Shown piece by piece: positions 1-64,000 of a stretch of 64,000 bases of DNA (its first letter is position 1; each line of letters begins with the position of its first letter). This DNA comes from Aquipuribacter hungaricus. GTDB taxonomy: Bacteria > Actinomycetota > Actinomycetes > Actinomycetales > JBBAYJ01. The stretch spans positions 62,001 through 126,000 of the forward strand of contig NZ_JBBEOI010000002.1 in the NCBI RefSeq assembly GCF_037860755.1, read 5' to 3'. Under the pieces are notes generated by a model, which did not search any database, was not told where the DNA came from, and saw only the letters and a program-made list of their open reading frames with translations. The translations under genes and the position numbers were made by a program.

Positions 1-157
1 CCCACTGCTCGACCAGCGCGTCGGTGGTACGGGCCTGGGAGCGGTCCGCGACGACGTCGGTCCAGACCAGCTGCCAGACGAGGAACAGTAGGACGAGCCC
101 GCCGCTGGTGATCATCAGCTCGCCGACGGTCCGTACGACCAGCTGGGCAGCCCTCAC
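1..157 (-). CDS. Class E sortase, N-terminal fragment (runs off the window)
   Basis: Reading the minus strand from a GTG at 157 gives 52 residues before the window ends. They comprise a short positive N-terminus, one hydrophobic membrane anchor (residues about 15-33) and the start of the extracellular domain (WTDVVADRSQ). This layout, with a W-T-D-V segment directly after the anchor, is typical of actinobacterial class E sortases, which cleave sorting signals and attach proteins to the wall. The start overlaps the stop of lgt (GTGA), so it is the last visible gene of the copper/lipoprotein operon. The catalytic His/Cys/Arg lie outside, so the family call rests on the N-terminus only. Confidence 0.6.
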   Translation of the reverse strand, partial: MRAAQLVVRTVGELMITSGGLVLLFLVWQLVWTDVVADRSQARTTDALVEQW

Positions 158-1110
158 GGGTCGTCCGGATCCGCGGGGACCGCCTCGGCACGCCCTCTAG
201 TGCCCGGTGCGGGGGCCCCGTCGGCCCCATCCGTCGGCGTGGATACGGAGGGGTCGTCGACGTCCGGCGGTTCGACTTCCCGCTCCCGTCCCGGCCGCAG
301 GCGGGCACTCACCATGACGTACACCGCGGCGGCGACCACGAGGAGGAGGGCGACGAGCTGGTTGACCCGTAGGCCCAGCACCAGGTTGGCCTCGTCGGTG
401 CGGAGCAGCTCCAACAGCGCCCGGGCGGTGCCGTACATCGCCAGGTACAGGGCGAACGCCCGGCCGTGCCCGAGCCGGTAGCGGCGGTCAGCCCAGATGA
501 CCACGGCTGCGGTAGTGAGGCTCCACAGCGACTCGTACAGGAACGTGGGGTGGAAGGTCTCGGCGTCCGGGTAGGCCGCTGGCCGGTTCTCGGGGTCGAT
601 GCGCAGCCCCCACGGCAGGGTGGTCGGCGTGCCGTAGATCTCCTGGTTGAAGTAGTTGCCCCACCGCCCGAACGCCTGCCCGACGGCGATACCGGGGGCC
701 AGGGCGTCGGCGAAGGCGGGCAAGGGGATGCCGCGTCGGCGGCAGGCGTACCAGGCGCCGAGCGCGCCGCCGATCAGTCCGCCGAAGATGGCGAGCCCGC
801 CCTCCCAGATCCTCAGGAACTCGAGGGGGTCCTCGGGGCTGGTGTAGTCCTGCAGGTGGGTGAGGACATGGAAGACCCGCGCGCCCACGATGCCCGACGG
901 GACCGCCCAGGTCAGGACGTCGACCACGGTGCCAGGGCGGCCACCCCGGGCGATCCATCGCCGGTCGGCCAGCCATCCGCCGACGAAGATGCCGGCGAGG
1001 ATGAACAGGGCGTACGCCCGGATGGGCACGATCCCGACGTACCAGGTCCCCTGGGATGGGCTCGGGATGCCCGGCGAGGCGGCCAGCTCCAGCATCAGCG
1101 ACGTGGGCAT
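154..1110 (-). CDS. lgt: Prolipoprotein diacylglyceryl transferase
   Basis: 318-aa polytopic membrane enzyme that transfers diacylglycerol from phosphatidylglycerol to the lipobox cysteine of prolipoproteins. The Lgt signature is clear (GRWGNYFNQEIYG, with the PWGLRID strand after it), as are seven hydrophobic segments and the FLYES motif. The last about 45 residues are an acidic, Pro-rich tail, as in other actinobacterial Lgts. ATG start at 1110 overlaps the upstream stop (ATGA). It lies directly behind two lipoprotein genes (DUF305 and F510_1955), which suggests it is an accessory Lgt serving this operon. Whether the genome also has a housekeeping copy cannot be seen here. Confidence 0.95.
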   Translation of the reverse strand: MPTSLMLELAASPGIPSPSQGTWYVGIVPIRAYALFILAGIFVGGWLADRRWIARGGRPGTVVDVLTWAVPSGIVGARVFHVLTHLQDYTSPEDPLEFLRIWEGGLAIFGGLIGGALGAWYACRRRGIPLPAFADALAPGIAVGQAFGRWGNYFNQEIYGTPTTLPWGLRIDPENRPAAYPDAETFHPTFLYESLWSLTTAAVVIWADRRYRLGHGRAFALYLAMYGTARALLELLRTDEANLVLGLRVNQLVALLLVVAAAVYVMVSARLRPGREREVEPPDVDDPSVSTPTDGADGAPAPGTRGRAEAVPADPDDP

Positions 1111-1994
1111 CAGCTGCCCCCTGCCCCGACTGCGGCGACCGTCTGCCAGGTGGCGCCTGCGTCGGGGGAGCGGAGGACCTCCTGCTCGGTGGCGGCGACC
1201 AGCGTGCCGTCGCCTACCCCGGCGAACGCCGTCGGTGGTCCGGGCAAGGACCCGGCCGAGGTCCAGGTCCCGTCCAGGGTCCACACCGCCCCGTCGGTGT
1301 CGACGCCGACCAGGACGGACGACGGCGTCTGCTCCACCTGCGCCAGCGTGGTCGGCGGTGGCGGCTCGAACGGCTGGACCGCTTGTCCGTCCGTGCTGTG
1401 GAGCAGGCCTCCTGCGGTGGTGATGAGCAGACTGCCGTCCTCCTGCAGGAGGAGGTCGGCGGCCGGGGACGGCAGGGAGGCGCCGGTCGTCCAGGTCCGC
1501 CCGCCGTCGTCGCTGAGGAGCAGGGCCGCTCCCACGCTGTCCCATGCGGCGACCCGCTGCCCGTTCACGGACAGCGCGTGCAGGTCCGCCTCGCCTTGCA
1601 GCGAGATTGCGTCCCAGGTTTCTCCGGAGTCCGTGCTCTGGATCAGGCCGAGGTGGACGGGCAGGTCGTCCCGCATGTCCGGGTGGCCGCTGCCGAGGAG
1701 GCGGTCGCCGTCGACGGTGAACGCCATCGTGTCCTGCCACCGGTCCGCGACGCGTCGGGGAGCCCACCCGTCGCGCAGGGCGAAGAGCCCGGTGTGTGTG
1801 GCGGCGAGGACGTCCCCGCCCGCGGGGTCGACACCCACCCCGTGGACATGACCCATCCCCGGGTCGGACATCGACGCAGCGCCGTCGTCCTGCTCGCCGG
1901 CGCATCCGACGAGCAGGACGACGAGCACGCCCACGGAACCGGCCCGCGCGCCCACCCGCGTGAGGGCGCGGGTCGGGCCGTGGGCCCTGCTCAT
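1110..1994 (-). CDS. F510_1955-type glycosylhydrolase-like beta-propeller lipoprotein
   Basis: 294 aa. Signal peptide with lipobox (LVVLLVGC, Cys about residue 31), then repeated Asp-box/BNR-like motifs (STDSGETW, SDDGGRTW, SPDAGATW) and an N-terminal HVHGVGVDP motif. This matches the F510_1955 family, a sialidase/photosystem-assembly-like propeller of unknown substrate often found beside copper genes. No sialidase catalytic Arg triad is evident, so hydrolase activity is doubtful. ATGA overlap with the DUF305 gene upstream and with lgt downstream indicates translational coupling. A paralogue sits at 6640-7611. Confidence 0.85.
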   Translation of the reverse strand: MSRAHGPTRALTRVGARAGSVGVLVVLLVGCAGEQDDGAASMSDPGMGHVHGVGVDPAGGDVLAATHTGLFALRDGWAPRRVADRWQDTMAFTVDGDRLLGSGHPDMRDDLPVHLGLIQSTDSGETWDAISLQGEADLHALSVNGQRVAAWDSVGAALLLSDDGGRTWTTGASLPSPAADLLLQEDGSLLITTAGGLLHSTDGQAVQPFEPPPPTTLAQVEQTPSSVLVGVDTDGAVWTLDGTWTSAGSLPGPPTAFAGVGDGTLVAATEQEVLRSPDAGATWQTVAAVGAGGS

Positions 1995-2668
1995 GCCGCG
2001 CCGAGCAGGTCCTGCATGCGCGAGATCTCCGACTTTTGGGCGTCGACGATCTCCTGCGCAAGGGCGAGGGCCGACGGGTTCTCCCCGGAGTCGAGCTCCT
2101 TCTGGGCCATCTCGACCGCGCCCTCGTGGTGGACGACCATGCCCTCGAGGAACATCCGGTCGAAGGTCTCACCGGTGGCGGACTCCATCGCGGCCATGTC
2201 CTCCGTGGACATCATCCCGGCCATGCCCTCCATGCCCTCCATGCCGCCGTGGTCCATCCCTTCCATCTCGGAGCCCATGTTTATGCCCTCCTCGGGCACC
2301 TCGGCTCCCCACGCCTCGAGGAACGCGGTCATGGTCTGGATCTCCGGGCCCTGGGCTGCGGCGATCTCCTCCGCGAGCTGGAGGACCTCCGGTGTGTCGG
2401 TCCGGCCCTGCACCATCTCCGCCATCTCGACGGCCTGACGGTGGTGGGGGAGCATCCCCTGGGCGAAGGAGACGTCCGCGTCGTTGAACGACCCCTCCAC
2501 CTCCTCGGACGAGGTCGGGGCGGGGTCCGAGCCGGAGTCCGAGCTCTCGGTCATTGCTTGCTCGGCCTCGGGGGCCGAAGTGGTGGTGTCGTCCGCGCAA
2601 GCTGTGAGGACGAGGGAAAGTGCGGCGGCAGCCCCGAGGGCGGCCGCGCGACGGCGCGACGGTGTCAT
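1991..2668 (-). CDS. DUF305 lipoprotein (copper-associated, ferritin-like fold)
   Basis: 225 aa. Lipobox LVLTAC at residues 19-24, a Ser/Thr/acid linker, then two DUF305 half-repeats. The first carries MLPHHRQAVEMAE and the second MVVHHEGAVEMAQ, the His-His-x3-E pattern of this family. Between them lies a Met/His/Gly-rich stretch with repeated EGM units (about residues 130-155), a plausible soft-metal ligand zone. DUF305 proteins are extracytoplasmic and commonly occur in copper clusters. Membrane attachment through the lipid-modified Cys fits with lgt two genes downstream. Good start at 2668, 53 bp after the DUF6153-like gene. Confidence 0.88.
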   Translation of the reverse strand: MTPSRRRAAALGAAAALSLVLTACADDTTTSAPEAEQAMTESSDSGSDPAPTSSEEVEGSFNDADVSFAQGMLPHHRQAVEMAEMVQGRTDTPEVLQLAEEIAAAQGPEIQTMTAFLEAWGAEVPEEGINMGSEMEGMDHGGMEGMEGMAGMMSTEDMAAMESATGETFDRMFLEGMVVHHEGAVEMAQKELDSGENPSALALAQEIVDAQKSEISRMQDLLGAA

Positions 2669-2721
2669 GGGTCAGTTCTCCTGTGTGTGTGGGTGTGTGG
2701 ACGGTCGCCGGAGCGCCGCTC

Positions 2722-3228
2722 CTACACCCGCATCACGCACAGGCGGTGGGGGGAGGACGTCAGGATGGGTGCGGTCGCGAAGGATTCCGCGACCACCTGG
2801 ACACGACGCATCAGGCCGTCCACGCCCAGGAGACCGCGACGTCGTAGCGCTGCGACCGCCAGGGCGAGGCCGGCGACCCCGACGAGCGCGAGAACGCACC
2901 CGGCCATCAGGTCGGAGTGGTCTGCCGGCTCGTGACCGGTCCCGTCGCCGGCCTCCGGTGGGGCTCCGGCGCCGGCGGTCGGGCCCGCGGAGAGCACCGT
3001 GCCGTGGCCGCCCGCTACCTCGCCCGTCGACTCGACGAGGGACGACGTCCGATCGCCGTCATGCGAGGCGGCAGCGACAGCCGGGAGGCTGCTGGCAGCA
3101 GCCGTCGCAGGTCCGGCAGACGCCACGAACCCGTGCATCGTGAGGAATCCGAGGCCGACCAGCAACAGGACCGCCAGCCGGCGCGACTGGGGTGCGGCCC
3201 CTGCGCGGAGCACCCCCCTGGCCTGCAT
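2722..3228 (-). CDS. DUF6153-like small membrane protein
   Basis: 168 aa starting at ATG 3228 (SD-like TGGAG just upstream). N-terminal hydrophobic segment ending FLTMHGFVAS (about residues 16-40), a Gly/His/Asp linker, a second hydrophobic segment (LMAGCVLALVGVAGLALAVAAL, shown here only as a landmark) and a basic tail ending CVMRV. The layout matches actinobacterial DUF6153 proteins, which sit beside DUF305 genes in copper clusters; function unknown. A longer reading frame extends upstream of 3228 but overlaps the hydrolase gene in another frame and is not supported. Family call is from architecture and context. Confidence 0.65.
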   Translation of the reverse strand: MQARGVLRAGAAPQSRRLAVLLLVGLGFLTMHGFVASAGPATAAASSLPAVAAASHDGDRTSSLVESTGEVAGGHGTVLSAGPTAGAGAPPEAGDGTGHEPADHSDLMAGCVLALVGVAGLALAVAALRRRGLLGVDGLMRRVQVVAESFATAPILTSSPHRLCVMRV

Positions 3229-3308
3229 GGCTCCAGGATACGGGGCCGCAGAGGACGTACGCGATCGACCCCTGCGGTTCTCCACGTGGGCAACGGGTGT
3301 TGGCCACG

Positions 3309-4661
3309 TCATCCGGTGAGGATGAGGCGTGCGACCATGTCGGGCTGCTCGTAGGGCAGCCCGTGGGTCCCCTCGACCCGGACGGCATCGACCTCGTCGC
3401 TGACTGGCAGCCGAAGGACGTCGTTGGGGTGGACGGTCTCGTCGCTGTCGGCGAGCACGACGGTCACCGGGTGGGTGGGGGCTCGGAGCAAGGCGGGGAG
3501 GGGGTTGTCCTGCCACATGCTGGTCAGGGCGTCGCGGTAGGCGGGGTAGGAGTGCTGCACCCCGCCCCGGACGACGTCCACGGGGACGCGTGGCTTGAGC
3601 CTGGGCATGATCCGGGACAGCAGGGGTCGTGAGATGCACATGGCGTTGCATACGAGCCCGCCGAGGTCCTCGCCGGCGAAGGCCGTCCGGGCCAGGAAGG
3701 ACTCCCGGGCCATCCTCGCCCGTGCCTCTGCCGGGTCGGCGAAGGCGGCGGGTGCGACCAGGGTGAGCCGGCTGACCCGGCCGGGGGCCCGGGCGGCGAC
3801 GGCAGCGGCGACGACGCAGCCCCAGCTGTGCCCAACCAGGTGGACCTGGTCGATGTCGTGGTGGTCCATCAGCCGCAGGACGGCGTCGGCCTGGTCGTCG
3901 AGGCGGAACCGGGTGCCCAGGCGCATCGAGGCGCCGAAGCCGAGCAGGTCGGGTGCCAGGACCGGGTGCCCGGCCGCCGCGAGCAGCCGGCCCGCGGCCA
4001 GCCACGTCGAGGAGGTCCCACCGAGCCCGGGGACCAGCAGCATGGGCTCTGCCGACGACTGGCCGTCGGCGGTCTCGGCCGCCATCAGGTGCTCGTGCGC
4101 CAGCGGCCGGCCGCGGGGGTCGAGCTGGGGTCGGATGACGGCGCGTCCGCCGATGCCCAGGGCCGGCGGCATCCCGGTGGCGGCCTCGCTGCGGCGGGCC
4201 TCGACCCAGCGTGACAGCAGGAGCACGTACCCGGCGACGGCGAGCAGGGCGAGGACGAGCCACGACCTGTCCCCGCCGGGCATGTAGTGCACCTGGATGT
4301 GGCCGAGGGCGAGCCAGTCCATCCACCGGTAGTGCGGCAGGCCCGCTCGGAAGGCGAGGTCCGGCCACATCGCCCACAGGTGGAACACCACGATGGTGAG
4401 CAGCTGCCCGCGGGCGGGGCGGGCGGCGACGAGCAGGTGCACCGCCTGCCACACGGCGGTGAGCAGGAGCGCGACGAGGAAGTGGGTGGCCCAGTGGAAC
4501 CGGGCGTCGTGCGCGGCGTAGGAGGCGTACAGCCCGACCTCGGCCACGACGAGCACCCCGAGCTGGACGAGCAGGGTGAGCGGACGGAGCGGCCGGTAGG
4601 CGCGCGGCCAGCCTCTCCGGACGGTCGGCGCGGTGCTCGCCGTTGGCGCGGCGGTGCTCAC
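3309..4661 (-). CDS. Membrane-anchored alpha/beta hydrolase
   Basis: 450 aa. Residues about 1-180 hold four or five hydrophobic helices; about 200-450 form an alpha/beta-hydrolase domain. Visible motifs are the oxyanion strand LLVPGLGGTSSTW, the nucleophile elbow GHSWG, an acid near VVLADSDETVHP and the catalytic His in EGTHGLPYEQP. The GTG start at 4661 overlaps the upstream TGA (GTGA). Substrate cannot be predicted. A membrane domain fused to a hydrolase inside a metal/lipoprotein operon suggests lipid or cell-envelope chemistry, which is inference only. Confidence 0.85.
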   Translation of the reverse strand: MSTAAPTASTAPTVRRGWPRAYRPLRPLTLLVQLGVLVVAEVGLYASYAAHDARFHWATHFLVALLLTAVWQAVHLLVAARPARGQLLTIVVFHLWAMWPDLAFRAGLPHYRWMDWLALGHIQVHYMPGGDRSWLVLALLAVAGYVLLLSRWVEARRSEAATGMPPALGIGGRAVIRPQLDPRGRPLAHEHLMAAETADGQSSAEPMLLVPGLGGTSSTWLAAGRLLAAAGHPVLAPDLLGFGASMRLGTRFRLDDQADAVLRLMDHHDIDQVHLVGHSWGCVVAAAVAARAPGRVSRLTLVAPAAFADPAEARARMARESFLARTAFAGEDLGGLVCNAMCISRPLLSRIMPRLKPRVPVDVVRGGVQHSYPAYRDALTSMWQDNPLPALLRAPTHPVTVVLADSDETVHPNDVLRLPVSDEVDAVRVEGTHGLPYEQPDMVARLILTG

Positions 4662-5251
4662 GGGACCGCCCCGACGATCGTGGCGATCTCGAACGCGTTC
4701 TCCAGGTAGACCGGATCGAGCGTGAAGTACCGCACCTGCTGGTTGCTGTCGACCACGGCGTAGCCGACGCCGGGTCCGCCGTCGACCGGCGTGGGCAGGT
4801 CGACCGCGGCCGCGAGGCGCGCCTCGGGGTCGACGACGACCGGGGGTCCCAGGACGGCGGCGGCCTCCGGGTCCACGGGGCCGGGGACGACGAGGCGCAC
4901 CTCGGCGCCGGCGGGCACCTGCTCGACCCACCGCTCCAGGTCGGCGCCGTCAGGTAGGTCGCGGTCGAACAGCAGCACCACGGGCCGGCCCCCGAAGTCG
5001 ACGCCTGCCACCTCCGGGGCCACGGACGGCCCGGCCAGCAGGAGCCGGTTGCGCTGGTTGGCGGGGTCGGGCTGGTCCAGCGGTCCGGGTGGGCGGACCA
5101 GCAGGACGACGACGACGGTGAGGACGAGGGCGAGTGACAGGAACCACGCGGCCGGGGCCCACCGTGGCAGCGGCGGCCGAAGCCCCGGGACCCGGCCCCA
5201 GTCGTCGTCCACCACGTCCTGGCCGGTGGAGTGCAGTCGCGAAGACCTCAT
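4658..5251 (-). CDS. Single-pass membrane protein with thioredoxin-like extracytoplasmic domain
   Basis: 197 aa from ATG 5251, which overlaps the stop of the CsoR gene (ATGA). It has a basic/Pro N-terminus, one membrane segment (about residues 32-54, AWFLSLALVLTVVVVLLV) and a soluble domain. The strand pattern PVVLLFDRDLP, then GYAVVDSNQQVRYFTLDP, resembles the last half of thioredoxin/AhpC folds. No CxxC pair is present, so a redox role is unsupported; it could be a non-catalytic scaffold or metal-handling partner. Position between CsoR and the hydrolase ties it to the operon. Confidence 0.6.
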   Translation of the reverse strand: MRSSRLHSTGQDVVDDDWGRVPGLRPPLPRWAPAAWFLSLALVLTVVVVLLVRPPGPLDQPDPANQRNRLLLAGPSVAPEVAGVDFGGRPVVLLFDRDLPDGADLERWVEQVPAGAEVRLVVPGPVDPEAAAVLGPPVVVDPEARLAAAVDLPTPVDGGPGVGYAVVDSNQQVRYFTLDPVYLENAFEIATIVGAVP

Positions 5252-5676
5252 CGGTGCTTGAAGACCACGCGCATGAGCTCGTCGTAGATCAGCGGGTCGC
5301 CGCCGTTGATGGCGTCCGTCACGCACCGCTCGAGGTAGTTGCGGACCACGACCTTGCTGACCGCCTCCACGGCCGAGGTGACGGCGGACAGCTGCTGGAG
5401 CACGTCGACGCAGTACCGGTCGTCCTCGACCATCCGCGTGATGCCCGCGACCTGGCCGCTCACCTTCCGGAGCCGCAGCAGCACGTCGGCCCGGACCTGC
5501 TCGCTCATCATCGGTCGGCTGTCCGACTCGCAGGAGACCCCGGCCGCCGTTGTCTCGGTGTCGCGCGGGGCGTCACCGTTCCTGGCCGGGTCCGCCATGA
5601 CGTTTCCCGCCAGGTCCGGGCTCGCGCCTCCGGTTGCCGGGTGCACCGGCCCGGGGTCACCGGCCGACCGCGTCAC
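5248..5676 (-). CDS. CsoR/DUF156-family metal- or sulfur-responsive repressor
   Basis: 142 aa. Residues about 57-142 form the all-helical DUF156 fold (RLRKVSGQVAGITRMVEDDRYC). The two ligand cysteines are at 89 and 118, but the position four before Cys118, His in copper-sensing CsoR, is Tyr114 (RNYLERC). This makes a C-Y-C set rather than C-H-C. Such proteins repress efflux or sulfur operons until Cu(I) or persulfide binds. The first 56 residues are low-complexity; the GTG start at 5676 overlaps the upstream stop, but Met56/Met57 (5511/5508) are possible alternative starts. The likely target is the palindrome pair at 6401-6437. Confidence 0.88.
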   Translation of the reverse strand: MTRSAGDPGPVHPATGGASPDLAGNVMADPARNGDAPRDTETTAAGVSCESDSRPMMSEQVRADVLLRLRKVSGQVAGITRMVEDDRYCVDVLQQLSAVTSAVEAVSKVVVRNYLERCVTDAINGGDPLIYDELMRVVFKHR

Positions 5677-6371
5677 GTCGCGACCTTGGTGCCGCGGCGC
5701 AGGAGCAGGGCGACGGCGGGGTAGCCGGTGATGAAGCCAAGGACGATGCCGACCTGCATGAGGAACAGGAAGCTGACGCTGGTCACGGGGGGCATGTAGC
5801 CGCCAAAGTGCAGCAGGAGCATCCAGCCGCCCATGCCGAGGTCGAACGCCACGACCGTGACCACGGCCACCAGGAGGGCGGTGCCCAGACCGGCACCGGC
5901 GGAGGCCTCACGGGCCAGGTGCCCGCGCACCGCGAACTCGAACGCCAGAAGCATCAGGACCGCCAGGACCGCGATCACGGCGATCATCGCGAACATGTCG
6001 ACGCCGAACAGGCTGAGCCCCGTCGCGAGGACCAGGGGTACGCCGATGACGTGCCCGACCAGCGACGCGGCACCACCGGCGAGGCCGCCGGCCGCGGCGG
6101 CCAGCGGGAGGCCGGCCGCGTGAGCACCCGGGTGGGCGGCCTGCCAGCGGGTGCTGCGGCGGCGTCCGGTCACGGCGTACAGGGGCAGCACGAACGGTCC
6201 CAGCCAGAGCGCGCTCAGCACCCAGACCGCCTCCATGATCCGGACGGGCTGGCGGTGACCCCTGCCGTAGATGTCGTAGGCGACCGCAGCGGCGCAGAGC
6301 ACCGACAGCACGACGAAGACGATCGCCACTGGGGTGACCCATGAGGGCAGGATCTGCATGTCCATGTCCAC
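5673..6371 (-). CDS. DUF4396 multi-pass membrane protein, first gene of the copper-type operon
   Basis: 232 aa with about six hydrophobic segments and the motif MEAVWVLSALWLGPFVLPLY near residue 48, typical of DUF4396. The start is GTG 6371, chosen because AGGAG lies 8 nt upstream (6380-6384 on the plus strand); two in-frame ATGs follow at once. DUF4396 proteins co-occur with CsoR, DUF305 and copper transport genes, but no transport activity has been assigned. Its stop overlaps the CsoR start, so regulator and membrane protein are co-translated. Confidence 0.82.
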   Translation of the reverse strand: MDMDMQILPSWVTPVAIVFVVLSVLCAAAVAYDIYGRGHRQPVRIMEAVWVLSALWLGPFVLPLYAVTGRRRSTRWQAAHPGAHAAGLPLAAAAGGLAGGAASLVGHVIGVPLVLATGLSLFGVDMFAMIAVIAVLAVLMLLAFEFAVRGHLAREASAGAGLGTALLVAVVTVVAFDLGMGGWMLLLHFGGYMPPVTSVSFLFLMQVGIVLGFITGYPAVALLLRRGTKVAT

Positions 6372-6398
6372 GGTGGATGCTCCTGAGCTGAAGGGCCG

Positions 6399-6439
6399 GG
6401 TACTCCCCCGGAGTGTTGAAGGTACACCAGGGGAGTACC
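6399..6439. promoter_or_regulatory. Candidate CsoR operator pair
   Basis: Two 15-bp elements share the pattern TAC-N-CC-N3-GG-N-GTR: TACTCCCCCGGAGTG at 6401-6415 and TACACCAGGGGAGTA at 6423-6437. Their centres are 22 bp apart, about two helical turns. In addition GGTACTCCCC (6399-6408) and GGGGAGTACC (6430-6439) are perfect inverted copies. They lie 28-66 bp upstream of the first operon gene, where CsoR-family operators (G/C tracts between GTA/TAC ends) occur. Binding is inferred from position and symmetry. Confidence 0.6.
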
Positions 6440-6639
6440 TGACGGTCGACGGGGGGTCGAGGGTTCCGGTGGCCTCGAGGCGGGAGCACCCCGTTCCGCA
6501 CCGGCGGGAGCACTACCCCAGACTTGTGCTGAGACCGTGACCGGCACCCCGTCGCCGTTCGTCGGGGCTGGGCTCAGGTCCGTGGCGCCGGGACCGCCTC
6601 CGCGTGGATCGCGGCGTCGACTAGGAACGAGAGGGACTG

Positions 6640-7611
6640 ATGAACATGTTGGCCCGCCACCGCACACCCATCCGCGGCGGCCTTGCGCTGCTGCTGACGG
6701 TGCCGCTGCTCGGTGCCTGCGCTACCGGCGACGTGGAGGCGGGCGGGGTGGCGGTGAATGCCACCGCTCCAGCTCAGGTCGCGGGGGACGAGCACGACGG
6801 GATGTCGGCCATGCCGTCCCCCGCGACGGAGGCGGGGGCGGGGGCGGGGGACGGCTACACCGCTGTCGGCCTGCCGAGCACCCACGTGCACGGCGTCGCG
6901 CTCAACCCGGCCGATGGTCGGGTGTACCTGGCCAGCCATGACGGGCTGTTCCGCTACGACGCCGGCGGGCCCGTGCGGGTCGGTCCTGTCATCGACCTGA
7001 TGGGCTTCACCGTGGCCGGGCCCGACCGCTTCTACGCCTCTGGCCATCCCGGCCCGGGCGTCGACCTCCCGCAGCCCGTGGGACTCATCGAGTCCGTCGA
7101 CGGCGGCGACACCTGGGCCGTCCGTTCCCGCGGCGGGGAGTCCGACTTCCACACACTGGCCGCGACCGGCGACGGCGTGCTCGGCTTCGACGGAGCCCTG
7201 CGCCAGAGCACGGACGACCAGACCTGGGAGATCCTTGACCCACCGGTCGACCCCTACGCCGTCGCCGTGTCCCCCGACGGCACCCAGATCCTCATCACCA
7301 GCCGGTCGGGGCCGCGCCGCTCCACCGACGGCGGGCAGACGTGGGAGGCCATCGATACCGCACCCCTGCTGCAGGTCGTGGACTGGGCCGATGAGCAGAC
7401 GGTGGTCGGTGTCACCCCGACGGGCTCGGTCGCGGTCAGCGAGGACGCCGGCGCTACCTGGTCCACCCGCGCCGAGACCGAAAGCGCGCCTCAGGCGGTC
7501 GGCGCCCACACCACGGCCGACGGTCGACTCGGGGTCCTCGTCGTCACCGCCGACACCGTGCTGGAGTCCTCAGACGCAGCGCAGACGTTCGCGCCGCTCG
7601 CCCCGAGCTGA
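6640..7611 (+). CDS. F510_1955-type beta-propeller lipoprotein, second copy
   Basis: 323 aa. Signal peptide with lipobox LLGAC at about residues 23-27, a Met/His-containing linker (DEHDGMSAMPS), then HVHGVALNP and Asp-box motifs (ESVDGGDTW, STDGGQTW, SEDAGATW). It is paralogous to the protein at 1110-1994 but transcribed the opposite way. GAGAGGG precedes ATG 6640; a second ATG lies two codons in. It is divergent from the CsoR operon and shares the 6372-6639 intergenic region, so it may be under the same metal control. Confidence 0.85.
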   Translation: MNMLARHRTPIRGGLALLLTVPLLGACATGDVEAGGVAVNATAPAQVAGDEHDGMSAMPSPATEAGAGAGDGYTAVGLPSTHVHGVALNPADGRVYLASHDGLFRYDAGGPVRVGPVIDLMGFTVAGPDRFYASGHPGPGVDLPQPVGLIESVDGGDTWAVRSRGGESDFHTLAATGDGVLGFDGALRQSTDDQTWEILDPPVDPYAVAVSPDGTQILITSRSGPRRSTDGGQTWEAIDTAPLLQVVDWADEQTVVGVTPTGSVAVSEDAGATWSTRAETESAPQAVGAHTTADGRLGVLVVTADTVLESSDAAQTFAPLAPS

Positions 7612-7667
7612 CGCCGGGCGACTGCGGTGAGACCTGGTCGAGCCGGTCCGGCCGGGTCAGGACGACG

Positions 7668-7712
7668 TCGACCGACAGCGGTGAGACCGCTATCATCGTC
7701 CGATGCCGATGA
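7668..7712 (+). promoter_or_regulatory. Leaderless promoter and candidate operator of the cmtR-like gene
   Basis: TCGACC (7668-7673) and TATCAT (7691-7696) are spaced 17 bp, and TATCAT lies 6 nt before the ATG at 7703. This spacing predicts a leaderless transcript. An inverted pair TCATCG (7693-7698) and CGATGA (7707-7712) straddles the start codon and is a plausible autoregulatory site. The motifs are visible; their use is inferred. Confidence 0.45.
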
Positions 7713-8077
7713 AAACTGCCGCGGGGCCGCTCGACGTCGAGGTGGCCGAGGCAGCTGCCCTCGAGACCGCAGCCAGCCTGTTCCGGGGCCTGGGAGACCC
7801 TGCGCGGCTGGCGATCCTGCGCCATCTGTCGCTCGGCGAGCATCGCGTGGTGGAGCTGACCGAGCACCTGGGGTTGGCCCAGTCCACGGTGTCCGGGCAT
7901 CTGGCCTGCCTGCGCGGCTGCGGCCTCGTGACATCGCGGGCGGTGGGACGGGCCTCGTTGTACTCCCTCGCTCAGGTCGAGCTCATGGACCTGTTCGCCG
8001 CCGCGGAGAAGGTCCTCGCCGCGACCGGGGACGCCGTCTTGCTGTGCCCGACGTACGGCCCGGGAGCCGACACGTGA
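7703..8077 (+). CDS. cmtR: ArsR-family Cd/Pb sensor, CmtR-like
   Basis: 124-aa winged-helix repressor. The recognition helix region reads GLAQSTVSGHLACLRGCGLV, placing Cys69 and Cys73 in the C-x3-C arrangement that binds Cd(II)/Pb(II) in mycobacterial CmtR. A third cysteine, Cys115 in the C-terminal tail (LLCPTYG), matches the third CmtR ligand. It should dissociate from DNA on metal binding. It is followed after 7 bp by a cation transporter that it probably regulates. Confidence 0.88.
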   Translation: MPMKTAAGPLDVEVAEAAALETAASLFRGLGDPARLAILRHLSLGEHRVVELTEHLGLAQSTVSGHLACLRGCGLVTSRAVGRASLYSLAQVELMDLFAAAEKVLAATGDAVLLCPTYGPGADT

Positions 8078-8084
8078 GCGGCAC

Positions 8085-8879
8085 GTGAGCGGCGCCAAGG
8101 TCGTCCCCCGGACGCTGACGGCGCAGCGCCGCTCGGTGCTGGGACGTCGCGCACAGCTGATCGCCGGGGCGTCGGTGACGTACAACGTCGTCGAGGCCGT
8201 CGTCGCCATCTCCGCGGGCGTGGCGGCGAGCTCGATCGCGCTCATCGGGTTCGGGATGGACTCGATCGTCGAGGTGTTCTCCGGCCTGGTGATCCTGTGG
8301 CAGTTCCGGCACAAGGTCCCCCAGGCCCGGGAACGGCAGGCACTACGCCTGATCGCGCTGTCGTTCTTCGGCCTCGCCGCCTACGTCAGCGTCGAGTCGG
8401 TGCGCGCCCTCGTCGGCCAGGCCGATGTCGGGACGTCGCCGGTCGGTATCGGACTGGCAGTCGCCTCGTTGCTCGTGATGCCGTTCCTGTCCTGGGCGCA
8501 GCGGCGCACCGGCCGCCAGCTCGGTTCCGGGTCCGTGGTCGCCGACGGGACGCAGACCTTGCTGTGCACCTACCTGTCCGCGGTGCTGCTGCTCGGGCTG
8601 GTTCTCAACGCCACGCTCGGCTGGTCATGGGCCGACCCGGTCGTCGGCCTCGTCATCGCCGCCGTCGCGGTCAAGGAGGGCCTGGAGGCCTGGCGCGGGG
8701 ACAACTGCTGCGCCCCGCCGCCCTCGGCAGGCAGCCGCGCCGGAGTGGACAGCGAGGACGGATGTTCCACCGGCTGCTCGCCCGGGTGCACCTCGGCGTG
8801 CTGCGTGAGCCCCGGCGCCACGCAGGACACGGTCGCCCGGGGAACCGCTGGGGCCGAGGCCGGCGGAGCGCGACGGTGA
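8085..8879 (+). CDS. Cation diffusion facilitator-like transporter with Cys-rich tail
   Basis: 264 aa, GTG start 8085; the 11-bp sequence CACGTGAGCGG occurs twice around the start. About six hydrophobic segments, with the CDF-type motif ALIGFGMDSIVE near residue 52 in place of HxxxD and VADGTQTLLCT in TM5. The C-terminal tail after residue 205 has seven cysteines (DNCC ... GCSTGCSPGC ... ACC), a probable soft-metal binding region absent from most CDF proteins. It sits between a CmtR-like sensor and a CzcD-like exporter, so Cd/Pb/Zn efflux is the likely job. Confidence 0.82.
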   Translation: MSGAKVVPRTLTAQRRSVLGRRAQLIAGASVTYNVVEAVVAISAGVAASSIALIGFGMDSIVEVFSGLVILWQFRHKVPQARERQALRLIALSFFGLAAYVSVESVRALVGQADVGTSPVGIGLAVASLLVMPFLSWAQRRTGRQLGSGSVVADGTQTLLCTYLSAVLLLGLVLNATLGWSWADPVVGLVIAAVAVKEGLEAWRGDNCCAPPPSAGSRAGVDSEDGCSTGCSPGCTSACCVSPGATQDTVARGTAGAEAGGARR

Positions 8880-9814
8880 GCGGCGCGCACTCCCACAGCC
8901 ACGGCCTACCGTCGGCCGCCGCCGGCCCGGCGTCGGCCCGGCACCGGCGCCGGATGCTGCTGGTCCTCGGCATCACGCTGTCCGTGGTGGGTGTGCAGGT
9001 CGTCGGCGGGCTGCTGTCCGGGTCGCTGGCGCTGCTCGCGGACGCCGGGCACATGCTGACCGACGCCGCCGGGGTCGGGATCGCCCTGCTCGCCAGCCAC
9101 ATCGCGATGCGGCCCCCCACGGACGCCCGCAGCTACGGCTGGCAGCGCGCGGAGATCCTCGCCGCCCTCGCCAACGCCCTGCTCCTGGCCGGCATCGCGG
9201 TCTGGGTGCTCGTCCAGGCCGCCGGCCGGTGGGAGGACCCGCCGGAGGTGTCCACCGGCATCATGCTCGCCGCCGCGGTGGTGGGCGCGGTCGCCAACGG
9301 GGCGTCCCTGCTGCTCCTGCGGGGTGGTCAGGCGGAGAGCCTCAACGTCCGCGGTGCCTACCTGGAGGTCCTGGGGGACCTGCTCGGCTCCCTCGCGGTC
9401 ATCGTCGCCGGCGTCGTCATCGTCCTCACGGGGTACGCCCGCGCCGACGTCATCGCCTCCGTCGTCATCGGCCTGATGATCCTGCCGCGGGCGTGGTCGC
9501 TGCTGCGCGACGTCCTCGACGTCCTGCTCGAGGCGACCCCAAGGGGCGTGGACATGGACGAGGTCCGTGCCCACATCCTTGAGGTCCCCGGCGTGGAAGA
9601 CGTCCACGACCTGCACGCCTGGACCATCACCAGCGGAGTCCCGGTCCTGTCCGCCCACGTCGTCGTCGACGACGACTGCCTGGCCCGTGGGCGTTCCGGT
9701 GAGGTTCTCGACCAGCTCGGCGCCTGCCTCACCGGGCACTTCGACGTCGACCACTGCACCTTCCAGCTCGAGCCCGTCGGGCACCGCGAGCACGAGCCGG
9801 CCCACCACCGCTGA
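8876..9814 (+). CDS. czcD: CzcD/ZnT-type zinc/cadmium/cobalt exporter
   Basis: 312 aa from GTG 8876, overlapping the previous stop (GTGA). His-rich N-terminus (GAHSHSHG), six membrane segments, TM2 motif [10 protein letters not shown] (His/Asp site A) and TM5 motif [11 protein letters not shown] (Glu/Asp, as in CzcD rather than His/Asp). The cytoplasmic domain carries [14 protein letters not shown], the usual CDF dimer/regulatory domain, and ends [10 protein letters not shown]. It uses proton antiport to export divalent metals from the cytoplasm. Confidence 0.93.
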
Positions 9815-9870
9815 CGGGTCGGCGCCGCCCGTCCCTGGCCCTGGAGCGAGATGGTGCCAGGCTTGCCGGC

Positions 9871-10209
9871 ATGAACGACGTGGTGCGGTCCCTCGTCCTC
9901 TTCGCCCTCGCCGCCCTCGCGGAGATCGGCGGCGCCTGGTTGGTGTGGCAGGGGGTCCGTGAGCACCGTGGGTGGGTCTGGGTCGGGGCCGGCGTGATCG
10001 CGCTGGGGCTGTACGGCTTCGTGGCCACCCTGCAGCCGGACGCCAACTTCGGGCGCATCCTGGCCGCGTACGGCGGCGTCTTCGTCGCCGGCTCCCTCGC
10101 CTGGGGGATGGTCGTCGACGGGTTCCGTCCCGACAGGTACGACGTGACGGGCGCACTGGTGTGCCTCGTCGGCGTGGCGGTCATCATGTACAGCCCACGC
10201 CCCGCCTGA
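9871..10209 (+). CDS. YnfA/UPF0060 family small membrane protein
   Basis: 112 aa, four hydrophobic helices, with the family motifs [24 protein letters not shown] and [15 protein letters not shown]0060 proteins resemble SMR-type small multidrug transporters; the substrate is not established. It follows the CDF genes after 56 bp and ends close to the convergent arsenic genes. Confidence 0.9.
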
Positions 10210-10298
10210 CCCACGTGGACCCGACGCCGTGGCGCGACGGTCTTGACGCGACGGTGTCGACGTGACGGCTGCTACCCGCCGGGCCGCGGCCGGAGGGA

Positions 10299-10943
10299 CT
10301 ATGTCCTGGCAGGCACAGCGAGCTCGTCCAGCAGTGCCCGTACCCGGCGCTCGATCTCGTCGCGCACGGGCCGGACCGCGTCGACGCTCTTGCCCGCGGG
10401 GTCCTCGAGGACCCATTCCTCGTACCGCTTGCCGGGGAAGATGGGGCAGGCGTCGCCGCAGCCCATGCTGATGACGACGTCGGCGGCGCGGACGGTCTCG
10501 TCGGTCCAGGGCTTGGGGAACTCGGCGGAGATGTCGATGCCGCGCTCGGCCATGGCCGCGACGGCGGCGGCGTTCACACGCTCGCCGGGCTCGGACCCGC
10601 CGGACCAGGCGACGGCGCGGTCCCCGGCGAGGTGCTGGAAGAAGCCCATGGCCATCTGGGAGCGGCCGGCGTTGTGGACGCAGAGGAACAGCACGGTGGG
10701 CAGGCCGTCGTCGTGGTGGCCCTCGACCTTGGCCAGCGCGCGCAGTCGCTGCCGCGCGAACCGCTCGGCCATGAGCGGGAGGAACCGGGTGATGGTGGCG
10801 CGGCCGGCGAACTGGTCGTAGCTGGTGACGAGGAACCGGTCGACGGTCTTCTCGTTGAACGTGCCTGCGAACTCCTTCGTGAGGTTGCTCGCAGCGATGC
10901 GGAGGGAGAGGCGTTGCGAGGTGTCGAGCTGGGTGTCGGTCAT
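10299..10943 (-). CDS. arsC: Arsenate reductase, low-MW phosphatase type with N-terminal helical domain
   Basis: 214 aa. Residues about 1-75 are a helical domain (ASNLTKEFAGTFNEKTVDRF) found in actinobacterial ArsC proteins. From about 80 comes the LMW-PTP fold with the P-loop CVHNAGRS, the segment VISMGCGDACPIFPGKRYEEW with the Cys pair used in redox relay, and the LEDPAG aspartate region. It reduces arsenate to arsenite. ATG start at 10943, 1 nt after the stop of the ArsR fusion. No arsenite exporter is in the window. Confidence 0.92.
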   Translation of the reverse strand: MTDTQLDTSQRLSLRIAASNLTKEFAGTFNEKTVDRFLVTSYDQFAGRATITRFLPLMAERFARQRLRALAKVEGHHDDGLPTVLFLCVHNAGRSQMAMGFFQHLAGDRAVAWSGGSEPGERVNAAAVAAMAERGIDISAEFPKPWTDETVRAADVVISMGCGDACPIFPGKRYEEWVLEDPAGKSVDAVRPVRDEIERRVRALLDELAVPART

Positions 10944-10944
10944 C

Positions 10945-11634
10945 TCAGGACTCCTGCGTGTCGGTGAGGGCGTGCCCGAGCCGGTCGGCGCGGACGAGGA
11001 TCTGGGCGAGGGCCGCGTCGAAGGCGGCATCGGTCCCGGTGCGCACGGGATCCGGCACGGACCAGTGGACCGCCGTACGGTCCAAACCGAGCGAGGTCTC
11101 GTAGGCGTTGTCGCACACCGCCACGACGAGGTCGTCGGGGCGAAGGACGTCGGCCACGTGGGCGGTGGGGTGCCCGGATAGGTCAAGGCCGTGGCGCCCT
11201 GCGGAGTCCACCGCTCCCGGGTGGACGGACGAGGCCGGGGCGGTGCCGGCCGAGGCGGCGGGTATGCCGCTGGCGCGCTCGAACGCTGCCCGGGCAAGGT
11301 GCGAACGCGCGGAGTTGTGGGTGCAGACGAACACGACCCGGGGCGCCCCCGGCATCATCGGCCGGCTCCCCACCACCTCGAGAACAGCGGGATCACCCAG
11401 CTCGAGGGCGACGTACGTGCGCCGTCGATCCCCCTCGGAGCGCGACCGTCGGACGACGCCAGCGGCCTGCAGGACCTTGAGGTGATGAGCGAGCAGGTTC
11501 GAAGCCATGCCGAGGCGACCAGACAGCTCACCGGGGGACAGGTCCCCGACGCCCAGAGCGTCGACGATCTCGACCCGGACGACGTCCCCGAGAGCGGCAT
11601 GAAGCTCTGCACGCCGAGTTGCCTGCACTGTCAC
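10945..11634 (-). CDS. ArsR-type HTH fused to LMW phosphatase/arsenate reductase-like domain
   Basis: About 229 aa. The N-terminal winged helix (ELSGRLGMASNLLAHHLKVLQAAGVV) lacks the usual Cys pair in the DNA-binding helix. The C-terminal LMW-PTP domain carries CTHNSARS and the aspartate loop PDPV. This sensor-enzyme fusion is known near actinobacterial ars genes. I chose GTG 11634 because it falls at the predicted start of a leaderless transcript; GTG 11628 is also possible. An open frame extends to 11715 but runs through the promoter. Confidence 0.85.
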   Translation of the reverse strand: MTVQATRRAELHAALGDVVRVEIVDALGVGDLSPGELSGRLGMASNLLAHHLKVLQAAGVVRRSRSEGDRRRTYVALELGDPAVLEVVGSRPMMPGAPRVVFVCTHNSARSHLARAAFERASGIPAASAGTAPASSVHPGAVDSAGRHGLDLSGHPTAHVADVLRPDDLVVAVCDNAYETSLGLDRTAVHWSVPDPVRTGTDAAFDAALAQILVRADRLGHALTDTQES

Positions 11635-11641
11635 GAGAGCC

Positions 11642-11677
11642 AGGCAATCAGTCAGTGAACATTGAGTCAAGTCTGAT
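11642..11677 (-). promoter_or_regulatory. Candidate ars promoter/operator
   Basis: On the minus strand a -35-like TTGACT (plus positions 11665-11670) is followed 17 bp later by TTGCCT (11642-11647), about 7 nt before GTG 11634. A weak inverted repeat ATCAG (11647-11651) / CTGAT (11673-11677) spans it and could be the ArsR site. The -10 is poor, so this is tentative. Confidence 0.35.
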
Positions 11678-11723
11678 GGAGCAATAGTTCGGCTCGACGG
11701 CACAGACCCCGCCAATCCGCCTT

Positions 11724-12685
11724 CTACCGCTCCAGGTCTGTGCTGGCGCGCACGGCCCCCGTGAGGTCGAGGTCGGGCGTTCCGTGGTTCGTGAGAACGC
11801 GGGCGCGCGGATGGTGTCGCGGGGTGCGAGGCCTTGTCGTGCGGTGGCCAAGGCGATGGCTGCCTCGCTGTTGGGGAACGGGTTGGGCCCCGCGGCGTGG
11901 GCGAGCTGGTGGGCGGTGGTGCGTGCTCGGACGAGGCGGTGCATCAGGTCGGGCTGCCACTCCGACTGAGGCGGCTGACGTACCCAGAGGGTGCTGGTGG
12001 CGCGTTCGTTGGGGTTGGTGACGAGCCAGCCGGCGGTGGCGAGCTGGTGGCGGGCGGCGCGATGGAGGGCGTCGACGACGGCGGGCTGGCTGCGGGCGAT
12101 CGCGGCGGCGACCCGGGGCGCGTCGGGGTGCTCGGGGCTCATGGCGGCGACGTAGGTGAGCAGGAGCTGTGCCTGCTGCAGCGGTCGCTGGTCGCTGGTC
12201 GGTTCGATGGTCTGCAGCTGACGGGGCACCACGGCCTGCAGCTGCGCGAGCTGCGCGCGGGAGGCGCCGGCGATGCCGGTGTCGTCGGTGTCGCCGGTGA
12301 GGCGGGCGACGTGCTCGACGAGGCGGGCCTGGGTGCGGGCGAGCTGGGTGAGGTCGCGGGGGCTGATGGTGTGGGCCCGGTCGAGCAGCTCCACGGTGGC
12401 GTCCTGGGCGAGGGGGACGTGCACGGGGGCCTTGACCGCGGCGGGTCGGGTGAACGGCTGGCGCAGCGGGGCGACGTCGGGCAGGGGACCGCGGGCGGCG
12501 AGCTCGCGGGTGCGTTCTCCTGCTGCCCGGAGCCCGGCGGTGGTGGCGGCGGCGTAGCGGTCGGACAGCACGCCGGGGGTGATTCCGAGCTGGGCCTGGA
12601 CGTCGACGCTCATCCGGGTCGCGGCGCGGGCGAGGTCCTCGTCGAGGTGCGCGAGGCCCTGGGCGATGGAGCCGACGTCGGCCAT
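11724..12685 (-). pseudogene. Hypothetical helical protein with a frameshift near its 3' end
   Basis: The frame from ATG 12685 encodes an Ala/Arg/Leu-rich helical protein of unknown family (for example SQPAVVDALHRAARHQLATA). Around 11799-11810, in a GCGGGCGCGCGG run, third-position GC bias and plausible sequence switch to another frame reading VLTNHGTPDLDLTG and ending at TAG 11724. Staying in the first frame instead gives a low-bias tail that runs into the ars promoter and ends at 11648. I interpret this as a one-base indel, mutation or assembly error. The 962-nt length is not a multiple of three, as expected. It is divergent from the 12938 operon. Confidence 0.55.
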
Positions 12686-12937
12686 CAGCGACCACGCCTG
12701 GTGGCTGCGGGGACGTGAGGCGGGGTCCGCGGTGCCGGCTGAAACGGCCTACCCGGCTGACCGCCGGGCGACGGTCTGTTCCTTGTGGGCGTCGGCAGCG
12801 TCGTCCACAGCCTCCAGCGGTCCTGCCCGGTCCACAGCGGGAGGCGGCGGGCTGATCCCTTGTGATGCGGGTCTGCGTTGCTCGCCCTGACCACCACACC
12901 CAGGCGCCGCCCGTGACCGGGGCGGGGAGGAGCAGTC
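12686..12937. other. Divergent intergenic region with two DnaA-box-like sites
   Basis: No gene seen. TCGTCCACA (12801-12809) and CGGTCCACA (12828-12836) differ by one and two bases from the actinobacterial DnaA box TTGTCCACA and are 27 bp apart. The strong SD GGGGAGGAG serving the next gene is at the right edge. It presumably also holds the promoters of both divergent genes, but no clear -35/-10 pair was found. Confidence 0.35.
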
Positions 12938-13417
12938 ATGAACGCACCCGGAGACAAGGCCGTGGACCATCACGACCTCCTGGCCCTGCGCGCCCGCGCC
13001 GACGTGGGCGACTACCTGCGCGTCGCGGAGACGGAGAGGGCCCCCGGCTCGCTGGAGGGGCCCGCCCGGCAGCGCCCGGGTCACGACTCGCCGGTGGTGG
13101 TCTGCCTCGTCCACATCATCATGCTGGTCGATTCCGCGATCGCCGCTGAGAAGAGCCGGCCGGGCGGTGGTGATACGTCCTTCGTGCTGGGGATGGTGCT
13201 GATCGCGAGCAGGGCGGCGAACCTGCTCCCCGAGGGCTGTGGCGATGACGTTCTGCCGCCGGAGGTAGAGGGACTACAGGCGCCCGCCGGGGAGCCCCTC
13301 GGGCTTTTGTGCGCAGCCGAGGAGCTCACTCGGGTGCACGAGCCCGAGGACTTCGAGCCCGGCTACTCGGATCTGGTGGTGTCCCTAATCGATCTGATCC
13401 GGGACTGGACGCCGTGA
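12938..13417 (+). CDS. Hypothetical protein
   Basis: 159 aa with a strong SD (GGGGAGGAG) before ATG 12938. The protein is acidic and helical, with one mildly hydrophobic stretch (VVVCLVHIIMLVDSAIAA, about residues 53-70); it is probably cytoplasmic. No family recognised. Its stop overlaps the GTG of the next gene (GTGA), so the two are co-translated and may work together. Confidence 0.65.
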   Translation: MNAPGDKAVDHHDLLALRARADVGDYLRVAETERAPGSLEGPARQRPGHDSPVVVCLVHIIMLVDSAIAAEKSRPGGGDTSFVLGMVLIASRAANLLPEGCGDDVLPPEVEGLQAPAGEPLGLLCAAEELTRVHEPEDFEPGYSDLVVSLIDLIRDWTP

Positions 13418-14982
13418 AGGATGGCAGCGTCAGCCATGGGAGCAGCGACAGACCCCGGGGTGCCGGGTCGGCGCCTAGTGGGTCTCGGGATGCCGATCGG
13501 GTGCCCGAGGCATGGGCCAGCGACCGGCGGAGCGTGGGGGAGCTGGTGCGCTCGGCTGACCGGCTGTCACGGTCGATGCTTCACGACGTCACCGGTGATG
13601 ACGCGCCGGCGCTGCTGCGGACCTGGGGGGAGACGGTGCAGTCCGCCGGAGACCTGTGGCGGGCACTCCCAGCCCCGGAGTGGACTGCGTCCGGTCAGCG
13701 TGACCACACGGTGATGACGCGCCTGGACACCCTCGCGCAGACGATGCACCGCAGCCAGGTCAGAGCCGGGTGGCCCGGAGAGGGGCCACTCGACGTCCGG
13801 CTGCTGCACATGGCGGAGACCTTCACGCGGGCAGCCGACCTGATCGAGCGCTACCACCGCCCGCGGCAGTCCGTCCACGCACTCAGCCCGGAGGTCCGGG
13901 CCGACGTGGAGGCGACGCGGGTCCGCGTGCTGCATGTGCTCAACGTCAGCGCTCACGCGATCGGTGTGGCAGTGCGCCGGCACGTCGACGACGAGTGGGT
14001 GCGCAACCACCGTTCCCGGAACGAGCGGGTGAAGCGTGCGCTCCCGCGCGGGCAGGAGGCGCTGGCCCGGCTCGAGGTGTTCGAGCGGCTGACCACGCAC
14101 GCCGGGCCACGGTTGGCGCGGGCCAGCGCGGGCGAGCACGTCGACGGACCGCCTCGAGAGGGCCGGTTGCAGGAGGCGTTGGTGCGCTGGGACATCCACG
14201 CCCACCGTGCCGCCGCGTATTCGCCGACCCCGGCGACACTCGCGGTGATCTCAACCGCCCAGGTCGACCTGGCCAACGCGGTCGGAGTGGTGGTCCGGGC
14301 CGGGCTGGCCGCGGGCCAGCTAGTCGAGAGCGACGTGCGGCGCGTCGGGGCCTCGGCGGAGGCGACCGTGATCGCGTGGTCAGGGCTGGCGGATCGCTGG
14401 CAGGCGCTGACCGCTCCCACCACGCGACGCGTCGACCAGGACTTCCTCACCGCGGTGGGGGAGCTGCGGGCGGCGGTTCTGGAGATCACCCACGACAGGA
14501 CGACCGTCGCCGACCCCCAGACCATCGCCGAGCGAGTCGATGTCCGCGACGTCGCCCACTCCCTGCAGGAAGGCCTCGCGGCGGCCGCGGATCTCGCGAA
14601 CGTGGTCGGTGACGCCGCCCGCGACCCGAAGTTGCTCGCGCCGGCACGTGCGGTGCTCGCCATACACCGGACCCTGGACGACGGCACCGCAGGCTCAAAG
14701 AGACCCGGGTCGGAGCCGCTGGCCAGCCCCGTCGACCCCCGCGACGTCCAGAGCAACCGGCCGGTCGCCCTGTCTGCACTGGTCCGGGCAGACCTGGTGA
14801 AGGCTGCGGACGACACCGTCACCGCTGCGGGAACGGCCATGTCCGCCGCGTCGGTGCTCGAGCGGTCGCACGCAGGCCCCGCCGCCATGGCTGCCTCGGA
14901 GCGGCAGGCGGCCTCCCGCCGCCACGAACAGCGGGTCGTGCAGATGGTGCTGCCGCTACCGAGCGCGGCCTGGGCCCGATGA
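13414..14982 (+). CDS. Large helical hypothetical protein
   Basis: 522 aa from GTG 13414, overlapping the upstream stop. It is rich in Ala, Arg, Asp and Val with long predicted helices and no signal peptide or membrane segment. It resembles in composition and helical style the frameshifted protein at 11724-12685, but I could not align them convincingly. No enzymatic motif is visible. The ending MVLPLPSAAWAR is followed 27 bp later by the double-HTH regulator. Third-position bias supports coding. Confidence 0.65.
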   Translation: MKDGSVSHGSSDRPRGAGSAPSGSRDADRVPEAWASDRRSVGELVRSADRLSRSMLHDVTGDDAPALLRTWGETVQSAGDLWRALPAPEWTASGQRDHTVMTRLDTLAQTMHRSQVRAGWPGEGPLDVRLLHMAETFTRAADLIERYHRPRQSVHALSPEVRADVEATRVRVLHVLNVSAHAIGVAVRRHVDDEWVRNHRSRNERVKRALPRGQEALARLEVFERLTTHAGPRLARASAGEHVDGPPREGRLQEALVRWDIHAHRAAAYSPTPATLAVISTAQVDLANAVGVVVRAGLAAGQLVESDVRRVGASAEATVIAWSGLADRWQALTAPTTRRVDQDFLTAVGELRAAVLEITHDRTTVADPQTIAERVDVRDVAHSLQEGLAAAADLANVVGDAARDPKLLAPARAVLAIHRTLDDGTAGSKRPGSEPLASPVDPRDVQSNRPVALSALVRADLVKAADDTVTAAGTAMSAASVLERSHAGPAAMAASERQAASRRHEQRVVQMVLPLPSAAWAR

Positions 14983-15009
14983 GAAGCCGGGCGGCCCTAT
15001 GGTCGGCTG

Positions 15010-15477
15010 GTGGACAGCACCCCGGGCCTGCGTCCCGGTGCGCTGCGCGCGGCACGTCTAGCGGCCGGCCTCACCCAGCACGAGCTGGCTCGTCGCATCG
15101 AGGTCGCCGGCGGGGAGCGGATCGCCAGCTGGGAGCGGGGCGCCGTCGTCCCGCGAGCCCACCTCGTCCAGCGCCTCGTGCAGGTGCTGCAGGTCCCGGC
15201 CGAACAGCTGCTGGCGCCGAGCGAGGTCATGGGCCTTCGGCAGCTACGCGTTGCGGCCGGCCTGAGCGCGCGAGAGCTCGCAGACAAGGTGCACGTGTCC
15301 GTACCCACGCTGGCGCGCTGGGAGTCGGGCCGCTTCACCAGGCCCCTACGACACGAGGGCATCCGGCTCCTGGCGCAGTCGCTCGACGTCCCGGTCGAGC
15401 GCGTCCAGCAGGCACTTGCACCTTCATCACCCTCCCAGGACGCGTCCCCGGGTCAGGACACGGCCACCGGGAAGTGA
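15010..15477 (+). CDS. XRE-type regulator with two HTH domains
   Basis: 155 aa from GTG 15010. Two consecutive XRE-type HTH units: residues about 8-65 (LRAARLAAGLTQHELARRIE, then SWERG) and about 77-130 (LRQLRVAAGLSARELADKV, then ARWESG). It is a probable repressor or activator of the long plus-strand transfer block that starts about 230 bp downstream. The intervening region contains two palindromes and a -10 box, which are natural target candidates. The tandem arrangement may let one monomer bind like a dimer. Confidence 0.85.
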   Translation: MDSTPGLRPGALRAARLAAGLTQHELARRIEVAGGERIASWERGAVVPRAHLVQRLVQVLQVPAEQLLAPSEVMGLRQLRVAAGLSARELADKVHVSVPTLARWESGRFTRPLRHEGIRLLAQSLDVPVERVQQALAPSSPSQDASPGQDTATGK

Positions 15478-15560
15478 CCCGCCTCGTGAGCCCGGCGGGC
15501 AGTACCCCGCCCTGCGGACTGATGACCACCCGGACGGGCCTGACTCCTGATGTCTTGATC

Positions 15561-15702
15561 TGATCACGCTAGTGTGATTGGATCACCTTGACAGGTAGCG
15601 ACCGCTAGCGGGATTTGGCGCCCTTGAGGGCAGTAAGAGCTCCGAGTCATGACGACTCGTGGCTATAGTCGTAGCGTTCCTGACGCACGGGGCGGGGGTC
15701 CC
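15561..15702 (+). promoter_or_regulatory. Promoter/operator region of the Tad-T4SS block
   Basis: It contains the inverted repeat ATCAC (15563-15567) / GTGAT (15574-15578), a perfect TTGACA (15588-15593) without a good -10, and the palindrome CGAGTC-N5-GACTCG (15643-15659). A consensus-like -10 TATAGT (15664-15669) follows 4 bp later. The predicted start of transcription near 15676 leaves a short leader with GGGGCGGGGG before ATG 15703. The palindrome overlaps where the -35 of TATAGT should be, so a bound regulator would control initiation. Confidence 0.5.
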
Positions 15703-16311
15703 ATGAAGCGCATCGTCAACTGCACGGCCGCCGCGGCAGCACTGAGCGTCGCGATGGTCCTGGGAGCGTGCACGAGCGGTGAACGGGACGGGCTGAATCT
15801 CGGAGACCCCACCGCCACCTCAAGCACCGCGGACTCCACCGTGGGTGCAGACCCCGCCCCGAGCAGCGCTGTCCCTAGTGCTTCGGTCCAGCCCAGCGCC
15901 GCCGTGGTGTCGGCGGAGGAGCAGGCAGTGCTCGACGCCTACCGCGCCTTCTGGGCTGCCCTCGACCAAGCCCAGGCCGACCCGCCGCGGTCTCAGGACT
16001 ACCTGGCCCCCGTAGCCACGGGCGCGCAGTTCGAGCAGACCAACAGCGCGATCAAGGCGGACTTCCTCGCGGGGGAGGAATCGGTCGGTTCGCCGTTGCT
16101 GGCTCCCAGGGTCGCGTCCATCGACGGGGACATTGCGGTGGTCCACGACTGCCAGGACACGCGCGAGGCGGTGCGGCGGGACGTCGAGACGGGGGAGGTG
16201 CTGCTCGTCGGGATGGCTGAAGACTCCGTGGAGTCGACCCTCAAGCGGGTGGACGGCACTTGGAAGGTGGCCGGCACCACGTACCCCGAGCCCGCCGGGG
16301 TGTTCTGCTGA
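15703..16311 (+). CDS. Secreted lipoprotein, unknown function
   Basis: 202 aa. Signal peptide and lipobox (SVAMVLGACTS, Cys about residue 22), a Ser/Thr/Pro linker to about 65, then an alpha+beta domain (VLDAYRAFWAALDQA ... STLKRVDGTWKVAGTTY) reminiscent of NTF2-like lipoproteins. ATG 15703 is preferred over an upstream in-frame ATG because the signal peptide starts there. First gene of the transfer block, so it may be a surface component of the pilus or mating apparatus; that is inference. Confidence 0.72.
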   Translation: MKRIVNCTAAAAALSVAMVLGACTSGERDGLNLGDPTATSSTADSTVGADPAPSSAVPSASVQPSAAVVSAEEQAVLDAYRAFWAALDQAQADPPRSQDYLAPVATGAQFEQTNSAIKADFLAGEESVGSPLLAPRVASIDGDIAVVHDCQDTREAVRRDVETGEVLLVGMAEDSVESTLKRVDGTWKVAGTTYPEPAGVFC

Positions 16312-17192
16312 TGCGTCTATCGACTATCACTCGTGCCGTCGAACTCACCACCGCCCTGGTGCTGCTGCCGATGGCTGCGGCGTCATCTGACCCTCCGGTA
16401 GGGCGAGGTGGCACTGATGGCGACACGGTGGAGACCGTGGTGACGGCGCCCGGTGCTCCGGCGTCCAATGGGCGGGGCGGCGGGGCAGTTCAGGCAGGGC
16501 GTTCGGGGTCCGGCGGTGCGCGGGCCTGCACCTACACGGGAGTGACCCCGGCAGAGGCTCTGGCTGCCGGCATGCGGTCCCCGGACGACGGGGGCGTCGA
16601 CAACGTGGAGCGGGTCGAGGGGTCCTACGTGAGCCGGGACTGTACAGCCTCTGGCGGGGGGCGGGCTGTGCTCTGGGTGCCGGCCGGTGACGGTGCCGTG
16701 CCGGCGGGGGTGCCAGCCGTCACCGCCGCGATGCTCGCCCAGGAGGCGCGGAACTCCCTGCAGCTGCCGACGCCTGCGGTGGGGGTCAACCCCGACGGCT
16801 TGAACGGCAACCCGGCACTGGTCAACCTGCCGACCTGGTGGTGGGTAACCAACGCTGAGCCCCTGACGCAGCGCACGGCGGTGGGTCCGGTCTGGGCAGA
16901 GGTGAGCGCGCAGCCGGTGACGTCGGTGTGGGTGACCAGCGAGGGAGACCGGTCCGAGTGCGCCGGCCTCGGCTTTGCGTGGGCCCGGGGGATGGACGAC
17001 CACGAGCGAGGGTCGTGCTCGCACACCTACCGCCAGGCCGACGCGGGCGAACAGGCCGAGGTCCAGGTGGTGTGGCGGGTGAGCTGGGTCGGTTCCGGCG
17101 GAACCAGCGGCACGTTGGACCCCTTCACGATGACGGCCAGCCAGGCGGTGCCGGTCTACGAGCGGCAGGCCATCGTCACGGCCGTGGACTGA
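16311..17192 (+). CDS. Secreted hypothetical protein
   Basis: 293 aa from ATG 16311, which shares one base with the preceding stop (TGATG). An N-terminal signal peptide (residues about 1-25), a Gly-rich linker, then a beta-rich domain with Trp and six Cys that could pair outside the cell (CTYTGVTPAEA, SRDCTASGG, SECAGLGF, GSCSHTYRQ). The LVNLPTWWWV motif is striking. Similar proteins precede CpaB/TadZ genes in actinobacterial plasmids. Unknown function; probably exported with the lipoprotein before it. Confidence 0.68.
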   Translation: MRLSTITRAVELTTALVLLPMAAASSDPPVGRGGTDGDTVETVVTAPGAPASNGRGGGAVQAGRSGSGGARACTYTGVTPAEALAAGMRSPDDGGVDNVERVEGSYVSRDCTASGGGRAVLWVPAGDGAVPAGVPAVTAAMLAQEARNSLQLPTPAVGVNPDGLNGNPALVNLPTWWWVTNAEPLTQRTAVGPVWAEVSAQPVTSVWVTSEGDRSECAGLGFAWARGMDDHERGSCSHTYRQADAGEQAEVQVVWRVSWVGSGGTSGTLDPFTMTASQAVPVYERQAIVTAVD

Positions 17193-17282
17193 GCCTCACC
17201 CTTCAGCACCGACCCCGCCTGCACCACACCAGTCCTCAGCCCCTTCGTCCACCGACCTCGACCCGAAGGAAGGCCGTTGACC

Positions 17283-18116
17283 ATGTCGTCTGCGACTTCG
17301 TCCTCGCCCCACGCCCGTCCCCGGGTGGCGTCGGCGGCGAGCGGCTCCCGCCCGTCCGGCCCGTCACCGACGACCCGGGCCCCCCGGGGGGCCCGGGGCG
17401 GCAGCCGGGCCGCGTTGGCTGTGCTGCTGATCGTGGCCAGTGCCGCCATCGGCGCCGCCCTGTACCTGGCGGGAGACGACCGCACCCAGGTGGTGGTCGC
17501 TGCTCGAGACATCCCGGTAGGAACAGTGATCAGCGCCGCGGACCTGGTCGCCGCGGAAATGTCAGGGGAGGGCATCGGGAACGTCGCCGGGTCGGACGCC
17601 CGCCTCCTGCTCGGGCAGAGCGCGACCACCCGCATCCCTGCCGGTGCTCTGCTGCACACCGACATGTTCGACCTGGCGCCCCCGCCGGGGCAGGGCAAGG
17701 TCGCCATCGGGCTCGCGCTCGGCGCTGGACAGCTGCCTGCTACCGAGCTCGCCCCGGATCGGCTGGTGCAGATCGTCCAGGTCCCCGCCGCGGCCGACGC
17801 GGCGGCCCAGGACCCCATTGGCACGGTGCTGGTAGGTGAAGCACTCGTGCTGTCGGTAACCGCCGACCCCTCCGGCGCCTGGTTGGTCACCGTCGCCGTG
17901 GACCGCGACGACGCGCCGGCGGTCGCCGCTGCGGCCGCTGCGGGCCGGACCACCCTGGTCATGCTCCCGGTTGCCGCCGCCAGCACGAACAACAGCACGA
18001 ACAACAGCACGAACAACAGCACGAACAACAGCACGAACAACAGCACGGACGTCGGCACCGGCGACGGCACGGCCGGCACGGGGACGGACGGCGCCGCCGA
18101 CGAGGGTCAGGGGTGA
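17283..18116 (+). CDS. SAF-domain, CpaB/RcpC-like pilus assembly protein
   Basis: 277 aa from ATG 17283 (AAGGAAGG upstream). Low-complexity N-terminus, one membrane anchor (about residues 42-64), then a SAF/CpaB domain (VVVAARDIPVGTVISAADLV ... RIPAGALLHTDMF). CpaB proteins sit in the periplasm/wall and gate or scaffold Tad pilus export. The C-terminus carries five STNN repeats, then an acidic Gly-rich tail. It is the first recognisable gene of the Tad set. Confidence 0.85.
   Translation: MSSATSSSPHARPRVASAASGSRPSGPSPTTRAPRGARGGSRAALAVLLIVASAAIGAALYLAGDDRTQVVVAARDIPVGTVISAADLVAAEMSGEGIGNVAGSDARLLLGQSATTRIPAGALLHTDMFDLAPPPGQGKVAIGLALGAGQLPATELAPDRLVQIVQVPAAADAAAQDPIGTVLVGEALVLSVTADPSGAWLVTVAVDRDDAPAVAAAAAAGRTTLVMLPVAAASTNNSTNNSTNNSTNNSTNNSTDVGTGDGTAGTGTDGAADEGQG
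17982..18047 (+). repeat. 12-bp in-frame tandem repeat (STNN x5)
   Basis: The unit AGCACGAACAAC is repeated five times without error (17982-18041), followed by a partial sixth unit. It encodes Ser-Thr-Asn-Asn in the tail of the CpaB-like protein. Loss or gain of a unit keeps the frame, so repeat number could vary between strains. Confidence 0.95.
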
Positions 18117-18123
18117 GCGGGTC

Positions 18124-18981
18124 GTGCTGATCGCGGTGATGGCTGACAAGGGGGCACCGGGGGTGACCACCTCGTGCCTGGTGCTGGCGCTCGGATGGCC
18201 TCGACCGGTGCTGCTGGCCGAGTGCGACCCCGCCGGGGCGGACCTGCCGTGGCGGGTCAACGGGACCAGCGGACCCCTGGTGCAGGGCGTCGGGATGGTG
18301 TCGCTGGCCACGTCCAGCCGTGGGGTGGCCGGGGGCCACCGGCGGGTGTGGGATCACGTGCAGCGGCTGGACGGTGGCCTGTCCGTGCTCGTTGGCCCCC
18401 AGGCGCCGGAGCAGGCAGAGGCCATGGGCGGCGCCTGGGGCACCATCGCCGACCTGCTCGCCGGCGTGACCGACCCGGACGAGACCGCCGGGACCGGGGT
18501 GGCGGGCGAGGTCGACGTCGTCGCCGACTGCGGGCGGCTGCTGTCCAGGTCGTCCCCCGCTGCGGCGGTGCTGCAGCGCGCTGATCTGGTGGTTTTGGTG
18601 ACCCGGCCGACCGTGTCAGGGGTGGCTCACGCCCGCCACGGCCTGGGCGTAGCCGCCCGGGTGCTGAACGACGCCCCGAGGGCGGGGTCGGGTCTGGACC
18701 GGTTGGCGGTGCTGGTCGTGGACGACCCGCGCAGCCCCGGCAGCCGGAAGGTGCAGCAGCGGGAGGTCGGTGAAGTCCTCGACGGGACGCCTGGCCTGCA
18801 GGACGTCCCCGTCGTGGGGGTGCTGGCCCACGACCCGCGCGCCGCGGCCGCCCTGGCCGGGCTGTCGCCGAGCGGGCGCGGTCTGGACCGCTCCCCGCTG
18901 CTCTTGACTGCTCGCTCCGCGGCCGCGACCCTCGCGGCCCGCGCTCAGTCCCTCACCGCAACCACGCAGGTGCGGTCGTGA
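18124..18981 (+). CDS. TadZ/CpaE-like MinD-family protein with degenerate P-loop
   Basis: 285 aa starting at GTG 18124 (GGGGTGAG upstream). The start reads VLIAVMADKGAPGVTT: the deviant Walker A KGGxGKT has Val in place of the P-loop lysine. The rest keeps the MinD/ParA fold (LAECDPAGADLPWR, VVADCGRLL, VVLVTRPTVSGV). TadZ proteins localise Tad machines, and many are catalytically inactive. Stop overlaps the TadA start (GTGA). Acts at the inner face of the membrane with TadA. Confidence 0.78.
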   Translation: MLIAVMADKGAPGVTTSCLVLALGWPRPVLLAECDPAGADLPWRVNGTSGPLVQGVGMVSLATSSRGVAGGHRRVWDHVQRLDGGLSVLVGPQAPEQAEAMGGAWGTIADLLAGVTDPDETAGTGVAGEVDVVADCGRLLSRSSPAAAVLQRADLVVLVTRPTVSGVAHARHGLGVAARVLNDAPRAGSGLDRLAVLVVDDPRSPGSRKVQQREVGEVLDGTPGLQDVPVVGVLAHDPRAAAALAGLSPSGRGLDRSPLLLTARSAAATLAARAQSLTATTQVRS

Positions 18982-20456
18982 ACCTCGCCGAGCGTGCCCT
19001 GGCCGACAGCGGGGAGACCCCGGTCGTGGACCACGGACTGGTGGGCCGCCTGCGTGGCGTCGTGGTCATGCAGATGGCCGAGGAGCGGCGTCGTCGCCTC
19101 GATGCGGGAGAACAGGAGCTGACCCGCGACGACGAACGACGACTCGGCAGGTCCCTGCTGATCCGAGCTCTGTCGCAGCGTCGCACGGAGCAGGTCGATG
19201 CCGGGGTGCCCCTTCCCGCGGAGACCGAGGACGACGCGGTCCTCGCCGCGGCGTTCGCTGCGCTGTTCGGCCTGGGCCGGCTGCAGAACCTGCTCGAGGA
19301 CCAGGACCTCTCGGAGATCAACATCAACGGTCACGACTCCGTCTGGCTGACGTCGGTCGACGGGACGAAGCGGGCGGGGGCGCCGGTCGCGAACTCGGAC
19401 GAGGAGCTCGTGGAGTGGGTCCGCAACGCGGCCACCTACAGCGGCACGTCCTCCAAGCCCTGGGATGTCACGAACTGGAAGATCGAGATGGCCCTGCCCG
19501 ACGGGTCACGCCTGGTGGGTGCCCTCGGCTGCTCCCCACGCCCGATCGTGTCCATCCGGCTGGCCCGCTGGACCGACTTCACGCTGGACGACCTGCGCGC
19601 CAAGGGCGACTTCGACCACCGCCAGCAGGTGCTGCTGCAGGCCATGGTGGCCGCCCGGATGAACGTGATCATCAGCGGGCAGACCCGTTCCGGGAAGACG
19701 GTCCTGCTGCGGGCCATGGCGAGCGAGATCCCTCCGCAGGAGCGGATCGTCACCGTCGAGCACTTCCCCGAGCTCGGCCTTGACCGGGACCCGGTGGCCC
19801 ACCCGGACTGCATCGCGCTGGAGGAGCGCAAGCCCAACGCCGAGGGTCGCGGTGCGATCACCCTGGCCGACGCGGTGGAGACCTCCCGGCGGATCAACCC
19901 CGACCGTCTCATCGTCGGGGAGGTGATGGGCCCGGAGATCGTCGACATGCTCGAGGCGATGACGCAGGGCAACGACGGCGGCTTCACCACCATCCACACC
20001 CGCTCCGCCCGTGAGGTCCCTGCGCGGATCGCGCTGTACGCCTCCCGCGTCGGCATGGACCGGGTCGCGGCCCTGTCCCTGACTGCGGCCGCGGTCGACT
20101 TCGTGGTGCACATGCACCGGGAGGACCTACCTGACGGGCGCATCGCGCACTACGTGTCCTCGATCGTGGAGGTCGGCCCCTTCGACGGCCAGCAGGTGGT
20201 CACCAGCGAGATCTTCCGCGCACCGCCCGGCAGCCGCCGGGCCGTCCCGGCCGCTGCGGTGTCCCCGGAGCGGACCGCTGCGCTGCGTGCGTGCGGCTGG
20301 GAGGACACGGTCGACCATCTGGACGACTACCGCGAAGACGAATCCCTCGGCGACGACCGCAGCGAGCAACGCGGTGACGGTCGTGGCCGTGTCGATGGCC
20401 GTGTCGATGGTCAGGTCGATGGTCAGGTCGAGCACCGGGCGGGGGGGATCTGGTGA
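18978..20456 (+). CDS. tadA: TadA/CpaF secretion ATPase
   Basis: 492-aa hexameric traffic ATPase powering Tad pilus assembly. N-terminal domain with DLSEININGHDSVW, Walker A GQTRSGKT (about residue 233), Asp box DLDDLRAKG region, His box and the RLIVGEVMGPE Walker B region (about 310), followed by GFTTIHTRSARE. Complete length for the family, unlike the truncated copy at 61165-61920. The C-terminus is extended by an acidic/Arg tail containing DGR/DGQ repeats (12-bp DNA repeats near 20390-20430). GTG start overlaps the TadZ stop. Confidence 0.93.
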   Translation: MNLAERALADSGETPVVDHGLVGRLRGVVVMQMAEERRRRLDAGEQELTRDDERRLGRSLLIRALSQRRTEQVDAGVPLPAETEDDAVLAAAFAALFGLGRLQNLLEDQDLSEININGHDSVWLTSVDGTKRAGAPVANSDEELVEWVRNAATYSGTSSKPWDVTNWKIEMALPDGSRLVGALGCSPRPIVSIRLARWTDFTLDDLRAKGDFDHRQQVLLQAMVAARMNVIISGQTRSGKTVLLRAMASEIPPQERIVTVEHFPELGLDRDPVAHPDCIALEERKPNAEGRGAITLADAVETSRRINPDRLIVGEVMGPEIVDMLEAMTQGNDGGFTTIHTRSAREVPARIALYASRVGMDRVAALSLTAAAVDFVVHMHREDLPDGRIAHYVSSIVEVGPFDGQQVVTSEIFRAPPGSRRAVPAAAVSPERTAALRACGWEDTVDHLDDYREDESLGDDRSEQRGDGRGRVDGRVDGQVDGQVEHRAGGIW

Positions 20457-21352
20457 GCTGGCAGCTGGTGGCTGCGGTTCTCGCCGGAGCCGGGTGCGGC
20501 ACCGGCTTGTGGTTGCTGGCGGTCCCCGCGCCGGCACGTTCCACCGCTGAGCCGGGGATGCTGCTCCGGCTCAAGGTGTTCCTGTCGGGGCCGGCCGGGC
20601 TCCGCGTCGCGATCGGCGTCGGAGTCGGGCTGGTGGTGCTGGTGGCGACCCGGTGGGTGCCCGTCGCTGCCGCGTCCGGTGTCGCTGTGATCGTCTGGCC
20701 GGCGATGTTCGGTGCCGCAGCTGAGCAGCGTGTGATCATCGCGCGCCTGGAGGCGCTGGCCTCATGGGTGGAGGCCCTGCGCGACGCGGTGGCCACCAGC
20801 CGAGGTCTGCCCGAGGCGCTGCCGGCGGCCTCGGCCCGGGCACATCCCGCCATCGCCGGTCCCCTGCAGGAGATGACGGCCAGGATGGCGGCCCGCGAGC
20901 CTGTCGAGGCGGTGCTCCGACGGCTCGCGGACGACCTGGACGACCCGATCGCCGACCAGGCCATCGCTGCGCTGGTCTTGAACTACCGCGTCCAGGGCCG
21001 CGAGCTGAAGACGGCCCTGACAGGGCTGGCCGCCGCGACCCGACGGGAGGTCGAGACCCGCCGCACGGTGGAGTCCGACCGCCGTTCCACCCGCCGGGCC
21101 GTCAGCGTGATCCTCGTTGCCACCGTCGCGGTGATGGTCCTCATGGCGGTGTTCGCCCGGGACTACGCCGCCCCCTACGCCACCCCCACCGGGCAGGCGG
21201 TCTTGGTCCTGGTCGTGGGCTTGCTCGGCGCTGGTCTCACCGTGATCCGCAGCCTGTCGCGGTACGCCACACCGGACCGGTTTCTCATCGGCAGCCCGAT
21301 CGAACGCAGCCAACCCGCACGCAGTCAGCCCGTGGGTGGTGGTGCTCGGTGA
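20453..21352 (+). CDS. tadB: TadB-like inner-membrane platform protein (T2SS F domain)
   Basis: 299 aa from GTG 20453. Three hydrophobic regions (N-terminal anchor, residues about 45-80, and a C-terminal pair after about 215) flank a cytoplasmic T2SSF domain (WVEALRDAVATSRGLPEALPA). TadB and TadC form the membrane platform moved by TadA. Both ends overlap neighbours (GTGA), so the four genes TadZ-A-B-C form one translational unit. Confidence 0.88.
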   Translation: MSWQLVAAVLAGAGCGTGLWLLAVPAPARSTAEPGMLLRLKVFLSGPAGLRVAIGVGVGLVVLVATRWVPVAAASGVAVIVWPAMFGAAAEQRVIIARLEALASWVEALRDAVATSRGLPEALPAASARAHPAIAGPLQEMTARMAAREPVEAVLRRLADDLDDPIADQAIAALVLNYRVQGRELKTALTGLAAATRREVETRRTVESDRRSTRRAVSVILVATVAVMVLMAVFARDYAAPYATPTGQAVLVLVVGLLGAGLTVIRSLSRYATPDRFLIGSPIERSQPARSQPVGGGAR

Positions 21353-22260
21353 TCGCCGCTGCCACCGCCGGTGCCCTGTTCGGCGCAGGTCTGCTGCTGC
21401 TGCTGAGCTGGGCCAGGTTCCGACCGGGCCTCACCGCACAGTTGCGCCGTGTCGAGAACGCCGGAGCCTCCGGTGGTCCCATCGGGGGGTCCCAGCCGGT
21501 TGCGGTAACTGGGCTGTCAGGCCGGGTCGGTGCCTTCGAGGGTCTCCTGCGGCGGCACGTCGGATCGCTTGCGGATCGGGTGACCGACGCCTCGGTGCGC
21601 GCCGACCTCGACCTGCTCGGGGTAGACCCGCAGACTCACGCAGCCCGGCAGGCACTGCTGGGGATCAGCGTGCTGGTGCTGACCCCTCTGCCTCTGCTAG
21701 GTGCGGCCACCGTGCTTGGCCTGCCGTGGCTGGCCGCCGGGTGGGTTGGCGTCTTCGCCGCCACCGCAGCCGTGATGGTGCCGAACCTGCGGGTCCGCAA
21801 CCGTGCAGCGCGGTTGCGCCGCACGTTCATCAGCACCCTCACGTCCTACCTGGAGCTGGTGTCGATGCGTGTCGCCAGCGGCTCCGCGGTCGCGGAGGCC
21901 TTGCGCGACGCCTCCCACGTCGGCTCCGGGTACGGGTGGCGTCGGCTGCGGGACGCCCTCAGCAGCGCCCGCCTGTCCGGCGAATCGCCGGCGGCCGGCC
22001 TGGGCCACCTCGGTGAGGAGATCGCCGTCCCCGAGCTCACAGAGCTCGCGTCCCAGCTCGGCCTCGTCGAGGCCACCGGTGTCCAGACAGAGGCCACCCT
22101 GCGCTCCAAGGCCGAGGCGCTGCGCGAGCGGCAGCGCATCGAGCTGCACGGCCACGCCAACGCCCGCAGCCAGACCCTCGTCCTCGGACAGATCCTGCTC
22201 GCCGCCGCCTACATGGTCCTCGTCGGCTACCCGGCCCTCGCGGTCGTCATCAGCCTCTGA
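21349..22260 (+). CDS. tadC: TadC-like inner-membrane platform protein (T2SS F domain)
   Basis: 303 aa from GTG 21349, overlapping the TadB stop. Membrane segments near the N-terminus, about residues 105-145 and at the C-terminus (ILLAAAYMVLVGYPALAV). The central T2SSF domain is recognisable by YLELVSMRVASGSAVAEALRDA. It pairs with TadB. Its stop at 22260 is followed by an 83-bp gap and the pilin gene. Confidence 0.88.
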   Translation: MIAAATAGALFGAGLLLLLSWARFRPGLTAQLRRVENAGASGGPIGGSQPVAVTGLSGRVGAFEGLLRRHVGSLADRVTDASVRADLDLLGVDPQTHAARQALLGISVLVLTPLPLLGAATVLGLPWLAAGWVGVFAATAAVMVPNLRVRNRAARLRRTFISTLTSYLELVSMRVASGSAVAEALRDASHVGSGYGWRRLRDALSSARLSGESPAAGLGHLGEEIAVPELTELASQLGLVEATGVQTEATLRSKAEALRERQRIELHGHANARSQTLVLGQILLAAAYMVLVGYPALAVVISL

Positions 22261-22343
22261 GCCGCTCAGACCCCTACGGACACCCGGAACCGCAACACCC
22301 ACCACGCACCCGCTCGACAAGCACCCGACGAGAGGAAAACACC

Positions 22344-22643
22344 ATGCGCACCCCCACCCGGACGACGACCGACACCACCCAGCGGGGCCCGGCCCTGGCC
22401 GTCGCGATGACCCTGGCCGTCGCGATGACCCTGGCCGTCGCGATGACCCTGCTCCTCCCCACCCTCCTGGCGGGGCTGAATGCCCGGACCCGTCGCATGG
22501 CACAGATGCACGACGAAGGCGCCTCCATCGTTGAGTGGCTATTGATCACGACGCTGGTCATCGGTGCCGCGATCGCCATCGGCGGCATCGTGATCACCAA
22601 GTTCACCACCAAGGCCAACGAGCTGGACCTGACGACCCCCTGA
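22344..22643 (+). CDS. Flp-like pilin with repeated hydrophobic leader
   Basis: 99 aa, AGAGGAAA before ATG 22344. A type IV-like processing motif, EG followed by ASIVEW, gives Glu at +5 and a hydrophobic helix (LLITTLVIGAAIAIGGIVITKF) as in Flp pilins. The leader before it is unusually long (about 58 residues) and contains LAVAMT three times, making a second hydrophobic stretch. It is the probable major subunit of the Tad pilus. No prepilin peptidase gene is present nearby, so processing would rely on one elsewhere. Confidence 0.8.
   Translation: MRTPTRTTTDTTQRGPALAVAMTLAVAMTLAVAMTLLLPTLLAGLNARTRRMAQMHDEGASIVEWLLITTLVIGAAIAIGGIVITKFTTKANELDLTTP
22395..22448 (+). repeat. 18-bp tandem repeat in the pilin leader (LAVAMT x3)
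   Basis: CTGGCCGTCGCGATGACC occurs three times in a row without a mismatch. It encodes Leu-Ala-Val-Ala-Met-Thr inside the long leader. Each unit contains an in-frame ATG, so alternative shorter starts are possible. Confidence 0.95.
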
Positions 22644-22728
22644 CAGACGGCCCAGAACCTCGAGCCCCACCACCCACCCGGGCAGAGCCGCGCCACCTGC
22701 CGACGTCCCTACCGGTCGAGGAGCACCC

Positions 22729-23169
22729 ATGACGGAACGCACGATGCGCCGCTCACGGCGGCTCGGACGGTCACGCCGGCGCCCCGGTGATGCCAGGGAC
22801 ACCGGCTCCAGCGTCGTCGAGCTCATCGGGCTGACCCCGCTGGTGGTCGTGCTCACCCTGGGCACGGTGCAGGTGGGGCTCTGGATGCACGAGCGCCAGC
22901 TGGTGACAGCGGCGGCGCAGGAGGCCGCCCACGCAGCTGCGGCAGCCGACCTCACGCCCGCCCAGGCCACCTCCCTGGGTGAGTCGGCGGCGGGTCGTCT
23001 GCTCGGCGACAGCGACGCCGTGCAGCTGGGGGCGGTCACCGTCGTGCGGGGCAGCGACGTCGCGACGGCGACCGTCACTGCGGTCGGGCTGTCTATGGTC
23101 CCGGGGGTCGACCTGAAGGTGACAGGCGTGGCCAGCAGCAGCGTCGAACGCTTCGTGGGTGCCCCGTGA
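22729..23169 (+). CDS. TadE-like minor pilin
   Basis: 146 aa. Basic N-terminus, then TGSSVVELIGLTPLVVVLTLGTVQVGLWM, with Glu at +5 after the Gly, the TadE pseudopilin signature. The extracytoplasmic part is small and beta-rich. The TadE fold usually gives minor subunits needed for pilus initiation. GTGA overlap with the next gene. Confidence 0.82.
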   Translation: MTERTMRRSRRLGRSRRRPGDARDTGSSVVELIGLTPLVVVLTLGTVQVGLWMHERQLVTAAAQEAAHAAAAADLTPAQATSLGESAAGRLLGDSDAVQLGAVTVVRGSDVATATVTAVGLSMVPGVDLKVTGVASSSVERFVGAP

Positions 23170-23639
23170 CCGGCCGCCGCACCCCACGCCGCCAGCGTCG
23201 TGAGCAGAGTCGTGATCGGCGTGCCCGGGGCCATGGCGATGCCGGCTTCTCCACCGCGGAGGTGCTCCTGATCGTGCCGGTGATCGTCGTGGCCCTGCTG
23301 CTCGTGGTCGCAGCAGGGCGGGTGGAGCAGGCGCGCCTACAGGTCACCGGTGCTGCCCGTGACGGGGCTCGCGCCGCCTCCCTGGCCCGGAGCGTGCCGG
23401 CGGCCCTGTCGCGGGCCGAGACGGCCGCCGACGTGGCCCTGTCGCAGGAGTCCGTCACCTGCGGCTCTGGGCCCGAGGTGCTCGTCGACGTCACTCGCTT
23501 CACCCCCGGAGGTCTGGTCGAGGTCACCGTGACCTGCCGAGCGCGCCTGGGCGACCTCGGCCTGCCTGGCCTGCCCGCCACGAAGACGCTGACGGCGACC
23601 GCCGCCAGCCCGGTCGAGCAGTACAGGTCCCAGCCATGA
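23166..23639 (+). CDS. TadE/TadF-like minor pilin
   Basis: 157 aa from GTG 23166. Arg-rich N-terminus, then GDAGFSTAEVLLIVPVIVVALLLVV, with the Glu+5 pilin-like helix, and a globular region with two Cys (VTCGSG, VTCRAR) that may form a disulfide outside the membrane. It is paralogous in plan to the TadE before it and the TadG-like protein after it; ATGA overlap downstream. Confidence 0.8.
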   Translation: MTGRRTPRRQRREQSRDRRARGHGDAGFSTAEVLLIVPVIVVALLLVVAAGRVEQARLQVTGAARDGARAASLARSVPAALSRAETAADVALSQESVTCGSGPEVLVDVTRFTPGGLVEVTVTCRARLGDLGLPGLPATKTLTATAASPVEQYRSQP

Positions 23640-23695
23640 CCCCGTCCAGCATGACCCCGTCCACCAAGACCCCGTCCACCTTGACCCCGTCCAAC
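23636..23695 (+). repeat. 15-bp tandem repeat at the start of the TadG-like gene
   Basis: Four consecutive units of the form NNGACCCCGTCCANC (23636-23650, 23651-23665, 23666-23680, 23681-23695) encode the [M/K/L]TPS[S/T/N] pentapeptide. The first unit carries the start codon, so unit loss would still leave an ATG. Confidence 0.95.
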
Positions 23696-24202
23696 GCTTC
23701 TCCGACCAGGACCGGCTCGGTGGGGCCCCGACGACGCCCGCCTGGCCCGACGCCGGAGGGTGCGGCTTCCCGCGTCGGTGGGGGTGACCGGGGCTCGGCG
23801 ACCGTGTGGACGATCCTCATGGTCCCCGCGCTGGTGTTCGGGACGGGGTTGGTCGTGGACGGTGGACGGGCGATCACCGCCCGCCAGGAGGTGATCGGGC
23901 TGGCCTCGGAGGGCGCCCGGGCCGCCGTGGACCGGATGGACGTCGAAGGGTTCCGCGAGCAGGGAGCGGTCAGGGTCGTTGCTCCGGGCGCCGCTCAGGC
24001 GGCGTGCACCTGGATCGGGCAGTACCGTCCGGACGCCTCGTGTGCCGCCACCGTGGGTCCGGAAGGGCAGGTGGACGTCACGGTGACGATCACCTACCGC
24101 CCCGTCATCCTCGGCGCCGTCGGCGTGGGGACGCAGGTGGTGTCCGCCACCGTCGGTGCCAGACCCGCGATCGGTGACACGCGGGAGGTGAGCCTCCCGT
24201 GA
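23636..24202 (+). CDS. TadG-like minor pilin/Flp assembly protein
   Basis: 188 aa. The first 20 codons are a 5-aa repeat (MTPSS/MTPST/KTPST/LTPSN), then a Pro/Arg linker, then DRGSATVWTILMVPALVFGTGLVVDGGRAI, the N-terminal Flp/TadG-like helix. The exported part carries one Cys pair (AACTWIG, ASCAATV). The start could be the ATG at 23636 (overlapping the previous stop) or the one at 23651 in the second repeat. Confidence 0.78.
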   Translation: MTPSSMTPSTKTPSTLTPSNASPTRTGSVGPRRRPPGPTPEGAASRVGGGDRGSATVWTILMVPALVFGTGLVVDGGRAITARQEVIGLASEGARAAVDRMDVEGFREQGAVRVVAPGAAQAACTWIGQYRPDASCAATVGPEGQVDVTVTITYRPVILGAVGVGTQVVSATVGARPAIGDTREVSLP

Positions 24203-27200
24203 GGACGGTCACCGGCCAGGACCGTGCACGTCAGGTCGTGGCTGGGGCAGTCCTGTCAACCGCGGTACTGGGTGTCCCGGCCCTCCTGGGCGTGCTGGTG
24301 GGCTGGCCTCTGCCGAGCAACATGCCAGAGCTCACCGGGCTGACCGGGCTGGCGACCCGGCCCTTGCCGGGCAGCGCCGTCCTCGCCGTCCTCACCGTCG
24401 TCGCGTGGCTGGCTTGGGCGCACTTCACCGTCAGCGTCCTGGTCGAACTGGTCAACGCGACCGCGCGCCGCGGCCGCCCTCAGTTCCGGCTACCCCTGTG
24501 GGGACCCAGCCAGGACCTCGCCCGAAACCTGGTAGTGGCCCTGCTCCTTGTGGGTGCCGCAGCGCCACTGACAGCCGGTCCCACAGCGGCTACAGCGATG
24601 GCAGCCTCGGCTGCGGAGCAGGCGATGACGGCGCCCGGCGCACCGGCTCTCACCGTGAAAGGGCCAGCCGCGACAGGGCCCGACGAGTCCGGACCGACGC
24701 AGAGAACTCTGCCCGCCGGGCCGGTCGACGTGCTGCCCGGGCACGTCGGGCGCAGTGACACGACGATTTCGGTGCCGGACCCCGGAGCGGTCGACGGCGT
24801 CACCGCGGCCGCCACCAGGGCGTACCTGGTCAAAGCGCCGGCGGCAGGCCGCTACGACTGCCTGTGGCGCATCGCGGAGGACGAGCTCGGTGACGGCGCC
24901 CGCTGGGCCGAGATCTACGACCTGAACGTCGCCCTCCCGCAGCCGGACGGTTCGGCCCTGAGCGACCCCGACATCATCAAGCCCGGGTGGCAACTGCGGA
25001 TGCCCGCCGATGCGGCGCACCTGCCGGCCTGGACTCCCACCACCATGGGCACCGGCACCGACACGACCGACGTATCTCCCGGGTCGCCCGCCCCGCCGGG
25101 ACAGCACGTCGTCACAGCAGGGGAGTCCCTGTGGGAGATCGCCGAGAGCGAGCTGGGAGACGGGAACCGTTTTCCCGAGCTCGCCGCCGCCGCGTCGGGG
25201 GTGCCACAGCCCGACGGCCAGGAGCTGACAGACCCGGACGTCATCCGCCCGGGGTGGGTGATCCCTGTCCCCGCCGTCACCGAGACCACCAACAACCCCG
25301 TCGCGCCTGCACCCGCACCGACGCCGGCGCCGGTGCTCAAGGACCTGCCGTCCGCTCCCGACGTTGCCCTACCTGAGGCACAAGGCCCCGCAGGGGATCG
25401 CGGGGGTCTCCCGGCCGTCGGCGACGCGGCCCTGCCCGGGACAGGCCAGGGCGCCGTCGAGCGGAGCGGGCGAGCTGATGACCGGAACGAGGCGGGGCGT
25501 ACGACCCCAGCAGCCGGGACCCTCGAGGTCGGGCCGGTCGTCGAAGCAGGCGACGACGCCGAGGATGACGCCGATGCCGTCTCTAAAGACGTAGACCCGG
25601 CCTGGCTGGTCACAGGGCTGTCCGGGGCGGGGACCGTCCTCGCGGCCGGCATGCTGCTGCTGCTGCGGCAGCGGCGCCGTGGGCAGGCCCGCGCCCGCCG
25701 CCCGGGTCGCGCTCTCACACTTCCCGGGCCTGCCCTGTTCCCGACCGAGCGGAGCGTCCTCCTCAGCGAACCTGCGGTGGAGGTCGTGGCGAGGCTGGAC
25801 GAGATCCTCCGGCGACTGGGAACGGCCTGCGGCATGTCCGGTGAGCCGTTGCCCGCGGTGGCCGCGGTCGCGCTCGACGAGGCCGGCATCGTCCTGCACC
25901 TGAGCAGACCGACCGTGCTACCTGCCCCCTGGAGCGGCAGCACCGACGGGCTGCGGTGGCTGATCCCCCCGACGGCCGACGCCACCGAGGTCGGTCCGCT
26001 GGAGGTCGACCAGCCCGCCCCCTTCCCCGTCCTGGTCACGGTGGGAGCCGATGAGACCGGGGCCACGTGGCTGCTGAACCTGGAGGGTCTGGGTGCGGTG
26101 CGCGTCGTCGGCGACACCGACCGCGCCTTCGCCCTCGTCCGGTACATGGCGGCCGAGCTCGCGTGCAGCCTCTGGTCGGACGGGGTGCGAGTGGAGTGCG
26201 TGGGGGTGGGGGAAGAACTGAGCGCGATGAACCCGGACCGGCTGCGCATCCACGACAACGGCGACACCACAGGTGACCGGGTCGCCGCTGACCGGGTCGC
26301 CGGTGACCTGTTCGCCGGTGACCTGTTCGCCGGTGCCGTGGCGACCATCGACCGCGGCGCCGCCCTCGGGCTGGACGTGCCGGAGGCCCGCGCCCGGCAG
26401 GCCGGGGACGACAGCTGGCCGGCCCGAGTCCTCCTCATCGACGCCAGCCGCCGCACGCCTGCACTGGACGAACTCACGGCGTTGCTGCAGGCGCACCCGG
26501 GCAGGACGGGGACCAGCGTCGTCCTGCTCGAGGCGGGAGGGGCCGACAACGCGGAGCCGGGGGATGCAGAACCGGGGGATGCAGAACCGGGGGACGCAGA
26601 GCTTGGGGATGCGGCGTCGCGGGACGTGAGCGGCGTGCGACATTCGGTCCGCCCGGCGAAGGGCTGGTCCGGCAGTGCCGTGGTGGTTCGGGTAGGCGCC
26701 TCCGGCCGGCTGGTCCTTCCTGTGGTGGGCTCCCAGCTCACCGCGGTAGGCCTGTCGAGCCAGGAAGCCCACGGCTGTGCTGCCCTCTACGCGGTCGGGG
26801 GTCTCGACACGCCCATGCCCACCACCGCCGCAGACGGCGGCGCCGCCGACGGTTGGCGTTCCTGGGCCGATGACGCCGGCTCCATCAGGGACGAGCACAC
26901 CCTTCCGAGGCACGACACCCCTGACCTCGTGGACCGGACGATGGGAGCGGGGGCCGCCTCGGCGGCCCGCCCCGGCCCCGACACGCCGGCACGCCGCTCC
27001 CAGCACCTCGGCGACGACGTTGCGGCCGACCACAATCACGACCCTGAAACCGAAGTCGCGGGCATCGGCCCGGACGAGGAGAAGGGTCGGCCCGCCGGCG
27101 TCCTCCAGCCGCAGTCGCTGCTGCCCATGCGGGACGAGGAGTACCTCGTCGTGGCGGCCACCACGCCGCAGGACCTGGACGCCTTGGCCCCGCAGGTCTC

Positions 27201-28059
27201 GGTCCAGGTCCGTCATGCCGTCGCTGAGGCCGACCCTGGCCTGGACGCCGACGTGGACGCCTGGTTCTCCGACACCTGCGAGCTTCCCCGCCTCACGCTG
27301 CTGGGCCCGATCGGTGCCCGCACCCGGGGTACGCCGGTCACCAAGCGCAAGCCGTACTGGACCGAGCTCCTCGCGTTCCTGGCCACCCGCCCCCACGGGG
27401 CCACGCCCGAAGAGGTCGCAGACGCCTTCGGTATCACGGCGACGAAGACTCGCGACTACGTCCGGGTGGTCCGGGACTGGCTCGGCACGAACCCACGGAC
27501 CAGAAACCCTCACCTGCCCGACGCCCGGCTGTCAGCAGCCGGCCGGCTCCGCGGCGTCGGGGTCTACCAGGTGGAGGACCTCCTCGTGGACGCCGACCTG
27601 TTCCGGCGTCTGCGGCTGCGGGGCGAAACCCGCGGCGCGGCCGGTATCGCCGACCTCCGCACCGCGCTCAGCCTGGTCAGCGGGCCGCCGTTCGACAAGC
27701 AGCGCCCGGGCGGCTGGAGCTGGCTGGTCGAGGGAGACCGGCTCGACCAGCACATGCTGTGCGCGGTCGTCGACGTCGCGCACCTGGTAGCCACCCACCT
27801 GCTGCAGGTCGGCGACCTGCCCGCCGCCCGGGCCACCGCGGAGCTCGCCGCCACGGCGGCGCCGTACGAGGAGATCCCGCGCCTGGACCTGGCCGCGGTC
27901 GCCGCAGCCGGAGGGCATCCGGAGGCCGCGGAGCAGATCGTCCGGGGGCAGGTGTGCAACCGCAGCGACGACGGCGGCCCGCCCGACGAACTGCCCGAAC
28001 GGAGCCAGCAGATCATCGACCGCCACGGCTGGCTGTCACGCGGCACCCGCGCCAGCTGA
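24199..28059 (+). CDS. Membrane LysM protein with C-terminal SARP/BTAD-like domain
   Basis: 1286 aa from GTG 24199 (GTGA overlap with the TadG-like gene). Three membrane helices in residues about 12-130, then LysM-like domains at about 210-275 (YDCLWRIAEDELGDG ... IIKPGWQLRMP) and 303-360 (GESLWEIAESELGDG ... VIRPGWVIPVP). A membrane segment at about 467-490 follows. A long variable region then leads to a winged-helix-like part (TPEEVADAFGITATKTRDYV, about 1070) and a BTAD helical domain (LVEGDRLDQHMLCAVVDVAHLV, about 1180-1270). It joins a wall-binding exterior to a SARP-like interior, so it may signal wall or pilus status. DNA binding is not proven. Confidence 0.82.
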   Translation: MRTVTGQDRARQVVAGAVLSTAVLGVPALLGVLVGWPLPSNMPELTGLTGLATRPLPGSAVLAVLTVVAWLAWAHFTVSVLVELVNATARRGRPQFRLPLWGPSQDLARNLVVALLLVGAAAPLTAGPTAATAMAASAAEQAMTAPGAPALTVKGPAATGPDESGPTQRTLPAGPVDVLPGHVGRSDTTISVPDPGAVDGVTAAATRAYLVKAPAAGRYDCLWRIAEDELGDGARWAEIYDLNVALPQPDGSALSDPDIIKPGWQLRMPADAAHLPAWTPTTMGTGTDTTDVSPGSPAPPGQHVVTAGESLWEIAESELGDGNRFPELAAAASGVPQPDGQELTDPDVIRPGWVIPVPAVTETTNNPVAPAPAPTPAPVLKDLPSAPDVALPEAQGPAGDRGGLPAVGDAALPGTGQGAVERSGRADDRNEAGRTTPAAGTLEVGPVVEAGDDAEDDADAVSKDVDPAWLVTGLSGAGTVLAAGMLLLLRQRRRGQARARRPGRALTLPGPALFPTERSVLLSEPAVEVVARLDEILRRLGTACGMSGEPLPAVAAVALDEAGIVLHLSRPTVLPAPWSGSTDGLRWLIPPTADATEVGPLEVDQPAPFPVLVTVGADETGATWLLNLEGLGAVRVVGDTDRAFALVRYMAAELACSLWSDGVRVECVGVGEELSAMNPDRLRIHDNGDTTGDRVAADRVAGDLFAGDLFAGAVATIDRGAALGLDVPEARARQAGDDSWPARVLLIDASRRTPALDELTALLQAHPGRTGTSVVLLEAGGADNAEPGDAEPGDAEPGDAELGDAASRDVSGVRHSVRPAKGWSGSAVVVRVGASGRLVLPVVGSQLTAVGLSSQEAHGCAALYAVGGLDTPMPTTAADGGAADGWRSWADDAGSIRDEHTLPRHDTPDLVDRTMGAGAASAARPGPDTPARRSQHLGDDVAADHNHDPETEVAGIGPDEEKGRPAGVLQPQSLLPMRDEEYLVVAATTPQDLDALAPQVSVQVRHAVAEADPGLDADVDAWFSDTCELPRLTLLGPIGARTRGTPVTKRKPYWTELLAFLATRPHGATPEEVADAFGITATKTRDYVRVVRDWLGTNPRTRNPHLPDARLSAAGRLRGVGVYQVEDLLVDADLFRRLRLRGETRGAAGIADLRTALSLVSGPPFDKQRPGGWSWLVEGDRLDQHMLCAVVDVAHLVATHLLQVGDLPAARATAELAATAAPYEEIPRLDLAAVAAAGGHPEAAEQIVRGQVCNRSDDGGPPDELPERSQQIIDRHGWLSRGTRAS
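26272..26331 (+). repeat. 15-bp in-frame tandem repeat in the LysM-BTAD gene
   Basis: Four units of the form GSTGACCKGKTCGCC (26272-26331; the last two identical) encode repeats of G/A-D-R/L-V/F-A. They fall in the variable region between the inner membrane segment and the BTAD part. Confidence 0.85.
26551..26610 (+). repeat. Second 15-bp in-frame tandem repeat in the LysM-BTAD gene
   Basis: Units GCGGAGCCGGGGGAT, GCAGAACCGGGGGAT, GCAGAACCGGGGGAC and GCAGAGCTTGGGGAT (26551-26610) encode an A-E-[P/L]-G-D repeat. It is acidic and likely disordered. Confidence 0.9.
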
Positions 28060-28305
28060 CAAGGCCGGTACCCGCCCGCCCCGCCACCCGACCACCGGGG
28101 GTTGCGCCAACCCTCTCGTCGCGGGACCCGACGAGTTGGGGGACGTGGCCTGACCTGCGACGACACCTGTCCCCCCGTGACGTCCCCCCCTGCGTCCCCC
28201 CCGCGTCCCCCCTGCGTCCCCCCGTCCGTGACGGGGCCGGGGGGACGAAACCGGGGACGTCTGCTCGGCACCTTGCCGCCACATCCACGTGGCGGGAGGA
28301 GCCCC
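28060..28305. promoter_or_regulatory. Intergenic region with five long C-tracts
   Basis: No gene here. Runs of 6, 7, 7, 6 and 6 C residues begin at 28171, 28184, 28196, 28207 and 28218, most of them part of repeated GTCCCCCC-type units. The minus strand therefore has five G-runs within 53 nt, a good G-quadruplex candidate on the template strand of the downstream genes. A strong SD GGGAGGAG precedes ATG 28306. It may separate the Tad and T4SS transcription units. Confidence 0.5.
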
Positions 28306-29130
28306 ATGAGCGTCGCCGAACACCTCGGTCTGGACGATCCGGACACCAGCGACCTGATGCACCAGGCGCAGCGTCGGTGGCCGGACTGGGCCCAGGAGGA
28401 CCCCCGCCTGGCCGGCCTGCCCGGCCCGCTGCAGGTACCCGCGTGGACGCTGGCCGCAGACCGCGCCCAGGCCGACGACGTCCTGCACGCCCTGGCGTCC
28501 CTGGCGGCCGTGGACGGCGGGAACGACCCCGCCGCGGCCACCACCTTGTGCTGGAGCCTGCTGCCGGCCGCGGTGTCCGTGGCCAACGAGCTCCGCGGCC
28601 TCACCCCGTCCGTCGACGAAGCCGTCGCCGCCCAGCTCTGGGTTGAGGTCCGGACGTTTCCCTGGCAGCGGCTGCGCAAGGTCGCGGCAAACATCCGCGC
28701 CAACACCCGCGTCGGGGTGCTCCGCCAGTGCGACGACCGCCCGCTGGGGCGGCCCGTCGACCGCACCTGGTCCGCGACCTGCCCGGTCGACCCCTCCGCT
28801 GCGTTCTGGGCCGGCATGAACGACCCCAGCTGCTTCGAGCCGGAGGCGGCCGCGGCGGACGAGCTGGTGGACGTCCTGCGGTGGGCGTGCACAAGGGACG
28901 TCATCAGCAGCGAGGACCGCGACCTGCTGCTGAGCCTGATGGAGGCCGCGGCCCGGAACCCGGTAGGCCGCCGCCGCCGCGGTGGCGAAGGTCTGATGTC
29001 CAACGCGTTGAGCGAGGAGGTCGCCCGCGGCTGGGGTGTGTCACCGGTGACGGTGCGCCGACGCACCCGACGCAGCGTCCAGGCCCTCGCGCAGGCCTGC
29101 CGTGACGGCCGCTACAGCGACGCCGCATGA
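28306..29130 (+). CDS. Sigma-factor-like HTH protein
   Basis: 274 aa, SD GGAGGAG before ATG 28306. The C-terminal 60 residues (LSEEVARGWGVSPVTVRRRTRRSVQAL) look like an HTH of the sigma-70 region-4 or LuxR type. The first 200 residues are helical with a possible region-2-like segment (EAVAAQLWVEVRTFPWQRLRKVAANIRANTR). It could be a distant sigma factor or plasmid regulator controlling the T4SS genes that follow. ATGA overlap with the next gene. Confidence 0.7.
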   Translation: MSVAEHLGLDDPDTSDLMHQAQRRWPDWAQEDPRLAGLPGPLQVPAWTLAADRAQADDVLHALASLAAVDGGNDPAAATTLCWSLLPAAVSVANELRGLTPSVDEAVAAQLWVEVRTFPWQRLRKVAANIRANTRVGVLRQCDDRPLGRPVDRTWSATCPVDPSAAFWAGMNDPSCFEPEAAAADELVDVLRWACTRDVISSEDRDLLLSLMEAAARNPVGRRRRGGEGLMSNALSEEVARGWGVSPVTVRRRTRRSVQALAQACRDGRYSDAA

Positions 29131-29465
29131 CCAGCGCCGACCCCCTCGCCGGCCGCCCCGCCGGCCACCTGGTCGGCCGCTCCGCCGGCGGCCCAGACGG
29201 TGACCGCCGGACCCGCCCGCGTGCCTTGAGGGCGGTGGAGGTGATCGACATGGACGAGCGTGCGGACGAGCGGGCCACGGCGGAGGTGGCACGGCTCTTC
29301 GAGATCGTCGGCCGCGAGGGCGAGGCGATCGGGCAGCTCGATGGCTGCGTGAGCCTGCTGCGGGACGTGCAGCAGGCGAAAGCCGAACTCGGCCGCCTCA
29401 CCCCCACCCAGCTGCGCGCCGGCCTGCGGTACCGGCAGGCGCTGCTGCGCGCGGACACCGCATGA
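29127..29465 (+). CDS. Small hypothetical protein, possible coiled coil
   Basis: 112 aa between overlapping neighbours (ATGA at both ends). Residues about 40-110 are a charged helix (RATAEVARLFEIVGREGEAIGQLDGCVSLL); the first 35 residues are low-complexity. No family recognised. Overlaps indicate co-translation with the sigma-like and MinD-like genes. An internal ATG within MDERADE (about residue 42) could be the true start. Confidence 0.55.
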   Translation: MTSADPLAGRPAGHLVGRSAGGPDGDRRTRPRALRAVEVIDMDERADERATAEVARLFEIVGREGEAIGQLDGCVSLLRDVQQAKAELGRLTPTQLRAGLRYRQALLRADTA

Positions 29466-30526
29466 ACGCCACCACCGCCACCACCGCCACCAACCCCACC
29501 ACCGCGTTCGCAACGCCGGGCCAGGGTCTACCGGGACCTGCCGGTCGTCCGCACCGGCCGGCGGTGTCGGTGCCGGAGCTGAGGCGTGCCTGGGCAGCGG
29601 TACAGGCGGGCGCCTACCGCGCAGGGACCGACGCCCCGTGGGCGGGAGACCCGGTGACGATCTGGTCGGACACCCGAGCCCAGGACGACCCGACGGGCCA
29701 GACCGCGAACGGCTGGCCCGGGACGTGGGAGAAGGCGGTCGGCGAGCGGGTACTACCGGTGCTCGGCTGCACCGGAGCCTGCGGGGCGTCCACCGTGGCC
29801 GTCGCGGTCGCGACCGCCGCCCTGGGGGGCGCCACCGGAACCCCATCGGGCACCGCGGTCCGGGTGGTGGAGTGCAGCCCTCCCGCCGCCTCCGGGGTAG
29901 CTGCGGCCAGCGCCTCCGAGCTCGGCCGGGACCCGTCGGGCTGGCTGCGGGGGCAGCGAGGGGACCTGCTGCTCGAGCGGATCGCGGACGACGTGGACGC
30001 CGCGGACGGGGTGCCTCTCCCCTCCCCGTTCCCCACCGCCGGCCTCACCGCCGGCCCGGCAACGTCCAGGTCCGACCTCGCACTTACCGCCGTGCCCAGC
30101 GTCATGCCCCCGGGCGGGGGTGGACTGACCGTCCTGGACGTCGGCTGGGACCTGCAGCACGTCCTGGCCCGGCCCTCCTGGCTCCGAGACGAGGTGACGA
30201 CCCAGGAGGACCTCCTCCTGGTCACCACGGCGACCGTGCCAGGGCTGCGGCGCCTGGAGGTCCAGCTGGACCTGCTCGCCGACCTTGGCCGCACCGTCCA
30301 CGCCGCCGTCATCGGGCCTCGCCGGCGCCGCTGGCCCCGCGCAGTCGCGCACGGTCTCGGCCCGCACACCCGCGCCCTGGACGAGGCCGGCCGGCTCGGC
30401 GAGGTCCCCCACGACCGCGGGCTGGCGGTCCTCGGGCTCAGCCCCGCCCCGTTCCCGACGGCCCTGCTGCGGGCGGCCGCCCGGCTGCTGCCCCCCACCA
30501 CCCCTACCCAAGGAGTCACGCCATGA
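29462..30526 (+). CDS. MinD/ParA-like protein with degenerate P-loop, at the head of the T4SS genes
   Basis: 354 aa. N-terminal Thr/Ala repeat (MNATTATTATN), then a linker, then LPVLGCTGACGASTVAVAVATAALG: this resembles the start of a MinD/ParA domain, but the P-loop lysine is missing. Later strands RVVECSPPA, LTVLDVGWDL and LLVTTATVPGLRR fit the fold. Its role may be positioning or assembly of the secretion machine. The start overlaps the previous stop, and its stop overlaps the next start. The family name could not be fixed. Confidence 0.65.
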   Translation: MNATTATTATNPTTAFATPGQGLPGPAGRPHRPAVSVPELRRAWAAVQAGAYRAGTDAPWAGDPVTIWSDTRAQDDPTGQTANGWPGTWEKAVGERVLPVLGCTGACGASTVAVAVATAALGGATGTPSGTAVRVVECSPPAASGVAAASASELGRDPSGWLRGQRGDLLLERIADDVDAADGVPLPSPFPTAGLTAGPATSRSDLALTAVPSVMPPGGGGLTVLDVGWDLQHVLARPSWLRDEVTTQEDLLLVTTATVPGLRRLEVQLDLLADLGRTVHAAVIGPRRRRWPRAVAHGLGPHTRALDEAGRLGEVPHDRGLAVLGLSPAPFPTALLRAAARLLPPTTPTQGVTP

Positions 30527-30894
30527 CCCGCCACCTGCCCACCGTCACCGACCTGCTCGCCCTCTCCACGGACTCCACAGCGACCCAGGTGCTGGCGGCG
30601 GTGTGCCCTGTCGCCCCTGGCAACGCCCAGCAGTACATCGACGAGATCATGGGCTACGTCCTATGGGGCGTCCTGATCATGTTCAGCGTCGGCGTGATCA
30701 TCGGGATCGGCGCCATCGTCGCCGGGCGCATCTTCTCCATGCCCCACGCCAGCAAGGCCGGCGTCGTCAGCATCGTCGTCATGTTCGCCGCGGGCATCGG
30801 CTACCTGGTCCTGCCCGGAATGGTGGACGGGTTCATGGGCGACGGCTGCGTGGCTGCGACCCTGCCCGGGCTCGTGACTGTCCCGGTCGCATGA
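30523..30894 (+). CDS. Small two-helix membrane protein, VirB2/pilin-like T4SS subunit
   Basis: 123 aa. Two hydrophobic helices (residues about 43-70 and 80-103) with a short cytoplasmic loop (RIFSMPHASKAG) follow a possible cleaved or periplasmic N-terminus. VirB2-type and actinobacterial T4SS subunits have this size and plan and precede the VirB8/VirB6 genes, as here. Assignment rests on topology and position. Confidence 0.6.
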   Translation: MTRHLPTVTDLLALSTDSTATQVLAAVCPVAPGNAQQYIDEIMGYVLWGVLIMFSVGVIIGIGAIVAGRIFSMPHASKAGVVSIVVMFAAGIGYLVLPGMVDGFMGDGCVAATLPGLVTVPVA

Positions 30895-31889
30895 GCCGTC
30901 TCGGCGTGACCGCCACCCGCGCCGGGGACACCGAGACCTGGAGCCGGCAGCGGCTGCTCGGTGTCCTCACCGCGGTCGCCGTCACCGCCGTCCTGCTGGC
31001 GGCCGGGCTCGGCTACACCGTCTACCTGGCCGTGGCGGGCGGTACGTCCACAGCCACAGCCACAGCCACCGCGTCCGGAGCGCACGGCCGCACCGACGAC
31101 ACCCAGGCCCGCCGGGACCGGATCGCGGCCGCACCGATGCTCGCGGTCGCCCCCGGTGACGCCCAGCCGGCCGTGCCCGCTGCCACCGTCGGACCGGTCC
31201 TCGTCATCCCGCCGGCTACGACCGTCGGACCGGCGGACGTCCCCTCGGGCTTCCCCCGCACACCAGAAGGGGCCGTCGCCCAGCTCGCCGCGATCGAGAC
31301 GTCCGTGTTCCAGGCGATGTCGATCCCGCTGACCGAGCAGATCCACCAGCAGTGGGTCCTCGATCCCGGCACCGATCCCGGGACCGGCACCGACCCGACA
31401 GGCACCGCGGCAGCCGAGGACCACGCCGCCGTCGGTGCCGCAGAGCTGGCGGGCTGGGAGATCACCCGCCATGTCCAGTCGTTCCTCGGCACCGCGCAGA
31501 TGGGGCCGGAGAAGGACCTGACCACGACCGTCACCGTTACCCCGGCCGCCGCCCAGGTCAAGGGCGTCGACGGGTCGGAATGGGTCCTGGCGTGCGTGCT
31601 GCTGGAGGTCCGCGCCGTCATCGTCACCGAAGCCCGCCTCGGGTTCGGGCACTGCGAGCGGATGCAGTGGCACGAGGGGCGATGGGTCATCGACCCCGGC
31701 CCCGCGCCCGCCCGCGCCCCGTCCACCTGGCCCGGCAGCCAACGCAGCCTCGACGCCGGCTGGCGCACCTGGGTGCAGGCGGACCCCGAGACCACCACCG
31801 GACGAGGGGACGACAACGTCCTCCCGCCGTCCACAGGTCCCGGCGCTCCGTGGCTGGATGGCGGCTCCGGGGGCGATGACGGTGCTTGA
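30891..31889 (+). CDS. VirB8/TcpC-like T4SS protein
   Basis: 332 aa. One N-terminal membrane helix (about residues 21-46), a Thr/Ala-rich linker, then a domain at about 120-290 whose strand pattern and HEGRWVIDPGP motif suggest an NTF2-like fold, as in VirB8 and TcpC. Such proteins act as assembly hubs on the outer face of the membrane. It overlaps the next gene, whose possible starts (31858, 31876) both lie inside it. Confidence 0.65.
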   Translation: MSRLGVTATRAGDTETWSRQRLLGVLTAVAVTAVLLAAGLGYTVYLAVAGGTSTATATATASGAHGRTDDTQARRDRIAAAPMLAVAPGDAQPAVPAATVGPVLVIPPATTVGPADVPSGFPRTPEGAVAQLAAIETSVFQAMSIPLTEQIHQQWVLDPGTDPGTGTDPTGTAAAEDHAAVGAAELAGWEITRHVQSFLGTAQMGPEKDLTTTVTVTPAAAQVKGVDGSEWVLACVLLEVRAVIVTEARLGFGHCERMQWHEGRWVIDPGPAPARAPSTWPGSQRSLDAGWRTWVQADPETTTGRGDDNVLPPSTGPGAPWLDGGSGGDDGA

Positions 31890-33441
31890 GGAGTGGTTCG
31901 ACCCGTTCGGGGTGCTCGCGGGCACGGCCGGGAAGATCGTGACCGACGCCTGGACGGTCGCCATGCTGGCGATGTGGAACGCGGGGCTGTGGGTGCTCCG
32001 GATGGTGCTGTACCTGATGGACGCCTTCGTCACCCCCGACCTGCGGGCAGACGGGCCCGGCGCGGAGCTGTACCGGACGACGCTCTGGCTGGCGGGTGCG
32101 CTGGTGCTGCTCATGGGCATGCTCCAGCTGGGTGTCACCGCCGCCCGCCGCGACGGGCAGAGCCTCGCCCGGGTAGGCATCGGCTTCGCTCAGTTCGCCG
32201 TGGTCTGGGGCGGGTGGCTGAGCTACATCGTGGCCCTGGTCGCCGCCTGCGGCGGTCTCACCCGCGCCCTGATGCAGGCCCTGCTGGACGTGACGTCATG
32301 GTCGGCGTGGAAGCCGTTCGAGGACATCGCCCTGCAGGACGTCGTCGACGGCACCGTCGCCACCGTCCTGGGGTTGTTGGGGTTGCTGCTGTGCTTGGCC
32401 GCGCTCGGTCACCTGCTGGTTATGCTCACCCGTGCCGGCGCGCTCATGGTGCTCGCTGCCACCGCGCCGATCGCCGCTGCCGGCCTGCTGTCCGACGCCG
32501 GACGGGCGTGGTTCTGGAAGAGCCTGCGCTGGACCCACGCTGCTGCCCTGAGCCCCGTCCTCATGGTCCTGGTCCTCGGGGCCGGCGTGCAGGCCACCAC
32601 CGGCGTCGCCAACGGCCTGGCGGACGGGACCATGGCCGCGATCGGTACCGCCATCCCTGGAGTGCTGCTCATCCTCATCGCCTGCTTCTCCCCGCTGGCG
32701 CTGTTCAAGCTGCTCGCCTTCGTCGACCCGGGCACCTCCTCCGGTGCGGCGCTGCGTCGAGGGCTGGCCGTATCCGGGGGCGTGCAGGGCCTGCTGGGCG
32801 GCGGGTCCTCCAGCGGCGTCGGTGCGGGCTCCGGAGGTGGGGCCTCGGTGCAGGCCTCGGACGGCGGCCGTTCCTCCGGGGAGTCCGCGGGGGAGGACGT
32901 GACCAGCGCCCGCTTCGGCCAGGCCGAGCGTGGCTGGCTCAGCAGTGCGGGTGGGGCCCTAGGAACCGCGGCCGCCTCCGGGCTAGGCCTGATGCAGCGA
33001 GCCGGGACCGCTGGCGCCGCGGTCGGTGCCGACGCCGCCAGCCAGATGGGTGTCGGCAGCTCCAACTATTTCCCTGACCCCGGGGAGCGACCCCATAGCA
33101 ACCGAACCGGTAGCGGTGGCACCTCGACCGACCGAGGACCTGGTCGCGGAGGCAGCCGAGGCAACCAAGGCGGCGACCCGACCAGCTCCCCGGACGTCGA
33201 CGGCACCGGCGGCTCGGGCGGCGCCCCCGCTGCAGGGAGCCCGGCCAGCGCACCCGCACGGTCCTCAGCGTCCACACCGCCGGCCCAGGCTCCGCCCGTA
33301 CCCGCCGCACCGGCGCCCGCAGGGCCCAGCAGCGCCGGCGGAACCGTCGCCGGAAGTGCAGGTGCAGGTGCAGGTGCAGGTGCCGGGGCCGGTGCAGGTG
33401 CCGGGGGGGCGGCGGCGGCCGTGCCCATCGTCCCCGTCTGA
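31858..33441 (+). CDS. VirB6/TrbL-like polytopic T4SS channel protein
   Basis: 527 aa. Six or seven hydrophobic helices in residues about 30-290, then a long soluble tail very rich in Gly, Ser, Ala and Pro, ending in a GAGAGAG run (33360-33410) and VPIVPV. This is the VirB6/TrbL pattern, the inner-membrane core of the channel. ATG 31858 gives a 32-bp overlap with the previous gene, while ATG 31876 (MTVLEEW) gives 14 bp and may be the real start. Confidence 0.78.
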   Translation: MAAPGAMTVLEEWFDPFGVLAGTAGKIVTDAWTVAMLAMWNAGLWVLRMVLYLMDAFVTPDLRADGPGAELYRTTLWLAGALVLLMGMLQLGVTAARRDGQSLARVGIGFAQFAVVWGGWLSYIVALVAACGGLTRALMQALLDVTSWSAWKPFEDIALQDVVDGTVATVLGLLGLLLCLAALGHLLVMLTRAGALMVLAATAPIAAAGLLSDAGRAWFWKSLRWTHAAALSPVLMVLVLGAGVQATTGVANGLADGTMAAIGTAIPGVLLILIACFSPLALFKLLAFVDPGTSSGAALRRGLAVSGGVQGLLGGGSSSGVGAGSGGGASVQASDGGRSSGESAGEDVTSARFGQAERGWLSSAGGALGTAAASGLGLMQRAGTAGAAVGADAASQMGVGSSNYFPDPGERPHSNRTGSGGTSTDRGPGRGGSRGNQGGDPTSSPDVDGTGGSGGAPAAGSPASAPARSSASTPPAQAPPVPAAPAPAGPSSAGGTVAGSAGAGAGAGAGAGAGAGGAAAAVPIVPV

Positions 33442-33508
33442 GACGTGACCGGCGGTCCAGCCCGGCTGCTCGGCGACACCCACTGATCTACCCCTGAGAG
33501 GACATGTC

Positions 33509-35101
33509 ATGGCGCTGGTGTTCGACGACTACAGCAGGGACCGGATCGGCTGGTTCTTCGGCCTGAACGGCTGGCAGCTGGCGACCCTGGTGACGACCAG
33601 CCTGCCCGTGTTCTTCGCTGTCCGGTCCGGCCTCTGGCTCACCGCGGCCGCCCTGAGCGGGGGGTGGCTGCTGGTGCTCCTGGTGACGGTGGTCCCGGTC
33701 AGGGGCCGCCCGGCGACCGGCTGGCTGATCGCGTCGCTGTCCTACCTCGTCGGGACCGTCGCGGGCTGGACCCAGTTCCGGGCCCGGGCCTCGGTGGGGC
33801 GGGCCGGGGTGATGGAGGCACCCGACTTGCCGGGCGTCCTGCACGGCATCGAGGTCCACGACGGCCCGCCCCGCGGGGCGTCGCTGTCCCGCGCCGCCAT
33901 CGTCCAGGACCACGCCGCGCGGACGTGGGCGGTCACCGCCGCCGTCGTCCACCCCGGCCTGGGGTTCGTCGACGCGGAAGAACGTGCCCACCAGGCCAAC
34001 GGCCTGGGCGGGCTGCTGGACCTGGCCTCGCACACCGAGCTGATCGACGAGGTCCTCTTCACCGTCCGCACCGTGCCCGACGACGGCGCAGAGCGGGATC
34101 TGTGGATGCTGCGGCACCGGCGGGCCGACGGGCCCCCGCTGGCCCGGGCGGTCAACGACGACCTTCGCCAGGCCCTGACGCAGGCATCGGTCCGGACCGA
34201 GGCTTGGGTGACGGTCGTGGTGCCCGAGACCCGCATGGCCCGCGCGGCCAGGCAGTGCGGTGGAGGGCTCGATGGTCGGGCCAGGGTCCTGTACGGGCTG
34301 ATGGGGGAGGTCGAGGCCCAGCTGCGCGCAGGGATGGCCATGAACGAGGTCAGCTGGCTGACGTCACCGCAGCTGGCGCTGGCGTGCCGGACAGGGTTCG
34401 CCCCCGGCGACCGGGCAGGCGTCGTCGCCGCACTGGCTGAGCGGGATCAGGCCGACGCCGCCCGCGCCGCTGGTTCCAGCGGTGCTCCCGGCGCCGCTGG
34501 TGGCTCTGGCGGTTCTGATCGTGACGGGAGCGGCGCCCCGCGCATCGCCGCGGACGTGCCGTGGGCACTGGCCGGCCCGGCCGGGGCGGAGGCCACCACG
34601 AGGCACTACACCCACGACGCGTGGAGCTCGATCAGCGCGACGATCACCCTGCCCGACAGCGGGGCCGTGATGGGGGCCCTCGCACCGGTGCTGACACCCT
34701 CTGAGCCGGGGGAGCGGCGCAGCTTCATGGTGGCCTACCCCATCCTGCGGCAGGCCACCGCGGACCGGCAGAGCGCCACCCGGGAGTGGTCGGCAGACCT
34801 TGGTGAGGAGCTGCGCGCCAAGGCCGGGGTGAAGATGCGCGCCCGGCAGCGGACCGAGGCCACCCGCGCACGCGGACTGGACGGCAAGTTCGCCCGCGGT
34901 CACTCCATGACCCGCCCGTACGCGGTGTGCACCGTCACCGTGCCGAGCACCGCCCGCGTGGAGGAGTTCGGTCGCCGCTTGGACGCCTCGGTGCGCAGGG
35001 CCGGGTTCGCCCCACTGCGCCTGGACCTGTCCCAGGACCTCGGCTTCGCCGCATCATCCGTGCCGCTCGGCGTCAGCCTCAGCCGCCGCGGTGACGCATG
35101 A
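33509..35101 (+). CDS. SCO6880-family T4SS protein (PrgI-like membrane part plus VirB4 N-terminal-like domain)
   Basis: 530 aa, GAGAGGA before ATG 33509. Two or three membrane helices in residues about 20-90 preceded by the FDDYSRDRIGWFFGL motif, then a soluble region with DHAARTWAVTAAVVHPGL and TRHYTHDAWSSISATITLP. This is the SCO6880 family, which supplies the PrgI-like membrane anchor and VirB4 N-domain missing from the next protein. ATGA overlap shows they are made together and probably form one complex. Confidence 0.85.
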   Translation: MALVFDDYSRDRIGWFFGLNGWQLATLVTTSLPVFFAVRSGLWLTAAALSGGWLLVLLVTVVPVRGRPATGWLIASLSYLVGTVAGWTQFRARASVGRAGVMEAPDLPGVLHGIEVHDGPPRGASLSRAAIVQDHAARTWAVTAAVVHPGLGFVDAEERAHQANGLGGLLDLASHTELIDEVLFTVRTVPDDGAERDLWMLRHRRADGPPLARAVNDDLRQALTQASVRTEAWVTVVVPETRMARAARQCGGGLDGRARVLYGLMGEVEAQLRAGMAMNEVSWLTSPQLALACRTGFAPGDRAGVVAALAERDQADAARAAGSSGAPGAAGGSGGSDRDGSGAPRIAADVPWALAGPAGAEATTRHYTHDAWSSISATITLPDSGAVMGALAPVLTPSEPGERRSFMVAYPILRQATADRQSATREWSADLGEELRAKAGVKMRARQRTEATRARGLDGKFARGHSMTRPYAVCTVTVPSTARVEEFGRRLDASVRRAGFAPLRLDLSQDLGFAASSVPLGVSLSRRGDA

Positions 35102-36648
35102 GCAGCGTCCTGAGCCGCATGAACGGCCATGCCACGGGCCGCGCCCAGGGAAGCGCTACGGGCCGGGACGTGGGTCGGCTGCTGGCTGACTTCGGGCACG
35201 ACCTGCCCGTCGCGCCAGCCCCGGCCATGGAGGAGAAGGACGCCCGGCTGTTCCGGTACGCCGGGCGACGCGGACCCCGGCGCGCGGGCCGCGGGTGGGC
35301 GACGGCGCCGGCGCCGGTGTCGACGTGGCGGATGACCAGCGACCAGGCGCCGGTGCTGTGGCCGTTCATCGCCACCCCCGGCCTGCCCCCGACGGGGGCC
35401 TGGATGGGCATCGACCAGCTGAGCGGCGGCAGTTTCTACGTCGACCCGTTCGGGTGGGTCGTCCGCGACGACATCCAGGTGACAAACCCCAACATCTTCT
35501 GCTTCGGCAACCCCGGGGTCGGCAAGAGCGCCACGGTGAAGGCCATGGTCCTGCGGCTGCTGGACTTCGGGTACCGGGCGCTCATCCTCGGCGATGTCAA
35601 GGACGAGTACGAGAAGCTCTGCCACGCGGTCGGCGTGGAGCCGTTCACCATCGGCCCGGGACTGCCCGCCCGGGTCAACCCGCTGGCGTTCGGCCCGCTC
35701 GGGCAAGGGTGGGCGGACCTGGACCCGGTGGAGGTGCAGCGCCGGTCCTCGCTCGTCTTCGGGCGGTGGCTCACCCTGGTCCGGGGTCTGGTCGGCAGCC
35801 AGCGCATCGGGGACAGCCTGGTGCCGTTCGGGCCCAGCGACGAGGTCGTCGTCACCGCAGCCCTGCAGGAGCTCACCGGTTACGCAGCCGGCGGCTCGCG
35901 GCTGGTGGAGGTCACCATCCCCCAGCTGTGGCACCTGCTGGACAACCCCACCGACAGGCTGATCACGCAGTGCCGGTACGCCTCGCAGAGGCAGTTCCTC
36001 GACGAGACCCGGCTGCTGCGCGACGCCCTGGGCCAGCTCGTCACCGGCGCCCTGGCCGGTCTGTTCGACGACCACACCAGCATCGACGTGGACTGGCGCG
36101 CCCCGATCCAGTCGCTGAGCCTGTCCCGGCTGGAACCGCTCGGCGACGAGGCCGTCGGGATCGCCCTGCTGTGCCTGAACTCCTGGGGGCGGGCGATGCG
36201 GGAGACCGCGGCACCCGGGGACCTTCGCCTGGTCGTGCGGGACGAGTCGTGGCGCCAGCTACGCCTCGGCCCGGACGCGGTCAAGAGCTTCGACGCCGAC
36301 CTCCGGCTGTCCCGGCGCGGCGACCTGCAGATCGCCGTCGCGCACAAGCCCGGCGACCTGCCGTCCGCCGGGGCCGCCGGCTCTCAGGCCGCCGTCATCG
36401 CCAAGGAGATGCTGCACCTGGCCGACATCAAGATCCTCCACGGCCAGGACGCCGCCGTCGGCGACGACCTCGAGCGGCTCCTCGCCCTCGGCCCGATCGC
36501 CCGCAACCTCGTCACCGGCTGGGCCCGCCACGGCAAGGGCCGCGCCGTGTGGGGGGTCGGGGAGCAGCTGTACAAGGTCCAGACCGTCCTGCACCCCCTG
36601 GAGAAGCAGCTGACGTTCACCAACGACGCCATCCAGGGCGCCGGCTGA
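35098..36648 (+). CDS. virB4: VirB4-like T4SS ATPase
   Basis: 516 aa. Walker A FGNPGVGKSA (about residue 140), a RecA-like fold with ILGDVKDEYEKLC, the Walker B region LRLVVRDESWRQL (about 380) and a sensor region around LQIAVAHKPGDLPSAG. It drives assembly and substrate movement. The N-terminal domain normally present in VirB4 is carried by the preceding protein, so it is a split VirB4. Confidence 0.88.
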   Translation: MSSVLSRMNGHATGRAQGSATGRDVGRLLADFGHDLPVAPAPAMEEKDARLFRYAGRRGPRRAGRGWATAPAPVSTWRMTSDQAPVLWPFIATPGLPPTGAWMGIDQLSGGSFYVDPFGWVVRDDIQVTNPNIFCFGNPGVGKSATVKAMVLRLLDFGYRALILGDVKDEYEKLCHAVGVEPFTIGPGLPARVNPLAFGPLGQGWADLDPVEVQRRSSLVFGRWLTLVRGLVGSQRIGDSLVPFGPSDEVVVTAALQELTGYAAGGSRLVEVTIPQLWHLLDNPTDRLITQCRYASQRQFLDETRLLRDALGQLVTGALAGLFDDHTSIDVDWRAPIQSLSLSRLEPLGDEAVGIALLCLNSWGRAMRETAAPGDLRLVVRDESWRQLRLGPDAVKSFDADLRLSRRGDLQIAVAHKPGDLPSAGAAGSQAAVIAKEMLHLADIKILHGQDAAVGDDLERLLALGPIARNLVTGWARHGKGRAVWGVGEQLYKVQTVLHPLEKQLTFTNDAIQGAG

Positions 36649-36662
36649 CGGCGGACAAAGAG

Positions 36663-38339
36663 ATGGTTATGGTCAAGGTCACCGTCGCCACCGTCGCGGC
36701 CAGCCTGCTCGCCGGCCCACTCCTCGTCGCGCTGCTCCTCGCCACGGTCACCGCCCCAGCCGTCGGCGCGCACCTGGCCACGCTCGCGTGCACCGGACCG
36801 GGTAGCACCCCGGCCGGTGCAGGTGCGGCCGGGGCCGGGGCCGGGGAGTGGCGGGTGCCGTTCGAGCAGGCGTACACGGTGTCCAACCGTGGCTTCGGCC
36901 GGCAGTTCCACCCCATCCACCGCGAGTGGCGCCCCCACACCGGGCAGGACCTGGTCTCCCGGCCCGGACCCGGCCCGGTCGTCGCCGCATCCGCCGGCCT
37001 CATCAGCCGGGCCGGTGACGGCGGCGCGTACGGCAACGTCGTCGACATCGACCACGGCGGCGGGATCAGCACCCGCTACGCCCACTTGGCCAGCATCGAC
37101 CCCGCCGTCAGCGCCGGCGCCCAGGTCAGCACCGGGCAACGGCTCGGCGTCGAGGGCTCCACCGGCACCAGCACCGGCAACCACCTGCACTTCGAGGTCC
37201 TCCGCCACGGCACCGCGGTCGACCCGGTCGCCTTCATGGCCCAGCGAGGCGCACCCCTGGACGGGACGGCCGTCCCCCCCCGGGCCAGCGCGCCGGACGA
37301 CGTCCCCCCTGCCGGGACCGTCCTCACCGGATCCCTCCTCGCCGGCACCGCCACCCAGCCGGACGCCTCGGGGGAGGCGGGCGAGGGCGGTGTGGGTTTC
37401 GAGCTGCCCCCGGCAGGACAACCCCGAAAGGCCTCCGTAATCAACGCGCCGGTCCCTGTCCCCGCCGACGTCGAGGCCCTCTACCGCGCGGCAGCCGAAC
37501 GCTACGCGATCCCGTGGACCGTGCTCGCCGGCATCGGCATGGCCGAGACCGCGCACGGCCGGCTCACCGCGACCTCTTCCGCCGGGGCCCGGGGACTGAT
37601 GCAATTCATGCCCGCGACCTGGACGACGATGGGCGTGGACGGCGACGGCGACGGTCGCGCCGACATCACCAACGACGCCGACAGCGTGCACTCCGCCGCG
37701 CACTACCTCACCGTCTCCGGGCTCACCGAAGGACCCGACGGGGTCCGCGCCGCACTCTTCGCCTACAACCGCGCCGACTGGTACGTCAACGACGTCTTGG
37801 CCTACGCGCACGCCTACGGCGGCGGGAACGTCCTGGGCGACCTCACCGACTGCGGGCCCGGCACCACCAGCACCGCCGCCGGCGGAAACCCCCTGCTGCC
37901 CCCGATCGACGACGCCCGGGTGGTCACCATGCTCACCTGGGCGCACGCCCAGGACGGTGAGCCCTACGTCTTCGGCGCCAACGGCCCCGACTCCTGGGAC
38001 TGCTCCTCCTTCACCCAGACCGCCCTGGCCCAGATCGGGATCAGCGCACCCCGCACCGCCGCCGCGCAACGGGACTGGCTCGCGGCAGGGAACGGGTACC
38101 GGGTCCAGCTGGGCCAGGAGCGCCCCGGCGACCTCGTCTTCTGGGACTCCTACCTCGGACCCGACCGGATCGGGCACGTCATGCTCGTCGCCGACCCCGC
38201 CACCTTCAGCACCATCGAGGCCCGCGACCGCCGCGACGGAACCGGCACCTTCAGCTACGCCGACGGACCCGAGCGCAACCGGTTCGAGATCTGGCGCGTC
38301 GGCAACCTCTCCGACGGCGCCACCCTCAGCCGGACCTGA
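36663..38339 (+). CDS. Three-domain wall hydrolase: M23 peptidase, SLT transglycosylase, NlpC/P60
   Basis: 558 aa from ATG 36663 (36669 possible). Signal anchor in residues about 5-35. M23 domain about 65-200 (HTGQDL and HLHFEV zinc ligands). A linker leads to the GH23 transglycosylase domain at about 270-395 (IGMAETAHG, GARGLMQFMPATW). NlpC/P60 follows at about 420-550 (DCSSFTQTAL with the Cys, IGHVMLVAD with the His). It should cut glycan strands and two kinds of peptide bond to open the wall for the conjugation channel. Conjugative Gram-positive systems usually have only SLT plus NlpC/P60. Confidence 0.92.
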   Translation: MVMVKVTVATVAASLLAGPLLVALLLATVTAPAVGAHLATLACTGPGSTPAGAGAAGAGAGEWRVPFEQAYTVSNRGFGRQFHPIHREWRPHTGQDLVSRPGPGPVVAASAGLISRAGDGGAYGNVVDIDHGGGISTRYAHLASIDPAVSAGAQVSTGQRLGVEGSTGTSTGNHLHFEVLRHGTAVDPVAFMAQRGAPLDGTAVPPRASAPDDVPPAGTVLTGSLLAGTATQPDASGEAGEGGVGFELPPAGQPRKASVINAPVPVPADVEALYRAAAERYAIPWTVLAGIGMAETAHGRLTATSSAGARGLMQFMPATWTTMGVDGDGDGRADITNDADSVHSAAHYLTVSGLTEGPDGVRAALFAYNRADWYVNDVLAYAHAYGGGNVLGDLTDCGPGTTSTAAGGNPLLPPIDDARVVTMLTWAHAQDGEPYVFGANGPDSWDCSSFTQTALAQIGISAPRTAAAQRDWLAAGNGYRVQLGQERPGDLVFWDSYLGPDRIGHVMLVADPATFSTIEARDRRDGTGTFSYADGPERNRFEIWRVGNLSDGATLSRT

Positions 38340-38433
38340 GCCAGCCGCACCCCGCACAGGGGCGCCACCGCACGCGCCCGAGGACCCCCCGCACTGGTGA
38401 CCGCCGAGGGTGCCGGGTTGACGTGTGGGGAGC

Positions 38434-39000
38434 ATGAGCATGCAGCGGTCACGCCGTCACGACCCCTACCCGTGGACGTGGGAGCTCCCGCTCGGCATCA
38501 CCGTCGCCGTGGTGATGGTTCTGGTGCTGGCCGCCCACTGCGGCCGCGCCGTCGCGAACCTGCTCGCCGGGCAGCCCTGGCGCTTCCCGCCGCGCACCGA
38601 GCTGTTCACCAGCCTGCCCGCCCTCCTCCGGGGCGACGCTGCCGCCGGCCTCCAGACCCCGCCCGCGCTGGCACCCGGACCAGGCGCAGCGGAGACGGTG
38701 GCCACCACCGGCACGTTGTGGGCCTGCATCGCCGCCGTCGAGGTCGGGGCGCTAGTAGTGATGGGGCTGCTCGGCTGGCAGGCCCTGGCCCGGTGGGGAC
38801 CGGGCCGCCTGAAGGGCATGGCCAGCACCGCAGACGTGGGACGCATGCTCGGCCGGTCCCGGCTGCGAGCCAACCGGGCCGTCATCCGGCCCGACCTCTA
38901 CGGCCGCCACCACGGGACCCCGACCGCCCGGCACCCTGCGTCTGTCCCTTCGTCTCTCCCGACGGCTGCCGCCCCCGCGGGCTCCGGGCGGCGCAGGTGA
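38434..39000 (+). CDS. T4SS coupling protein, N-terminal membrane part (split)
   Basis: 188 aa, GGGGAGC before ATG 38434. Two membrane helices (about residues 18-40 and 95-120) and then MASTADVGRMLGRSRLRANRAVIRPDLYGR, the conserved cytoplasmic segment that precedes the ATPase in actinobacterial VirD4/TraD proteins. After about residue 165 (HHGTPTARH) codon bias collapses and the frame ends, while the coupling-protein sequence continues in the -1 frame. GTGA overlap with the ATPase part. Confidence 0.75.
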   Translation: MSMQRSRRHDPYPWTWELPLGITVAVVMVLVLAAHCGRAVANLLAGQPWRFPPRTELFTSLPALLRGDAAAGLQTPPALAPGPGAAETVATTGTLWACIAAVEVGALVVMGLLGWQALARWGPGRLKGMASTADVGRMLGRSRLRANRAVIRPDLYGRHHGTPTARHPASVPSSLPTAAAPAGSGRRR

Positions 39001-40460
39001 AGGCGGCGGCATGCCGGGAGGTCGGCTGGCGGCTCGGGAAGGCGCAGGAACCCCGCGGGGGCGAGCTGTGGGTGCCGTGGGACCGCACCGCCGGCGTCAT
39101 CGGCCCCCAAGGGTCCGGGAAGACCCTGGACCTGCTCACCCCGGCCCTGCTGGGCGCACACGGCGCGGCCCTGGTCACCCTGACGAAGGTCGACGACCTG
39201 CTCCTCAGCGTCACCGCCCGCTCCCGCGACGGACGGCAGGGTGATCGTCCCTGCGTCGTCCTGGACCCGTTCGGCCTGGCACCAGGCCTGCCGGAGCTGG
39301 TGTGGGACCCGATCGAAGGCTGCGTCGACCCGATGGTCGCCGAACGACGCGCCAAGGCGTTCACCGCCGGCACCGTCAAGGCAGCCGTGAGCTCCGGCGG
39401 CGGGGACGACACCGCCGCCCGCTTCTACGCCGCGGAAGCCGCCAAGGTGATCCAGGCGTTCTTCCACGCCGCCGCCCTGACCGGCAGGTCCCTTGAACAT
39501 GTGCTGCGCTGGGTCGCCAACCCCCGCAGCGCCAGCGAGCCGTCGGAGATCCTGCGAGAACACCCCCACGCCGCACCGTTCTGGCACGGCCTGCTCCACG
39601 GTGCCCTCCACGGTGACGACCGCACCGCCGGGAACACCACCACGACGGTGCAGCAGGCCATGAGCCTGTTCTTCCAGGCCGACATCCGCACCCGCTGCAC
39701 CCCCGGCCCGGGGCGGGCCAGCACCGACATCGCCGACGTCATCCGCCGCCACGGCACCATCTACCTCCTCGGCCGCGAAGACCCTTACGCCTCCGCCTCA
39801 CCCCTCATGACGGCGCTGGCCGAGCACGTCCTGGACACCGCCCTCACCCTGGCTAACGAGTCCCCCTGGGGACGGCTGTGCCCGCCGATGCTGGCGTGCC
39901 TGGACGAACTGCCCTCCACCGCACCCATCCCGACCCTGCGCACCCGGATGGCGAACGAGCGGGCCCTCGGGATCTCGTTCATCTACGCCGCGCAGACCTG
40001 GAGACAGCTCTCGGCCATCTTCGGCGAACCGGAGGCTCGAGCCCTGTTCGGCCTCACCAACGTCCTCGTCATGTTCGGCGGCTCCAAGGACGTCGCCTTC
40101 AACCAGGAGGTGTCCGACCTGGTGGGCACGACACGGGTGTCCCGCAGCAGCTGGCAGACCGGCCGAGGTGGCCGGACCGTGTCCGGTGACGACATCGCCG
40201 TCCTGCGCCCAGAAGAGATTCGCCAACTGCCCGAGGGGCGCGCCCTGGTGGTGGCCGAGAACGGCAAACCCATCATCGCCCGCCTGCACCGGTGCATCGA
40301 CGGCCGGCCGGGCCGACGACTGCTGCAGCAGCAGCAGGAGCAGCGCGACCGGGTCTGCGCCACCCGCAGCGGCACCGTCAGCGCAGCCGCCCGCGCCGTC
40401 GCCGCCCACGCCGAAGCCCGCCGGCACGGCCTCGCCGCCCACGAAGAGGAACCCCTGTGA
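38997..40460 (+). CDS. T4SS coupling protein, ATPase part (VirD4/TraD-like)
   Basis: 487 aa if started at GTG 38997 (overlapping the previous stop). Walker A GPQGSGKTLDLL (about residue 40), TLTKVDDLLL, Walker B region CLDELPSTAPIPTLRTRMANERAL, and the ISFIYAAQTWRQLSAIFG sensor strand. Feeds relaxosome DNA to the channel. High third-position GC in this frame extends upstream to about 38920, well before the GTG, which suggests that the two parts were, or still are, one protein. Confidence 0.88.
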   Translation: MKAAACREVGWRLGKAQEPRGGELWVPWDRTAGVIGPQGSGKTLDLLTPALLGAHGAALVTLTKVDDLLLSVTARSRDGRQGDRPCVVLDPFGLAPGLPELVWDPIEGCVDPMVAERRAKAFTAGTVKAAVSSGGGDDTAARFYAAEAAKVIQAFFHAAALTGRSLEHVLRWVANPRSASEPSEILREHPHAAPFWHGLLHGALHGDDRTAGNTTTTVQQAMSLFFQADIRTRCTPGPGRASTDIADVIRRHGTIYLLGREDPYASASPLMTALAEHVLDTALTLANESPWGRLCPPMLACLDELPSTAPIPTLRTRMANERALGISFIYAAQTWRQLSAIFGEPEARALFGLTNVLVMFGGSKDVAFNQEVSDLVGTTRVSRSSWQTGRGGRTVSGDDIAVLRPEEIRQLPEGRALVVAENGKPIIARLHRCIDGRPGRRLLQQQQEQRDRVCATRSGTVSAAARAVAAHAEARRHGLAAHEEEPL

Positions 40461-41095
40461 CCACCCCGTCCACTGCCCCCCGGCCTTCCGCGGGCCTGAT
40501 GGTGGCGCCGTTCCCGCAGCCGGCCCAGCTGGTGCGGCTGGCCTACCGCGAGCTGCACATCGCGGCCACCGGCACCAAGGAGCAGATCGCTGCCCTCGGT
40601 GACCCGGCACTGCTTCCGCGCCCGTGGGACCCCGCCTCGTGCATCCAGCCGCAGCTACGTCGACAGGTGTGGGAGTGGCTCGAGCAGGTCGTCACCTGGC
40701 TCAACTCCGAATACGTGTGGGACGCCGAGGCCGCCGTCCTGCCCTGCTGGCCCCAGCACCCCCACCTCGTTCACGAGATCGCCGTCCTCGCCGACCAGCG
40801 CCGCCGCACGGGCGCAGAGCTGACCAGCGAGGCCCTGGAGGACTGGCACCGCTACAGCCTGCCCGCCTTCCAGGACCGCACCCGGACCCGCACCAAGGGC
40901 CACTGCCAGGACGGGCACGAGCCCTGGCCCGCCAAGGGACGCCACACCCGCCACACCGCCGAGGCGGCCCACCGAGCCCGGGCCGAGGTGTACGACGCGG
41001 ACGCCCTCGCCTCCCAGGCAGGGGCCTCGCCGGCCCCGCCACGACCGGCCCGGCTCAGCGTCGTCGATCTGGAAACGGGAGAGCTCAACCCCTGA
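40457..41095 (+). CDS. DUF4913 protein
   Basis: 212 aa from GTG 40457 (GTGA overlap with the coupling protein). The motif VWEWLEQVVTWLNSEYVWDAEAAVLPCWPQHPHLVHEI with two downstream His/Trp pairs is the DUF4913 pattern (landmark split here into VWEWLEQVVTWL and CWPQHPHLVHEI). Such genes sit next to coupling proteins in actinobacterial conjugative elements; function unknown, possibly a relaxosome or coupling accessory. It ends the plus-strand block, and the next gene converges. Confidence 0.75.
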   Translation: MTTPSTAPRPSAGLMVAPFPQPAQLVRLAYRELHIAATGTKEQIAALGDPALLPRPWDPASCIQPQLRRQVWEWLEQVVTWLNSEYVWDAEAAVLPCWPQHPHLVHEIAVLADQRRRTGAELTSEALEDWHRYSLPAFQDRTRTRTKGHCQDGHEPWPAKGRHTRHTAEAAHRARAEVYDADALASQAGASPAPPRPARLSVVDLETGELNP

Positions 41096-41145
41096 TCGAG
41101 GGCTCGCGCCTGCTCTGCCACGAGTGACCACCGACCAGGGTGTCC

Positions 41146-42453
41146 TCAGCTCGCGGCGGCTCGACCCGAGCAGCCTCGGCGCCGACGCACGTAGCGGCCC
41201 TTGCTGACGCGCTCGAGCAGCGGGCACCGCAGGAGGACCTGGGTCGCGGCCTGGAATGAGCACCCCAGGCGGGTGAGGACCTGCAGCAGCGAGTCGGTGG
41301 TGACGCTGCCTGGTTCGGCCGCGGTCGCAGCTCGGCGCAGCGCGGCGTCCGCGTCGGGCGGGTGGTCCCACCACCAGCCGCGGCCCCGGCCTCGCGGCGG
41401 AACCCCTGCGCCGGGGGCCCGTGATCCGGGCGGGACGAGGGTGGGGTCCTGCTGGGCGACGTACCCCAGCCACGCACGCAGGACCGGCACGGGCGGTGGG
41501 CCGCTGCCCGGGCCGCGCGTGGTGGACGGCTGCTGCTCCCACGCCGCCTGCAGCCAGGCACGCAGCTGCGGCGTGCTGAGCCTCTCCGCCGACAGGACGC
41601 GCCGCGCGGTCCGTGCCGCGGTGCCCGGGCGGGGCCCTCCCGTCCACGCCAGGCACACCCACACCTGCCGGGCATGCACCGGGAGCACGTGCAGGGACGG
41701 GTGCGCGGCGAGCAGCCCCGCCAGCGCAACTGGGCCCGCCACCCACGACGGTGTGTCCACGACGACGGCGAGGTCGGACTGCAGCCGGCGCACCGCCCCT
41801 GTCACGAGCTTCATCGCCGCGGCCTTGTCGACCGCGGGGACCAGCACCCCGCTGGCCGTACCGCCGGCACGAGCCGGGCCGGTCCGCGCTGCGGGTGCCG
41901 ACCCGGCGGCTGCCCGTCGCGTCGCGGTGACCCGGTCGACCGGGGACGCCTCAGCGGGTCTCCCGCGGCTCGCTGAGGTGGGCCACAAGACGTCCGTGCC
42001 CGGGGCGTCCACGCCGTAGAAGGCCAGCAGCCGCTGAAGCACCGGCAGCGACAGCGGGCGCTCGAGCGCACCGGCTCCGACGAGCTCGTCAACGACGTCG
42101 TCGACTGTCCGGACCCCCGCCCGGGCCAACGTCCCGGCGACCTGCTCGATCGCGCGCGGGACCGGTGTGCCCCGCGCGAAACGTGCTGCCTCGGCCCGCA
42201 GCTGACTGACCCGGTCTGAACCCACCACTGGCCCCGGCTGGGGACCAGGCTGCGGTGGCTGCAGAAGGTCGTTCAGGACGAGCAGCTGGTCTCGTCGTCG
42301 CAAGGGAAGAGCGTGGGCGAGGGCCACCTCCATGACCGCGGGCAGGGCGCCCTGGGGCGGCAGGCGCGGCAGTACCCGCTGCACCCGCCTCCCCGTGACA
42401 GCAACCAGCACGGGGCCAGCCTGGCCTGAGGCCGCGGTGCTGCGACAGGGCAA
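41146..42453 (-). CDS. Hypothetical protein of the transfer region
   Basis: 435 aa, no recognised family. A middle domain (LVTGAVRRLQSDLAVVVDTPSWV ... LHVLPVHARQVWVCLAW) and a C-terminal helical domain ending ATQVLLRCPLLERVSKGRYVRRR, which resembles a winged-helix or DNA-binding end. No signal or membrane segment. It lies downstream of the relaxase gene on the same strand (117-bp gap), so it could be a relaxosome or replication accessory protein. Third-position bias supports coding. Confidence 0.6.
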   Translation of the reverse strand: MPCRSTAASGQAGPVLVAVTGRRVQRVLPRLPPQGALPAVMEVALAHALPLRRRDQLLVLNDLLQPPQPGPQPGPVVGSDRVSQLRAEAARFARGTPVPRAIEQVAGTLARAGVRTVDDVVDELVGAGALERPLSLPVLQRLLAFYGVDAPGTDVLWPTSASRGRPAEASPVDRVTATRRAAAGSAPAARTGPARAGGTASGVLVPAVDKAAAMKLVTGAVRRLQSDLAVVVDTPSWVAGPVALAGLLAAHPSLHVLPVHARQVWVCLAWTGGPRPGTAARTARRVLSAERLSTPQLRAWLQAAWEQQPSTTRGPGSGPPPVPVLRAWLGYVAQQDPTLVPPGSRAPGAGVPPRGRGRGWWWDHPPDADAALRRAATAAEPGSVTTDSLLQVLTRLGCSFQAATQVLLRCPLLERVSKGRYVRRRRGCSGRAAAS

Positions 42454-42570
42454 GGAGGCGTCTGAGGCCGTCAGTCACCCAGGACGACCGTCCGCCTCCA
42501 CCGGCCCAGTTGAGTGATTGCACCCGACTTTGGGCTCGGTGGCGTTCTGGTCTGGCCCCGATTGCCGGGT

Positions 42571-45500
42571 TCAGCGCCGCGGCGCTGGGGACGCCGAGGG
42601 CGAGGACACGGCCCGCGACGTCTCCGCGGCCGCCTCTGGGTCGGTCCGGTGCCTGACGGTGGGTTCGGTCGCAGGCATCGGCAGGTCGAGGTGGGCGACC
42701 AGCCGGTACCGGAGTTCCTGGGCGGGGCGGTCGCCGAGCGGCGCGGCCTGCACGACCTGCCGGGTGGCGGCCGGGACGTCGTGACCCTGGTCGCTGGCGG
42801 CCTGCATGAGGTGGGCCAGGGCAGGCCAGTCGTCCTGGGTGACGAGCCGGGGGTCGAGGGTCGCGGCCACCTCGTGCCAGCGTTCCGCCGGCGCCCCAAC
42901 CAAGGGTGTAGTTGTCCCCAGGGCTGCCGGGGATCCGTGCGTCCCCGTCCGGGTGGCGGTCTGCAGCCGCTCCCGAACAGCCCGGACGTCCTGCAGGGCC
43001 GTGTCTGTGGCGCGCCGGGGGTCGGCGTTCCACGCCCTGACGTGCTCGAGGAGCTGCTGGTCGACCTCGGCGCGGCCGAGGTCCAGCCGACGCGACACCT
43101 CGACGGCGGTGGCAGGCCACTCGTGTGGCGGTCGGGCGGCCGCCACGGCCATCGCCTCACCGACGGCCTGGCCGGGGGGCAGGTTCCTCAGCCGTTCCTC
43201 GAGGAGCACCTCACCGAGCGGACGGGCCTGGCTGAGGGTCTGCCTTAGCGCCGCAGGGCCGCGGGTCGTGTATAGGGAGGCGGGGTCGGTGCCGTCGGGC
43301 AGCTCGACCACGGCGGGGTCAAGGCCGTGCAGGGCCAAGGTCCAGTAGGCACGCTCGGCGGCCATCCGGCCAGGGAGGTCCGCGTCGGTGGCCACCACGG
43401 GACGGACGGCCAGCGGGCCGCTCACCGGGTCAACATGGGTGGCGATCTGAGTGGTGATCTGGGCGGCGAGCTGGGCGGCCTGCTGGTCGGTCAGCGCGGT
43501 CCCCAGCGGCGCGACACCGACGTGGCTGCCTCTGGTGGCGAGGGTGACGGCGATCGCGTCCATCGGTCCTTCGACGATGACCGGGACGGCTCCGCCGCGC
43601 AGGAGGTCCTCGCCGGCGACGTACAGCTGGGCACCCTTGACGAACGCCAGGGTGGTGGCGGTGTTGAGGTACTTCGGTCCACGCTGTTCGGTGTCGGTGA
43701 CGTGCGGATGACGGCGGCCGATGAACCCGAGGACCTCGCCGTGGTGGGTGATGGGCAGCACGGCCCGGTCGCGGAAGCGGTCGATGAGCCGGCCGGTGGT
43801 GGCTGTGGTGGCGACGCCCGCGGCCAGCATCTCCTCGTCCGTGACGCCGAGGTGTCCCAGGTGGCTCACCAGCCCGTTCCAGCCGCGGGGTGCGTAGCCG
43901 GGCCGGGCGGCAGGGCCCTCGACAGGGTCGTCGGCAGGGTCGTCGACGAGGTCGTGCCCGAACCGTTCCAGCAGGTGTGCTTGTGCCCACGAGCCGCGGT
44001 ACTGGCTCTGGAACCAGTCCAGGGCGAGCTGGTTGACCTGCACCACCCGCTCGCGGGAGACCGGGGCGGTCTCGAGCTCGTAGGCCCGCTGCAGCTGCCG
44101 CTCGACGTCGCCGGCGCTGGGCTCTGGCGCACCGAGCACGTCCCGCAGCCGGGCCTGTACCGCGAGGTCGGCCGTTACGGCGGCCGCATGGTCGTGCAGG
44201 TCCAGCGCGGCTGGGGCGTCGGGGACGTCTGTGCGGTCGACCGGGTTGGGCACGGCAGCGGGCGATGCGGGGTGGCCGGAGACCCCGAAGTCCCCCCGCA
44301 CTGACAAGGCGTGCAGCAGGTCGTCGTGGGGGGCGATGTGCGCCGGCTCCACGCTTATGGGGGGCCCGTCGCCGGCGCGGACCGGGAGGTCGGGGTCGAC
44401 GCCGTCCCACAGGTCTGTCGGGGGCGGGTTCTCGGAGACGTCGGGGTGCTGGCTGGTGCCGGGGGCGGTGCTCGGGTCGGTGAGGACGGAGGCCCGCCAC
44501 ACCATCGCCAGGCACATCTCCTCGGCCGGCACCGCCGCGGAACTAGCTTCGGACGCGGCCGTGGGCGTGCCGACGGCGGCCAGGCCGGGTGGGGTGGCGG
44601 CGCTGAGCAGGGCGTCGACCTGCCAGCCGCGCTGCAGGCCGTGCTCGACCACGGCCACCAACGCCGGCCACAAGGTGCTGGCCTGCACAGCCTCGGCGCC
44701 GTGGCGTCCGAGCACTTGAGCGACGCGGTCCGCCCATGGCACGGGGAGCGGCTGGCCGCTGACGTCAGGGGCGGGGGGCCGGTGGTCGGGGGCGACGGCC
44801 AGGGCAACAGCGGGGGAGACGTGCCGGCTGATCCGCCACCACAGGGCGGCCGCGGCGTGGTCGTCGGGCAGCGGAGCGACCCGGGCGGCGTCCACCAGCA
44901 GGGGGCGGGCGTCGATCCCGGCGCGCGACAGCGCGGCGAGACGTCCAGCCAGGACAGGGGTGAACGCGTCGGCGGCGACGGCTGGCGCGGTGAGGCGCAG
45001 CAGCTCACCCCACTCGGCCATGGCGGGCGTGCGGCCGCTGTCGAGGTGTTCCTGCAGGGTGCGCTGCCAGGTGCGGGCCGCCTTCTGCAGCTGTGGCGGG
45101 CCGGTGGGGCGGCGGTCTCCCGGCTCGACCTGCATCGCAGCCCGCCACACCTCGACGTCGGCGACGACGTCTGCCGGCGGCCTCGGACCGGCCTGCTCCA
45201 GCCACCCCGGCACGCCTGACGCGTCGCCGACGCTCGCGCGTACCTGCGCCGCCAAGTCCACGACCAGGTCGGCGCGGTCCTTCAGGTAGGTGCCCCAGAT
45301 GCGGTCCTGGGCGAGCTGCGTGGGGACGCCGGGCAGCCATGGCAGCGGCCCGGGGCCGCTGCTGCGGGACCCGGAGGCGTCCAGGCGCCAGTCGAGGACC
45401 GCGGCGGCGTCTGCTGCCCCGTCCAGGGGCCGGATCTCCGCGGCGCGGTGCAGGGCGTCGACGGGGTCGGTGCCGGCCGCGGCGAGCAGCATGAGGTGGG

Positions 45501-48500
45501 CGCGCAGGACGGGCCATGCGGGGGAGGTCGGCAGGCCGTCGACGACGCCCGCGACGTCGGTGGCTGCGGTGTCGATCCGGCGGGCCACGTCGGGGCCGAG
45601 GACGTGCTGCGCGGCGGCGTGCAGCGCGTCGACGTAGCGGACCGTGGCCTGGCCGAGCAGGACGGCTGGGGCGGCATGCTCACGCTGCAGCGTGCTCGCC
45701 GACGTCGGGGCGCCGTCGCGGGCGAGGATGGCTTCGAGCTCCTCGGTCGCGCTCAGCGGACGTACTACCTCGGGGCGGACCACGCTGTGGGGGTCGCCGT
45801 CGCCGACCACCTCCAGGTACACGTGGTTCGCCATCCGGCCGCGGGTGAGCATCGTGTACAGCTGCTGGCGGGACAGCTGGGACTGCTGCCCGCCCTGCTG
45901 GCCTCCCACGAGGCCGTGGATGGTGTCCACAGAGACGCCCTGCGCGGTGTGGACGGTCGTGGCGTAGCCGAGCTCGACGGAGGCTCGCACGTAGGAGGCC
46001 GGCAGCTGCACGCTGCGCCCGCTGCCTAGGTGCCGGGCGATGATCGCGCCGTCGTCGTGGACGGCGGTCAGGGTCCACCGGTCACCGTTCTTCACCCAGT
46101 CCGTCGACGTCGTCCGCAGCGACCGGTCGTTCGTCCGGGTGATGAGCAGGTCCCCGGCGCTGGCCTCGAGCCCGTCCGCCAGCCGCACCACCACCACCAC
46201 CGCCGCTGCGGGCGTCCCCGACGTCAACTCGTTGCCGACGGTGCTGGTGCTGTCCTCGGCGGCGGTGCTGAGGCGGTGGGCACGGGCGCGTTGGTTGAGG
46301 TCGGCGACCAGGTCGTGGGTGGGCGCCAGCATGATGGAGTCCAGGCCGGCGGCGCGGTCGTCCCGCCAGGCCTGGAAGACCTCGTCGGTCATGGTGGTGA
46401 GGTCCCCGACGTGGACCCGGTCCTGGTCGAGGTAGAAGCCGAGCGCCTCCGCGCGGCCCTCGCGCAGCGCGAGCGTGGCTGCGCCCTCGGCGGGGTCGCG
46501 GAAGCGCAGGAGCTCACTGAGGTGGACTGCGCCGTGGGTCGCCGCGATGTCGCGCAGGACACCGCCGGCGCCGATCGCGGCGAGCTGCTGGTCGTCGCCG
46601 ACGAGCCGGACGCTGCCGCCGCGCTCGATGACGAACGCCGCCGCGGTCGCCAGCGACATCGTGTCCGCCATCCCGGCCTCGTCGATCACCACCAGGGTCG
46701 TGGCGTCGATCCGTCGCACCCACTCCGGCAGGGGTCCTGGTGACCCATGCGCCTCCTGGTTCAGGGACCACGTCAGCTTGGCCAGGGTCTCGGTCTGGGT
46801 GCCGGTCTGCTCCCGCAGCGCGGCCGCGGCGGCCGCCGAGGGGGCCAGCCCCACGACGTGCCCGCCGCCCTCGGTCCATGCCGCCGCCAGCGCCGACATG
46901 GCGGTGGTCTTGCCCGACCCGGCCGGTGCGACCGCCAGCTGGAGCCGGGCACCGGAGGTGGCCATCTGACGCACCAGCGCGACCTGGCCGGCGTTCAGGA
47001 CCCTCCCGTTGGCCGTGGCCTCCAACAGCGCCACGTCCACGGCACGGTCGTCGACGACCCGCCCGTCGAGTCTGCCGGCGAGCCCCACCATCTGCTGCTC
47101 GGCAGCGAGGACGGCGGCGGAGGTGAACAGGTCGGCGCCGGCGACCCGGTACACACTGCTGTCGTCGGCCCGACGCAGCTGCCCCGGCTCGGTCAGCGCA
47201 CGCCCCCGCACGTCGCGCTCGGCCACGGCCAGGGACACCGAACGCCGCTTCAGGACCTCCTCGACCAGGGCGTCCACCGCCCGTCCGCTCACCTCTGCTC
47301 CGGCGCCGGCGCTGCGGACCTGCCGTTGCGCCTCTGCCCGGACGTGCCAGACCTGCCACGTAGAGCGACGCTCCTGCATCGCCGTGAGCGTCCGTCCCGC
47401 AGCTCCCGACAGCCACGCCGGGCTGGCGACGTCGAGCCCGCGATGCTGTGCCGACGGGCGACGCGTCGAGGGGTCGAGGACTCCCCGGAGCATCCGCTGG
47501 ACCTGCTGGGCGCCGCCCAGGACGTGCTCGGCCTGCGCCTGCCACGCGGCGCGCTGCTCGGCCAGGGTGCGTGGTTCGTGCTTGGCGTCCCGGGTTTCCA
47601 AGGTGGCCTGCTGGGCCAGCTGCAGCGCCTCGACCGGGGTAGGCGGGCGACCGTGCTGACGCTGGAACCGGGTGGCGAGCTCGCCCTGACGCACCTCGAT
47701 GCTCGCCCGCCGCGCCGACCACCGCTGCAGCAGGACCGGCTCGAACCCGACGACCTCCCGCACCGGACGCTTCTGCGCCTCAGCCCGGCTGCTCGCCCGG
47801 TCGTCAGCGCGGAAGTCGAACTGCACGCCGAGGTCGTCACGCAGCCGGGTCTCCAGCGCCGTGTTGTAGGTCTCCGAGGCGGTGACGACCGCCTTGAACA
47901 GGATCCGGCCGTCGATCGCCAACCACCGGCCGCCCTCGACCCCGGCACCGTCCGGGGCGCCGTCAGGGGCGCCGTCAGGGGCCTCGCTGCCGACCGGCCC
48001 GACGGTCTGGACCTTGTTGGCGATCGCGACGTGGGTGTGCAGGTCGGGGTCCCCGGCACGGCTGTCGCGGTGGGTGAACGCGGTCCCGACCAGGCCCCGC
48101 ACGTCGACCTGACGCACGCCGTTGGTCCCGGTCCGGGTGTACAGGGCGTGGGTCTCGATGAACCGCAGCGCGTCGGCGACCGCGCCCTGGTGTGCTCGCT
48201 CGATCCGGGCGGCGATGTCCGGCGGGGCGATCGCCCAGAGGGCGCTGACGGACTTCACCGGGGAGAAGGTGAGGTCGTAACCGGCCACCGCGGTCGTCTT
48301 CGACCGTGAGTGCCGCGCGATCGCCCCGGCCAGCTCACGGGCGTCCAACGGCTGCCGGCCGTGCTCGGCGAGGAAGAACTCCCGACCCACCTCGGTGCGC
48401 ACCCGCGCCCGTTCCTCGGCCGGGACCGGCCAGTCCCCTGGCAGCCCAGCGTCGGTGCTGATAGCCGCGATGCGCTTGGCGACCTCGAGGCGGAACGGGC

Positions 48501-48870
48501 TCACGTCGCCGGTGAACACCTTGTACGGCGCCCCGAGCCGGGTCACGGCCTGCCGGTCCCGCACGCTCAGCCCCCCGGGCCGACCTGGCTGGTCCGGGTT
48601 GGCCGCCTCCAGCGCGGCCAGCCTCTGCGCGGCGAGCGGGTGGTGCCCGGAGCCGAACAGGGCCTGCATCTGCTCGGCGGTCACGACGTCTCCCACGGCG
48701 AGCCCATCGATCCCGGTCATACCGGAACCCACCCACTGCCCTGGGGTCTCACCGCGGTCGGTGTAGTAGCTGGCCAGCCCGGTATGGCCCTTCTCGGTGG
48801 CGTCCATGGCCGCGACCTGACGGGTCAGGTAGTCGTACCCCGACCCCGCCGTCAGCTTGTGGACGCTCAT
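42571..48870 (-). CDS. MobF relaxase-helicase with C-terminal TOPRIM/primase-like domain
   Basis: 2099 aa from ATG 48870 (GGGGGTCG upstream). The relaxase domain starts SVHKLTAGSGYDYLTRQV, with Tyr candidates, and holds the metal-binding triad THRDSRAGDPDLHTH (about 265-280). The helicase Walker A APAGSGKTTAM is near residue 650, with VVIDEAGMAD after it. The C-terminal third has a primase-like core (RDRAVLPITHHGEVLGFIGRR) and TOPRIM motifs VIVEGPMDAIAV (Glu about 1768) and VVATDADLPGRMAAERA (about 1830). It nicks at oriT, unwinds, and may prime the complementary strand. A 12-bp repeat near 47950 adds APDG units. Confidence 0.92.
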   Translation of the reverse strand: MSVHKLTAGSGYDYLTRQVAAMDATEKGHTGLASYYTDRGETPGQWVGSGMTGIDGLAVGDVVTAEQMQALFGSGHHPLAAQRLAALEAANPDQPGRPGGLSVRDRQAVTRLGAPYKVFTGDVSPFRLEVAKRIAAISTDAGLPGDWPVPAEERARVRTEVGREFFLAEHGRQPLDARELAGAIARHSRSKTTAVAGYDLTFSPVKSVSALWAIAPPDIAARIERAHQGAVADALRFIETHALYTRTGTNGVRQVDVRGLVGTAFTHRDSRAGDPDLHTHVAIANKVQTVGPVGSEAPDGAPDGAPDGAGVEGGRWLAIDGRILFKAVVTASETYNTALETRLRDDLGVQFDFRADDRASSRAEAQKRPVREVVGFEPVLLQRWSARRASIEVRQGELATRFQRQHGRPPTPVEALQLAQQATLETRDAKHEPRTLAEQRAAWQAQAEHVLGGAQQVQRMLRGVLDPSTRRPSAQHRGLDVASPAWLSGAAGRTLTAMQERRSTWQVWHVRAEAQRQVRSAGAGAEVSGRAVDALVEEVLKRRSVSLAVAERDVRGRALTEPGQLRRADDSSVYRVAGADLFTSAAVLAAEQQMVGLAGRLDGRVVDDRAVDVALLEATANGRVLNAGQVALVRQMATSGARLQLAVAPAGSGKTTAMSALAAAWTEGGGHVVGLAPSAAAAAALREQTGTQTETLAKLTWSLNQEAHGSPGPLPEWVRRIDATTLVVIDEAGMADTMSLATAAAFVIERGGSVRLVGDDQQLAAIGAGGVLRDIAATHGAVHLSELLRFRDPAEGAATLALREGRAEALGFYLDQDRVHVGDLTTMTDEVFQAWRDDRAAGLDSIMLAPTHDLVADLNQRARAHRLSTAAEDSTSTVGNELTSGTPAAAVVVVVRLADGLEASAGDLLITRTNDRSLRTTSTDWVKNGDRWTLTAVHDDGAIIARHLGSGRSVQLPASYVRASVELGYATTVHTAQGVSVDTIHGLVGGQQGGQQSQLSRQQLYTMLTRGRMANHVYLEVVGDGDPHSVVRPEVVRPLSATEELEAILARDGAPTSASTLQREHAAPAVLLGQATVRYVDALHAAAQHVLGPDVARRIDTAATDVAGVVDGLPTSPAWPVLRAHLMLLAAAGTDPVDALHRAAEIRPLDGAADAAAVLDWRLDASGSRSSGPGPLPWLPGVPTQLAQDRIWGTYLKDRADLVVDLAAQVRASVGDASGVPGWLEQAGPRPPADVVADVEVWRAAMQVEPGDRRPTGPPQLQKAARTWQRTLQEHLDSGRTPAMAEWGELLRLTAPAVAADAFTPVLAGRLAALSRAGIDARPLLVDAARVAPLPDDHAAAALWWRISRHVSPAVALAVAPDHRPPAPDVSGQPLPVPWADRVAQVLGRHGAEAVQASTLWPALVAVVEHGLQRGWQVDALLSAATPPGLAAVGTPTAASEASSAAVPAEEMCLAMVWRASVLTDPSTAPGTSQHPDVSENPPPTDLWDGVDPDLPVRAGDGPPISVEPAHIAPHDDLLHALSVRGDFGVSGHPASPAAVPNPVDRTDVPDAPAALDLHDHAAAVTADLAVQARLRDVLGAPEPSAGDVERQLQRAYELETAPVSRERVVQVNQLALDWFQSQYRGSWAQAHLLERFGHDLVDDPADDPVEGPAARPGYAPRGWNGLVSHLGHLGVTDEEMLAAGVATTATTGRLIDRFRDRAVLPITHHGEVLGFIGRRHPHVTDTEQRGPKYLNTATTLAFVKGAQLYVAGEDLLRGGAVPVIVEGPMDAIAVTLATRGSHVGVAPLGTALTDQQAAQLAAQITTQIATHVDPVSGPLAVRPVVATDADLPGRMAAERAYWTLALHGLDPAVVELPDGTDPASLYTTRGPAALRQTLSQARPLGEVLLEERLRNLPPGQAVGEAMAVAAARPPHEWPATAVEVSRRLDLGRAEVDQQLLEHVRAWNADPRRATDTALQDVRAVRERLQTATRTGTHGSPAALGTTTPLVGAPAERWHEVAATLDPRLVTQDDWPALAHLMQAASDQGHDVPAATRQVVQAAPLGDRPAQELRYRLVAHLDLPMPATEPTVRHRTDPEAAAETSRAVSSPSASPAPRR

Positions 48871-49172
48871 CACGACCCCCACACGGCAACGGAACGCCGT
48901 CGGCGGTCAGCAGGGGACGCCCGGACGTCGCACCGGAAATGCAAGAGGTGTGTGGCACATGGATCTCGTCGCGCTGGAGGGGGGACGAAGGGGCGCTGAG
49001 ACGGTCGGCTTGCGCGGAGCTCTGCGTCGGGTCAGGGTCCGCGGTCCGCGTAGGTCAGATCGGCGGTGGTGAACGGGATCGGGTGGAGGTGACCGCCGGG
49101 GGAGTGGCTAGGTACCTGTGGGGGAGTCGGAGTCCGTAGGCGAACCACACTGGAGTGAGCAGGTGAGCAGGC
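48871..49172. other. Non-coding region upstream of the relaxase (candidate oriT side)
   Basis: 302 bp with no credible gene; lower coding bias. It contains the first copy of a 42-bp direct repeat (49058-49099). Because MobF nic sites usually lie near the relaxase start and next to inverted repeats, this region and the 49185-49590 repeats are the best candidates for the transfer origin. No nic consensus could be identified by eye. Confidence 0.4.
49058..49099 (+). repeat. 42-bp direct repeat, copy 1
   Basis: It begins AGATCGGCGG and ends GTGACCGCCG, matching 49549-49590 at 40 of 42 positions. It lies 74 bp before the small gene's start. The spacing to copy 2 is 491 bp. Confidence 0.9.
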
Positions 49173-49628
49173 GTGAATGAGCAGGCAGTGAGGTCGACGG
49201 GTCGGCAGTCGGTGCGGCAGGCGGCGCGAAGGGCGGTGCTGGACGCGCAGTCCGCGCGGCGACGTGAGCGCGCCGAGCGCGAGCAACGTGTCGAGGCGTT
49301 GGTGGTCGAGGTGCTAGTGGCGGTCCGGGAGCGGGACGCAGCCATCGCGTCCGCCGAGGCTCGGGCCGGCGCCGCTTTGGACCGGATTGTTCAGCAGGAG
49401 CGCCTCACCGTCCGCGAGGTCGTCGACTGGTGCGCCGACGGGGCCTTGAGCACTCGAGAGGTCGCACGGCTCCGGGCCGTCGCGGCCCGAGCAGCCGGGT
49501 CCGTCGCGCCGCCTGCCGCACCAACTGCCGACCCGTCGACTTCACTGCAGATAGGCGGTGGTGAACGGGGTCGGGTGGAGGTGACCGCCGACGTTGTGCG
49601 CCCGCCCTCCGCTGGCTACAGCTCCTGA
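49173..49628 (+). CDS. Small charged protein next to the relaxase, possible relaxosome accessory
   Basis: 151 aa. The core (residues about 25-110) is a charged helix with RERAEREQRVEALVVEVLVA and then LTVREVVDWCADGALSTREVARLR, which looks like a helix-turn-helix-like end. Proteins of this size and composition often sit divergently beside MobF relaxases in actinobacteria. The N-terminal codons and the C-terminal third coincide with the inverted repeats at 49185-49229 and 49504-49548 and with direct-repeat copy 2, so the C-terminus may be an addition caused by rearrangement. Confidence 0.6.
   Translation: MNEQAVRSTGRQSVRQAARRAVLDAQSARRRERAEREQRVEALVVEVLVAVRERDAAIASAEARAGAALDRIVQQERLTVREVVDWCADGALSTREVARLRAVAARAAGSVAPPAAPTADPSTSLQIGGGERGRVEVTADVVRPPSAGYSS
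49185..49229 (+). repeat. 45-bp inverted repeat, left arm
   Basis: GCAGTGAGGTCGACGGGTCG at the outer end, continuing to GGCGGCGCGA. It is the reverse complement of 49504-49548 with two mismatches and lies in the first codons of the small gene. Confidence 0.92.
49504..49548 (-). repeat. 45-bp inverted repeat, right arm
   Basis: Reverse-complement partner of 49185-49229 (43 of 45 matches). The outer end abuts direct-repeat copy 2 without a gap. The interior between arms is 274 bp. Confidence 0.92.
49549..49590 (+). repeat. 42-bp direct repeat, copy 2
   Basis: It begins AGATAGGCGG and ends GTGACCGCCG; two mismatches to copy 1 at 49058-49099. It falls in the C-terminal codons of the small protein, where it encodes a low-complexity segment (IGGGERGRVEVTA). 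Confidence 0.9.
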
Positions 49629-49878
49629 GCGGCCGGAGAAGGGGCGGCGCCGGTCTCATCTTCGGGCGGGGCGGCTTGTTCGCAGCGGCGTCGTGCTGCC
49701 CGGTGACGCCGGCGTCGCAGGACAACGGCTGGCGGACCTGGCTACCTCGTCCCGCAGATGATCGTCAAGCGGCGAAGCGCTGTGAGCGGGGCCCGTCCTT
49801 TCGTTGCGGGCTGCACCGGGGGCCGGCATCGGCCGGCGCAGGGCGGACGAGCTGACCGCCCGGACCTACGATCGCCGC
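49629..49878. promoter_or_regulatory. Intergenic region with leaderless -10 at its right end
   Basis: No gene seen. A GC hairpin-like GCCGGCATCGGCCGGC is present around 49823-49838. TACGAT at 49867-49872 lies 6 nt before ATG 49879, giving a probable leaderless promoter. No convincing -35. Confidence 0.4.
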
Positions 49879-50454
49879 ATGGTGCGGTTCGTGGCGCTGT
49901 CGCGCCCCGAGGCCGCGGCTTACCTCGAGCGGTTCCTGGGGGAGACCCCTCAGGCCCTGGCCCGGACCGTGGAGCTCGCTGCCAGCCTCGACGGACCGCG
50001 ACCAGGGATCTTCGACCTGAGCGCTGCGTCGCTGGACCCGCTCTGGGGCTGGGCTGCGCCCCTGCTGTCCTGGCGCGACGGGTACACGCCGCCGGCGCCA
50101 GGGGAGCCGGGGGGCCGTGTCCCCCTCGACGTCCTGGAACCCGAGGACGAGCTACCGAGCTGGTTCGACCCGGTCGTGCCCGGGTGGGCGCGGTGGTCAG
50201 CAGAGTCCCTCTCGCTGATCGACGGCCTCGCTCGCTACCTCGGTGAGACGCTCGTCAGGGAGGTCCCCACGGCCCGGTGGGTAGCCGGGCATGCCCGGGC
50301 GCGGGGGTACATGTACCAGAACCATCCCGTCGTGACCGGGCTACCCGTCGACGACAGCGAGCCCATGGCTTCCGTCGCCGTCATCGCCTCACGGGTGCTC
50401 CTCCCGACCCCCGGGCCCAGGACGCTGGGGGACCTGTTCCACACCTGGACCTGA
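49879..50454 (+). CDS. Hypothetical protein
   Basis: 191 aa from ATG 49879; an upstream in-frame ATG at 49804 is less likely because of the leaderless -10 at 49867-49872. Soluble, acidic, Pro/Trp-rich (LDPLWGWAAPLLSWRDGY; PSWFDPVVPGWARW). It looks like a full-length globular protein, but I recognise no family. It stands alone between the relaxase region and convergent epimerase gene. Confidence 0.68.
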   Translation: MVRFVALSRPEAAAYLERFLGETPQALARTVELAASLDGPRPGIFDLSAASLDPLWGWAAPLLSWRDGYTPPAPGEPGGRVPLDVLEPEDELPSWFDPVVPGWARWSAESLSLIDGLARYLGETLVREVPTARWVAGHARARGYMYQNHPVVTGLPVDDSEPMASVAVIASRVLLPTPGPRTLGDLFHTWT

Positions 50455-50622
50455 CGGGCTGGCTGCGGCCCGCGTCGACTGCACCTCGGTCCGTCCCGAC
50501 AGCCGACCCCTGTCCGGCGGCGAGAGCTCTCGCGCGGGACCGGCCGCAGGCCTCCGGCGTCCGTCATACAGAGGATCGGTTGTCGGGACGCGCTGGGCGG
50601 TAAGGCTGACCCGGCACCTGGA

Positions 50623-51330
50623 TCAGTCGAGCGTCCAGGCGCCGCCGACGGGCTGATAGCCAAGCGCTTCCTCTGTCCCGTGAAGGTCGGCGACACGGTG
50701 CCGGTTCGCCGACGTGACGTTGGCGACCAGGAAGCCCTCCACTTCGGCCTCGACTGCTCCCCGCAAGAAGCCGACAGCGTCACGAGCGCTCAGCCATGCC
50801 GAAAGCTCCGAGACCGGGGTCGTGGCCACGTCCAGCCGCCTGCCGGGGAAGTAGCCCAGGCGGAGGGCGACCACCGACGTGCGTGACGTGGCGGCCACCC
50901 AGGAGCCGAGGGCCTCGGCCCATGCCTTGGTTGCGCCGTAGAGGTTTGCTGGGCGCGCCTGGTCGGTGGCCCGCCGCTGGGCGTGCTCCGGTAGCCCGGC
51001 GACCGCCTGGAGGCTGCTCGCCAGCACGAGTCGACGGACACCGGCGTCCATCGCCGCACGTGCCACCGTGTAGGCACCCACGACATTGGCTGGGAGCAGC
51101 TGCTCCCAGGTCGCTTCAGGGTCCGGCACGGCCGCGAGGTGGACGACTGCGTCGGCACCGGCGAAGGCCTTTCGACAGGCGTCCAGGTCGGTCACGTCCA
51201 AGGTTTCGATCGGCCCTTCTAAGACCTTGTCGGTCAGGCGCAGCCGCCACGCGTCAGCCAGCTCCTGGCTCACCGAACGACCGATCAGTCCAGCCGCGCC
51301 GGTCAGGACCACCCCTCGCTGCTGCGGCAT
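50623..51330 (-). CDS. NAD-dependent epimerase/dehydratase family protein
   Basis: 235-aa short extended SDR. Rossmann glycine motif TGAAGLIG at residues about 10-17, VVHLAAVPDP, a catalytic Ser in LASSLQA, and Y-x3-K in YGATKAW. The size is short for a sugar epimerase; it resembles the NAD-binding SDRs that act on uronate or similar substrates. Substrate unknown. A -10 element TAGCGT (plus positions 51337-51342) lies 6 nt upstream of the ATG. Confidence 0.88.
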   Translation of the reverse strand: MPQQRGVVLTGAAGLIGRSVSQELADAWRLRLTDKVLEGPIETLDVTDLDACRKAFAGADAVVHLAAVPDPEATWEQLLPANVVGAYTVARAAMDAGVRRLVLASSLQAVAGLPEHAQRRATDQARPANLYGATKAWAEALGSWVAATSRTSVVALRLGYFPGRRLDVATTPVSELSAWLSARDAVGFLRGAVEAEVEGFLVANVTSANRHRVADLHGTEEALGYQPVGGAWTLD

Positions 51331-51336
51331 CCCGTC

Positions 51337-51342
51337 ACGCTA
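51337..51342 (-). promoter_or_regulatory. Leaderless -10 of the epimerase gene
   Basis: TAGCGT on the minus strand, inside CGTCTAGCGT, 6 nt before ATG 51330. The same decamer at the same distance precedes the kinase gene (52642-52647), supporting its role as a promoter. Confidence 0.5.
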
Positions 51343-51476
51343 GACGCACGACCCGTGCGAGACGCAGGAGAAGCGGCCCTCCCCGAACCGGGATCCCCAG
51401 CTACGGATCGGCTGGCGGAACAAGGGTCTGTTGGACGATTGCTCCCGTCGCGGCGCCGTCGTGGGATGTTGCGGAC

Positions 51477-52022
51477 GTGGGTTTCTGGCCTGTGTGGGCA
51501 ACCGAGCAGGTGCACGTGCAGTCGCCCCAGGAGGCCTGGCAGCGGCGCGGTGAACGGCTGTGCATGCAGCTCGACGTCGCCCTCGCGCCATGGCTCGAAT
51601 CTCCGGTGGCGCACGTCGGCTCGACGGCGGTGCCGGGCCTGGCTGCGAAGCCGATCCTCGACGTGCAGGCAGCGGTCCTCGACCTCGGGTGCGCGGAGCT
51701 GATCGCGCGGGTGCTAGCTCCTGCAGGCTGGCACCTCGTCCCTGCCGAGCTCGACGCCAGGCCGTACCGCCGGTTCCTGGTCCTCGTGGTCGACGGACAT
51801 CGCGCGGCGCACCTGCACCTGCTGCTCGCCGGCAGCGCGCGCTGGAGCGAGCAGCTTGCCTTCCGTGATCAGCTGCGAGCCGACCCGACGCTCGTACGCC
51901 GCTACGCGGAACTCAAGCAGGCGTTGGCCGCGGAGCACGCTGACGACCGCGAGGCCTACACCGCAGAGAAGGCCGACTTCATCCGGGACGTCCTGCAGCG
52001 GTCGAGCACTGGTCCTGAATGA
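51477..52022 (+). CDS. GrpB-family nucleotidyltransferase-like protein
   Basis: 181 aa. HVGSTAVPGLAAKPILDVQ (about residues 46-64) is the GrpB/UPF0157 core with the G-S and D-x-D-like residues of the polymerase-beta nucleotidyltransferase fold; Y-R-R-F and HLHLL follow, as in the family. The cellular substrate is unknown. GTG 51477 chosen; GTG 51492 is an alternative. It is divergent from the epimerase. Confidence 0.85.
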   Translation: MGFWPVWATEQVHVQSPQEAWQRRGERLCMQLDVALAPWLESPVAHVGSTAVPGLAAKPILDVQAAVLDLGCAELIARVLAPAGWHLVPAELDARPYRRFLVLVVDGHRAAHLHLLLAGSARWSEQLAFRDQLRADPTLVRRYAELKQALAAEHADDREAYTAEKADFIRDVLQRSSTGPE

Positions 52023-52068
52023 GCAGCGTCACGCAGGTCAACAGTCGTCTGGCATGCGGCTCCTGGGC

Positions 52069-52635
52069 CTACGAGCGAGCAGAAGCTGCTTCCACGAGGG
52101 CGAGGACGTCGCGATAGGTGCCGTCGAGGTCTCCCTCTCGGCTGGTGACCCAGCGAGCCCGGGGCCGACCGGCAAGCATCGCCATCATCCGCTGGCGCAT
52201 GTCGACCAGGTCTCGCAGCCCATCATTGCGGCCGAGAAGGTCCGCGGCGTCGCGGTGCTCAATCCGCTCCCTCTCTGCGGTGCGCCGGGCGAAGCGCTCG
52301 AGCATCTGCTCGGGGTCGAGGTCCACGACAATCTCCACGAACGTGCTGTGCACCTCGAGGGCGAGCGACTCCAGCTGCTCGGCCAGCTGCGGACGCGCCA
52401 GGAACTGCGGGACCGCGACATCGTGACCGGCCTCAAGGTGGGTCCGTGCCATCGCCAGGGCCAGCGTCCGCGCCGCTGAGCCTGCGGCGTCGGAGCGGTC
52501 GAGCCAGCCGCCCAGCAGAGAACGCACAACGTCGATGTCCAGGCACAGCGCCAACGGGTGATCGCTGACGTAGCGGCGGGCCAGAGACGACTTCCCCGAC
52601 GCCGGTGGACCGTTGAGCACGATCAGTCGCGGCAC
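52069..52635 (-). CDS. P-loop kinase/zeta-toxin-like AAA protein
   Basis: 188 aa from GTG 52635. Walker A LNGPPASGKSSLARRYV (residues 8-24), LCLDIDVVRSLLGG, and LID-type arginines (RFARRTAERERIEHR). It resembles small-molecule kinases of the adenylate-kinase-like group (Chloramphenicol/zeta/gluconate kinase-like). No antitoxin partner next to it, so a toxin role is unsupported. Its -10 TAGCGT is at 52642-52647. Confidence 0.85.
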   Translation of the reverse strand: MPRLIVLNGPPASGKSSLARRYVSDHPLALCLDIDVVRSLLGGWLDRSDAAGSAARTLALAMARTHLEAGHDVAVPQFLARPQLAEQLESLALEVHSTFVEIVVDLDPEQMLERFARRTAERERIEHRDAADLLGRNDGLRDLVDMRQRMMAMLAGRPRARWVTSREGDLDGTYRDVLALVEAASARS

Positions 52636-52641
52636 GCTTGA

Positions 52642-52647
52642 ACGCTA
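52642..52647 (-). promoter_or_regulatory. Leaderless -10 of the kinase gene
   Basis: TAGCGT within CGTCTAGCGT, 6 nt before GTG 52635; identical decamer and spacing to the epimerase gene. Confidence 0.5.
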
Positions 52648-52765
52648 GACGTGTACGGGTGTGCGCTGCTATCAGACAGGAGGTCTGGCAGCCCTCCAGG
52701 CGCTTAGATCAGCGACCCCGACACGTCCTGAGCGCTGCTCGCTGCTGCTCCGCTTAAAGGATCGG

Positions 52766-53017
52766 TCATTGGGGCGCGTCGAAGGCCGTGGCAGGCGGCT
52801 GGGCAGGGCAGGGCTGGACCGGGGCCCCCGGCTCTTGATGTTGAATCTCGTACTGGCACTCCGAGCAGGGCTCCCCGTCGATTGCGTGCTCGCGCCAGTC
52901 GTGGAGGCACGCCTCGCAGTCACCGATATACGGCCTCCTCCGCCTGCGCCACCAGACCATCTCCGAAGTGTGCCGCTTGCCGATCGGCAAGGATCCGCCG
53001 ACCCCTGATCGGTACAT
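52766..53017 (-). CDS. Small zinc-ribbon-like protein
   Basis: 83 aa. Cys pairs CEAC (about residues 34-37) and CSEC (about 51-54) are separated by HDWREHAIDGEP, giving a four-cysteine site that could hold zinc, with a basic WWRRRRR segment before it. Similar short Cys-ribbon proteins are common in actinobacteria. The Pro/Gln tail has one more Cys. Function unknown; possible nucleic-acid binding. Confidence 0.55.
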   Translation of the reverse strand: MYRSGVGGSLPIGKRHTSEMVWWRRRRRPYIGDCEACLHDWREHAIDGEPCSECQYEIQHQEPGAPVQPCPAQPPATAFDAPQ

Positions 53018-53097
53018 ACGCGCCGCGGCAACGGCGGCCGCCCTGCTGGCGGTGTGTCAAGGACGGTCCTCTATGACCCGGGTACACGCATGCCGGT

Positions 53098-55872
53098 TTA
53101 CGCCCGATTCAGAACCTCTTCGAGTCGGCGGGCCTCTGTTGCAAGCCGTGTGCGCCCTCCGCTGGCGACTCCGGACAGCCCTTTCACCGAACCGCGGGCG
53201 CCGGTTGAGAGGGCCAGATCGACGGCGAGCACCAGCAAGTCCAGGAGGCCGCGGCGGCCGGAGACGATGGCGGCGGGTAGTGCCGCGGCCACGATGTCCC
53301 ACACCAGCCGTTGTGCCGCGGGATTGGCGCGTGAGGCCTCGGTCAGGGTGCGGGCTACCCGCATGGGTGAGACGGTCGGCCAGGCGAGCAGCTCTCCGAT
53401 GCTGAGGCCGGCCGCTGCCCCGTCAAGTCCCCCTGCTCGGGCGAATCCGCGGAGGGCGTCAGCAGAGGCGGTTGCTACCTCAGCGTTTCCCGCGGCTGCG
53501 GCCCAGCCGATCGCCAGGGCGGTACCGATACCGGTCGGGCCGCCGGCGAGCGGGAGGAGTGGGAGGGTTTGCGTCACGCCCGGGACTCCCACGGCGGTGG
53601 TCTCCAGAAGGCGGATCACGAGGTGCGCGGCAACGGCGTCCCGGTGCTGCGGCAGCGTGAGCAACAGTTCGAGCGGGCGCGCCAGGTCCTCCCGCTCCCA
53701 GTAGTGTCCCGCGTCAGCGACGCGTCCGGGGAGGGTGGTTGCGTGTCCCCCGGAGCGCGACCACACCGTGACGGTGCCCGCCCGCTCGATCAGATGGGGA
53801 TTGACAACAGGTGGTGGGAGCACGTCGGCGACCGGGGCGTCACCGAGCCCGCTCTCGCCGGGGTGCGTCCTCCACGGGTGTTGCCGGAGCCGCACTGTCG
53901 CCGGGACGACCTCGATGTCGGGCTGGCCGTAGTCGACGGCCCCAGCGAGCCACTGTGACGCGGGACTTCCGATCGCTCGGAGATCCTGCGCCAGAGCGTC
54001 GCGGTCGGCACTCAGTGGCAGGCGCAGCCAGAGCTGCTGCAAGTCCAGCGGGCCGGGGTTAGCGCCGATCTGCGACCACGCGCGCAGCCGGTCCAGGGCG
54101 GCGCCTGGGTCTATCGCGCCGGTGACACGGGTGGGCGTCGACAGCAGAGGACCGGACACGCTGCCATGGATGAGGGCCGCCAGCTCCAGCACCCGCACAC
54201 CCGTGCAGCCGTCGATCCCCCCAGGTGGCACCCACCCCATCACCCCGACCGCATCGTTCTCCTGCACCGGGGCGCCGCCCGGCGTCATCACGTCCCGCAG
54301 CAGACGCTCGACCGGGCCTCGTTCGCTGCTGTCCCATCCGAAGCCGGCCGGGCGCCGGGGCGCCGACTCGTATCCGAGGCGCCGTCTGAGCGGCCAGAGT
54401 GCCTTGCGGACGCCCTCGGGGTCGGCGGCAGCGTGCCGGGACAGGCCGTCCAGCACACGCTCGCCGGCGCGCGGGTCGCGGGTCTCGACATGTTCAGCGG
54501 CCGCCTCGACCAGGTCCCGCAGGTCCATGACCGGTGCCAGCAGGTCAGCTTCGACGGCGACGTCGAAGGGGAGCCCGCCCGGGGTGGAGGGGTCCGGGAC
54601 GAGGTCGGGCATGACGAGGTCGGGTGCGGGCGGTTTGTCGGGTGCGCCGAGCACCTGGGTCACCCGTTGCTGCAGCACGGGTGCGACGTCGCCGGCCGCC
54701 TCGCGCAGCTGCGCGACGGTGCCCAGGTCACACCTGGGAACGAGCTTGGCCAGCGCGTCCAGAGCCTTTTCCTGCACGTCGCGGCGCTCGTGCTGCAGCG
54801 CAACGGCGGCTGCGAGCGCCACCTCGTTCACGCGGTCGGGCGCACTGCGGTTGAGGCGATGTAGCCAGGTCAACGTGGCTGTAGCCAGACCTTTCTCCGG
54901 GCGGGACAACGCCGCCCTAGCGACGTCCAGCGCGGTGTCCATGTCCATCTCACCGGCGTCGTGGGCCTCGCGGAGCAGCCGGAGTGCGACGCCCGCCGTC
55001 GTCCCCGGTCCGTCAGCTACCAGCCCGACGTACGAGCGCAGATGGCGCACCGCGTCCTCGGTTGTCGGGTGCAGGGCCTCATGGATGCCCAGCACCCCAC
55101 CCACGTGCCCACGAGTCCCGCCCCGCACGAGCGCGTCGAGCGCAGCGGCAAGGAGGTGGTCCCGGTCGATGGTCCCCTCGGCGCTCAGGAGGGCGAGAGC
55201 ACCGGGCCATGTCTGCTCCGGGGGCGCGGTGCGCGTGCTGTACGTCCCGTGCTCGTCCCGCTCGTGAAAGGTGTTGCGGTGACCCATCAGGGTCCCCACG
55301 TCATTCGTGGCGAGGATCGCGGGCAGCAGCCCGCGCAGCTCCTCGTCGTCGCGAAGGAGCTGCGGCAGGTCGAGGTCCGGGCACCTGCCGATGTGGGCGA
55401 CGACCCCGGTGAGGTACGGAGCGCAGGTCGGGCGAGGAGAACCCCCGGCGCATCTGAGCGCCTCCACGACGTCGACCGGTATCCCCTCGAAACCCCCCCA
55501 CGCGACCTGCTCGGCGAGCCGCTCGACCAGGTCCGGCAGCCACGGGGGCCGCCGGTCCAGAATGGTCGCCACGACAAGCCAGCCGCCTATCTGGGTCTCC
55601 CGCGGTCCGCCGGTGGCGCCGACACCGTCGTGCCATCCCGTGTCGCTGCGGCGCAGCGAATCGGTGAGTGCCGCTGCAGGCAGCGTCCCCGCCTGGGCGA
55701 CGGCTAGGACCCCACGCAGCGTGTACCCGAGGCGCTCGCTCCGGCTCGGCCGGGTGAGCTCCGCCACGGCTGGGGCGATGGCTCGCCGCGCGGGCTCGTC
55801 CAGCGGGGCGAGGAATCGACGGACCTCGGTCGCGCCGCGGGAGAGCAGCTCGCAGAGCTCGTCCTCGGTCAT
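53098..55872 (-). CDS. Large helical-repeat protein, DUF6493-like
   Basis: 924 aa starting at ATG 55872 (ATGA overlap with the SWIM gene). Almost entirely helical with HEAT-like repeats (GLATATLTWLHRLNRSAPDRVNEVALAAAV; not exact), an acidic middle with a Pro/Asp linker (about 480-510), and a second large part (about 520-924). It matches the DUF6493-type partners found next to SWIM zinc-finger proteins. Probably a scaffold. No enzymatic motif seen. Confidence 0.7.
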   Translation of the reverse strand: MTEDELCELLSRGATEVRRFLAPLDEPARRAIAPAVAELTRPSRSERLGYTLRGVLAVAQAGTLPAAALTDSLRRSDTGWHDGVGATGGPRETQIGGWLVVATILDRRPPWLPDLVERLAEQVAWGGFEGIPVDVVEALRCAGGSPRPTCAPYLTGVVAHIGRCPDLDLPQLLRDDEELRGLLPAILATNDVGTLMGHRNTFHERDEHGTYSTRTAPPEQTWPGALALLSAEGTIDRDHLLAAALDALVRGGTRGHVGGVLGIHEALHPTTEDAVRHLRSYVGLVADGPGTTAGVALRLLREAHDAGEMDMDTALDVARAALSRPEKGLATATLTWLHRLNRSAPDRVNEVALAAAVALQHERRDVQEKALDALAKLVPRCDLGTVAQLREAAGDVAPVLQQRVTQVLGAPDKPPAPDLVMPDLVPDPSTPGGLPFDVAVEADLLAPVMDLRDLVEAAAEHVETRDPRAGERVLDGLSRHAAADPEGVRKALWPLRRRLGYESAPRRPAGFGWDSSERGPVERLLRDVMTPGGAPVQENDAVGVMGWVPPGGIDGCTGVRVLELAALIHGSVSGPLLSTPTRVTGAIDPGAALDRLRAWSQIGANPGPLDLQQLWLRLPLSADRDALAQDLRAIGSPASQWLAGAVDYGQPDIEVVPATVRLRQHPWRTHPGESGLGDAPVADVLPPPVVNPHLIERAGTVTVWSRSGGHATTLPGRVADAGHYWEREDLARPLELLLTLPQHRDAVAAHLVIRLLETTAVGVPGVTQTLPLLPLAGGPTGIGTALAIGWAAAAGNAEVATASADALRGFARAGGLDGAAAGLSIGELLAWPTVSPMRVARTLTEASRANPAAQRLVWDIVAAALPAAIVSGRRGLLDLLVLAVDLALSTGARGSVKGLSGVASGGRTRLATEARRLEEVLNRA

Positions 55873-57236
55873 GCCGTCTGCGGTGCGCTCAGGAGGTTGG
55901 CCATGCGCGCGGCCAGGACGTGCGAGCAGGGCCCACGCCCGCCTCGGTGCCGCGCCCACCAGTGACAGGTGCACGACGGAGGGCCGGAACCCACACCGCC
56001 GCGGACGTGGTGCTGGTTGCCCGCGACCTGCACCACGATGAGGTCGCCGTCTCGTCGCAGACGACCCTCGGTCACGAGACGCCGGGCGGAGCGCAGCCGG
56101 GGGTTCAGCGCCTCGGCGTCCCCGGCGTCGTACGGCAGGTCGCGGGCGAACCAGCAGCCGCCGGAGGCGTCGTAGCCGACCCGGCCTGCCGTTCCAAGGA
56201 CAGCCAGTGCCTGCTCGGCCCTGTCCGTGGTGAGGTCCGCAGCGACCCCGACCTCGGTGAGCGTCATGGCCGGCAGCCATCCCATGACGTCGGCCACCAG
56301 GTCCGCATCGCTGACGGCGGTGTCGTCGGCCAGCGCCTCGAGCACGCCGCCTTCCCCGGAGAAGCCGCGAGAGACCTCCGGGGACAGGGTGAGTACCAGG
56401 CGGGACCCGGGCAGGACGAGCTCCCAGGCGCTCGGGGCGGGGCTGCCGTCGTTCGCCGGGCCGTAGACCCTCATCGTGCTGGCGAACCGGAGCAGCGGGG
56501 CCAGCGTCAGCAGCCGCTGCGGCCCGGACATGGGGACCGAGTCACGACCTGCCCGTGTGCTGAGCGTCAGCGACCGGCCGGTCACCGTCGCCCACAACGA
56601 CGACCGTGCGTCCGAGCGTGGCAGCGAGCGCAGGAACCGACGTGCTTCCGTCCCGGTCACCTCACCACGGGGCGTCATGCGCGCAAGAGCCACGGGGGCC
56701 TCGGCGAAGCCCCGGAGCCACCGCTGCGGCAGGGGCACTTTCCGCTCGACGACAGCCTCGTCGAGCGTGGTCACCTCGAGGGCGTCCGGGCCGACGGACA
56801 GGTGCAGCGGCTCGCGGCCACGGACCCTGGACAGGGCCGCCTGCAAGGGCTGGTTGACGTCGACGTTGGTCGTCCCGCGATCGAGCACCTCCCCGTCCAG
56901 GTCCCGCTCGGTGATGTCGAAGCGGGCGTACACCCCGCAGCAGGCGGAGAAGGACTCGAAGCGCAGGTTCGCGCCGTCGCTCGTCACGACGGGGTCGAGG
57001 ATCGACCCCATGCGTGTGGCGGTCATCGGCACGTGGTAGCGGGCCCGGGCCACCGCAGCCACGGCGAGCAGCCCCTGAGCCGCCTGCTCGGGCTCGGTGA
57101 GGAACCCGACAAAGAAGCGCGGGTGGTCGAGGGAGCTGGTGTTCCAGCCACCCGACGTCTGTAGGCCCAGCTGATTGCCCGATATCGCCGACGATGCCCG
57201 GTAGCGCAGGCTGCTGGTGGCATCGCTGGCGGTCAC
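55869..57236 (-). CDS. SWIM zinc-finger protein
   Basis: 455 aa from GTG 57236. N-terminal start SDATSSLRYRASSAISGN followed by NTSSLDHPRFFVGFLTEPEQAAQGLL, then a beta/alpha body. The C-terminal SWIM finger is CTCHWWARHRGGRGPCSHVL (C-x-C-x-H pattern, about residues 417-436). SWIM domains bind DNA or proteins. It is encoded directly before the helical-repeat partner, and the two overlap by 4 bp, so they should be stoichiometric. Confidence 0.82.
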   Translation of the reverse strand: MTASDATSSLRYRASSAISGNQLGLQTSGGWNTSSLDHPRFFVGFLTEPEQAAQGLLAVAAVARARYHVPMTATRMGSILDPVVTSDGANLRFESFSACCGVYARFDITERDLDGEVLDRGTTNVDVNQPLQAALSRVRGREPLHLSVGPDALEVTTLDEAVVERKVPLPQRWLRGFAEAPVALARMTPRGEVTGTEARRFLRSLPRSDARSSLWATVTGRSLTLSTRAGRDSVPMSGPQRLLTLAPLLRFASTMRVYGPANDGSPAPSAWELVLPGSRLVLTLSPEVSRGFSGEGGVLEALADDTAVSDADLVADVMGWLPAMTLTEVGVAADLTTDRAEQALAVLGTAGRVGYDASGGCWFARDLPYDAGDAEALNPRLRSARRLVTEGRLRRDGDLIVVQVAGNQHHVRGGVGSGPPSCTCHWWARHRGGRGPCSHVLAARMANLLSAPQTA

Positions 57237-57553
57237 GTTGTGACATCGGCCGCCGGCCCGTCGCCTTGAGGACACAGTGGGGGGGCGAGATCGGATGATG
57301 GTGGCCAGCTCGGTAGCACGGCTCGCCTCCCCCGCATCGGGGCTTGGGTGCAGCCACCCGCGCACGGCGGACCGCACCTAAAGCGGGTCGTAGGGCCTCC
57401 CGAGTCGTTCCTCTGGGGCTGCCCGCAGGGTCAGCCGCCTTCGATCGCGGAGGGCGACCACGCCGTCCCAGCAGACGATCGTCTATCGGTTCGCTCGGGG
57501 AGTCCTCGCCGACACGGTCGACTCCTGTTGGCCGTCTGCTTGGAGCCCTTCGG
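57237..57553. other. Intergenic region, no gene seen
   Basis: 317 bp between the SWIM gene start and the end of a lipoprotein gene. Neither strand has a convincing frame, RNA gene, repeat or strong promoter. Confidence 0.5.
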
Positions 57554-57940
57554 TCAGTTGGCGCACTTGGTGATGCTGTCGGCGGTCCACGCCCCGGAGG
57601 CGTCTCGCCGTACGTCGACGTACGTCAGCGCCCGGCCGCTGCTCTCCATGAAGACCCTTGCGCTGCTGGAGTCATCGTCGCGGTCCTCCACCACGGGAGT
57701 GCCTCCGGCGGCGTCGCGTGCGGCGTCTTCTGGCGTCGACTGCTCGGGAGCCTCACCGGCTGCGTAGTCGAAGTGAGACGAGACCCGCATGAGGCCGTCG
57801 CAGTCCAGACCGTCGGTGGCCTCGGGCTGCGACGGGGTGTCGCTGCAGCCGCCCAAGAGCAGGGCGAAGACGGTCAGGCCGCAGCCAGCACGCCAGGTTC
57901 GAGCCGAGGCCCGCTGGACGTCGGCCCTGTGCTTCAGCAT
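57554..57940 (-). CDS. Small secreted lipoprotein
   Basis: 128 aa from ATG 57940 (AGGGGG just upstream). Signal peptide with lipobox FALLLGGCSD (Cys about residue 27), then an acidic domain with one Cys near its start (LDCDGLMRVSS) and one at its end (ITKCAN) that may pair. Function unknown. Confidence 0.75.
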   Translation of the reverse strand: MLKHRADVQRASARTWRAGCGLTVFALLLGGCSDTPSQPEATDGLDCDGLMRVSSHFDYAAGEAPEQSTPEDAARDAAGGTPVVEDRDDDSSSARVFMESSGRALTYVDVRRDASGAWTADSITKCAN

Positions 57941-58046
57941 CGCGCTACCCCCTGGTCCCGCTTGGAGCGTGTCCGGCGACCTTGCAGGCCCGCCCGCCTT
58001 TTCAGTGTGGGTCGTGAGCGCGGCCTTCGTGCCGTTCTGCGGCAGC

Positions 58047-59717
58047 TCAGACCCAGCTGGGCCACCACATCCGCATCCGCCAGGCGTCGGTGGTGATGAG
58101 GTCCGCCGTCCAGACCGGGTAGAAGAACAGCAGGCAGCCGACGGCCGCCACGACCACTGATCCGGCCCCCACACTTCCCCAGAGCCGACGGTTCGGGGAC
58201 GCGCCGGGCGGACCGAGAACGAGCCCGAGCGCGTAGGTCAGCGCGAGGACCAGGAACGGTACGAAGGCGACCGCGTAGAAGGAGAAGATCGTGCGGTCCT
58301 GGAACGCGAACCACGGCAGGTAGCACGCGGCCACAGGGACCAGGATCGCGCCGGCGCGCCAGTCGCGGCGCAGCACCCAGGTCAGCGCGACGACGATCAG
58401 GGCCACGGTGCCGCCCCACCAGACCACCGGGTTGCCCAACGACGTCACGGCGGCCGAGCAGGCATCGGCGCCGCAGCCGGTCAGGCCCTCGCTGGTGCCC
58501 TCGTAGAAGAACGAGGTCGGCCGGCCCTGGACCAGCCACGACCACGGGTTGGCCATGTAGTTGTGCGGGTTGTCGACGACGTTGATCGTGGTGTGGAAGC
58601 CGTAGGCGCCCTGGTGGTAGTTCCACAGGCTGGCCAGGGACTGCGGCAGCCACGAGACGGCCTCGTCGGGGTTCTCCGCGGCCCAGTTCCGGTTGTAGGA
58701 GTCGTCGGCGAGGAACCACCCGGTCCAGCTGACGAGGTAGGTCACCAGGGCGACCGGGACCAGGGACAGGAACGCCGGCCAGGAGTCGCGCAGCAGCCCG
58801 CCGAGGAACCATCGCCGCACGCCGGCGGTCCGCCGGGCGTCGAGGTCCCAGAGCACCGTGAGGACGCCGAACGCGGCCAGGACGTACAGCCCGGACCACT
58901 TAGTGGCGCAGGCCGCCCCCAGGCTGATCCCCGCGAGGAGCCGGAACGGCCGCCAGCCCAGCCACGGCCCGTACGGCGACAGCGTGCCGTCCCTCAGGCC
59001 GCGCGCGACCCGGTCGGCCAGCTTCTCGCGGGCCGCGAAGCGGTCGCCGAGCAGAAAGGCGAAGGCAACGAGGATCCAGAACGACAGGAAGACGTCGAGC
59101 AGGCTCGTGCGGGAGTGGACGATGTGGTGCCCGTCCACAGCGAGCAGCAGCCCCGCCACGCCGCCGAGCAGGGTCGAGCCCAGCAGCCGCCGGGCGACGA
59201 GGACGAGCAGGACGACCGACAGGGTCCCGACGACCGCCGCGGAGAGCCGCCAGAAGAACGGGTCCGCCGGGTCGGGCCACATGCCCGCGGCGATCATCCA
59301 CTTGCCCAGCGGCGGATGGACCACGAAGTCCGGCGTCGTCGTGAAGATGTCGAGGCTGCCGGACTCGAACAGGTCGTCGGAGTAGCTGTCCGAGTAGCCC
59401 TCGGGCAGCGGGTCCGGCGGGGCCGGGTCGGGGAGCTCGTCGCGCTCGTAGCCGAAGCGCAGCAGGGACAGCCCGCCGTGGACGTAGTACGTCTCGTCGA
59501 AGACCAGGGTGTCCGGACGGCCGAGGTGGACGAACCGCAGGACGCCCGCGAGGGCGCCCATGCCTACGGCAACTACCCACGCCCACCACAGCGGCTCGGG
59601 GTGGGGGAGACCCAGCCGCTGGCGCAGCTGCTCATGGCTGGCCGAGGGCGGGAGCGTCGCTCGAAGCGGGAGAGACGTGGCCACCACCTGGGCATACTCC
59701 GCTGTCGAACGACTCAT
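58047..59717 (-). CDS. pmt: Protein O-mannosyltransferase (PMT/GT39 family)
   Basis: 556-aa multi-pass membrane enzyme that moves mannose from polyprenyl-phosphate-mannose to Ser/Thr of exported proteins. Loop-1 DE motif in LVFDETYYVHGG (about residue 73), HPPLGKW, LDVFLSFW, and C-terminal helices with the YHQGAYGFHTTIN loop. About eleven hydrophobic segments. ATG 59717 chosen; a GTG further upstream could extend it. Exported lipoproteins and pilins in the window are potential substrates (inference). Confidence 0.92.
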   Translation of the reverse strand: MSRSTAEYAQVVATSLPLRATLPPSASHEQLRQRLGLPHPEPLWWAWVVAVGMGALAGVLRFVHLGRPDTLVFDETYYVHGGLSLLRFGYERDELPDPAPPDPLPEGYSDSYSDDLFESGSLDIFTTTPDFVVHPPLGKWMIAAGMWPDPADPFFWRLSAAVVGTLSVVLLVLVARRLLGSTLLGGVAGLLLAVDGHHIVHSRTSLLDVFLSFWILVAFAFLLGDRFAAREKLADRVARGLRDGTLSPYGPWLGWRPFRLLAGISLGAACATKWSGLYVLAAFGVLTVLWDLDARRTAGVRRWFLGGLLRDSWPAFLSLVPVALVTYLVSWTGWFLADDSYNRNWAAENPDEAVSWLPQSLASLWNYHQGAYGFHTTINVVDNPHNYMANPWSWLVQGRPTSFFYEGTSEGLTGCGADACSAAVTSLGNPVVWWGGTVALIVVALTWVLRRDWRAGAILVPVAACYLPWFAFQDRTIFSFYAVAFVPFLVLALTYALGLVLGPPGASPNRRLWGSVGAGSVVVAAVGCLLFFYPVWTADLITTDAWRMRMWWPSWV

Positions 59718-59807
59718 GGACAACGCGACAGGCTCCACTACGTCGACGGGGCTGAGGCGGGGCCGCGGGCCGGGGGCGGCCACTACGTCAGTCGCTGAGC
59801 CGCCTGG

Positions 59808-60851
59808 CTACCGGCTCGAGCCTTGGGTCATCAGGCGTTGAACCTGAGAGGACAACATGTCCGGCCTCAGAGAACCCACCAGCAGCGGTTGCAGCAGACC
59901 GGAGGAAAGCTCGCGCCGGACGGTGCCGTCATCGGTCCCGTGCCCGGAGCACCCGGAATAGCGGACCACGACCTCTCGCGACTGGTCGACGTCGCTGACG
60001 CGGAGTACGACGAGTTCCTCGCCCAGCTGGACGTCGGAGGCGCAGTTGCGCGGGTTGTCGGGCCCGGTGCCCTCCGGCGCCGCCCGCAGTGCCTCAAGGA
60101 GCCGCACGGCTTCGTCAGCACCGACCAGCCGGGACGCCAGGAGCGGTTGCGGCATGCCCACCTGCTCCAGCGTCGCCCCCCCACGCGGTAGCGCGTACCG
60201 GCAGGCCAAGACAGTCAGGGCCTCAGACGCGTCTGGCAGCGCCCCAGGTCTCGGTCTGCTGTCCGGTTCGGTGAGCCCCGTCGTCACGGGGCACCCATGA
60301 ACGTCGACGCCGTCTCGAACGGCTCGCAGAGACTGCAGAATCCGAGCGGTTAGGGCTTCATCGTCCGAGGTGACAGAGACCCGGACCCCCGCGGTCTCCT
60401 GAGTGTCGACGACCCAGCCCTCGCCGACGTCTCGACGACCTGGAGGCAGAGCACTGCCGAGGTCGACGGCGTAGCCGAAGGAGTTGCCGGGCCGGGGGTC
60501 GAGACAGGCAATAGCCGGGACGGGTCCACCGGGCCGACGCACACCTCCGATCGGTGGCGCCTCGACAGCCGAGGTGCCGTCCGAAGCGCACCAGGCGGAG
60601 TTGGCAGCCGATCCCTCACCCGAACCCGACCAGCTCTCAGGCACCTGCAACTCCACCCCGGCAAAAGACTCCCACCGCCAACCAGCAGCTGGAGCGTCAT
60701 CCGCGGCCGCCGGCCCCCGATCGATCTCACGCTCCGCCGCACCGACCTCGCCCGAGGCGCAGCCCGAGGCCAGCACCAAGACCACCACCGTCGGCATCAG
60801 CCACCGCGCCCCACCCCGAGTCACGTCATTGGGACGCGGCAGGAAGGTCAC
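59808..60851 (-). CDS. Secreted lipoprotein, unknown function
   Basis: 347 aa. GTG 60851 is chosen because GAGGAGG (plus 60861-60867) lies 9 nt upstream. The signal peptide ends in lipobox VLASGC (Cys about residue 29). The mature part has about six Cys (WCASDG, AIACLDP, HGCPVTT, LACRYAL, NCASDV, SGCSGH), indicating disulfide-stabilised extracellular domains. No family recognised. A longer open frame upstream lacks a signal peptide. Confidence 0.75.
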   Translation of the reverse strand: MTFLPRPNDVTRGGARWLMPTVVVLVLASGCASGEVGAAEREIDRGPAAADDAPAAGWRWESFAGVELQVPESWSGSGEGSAANSAWCASDGTSAVEAPPIGGVRRPGGPVPAIACLDPRPGNSFGYAVDLGSALPPGRRDVGEGWVVDTQETAGVRVSVTSDDEALTARILQSLRAVRDGVDVHGCPVTTGLTEPDSRPRPGALPDASEALTVLACRYALPRGGATLEQVGMPQPLLASRLVGADEAVRLLEALRAAPEGTGPDNPRNCASDVQLGEELVVLRVSDVDQSREVVVRYSGCSGHGTDDGTVRRELSSGLLQPLLVGSLRPDMLSSQVQRLMTQGSSR

Positions 60852-61164
60852 TGGTTCCACCCTCCTCGACGAGGCGTCTACCGATGAATTCTGGTCCCGA
60901 AAGACGACCCTCAATTGGTAGACGGGCTGGTCAGAGGATCGCATCGCCAACGTGGCATGGCTGCCGGCCCGGTAGACCCGCCCGCACCGGTTCACCGGGA
61001 ACGGGGCGTCAACTGGGCCAGCCAACGCAACACTGTGCAGCAGTCCCGCAGGGTGGTGAAGCGCGAGGCGGAGAGTGGCTGCGAACGGGCCGTCGCTGTC
61101 CGGCGGCAGGCGGCCCACGGGTTGAGAGGGGCGCCAGGCGCGCTGGTGCTTTTAAGACTGGGCA
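60852..61164. other. Junction region upstream of the broken cpaF
   Basis: 313 bp without a credible gene. A stop codon (TAA, 61153-61155) lies just before the point where the CpaF reading frame becomes recognisable, so a deletion or insertion breakpoint is near 61150-61165. No inverted or direct repeat was found there. Confidence 0.5.
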
Positions 61165-61920
61165 ATCAACATCCGGAAGTTCGTCGTGCGCGCGGACCGG
61201 CTCGAGGACCTGGTCGCCCTGGGCACGCTCGGTGAGCAGGCGGCGCGCTTCCTCGACGCGGCCGTCGTCTCGGGTCTCAACGTGCTCGTCTCCGGGGGGA
61301 CGCAGGCCGGCAAGACGACGATGCTCAACTGCCTCGCCGCGGCCGTGCCCGCGAGGGAGCGGGTGATCACGTGCGAGGAGGTCTTCGAGCTCAAGGTGCC
61401 CGGCCGCGACGTCGTCGGCCTGCAGTGCCGCCAGCCCAGCCTCGAGGGCACGGGCGAGGTCCCGCTCCGCCGCCTGGTCAAGGAGGCGCTGCGGATGCGG
61501 CCCAGCCGCCTCATCGTGGGCGAGGTGCGGCAGGAGGAGAGCCTCGACCTGCTCATCGCCCTGAACTCCGGGCTCCCGGGGATGTGCACCGTCCACGCGA
61601 ACAGCGCCCGCGAGGCGGTGACGAAGATGTGCACGCTGCCGCTGCTGGCCGGGGAGAACGTGAGCGCCGGCTTCGTCGTGCCGACGGTCGCCTCCTCCAT
61701 CGACCTGGTCGTCCACGTCGAGCTCGGCGGGGACGGCCGCCGCCGCGTCCGCGAGGTCCTCGCCGTGCCCGGTCGGGTGGAGGACGGTGTGGTGGAGACG
61801 GCGTCGGTGTTCCGCGCCGGAGCGGACGGCGTCCTGGCCGCGGCCGGCGGGTACCCGCCCCACGAGGACCGCTTCGCGCGGGCGGGCTACGACGTGGCGC
61901 GCCTGCTGGCCGCGTCGTGA
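61165..61920 (+). pseudogene. TadA/CpaF ATPase missing its N-terminal half
   Basis: The reading frame is recognisable from ATC at 61165 (INIRKFVVRADRLEDLV), which is mid-protein in CpaF. It retains Walker A SGGTQAGKTTM, the TCEEVFELKV strand, RPSRLIVGEVRQEE and GMCTVHANSARE, to a normal C-terminus: 251 residues against roughly 400-500 in intact relatives. A GTG at 61186 could start a short product. The N-terminal docking domain is gone, so it is probably inactive, although the downstream tad genes look intact. Confidence 0.82.
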
Positions 61921-61933
61921 CGGGGCCGCGGCC

Positions 61934-62806
61934 GTGAGCACCGGGGACGGCCTCCTGCTCGGCCTCCTCGCAGGCCTGGGGGCCTTCTGCGTGTGGTGGT
62001 CCTGCTGGGTGCCGGAGCCGAGGCAGCCGCGGACCGGGCGCCGCTGGGCGACGGGCCTGGAGGACGCGCTGGTCCAGGCCGGGGTCCGCTCCGTCAGCGT
62101 CGGGTCGCTCGCGGCGCTGTGCGTGGGCTCGGGTGCCGGCGTGTTCCTGGTCGTGCTGCTGGCCAGCGGGGTCCCGTCCGTCGCGCTCTGCTTCGCCCTC
62201 ATGGCGGGATGGGCACCGGTCGCCCTCGTCCGCTACCGCGCCGCGCGTCGCCGCGCCGACCTGCGCGAGGTGTGGCCCGAGGTCGTGGACAACCTCGCGT
62301 CCGGTGTCCGGGCAGGGTTGTCGCTGCCGGAGGCGCTGGCGCAGCTGTCCGAGCGCGGGCCGGAGCAGCTGCGGCCCGCCTTCGCCGAGTTCGCCGAGGA
62401 CTACCGGGGCAGCGGCCGGTTCGCCGACTCGCTGTCCCGGCTCAAGGACCGCCTCGCCGACCCCGTGGCCGACCGGCTCGTCGAGGCGCTGCGGATCACG
62501 CGCGAGGTGGGCGGCTCGGACCTGGGGCGGCTGCTCCGGACCCTGTCCGCGTTCCTCCGCGAGGACGCCCGCACCCGCGGCGAGCTCGAGGCCCGGCAGT
62601 CGTGGACGGTCAGCGCCGCGCGGCTGGCCGTCGCCGCCCCGTGGCTGGTCCTCGGCCTGCTCGCCACCCGGCAGGGCGCGGTCGAGCCGTACGACAGGCC
62701 GGAGGGCGTCCTCGTCCTCGCCGTCGGCGGGGTGGCCTCGGTGGTCGCCTACCGGCTCATGGTGCGGATCGGGCGGCTGCCCGAGGAGGAACGGGTGCTG
62801 CGGTGA
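61934..62806 (+). CDS. TadB-like membrane protein, second Tad locus
   Basis: 290 aa from GTG 61934. N-terminal membrane segments, T2SSF domain with EVVDNLASGVRAGLSLPEALAQL, and C-terminal helices. It is more distant from the TadB at 20453-21352 and has a different gene context, so it is a separate locus rather than a recent duplicate. GTGA overlap with tadC. Confidence 0.87.
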   Translation: MSTGDGLLLGLLAGLGAFCVWWSCWVPEPRQPRTGRRWATGLEDALVQAGVRSVSVGSLAALCVGSGAGVFLVVLLASGVPSVALCFALMAGWAPVALVRYRAARRRADLREVWPEVVDNLASGVRAGLSLPEALAQLSERGPEQLRPAFAEFAEDYRGSGRFADSLSRLKDRLADPVADRLVEALRITREVGGSDLGRLLRTLSAFLREDARTRGELEARQSWTVSAARLAVAAPWLVLGLLATRQGAVEPYDRPEGVLVLAVGGVASVVAYRLMVRIGRLPEEERVLR

Positions 62807-63738
62807 GCGACGTGGTGCTCGGCGGGCTGCTGGGGGCGGCGCTGGCGGTCGGGCTGCTCCTGGTCCTGACGTCCGTGCCGCGGTGGCGCCAGGTGGACCT
62901 CGTCGACCGGCTCGAGCCGTACCTGCGGGACACCCGACCCTCGCGCCTGCTCACCGACCTCCCGGGCCGGCGCGCACGGCTGGGGACGCTCGAGCGGCTG
63001 CTCGCCCCGGTGATGAGCGACGGCGTCCGGTGGGTCGAACGGATCTCCGGAGGCCCTGGCACGGTCCGGCGCCGTCTCGAGCAGTCGGGGACCGGCACGA
63101 CCGTGGAGCAGTTCCGCGCCGAGCAGGTGGTGTGGGGCGTCCTCGGCCTCGCGGGCGGTGCGGGTGCCGCGGCCGCCGTCGGGGCCGCCCGGGGTCCGGC
63201 GGTGCTGCCCATGGTCGCCGTCGTCGTCATCGGCGGGCTGCTCGGGGTGCTCGGTCGGGACCAGTACCTGTCGCGGCAGGTCAGCCGCCGCGAGGAACGC
63301 ATGATGCAGGAGTTCCCGACGGTGGCGGAGCTCCTCGCGCTCAGCGTCGGGGCGGGTGAGGGTGCCGTCGGGGCGCTGGAGCGCGTGGCCCGGACCTGCC
63401 AGGGCGAGCTGTCGGTCGAGCTGCGACGCACCCTGGCCGCCGCCCGTGCCGGCGCCAGCCTGGTCCAGGCCCTCGAAGGCCTCGCGGCCCGGACGAGCCT
63501 GCCGCCGCTCGCCCGCTTCGTCGACGGCGTGGCCGTCGCGGTCGAGCGGGGCACCCCGCTGGCCGAGGTGCTGCGCTCGCAGGCCCAGGACGTCCGGGAG
63601 CTGGGCAGGCGCCGGCTCATGGAGAGCGGCGGGCGCAAGGAGATCGCGATGATGGTCCCGGTGGTGTTCCTCGTGCTGCCGGTGACCGTCCTGTTCGCCG
63701 TCTACCCCGGGCTGGTGTCGCTGGACCTCCAGCTGTGA
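62803..63738 (+). CDS. TadC-like membrane protein, second Tad locus
   Basis: 311 aa from GTG 62803. T2SSF domain with EFPTVAELLALSVGAGEGAVGALERVA and C-terminal helices (VVFLVLPVTVLFAVYPGLVSL). A pilin-like gene follows after a 141-bp gap, so pilin expression may be separate. Confidence 0.87.
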   Translation: MSDVVLGGLLGAALAVGLLLVLTSVPRWRQVDLVDRLEPYLRDTRPSRLLTDLPGRRARLGTLERLLAPVMSDGVRWVERISGGPGTVRRRLEQSGTGTTVEQFRAEQVVWGVLGLAGGAGAAAAVGAARGPAVLPMVAVVVIGGLLGVLGRDQYLSRQVSRREERMMQEFPTVAELLALSVGAGEGAVGALERVARTCQGELSVELRRTLAAARAGASLVQALEGLAARTSLPPLARFVDGVAVAVERGTPLAEVLRSQAQDVRELGRRRLMESGGRKEIAMMVPVVFLVLPVTVLFAVYPGLVSLDLQL

Positions 63739-63879
63739 CGCCTCGTACACCCGTCGCCACGGCAGGTACGGCAGCCGGGGGGACCTGTGGAAGCCGCCTC
63801 CCTGCGCGCCCCGGTGTGTCCCATGATGGCGCGCAGCCCCCGAGCCCCCTCGGCCGGGGCGGAGGAGCGGGGAGAGCTC

Positions 63880-64000
63880 ATGCACAGCACACCGGTGCGC
63901 TGGTTGGCGGCACGCCTGCTGACGGCACGGTCCGACCGCGGCGACGTGCCCGGCTGGGTGCTCGTCACGCTGATGACCGCGGGGCTGGTCATCGCCCTGT
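63880..64000 (+). CDS. Flp-type pilin-like small protein, start only
   Basis: First 40 codons from ATG 63880, with GGAGGAGCGGGGAGAG upstream; continues beyond the window. MHSTPVRWLAARLL ... SDRGDVPGWVLVTLMTAGLVIAL: a charged leader ending RGDVPGW and then a hydrophobic helix, as in small pilin-like proteins downstream of tadC in many actinobacteria. The remainder is not visible. Confidence 0.65.
   Translation, partial: MHSTPVRWLAARLLTARSDRGDVPGWVLVTLMTAGLVIAL

Follow-up and report, generated by a model that had tools for sequence, protein, structure and literature searches.

A probable local templated insertion and a separate oriT candidate beside a MobF relaxase gene of Aquipuribacter hungaricus

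The window analyzed here is a stretch of 64,000 nucleotides of Aquipuribacter hungaricus DNA (contig NZ_JBBEOI010000002.1, positions 62,001 to 126,000). It carries a long gene for a MobF relaxase, a divergently oriented small gene and, between and within them, a pair of direct repeats (DR1 and DR2) and a pair of inverted repeats (IR1 and IR2). The genome, 4.3 Mb in 547 contigs, also harbors a second MobF element; the contig containing the window is referred to below as C2 and that containing the second element as C3. The features of the locus are as follows.

42571..48867, minus strand: MobF (TrwC/TraI-type) relaxase-helicase gene with a C-terminal primase-like (DnaG/Toprim) region, start at 48867
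48930..48963, plus strand: nic-like block, the best oriT candidate, with core AATGCAAGAGGTGTGTGGCAC at 48938-48958 and a predicted nick at 48951/48952
48979..48987, plus strand: GGGGGGACG motif, about 30 nt right of the nic-like block, a possible accessory binding site
49056..49098, plus strand: DR1, source copy of the direct repeat, intergenic, its last ~10 nt in a stretch aligning in place with C3
49173..49628, plus strand: small gene of 151 aa, divergent from mobF, with conserved residues ~8-105 and a variable tail after ~105, of no named family
49185..49232, plus strand: IR1, source copy of the inverted repeat, forming the conserved coding start of the small gene (47/48 against the C3 gene start)
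49488..49500, no strand: breakpoint zone, where collinear C3 homology ends (blastn, C2 versus C3), the left junction of the proposed insert
49501..49548, minus strand: IR2, derived inverted copy of IR1 (45/48), translated in the tail of the small gene
49548..49590, plus strand: DR2, derived direct copy of DR1 (41/43), contiguous with IR2

The relaxase neighbor named in an earlier note on this DNA is confirmed by Pfam domains TrwC (2.9e-79), AAA_30 (3.5e-57) and Toprim_2 (1.2e-9), with curated cut-offs exceeded for TrwC (267 bits, cut-off 25) and the NCBIfam MobF model (212 bits, cut-off 100). Its relatives in the PDB are TraI and TrwC, and the HUH motif region aligns to both solved structures; comparison of the relaxase alignment with viral contigs revealed no relative.

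For wider comparison, we used 80 related mobF loci from other named genomes, mainly Nocardioides, Knoellia, Humibacillus, Flexivirga and propionibacteria. Homologues of the small gene were detected by tblastn in 60 of the 80, nearly all at most 1 kb upstream of mobF, and profile searches of Pfam, NCBIfam and PHROGs returned no hit for it. Conservation is confined to residues ~8-105, and neither the tail in the window nor that on C3 was matched among the related loci. The insert discussed below starts at the end of this core, around residue ~105. The tail of the C3 gene (L010:7500-7735) consists of a short tandem repeat of GAGGACACGGGAGCC units, another sign of a freely evolving C-terminus.

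Both repeat pairs reported in the earlier note are real, and its 42-bp direct and 45-bp inverted repeats are slightly trimmed versions of those described here. The direct pair (49056-49098 and 49548-49590) spans 43 nt with 41 identical positions, and the inverted pair (49185-49232 and 49501-49548) spans 48 nt, of which 45 are complementary. In BLAST self-comparison their best scores were 69.8 bits (direct) and 74.3 bits (inverted), far above the maxima of 40.1 and 41.0 bits, respectively, obtained from 60 dinucleotide shuffles of 48001-50500. DR2 abuts IR2, as already observed in that note, and base 49548 is common to both. The statement that the repeats enclose a small gene is too simple. IR1 is the coding start of this gene, and translation of IR2 and DR2 yields its C-terminal tail; both inverted arms lie inside 49173-49628, DR2 extends over the last codons of the gene, and the frame stays open. 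Likewise, the remark that the repeats are not explained by the genes applies to DR1, the only intergenic copy, but not to IR1. Folding of the single strand, which had been proposed as a check, shows that the long inverted repeat folds strongly (z -5.6), and given this fold an effect of the inverted repeat on transfer or expression is possible. A dispersed or mobile repeat element, which had also been considered, would require many copies and was rejected: with up to three mismatches allowed, the 4.3-Mb genome contains exactly two copies of the direct repeat, and the inverted repeat is represented there only by its two arms and the C3 gene start. The direct-repeat pattern had no exact match among viral contigs.

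An internal reference is provided by the sister element on C3, which is collinear with window positions 11757-49488 at ~80-88% identity and has the same divergent layout of mobF and small gene. Homology between C2 and C3 ends in blastn at window position 49488 (C3 position 7733), leaving about 12 nt to the start of IR2. C3 has a single homologue of IR1, which coincides with the gene start and matches IR1 at 47 of 48 positions, whereas DR1 is represented there by no more than its last ~10 nt, aligned in place. Both IR2 and DR2 are absent from the homologous place, which is occupied by a different small-gene tail. When IR1, IR2 and the C3 sequence are compared as a star, they carry 1, 2 and 0 private changes, respectively, indicating that the copying took place after the split of C2 and C3 and is not brand new. 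A weak extra resemblance between IR2 and the C3 tail could mean that an imperfect inverted repeat already existed and was only corrected toward a better match; such a quasipalindrome-correction origin of IR2 was set aside, as the resemblance reaches only an uncorrected p of about 0.01 in 1000 shuffles.

Beyond this genome, the nested arrangement of direct and inverted copies was found in none of the 80 related loci, and where the IR1 sequence could be aligned in relatives (L080, L081 and L090) it forms a single gene start. A blastn search of 48871-49660 against plasmids gave no match, comparison of the region with 395 genomes of the class yielded, outside its own genome, only short chance-level matches, and a search for a close relative without the insert found none. 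Two of the related loci, L095 and L099, carry inverted repeats of 37-60 nt flanking the nic block at about -230..-171 and -64..-5 from the relaxase start, an arrangement different from that in the window. In L061 (Allobranchiibius), a 283-nt tandem direct duplication, 93% identical, lies upstream of mobF, with its copies at about -1223..-941 and -938..-656 from the relaxase start.

Taken together, we consider it quite probable that a single local rearrangement, a templated (template-switch) insertion, gave rise to the nested repeats, and that the oriT is a separate feature at 48938-48958. The left copies are the sources, because C3 retains a single IR1 homologue and the end of DR1, the nested pair is missing from the 80 loci, and the genome has just two copies of the direct repeat; on these grounds the polarity of the inverted repeat is clear, and that of the direct repeat is well supported. 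IR2 and DR2 together constitute one contiguous derived compound insert of ~90 nt where the small gene is variable, at its 3' end. As to mechanism, the template would have been switched twice during DNA synthesis or end repair at about 49490-49500: the gene start (49232 to 49185) would first have been copied in the inverted sense, and the intergenic segment 49056 to 49098 would then have been copied in the direct sense and joined to the sequence at 49591. The small gene would thereby keep its conserved core and an open frame while gaining a new tail of 46 residues, and the fact that the frame remains open indicates that the change of tail was tolerated. A templated insertion is recognized by copies of nearby segments whose sources remain in place, and here both IR1 and the right end of DR1 are ancestral by comparison with C3. 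The junction at 49548, the only one readable on both sides, shows one shared base.

Compound templated insertions and short-range template switches are known from apes, yeast and E. coli quasipalindromes (PMC7954356, PMC8604942, PMC7202029). The present case resembles template-switch mutations in that short nearby segments were copied in inverted and direct sense and lie contiguously at one breakpoint, including within coding sequence. It differs from the described cases in its setting, an actinobacterial conjugative element, in the distance of the two sources (270-490 nt), in the single shared base at the readable junction and in that no precursor was observed. The best reading of the repeats is that they are a copying scar specific to this lineage.

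The strongest alternative, which is possible although we give it rather less than an even chance, holds that the insert marks the right end or a deletion junction of an integrated element, whose integrase side was lost from C2 and which was joined to other chromosomal DNA. The earlier note had raised an element end or a recombined origin, an idea borne out to the extent that C3 homology stops at 49488, some 12 bases before the derived copies. Furthermore, on the small-gene side of C3 a tyrosine integrase gene (4767-5891) adjoins tRNA-Phe, whereas no integrase of that type is present on C2; and the right-flank genes are not linked to mobF and include one resembling a protein O-mannosyltransferase, whose orthologues in congeners are ~75% identical. 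However, synteny around the mannosyltransferase gene is not conserved in the two congeners, so that no empty site could be defined; the serine-recombinase genes of C2, located far to the left, may allow a different mode of integration that does not require truncation; and most relatives, too, have something other than a C3-type integrase gene beside the small gene. A search for a tRNA att site in the window and the adjacent C2 contig found none. Homologues of the right-flank 216-aa gene have no mobF, small gene or epimerase nearby. Sequence 3' of DR2 is unrelated to both the right flank of DR1 and C3, and the right junction at 49591 may lead either into chromosomal DNA, if the integrase side was lost, or into the element's own diverged tail. 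An element end can be compatible with the templated insertion, adding a reason why the insert sits where it does. On the left, window positions 6640-11715 contain genes whose ORF translations resemble metal-handling proteins (cation-diffusion transporters and ArsR/ArsC-like proteins), apparently near or within the element.

The transfer origin is probably the conserved block at 48938-48958, between the relaxase gene and the small gene, where the core reads AATGCAAGAGGTGT^GTGGCAC with the predicted nick marked. The motif AGGTGTGTG was found within 200 nt upstream of mobF on the expected strand in 54 of the 80 loci and on the opposite strand in none, compared with three matches in 126 kb of control sequence. 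The identical 21-mer core recurs on the C3 element and on Rhodococcus plasmid pN30, and alignment of 65 sequences, including both loci of this genome, gave the consensus acCGrgAATGCAagAGGTGTGTgg.actTgg followed by a GGGGG run; conservation of a short F-like nic core upstream of cognate relaxase genes is observed for this block. In C3 and in most Nocardioides-type loci, the GGGGGGACG motif lies at a comparable distance from the block. A MobF oriT is expected to carry an inverted repeat bound by the relaxase immediately left of nic; around the predicted nick, the single strand folds no better than shuffled sequence (z 0.09), with no significant hairpin detected. The F-type nic of pSU233 is GTGGGGTGT|GG (PMC7755788); like that oriT, the block lies upstream of a TrwC/TraI-type relaxase gene and has the core GGTGT^G, whereas TGCAAGA replaces the F-type left side and no clear hairpin is present left of the predicted nick. 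If the relaxase nicks after 48951, as predicted by analogy with the F-type nic, the small-gene side would enter the recipient first and mobF last. Conjugative elements usually deliver the relaxase gene last. Two related MobF conjugative elements with near-identical nic blocks (C3, L010-L013; window 11757-49488) coexist in this genome, and cross-recognition by their relaxases is likely.

The same block and layout are present on the circular Nocardioides plasmid pCHL, and variants that match at 14-16 of 19 positions are situated 40-106 nt upstream of mobF on plasmids of Rhodococcus and Mycobacterium. In Rhodococcus pN30 (NZ_AF312210.1; L142:2995-3030), 26 nt of the block are identical to pCHL, and a second Rhodococcus plasmid (NZ_CP034155.1; L144:3997-4030) carries a closely similar copy. 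Both small plasmids are classed as non-mobilizable in PLSDB, and no relaxase gene is annotated in the stretches of them that were compared. Judged from sequence, these copies on otherwise unrelated small plasmids are possible oriT mimics. Such mimics have been described on relaxase-less staphylococcal plasmids (PMC8136818), which the Rhodococcus plasmids resemble in that 26 nt of the nic block beside the Nocardioides mobF are copied on them; they differ in being actinobacterial and MobF-type.

The oriT reading of the earlier note was therefore well placed in part, as a candidate does lie within the segment proposed for cloning (48871-49630), beside the MobF relaxase gene; it falls outside the interval that had been marked, and the repeats are not that oriT. 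The idea that the nested repeats themselves are functional oriT parts serving as relaxosome binding sites appears improbable. OriTs often carry direct and inverted repeats, the present ones lie beside mobF at 100-640 nt from the nic block, and the inverted pair would form a very stable single-strand stem. Nevertheless, the proposed search of relatives and plasmids recovered the nic-like block, including on plasmids, and the nested repeats neither on C3 nor in any of the 80 loci, although the block is conserved there. In addition, half of the nested structure lies within the coding tail of the small gene, and neither repeat contains AGGTGTGTG, whose sole copy in the window is at 48946.

An assembly artefact of the draft genome is very unlikely: short repeats near a relaxase gene present twice in the genome might invite one, yet there are 2-3 differences between the copies, ordinary reads are longer than either repeat, and both lie in the middle of a 136-kb contig with the reading frame open. 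An invertible switch, in which recombination between the two 48-nt arms within one gene would flip 49233-49500, can practically be dismissed and was rejected as a site-specific invertible segment, given that no recombinase gene lies near the arms, relatives have only one arm, and inversion would fuse the gene start to a short dead-end opposite-strand frame of about 45 residues with no conserved counterpart.

Returning to the templated insertion, we regard it as a long shot that the insert arose while the replacement strand was synthesized in conjugation, through template switching on the single-stranded DNA of the leading region, an idea suggested by its position ~550-640 nt downstream of the predicted nick, on the strand predicted to be the first to reach recipients. 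If true, it would point to a mutational process linked to transfer, by which genes of the leading region have their variable tails remodeled.

Read as a templated insertion, the repeats offer a small, clean example of a compound event of this kind in a bacterial gene. Separating them from the nic-like block prevents a mis-annotated oriT and puts a testable candidate in its place, a compact block common to MobF elements and plasmids of Nocardioidaceae, Intrasporangiaceae, Propionibacteriaceae, Rhodococcus and Mycobacterium. If this block is the true nic, small Rhodococcus plasmids could travel with any compatible MobF helper.
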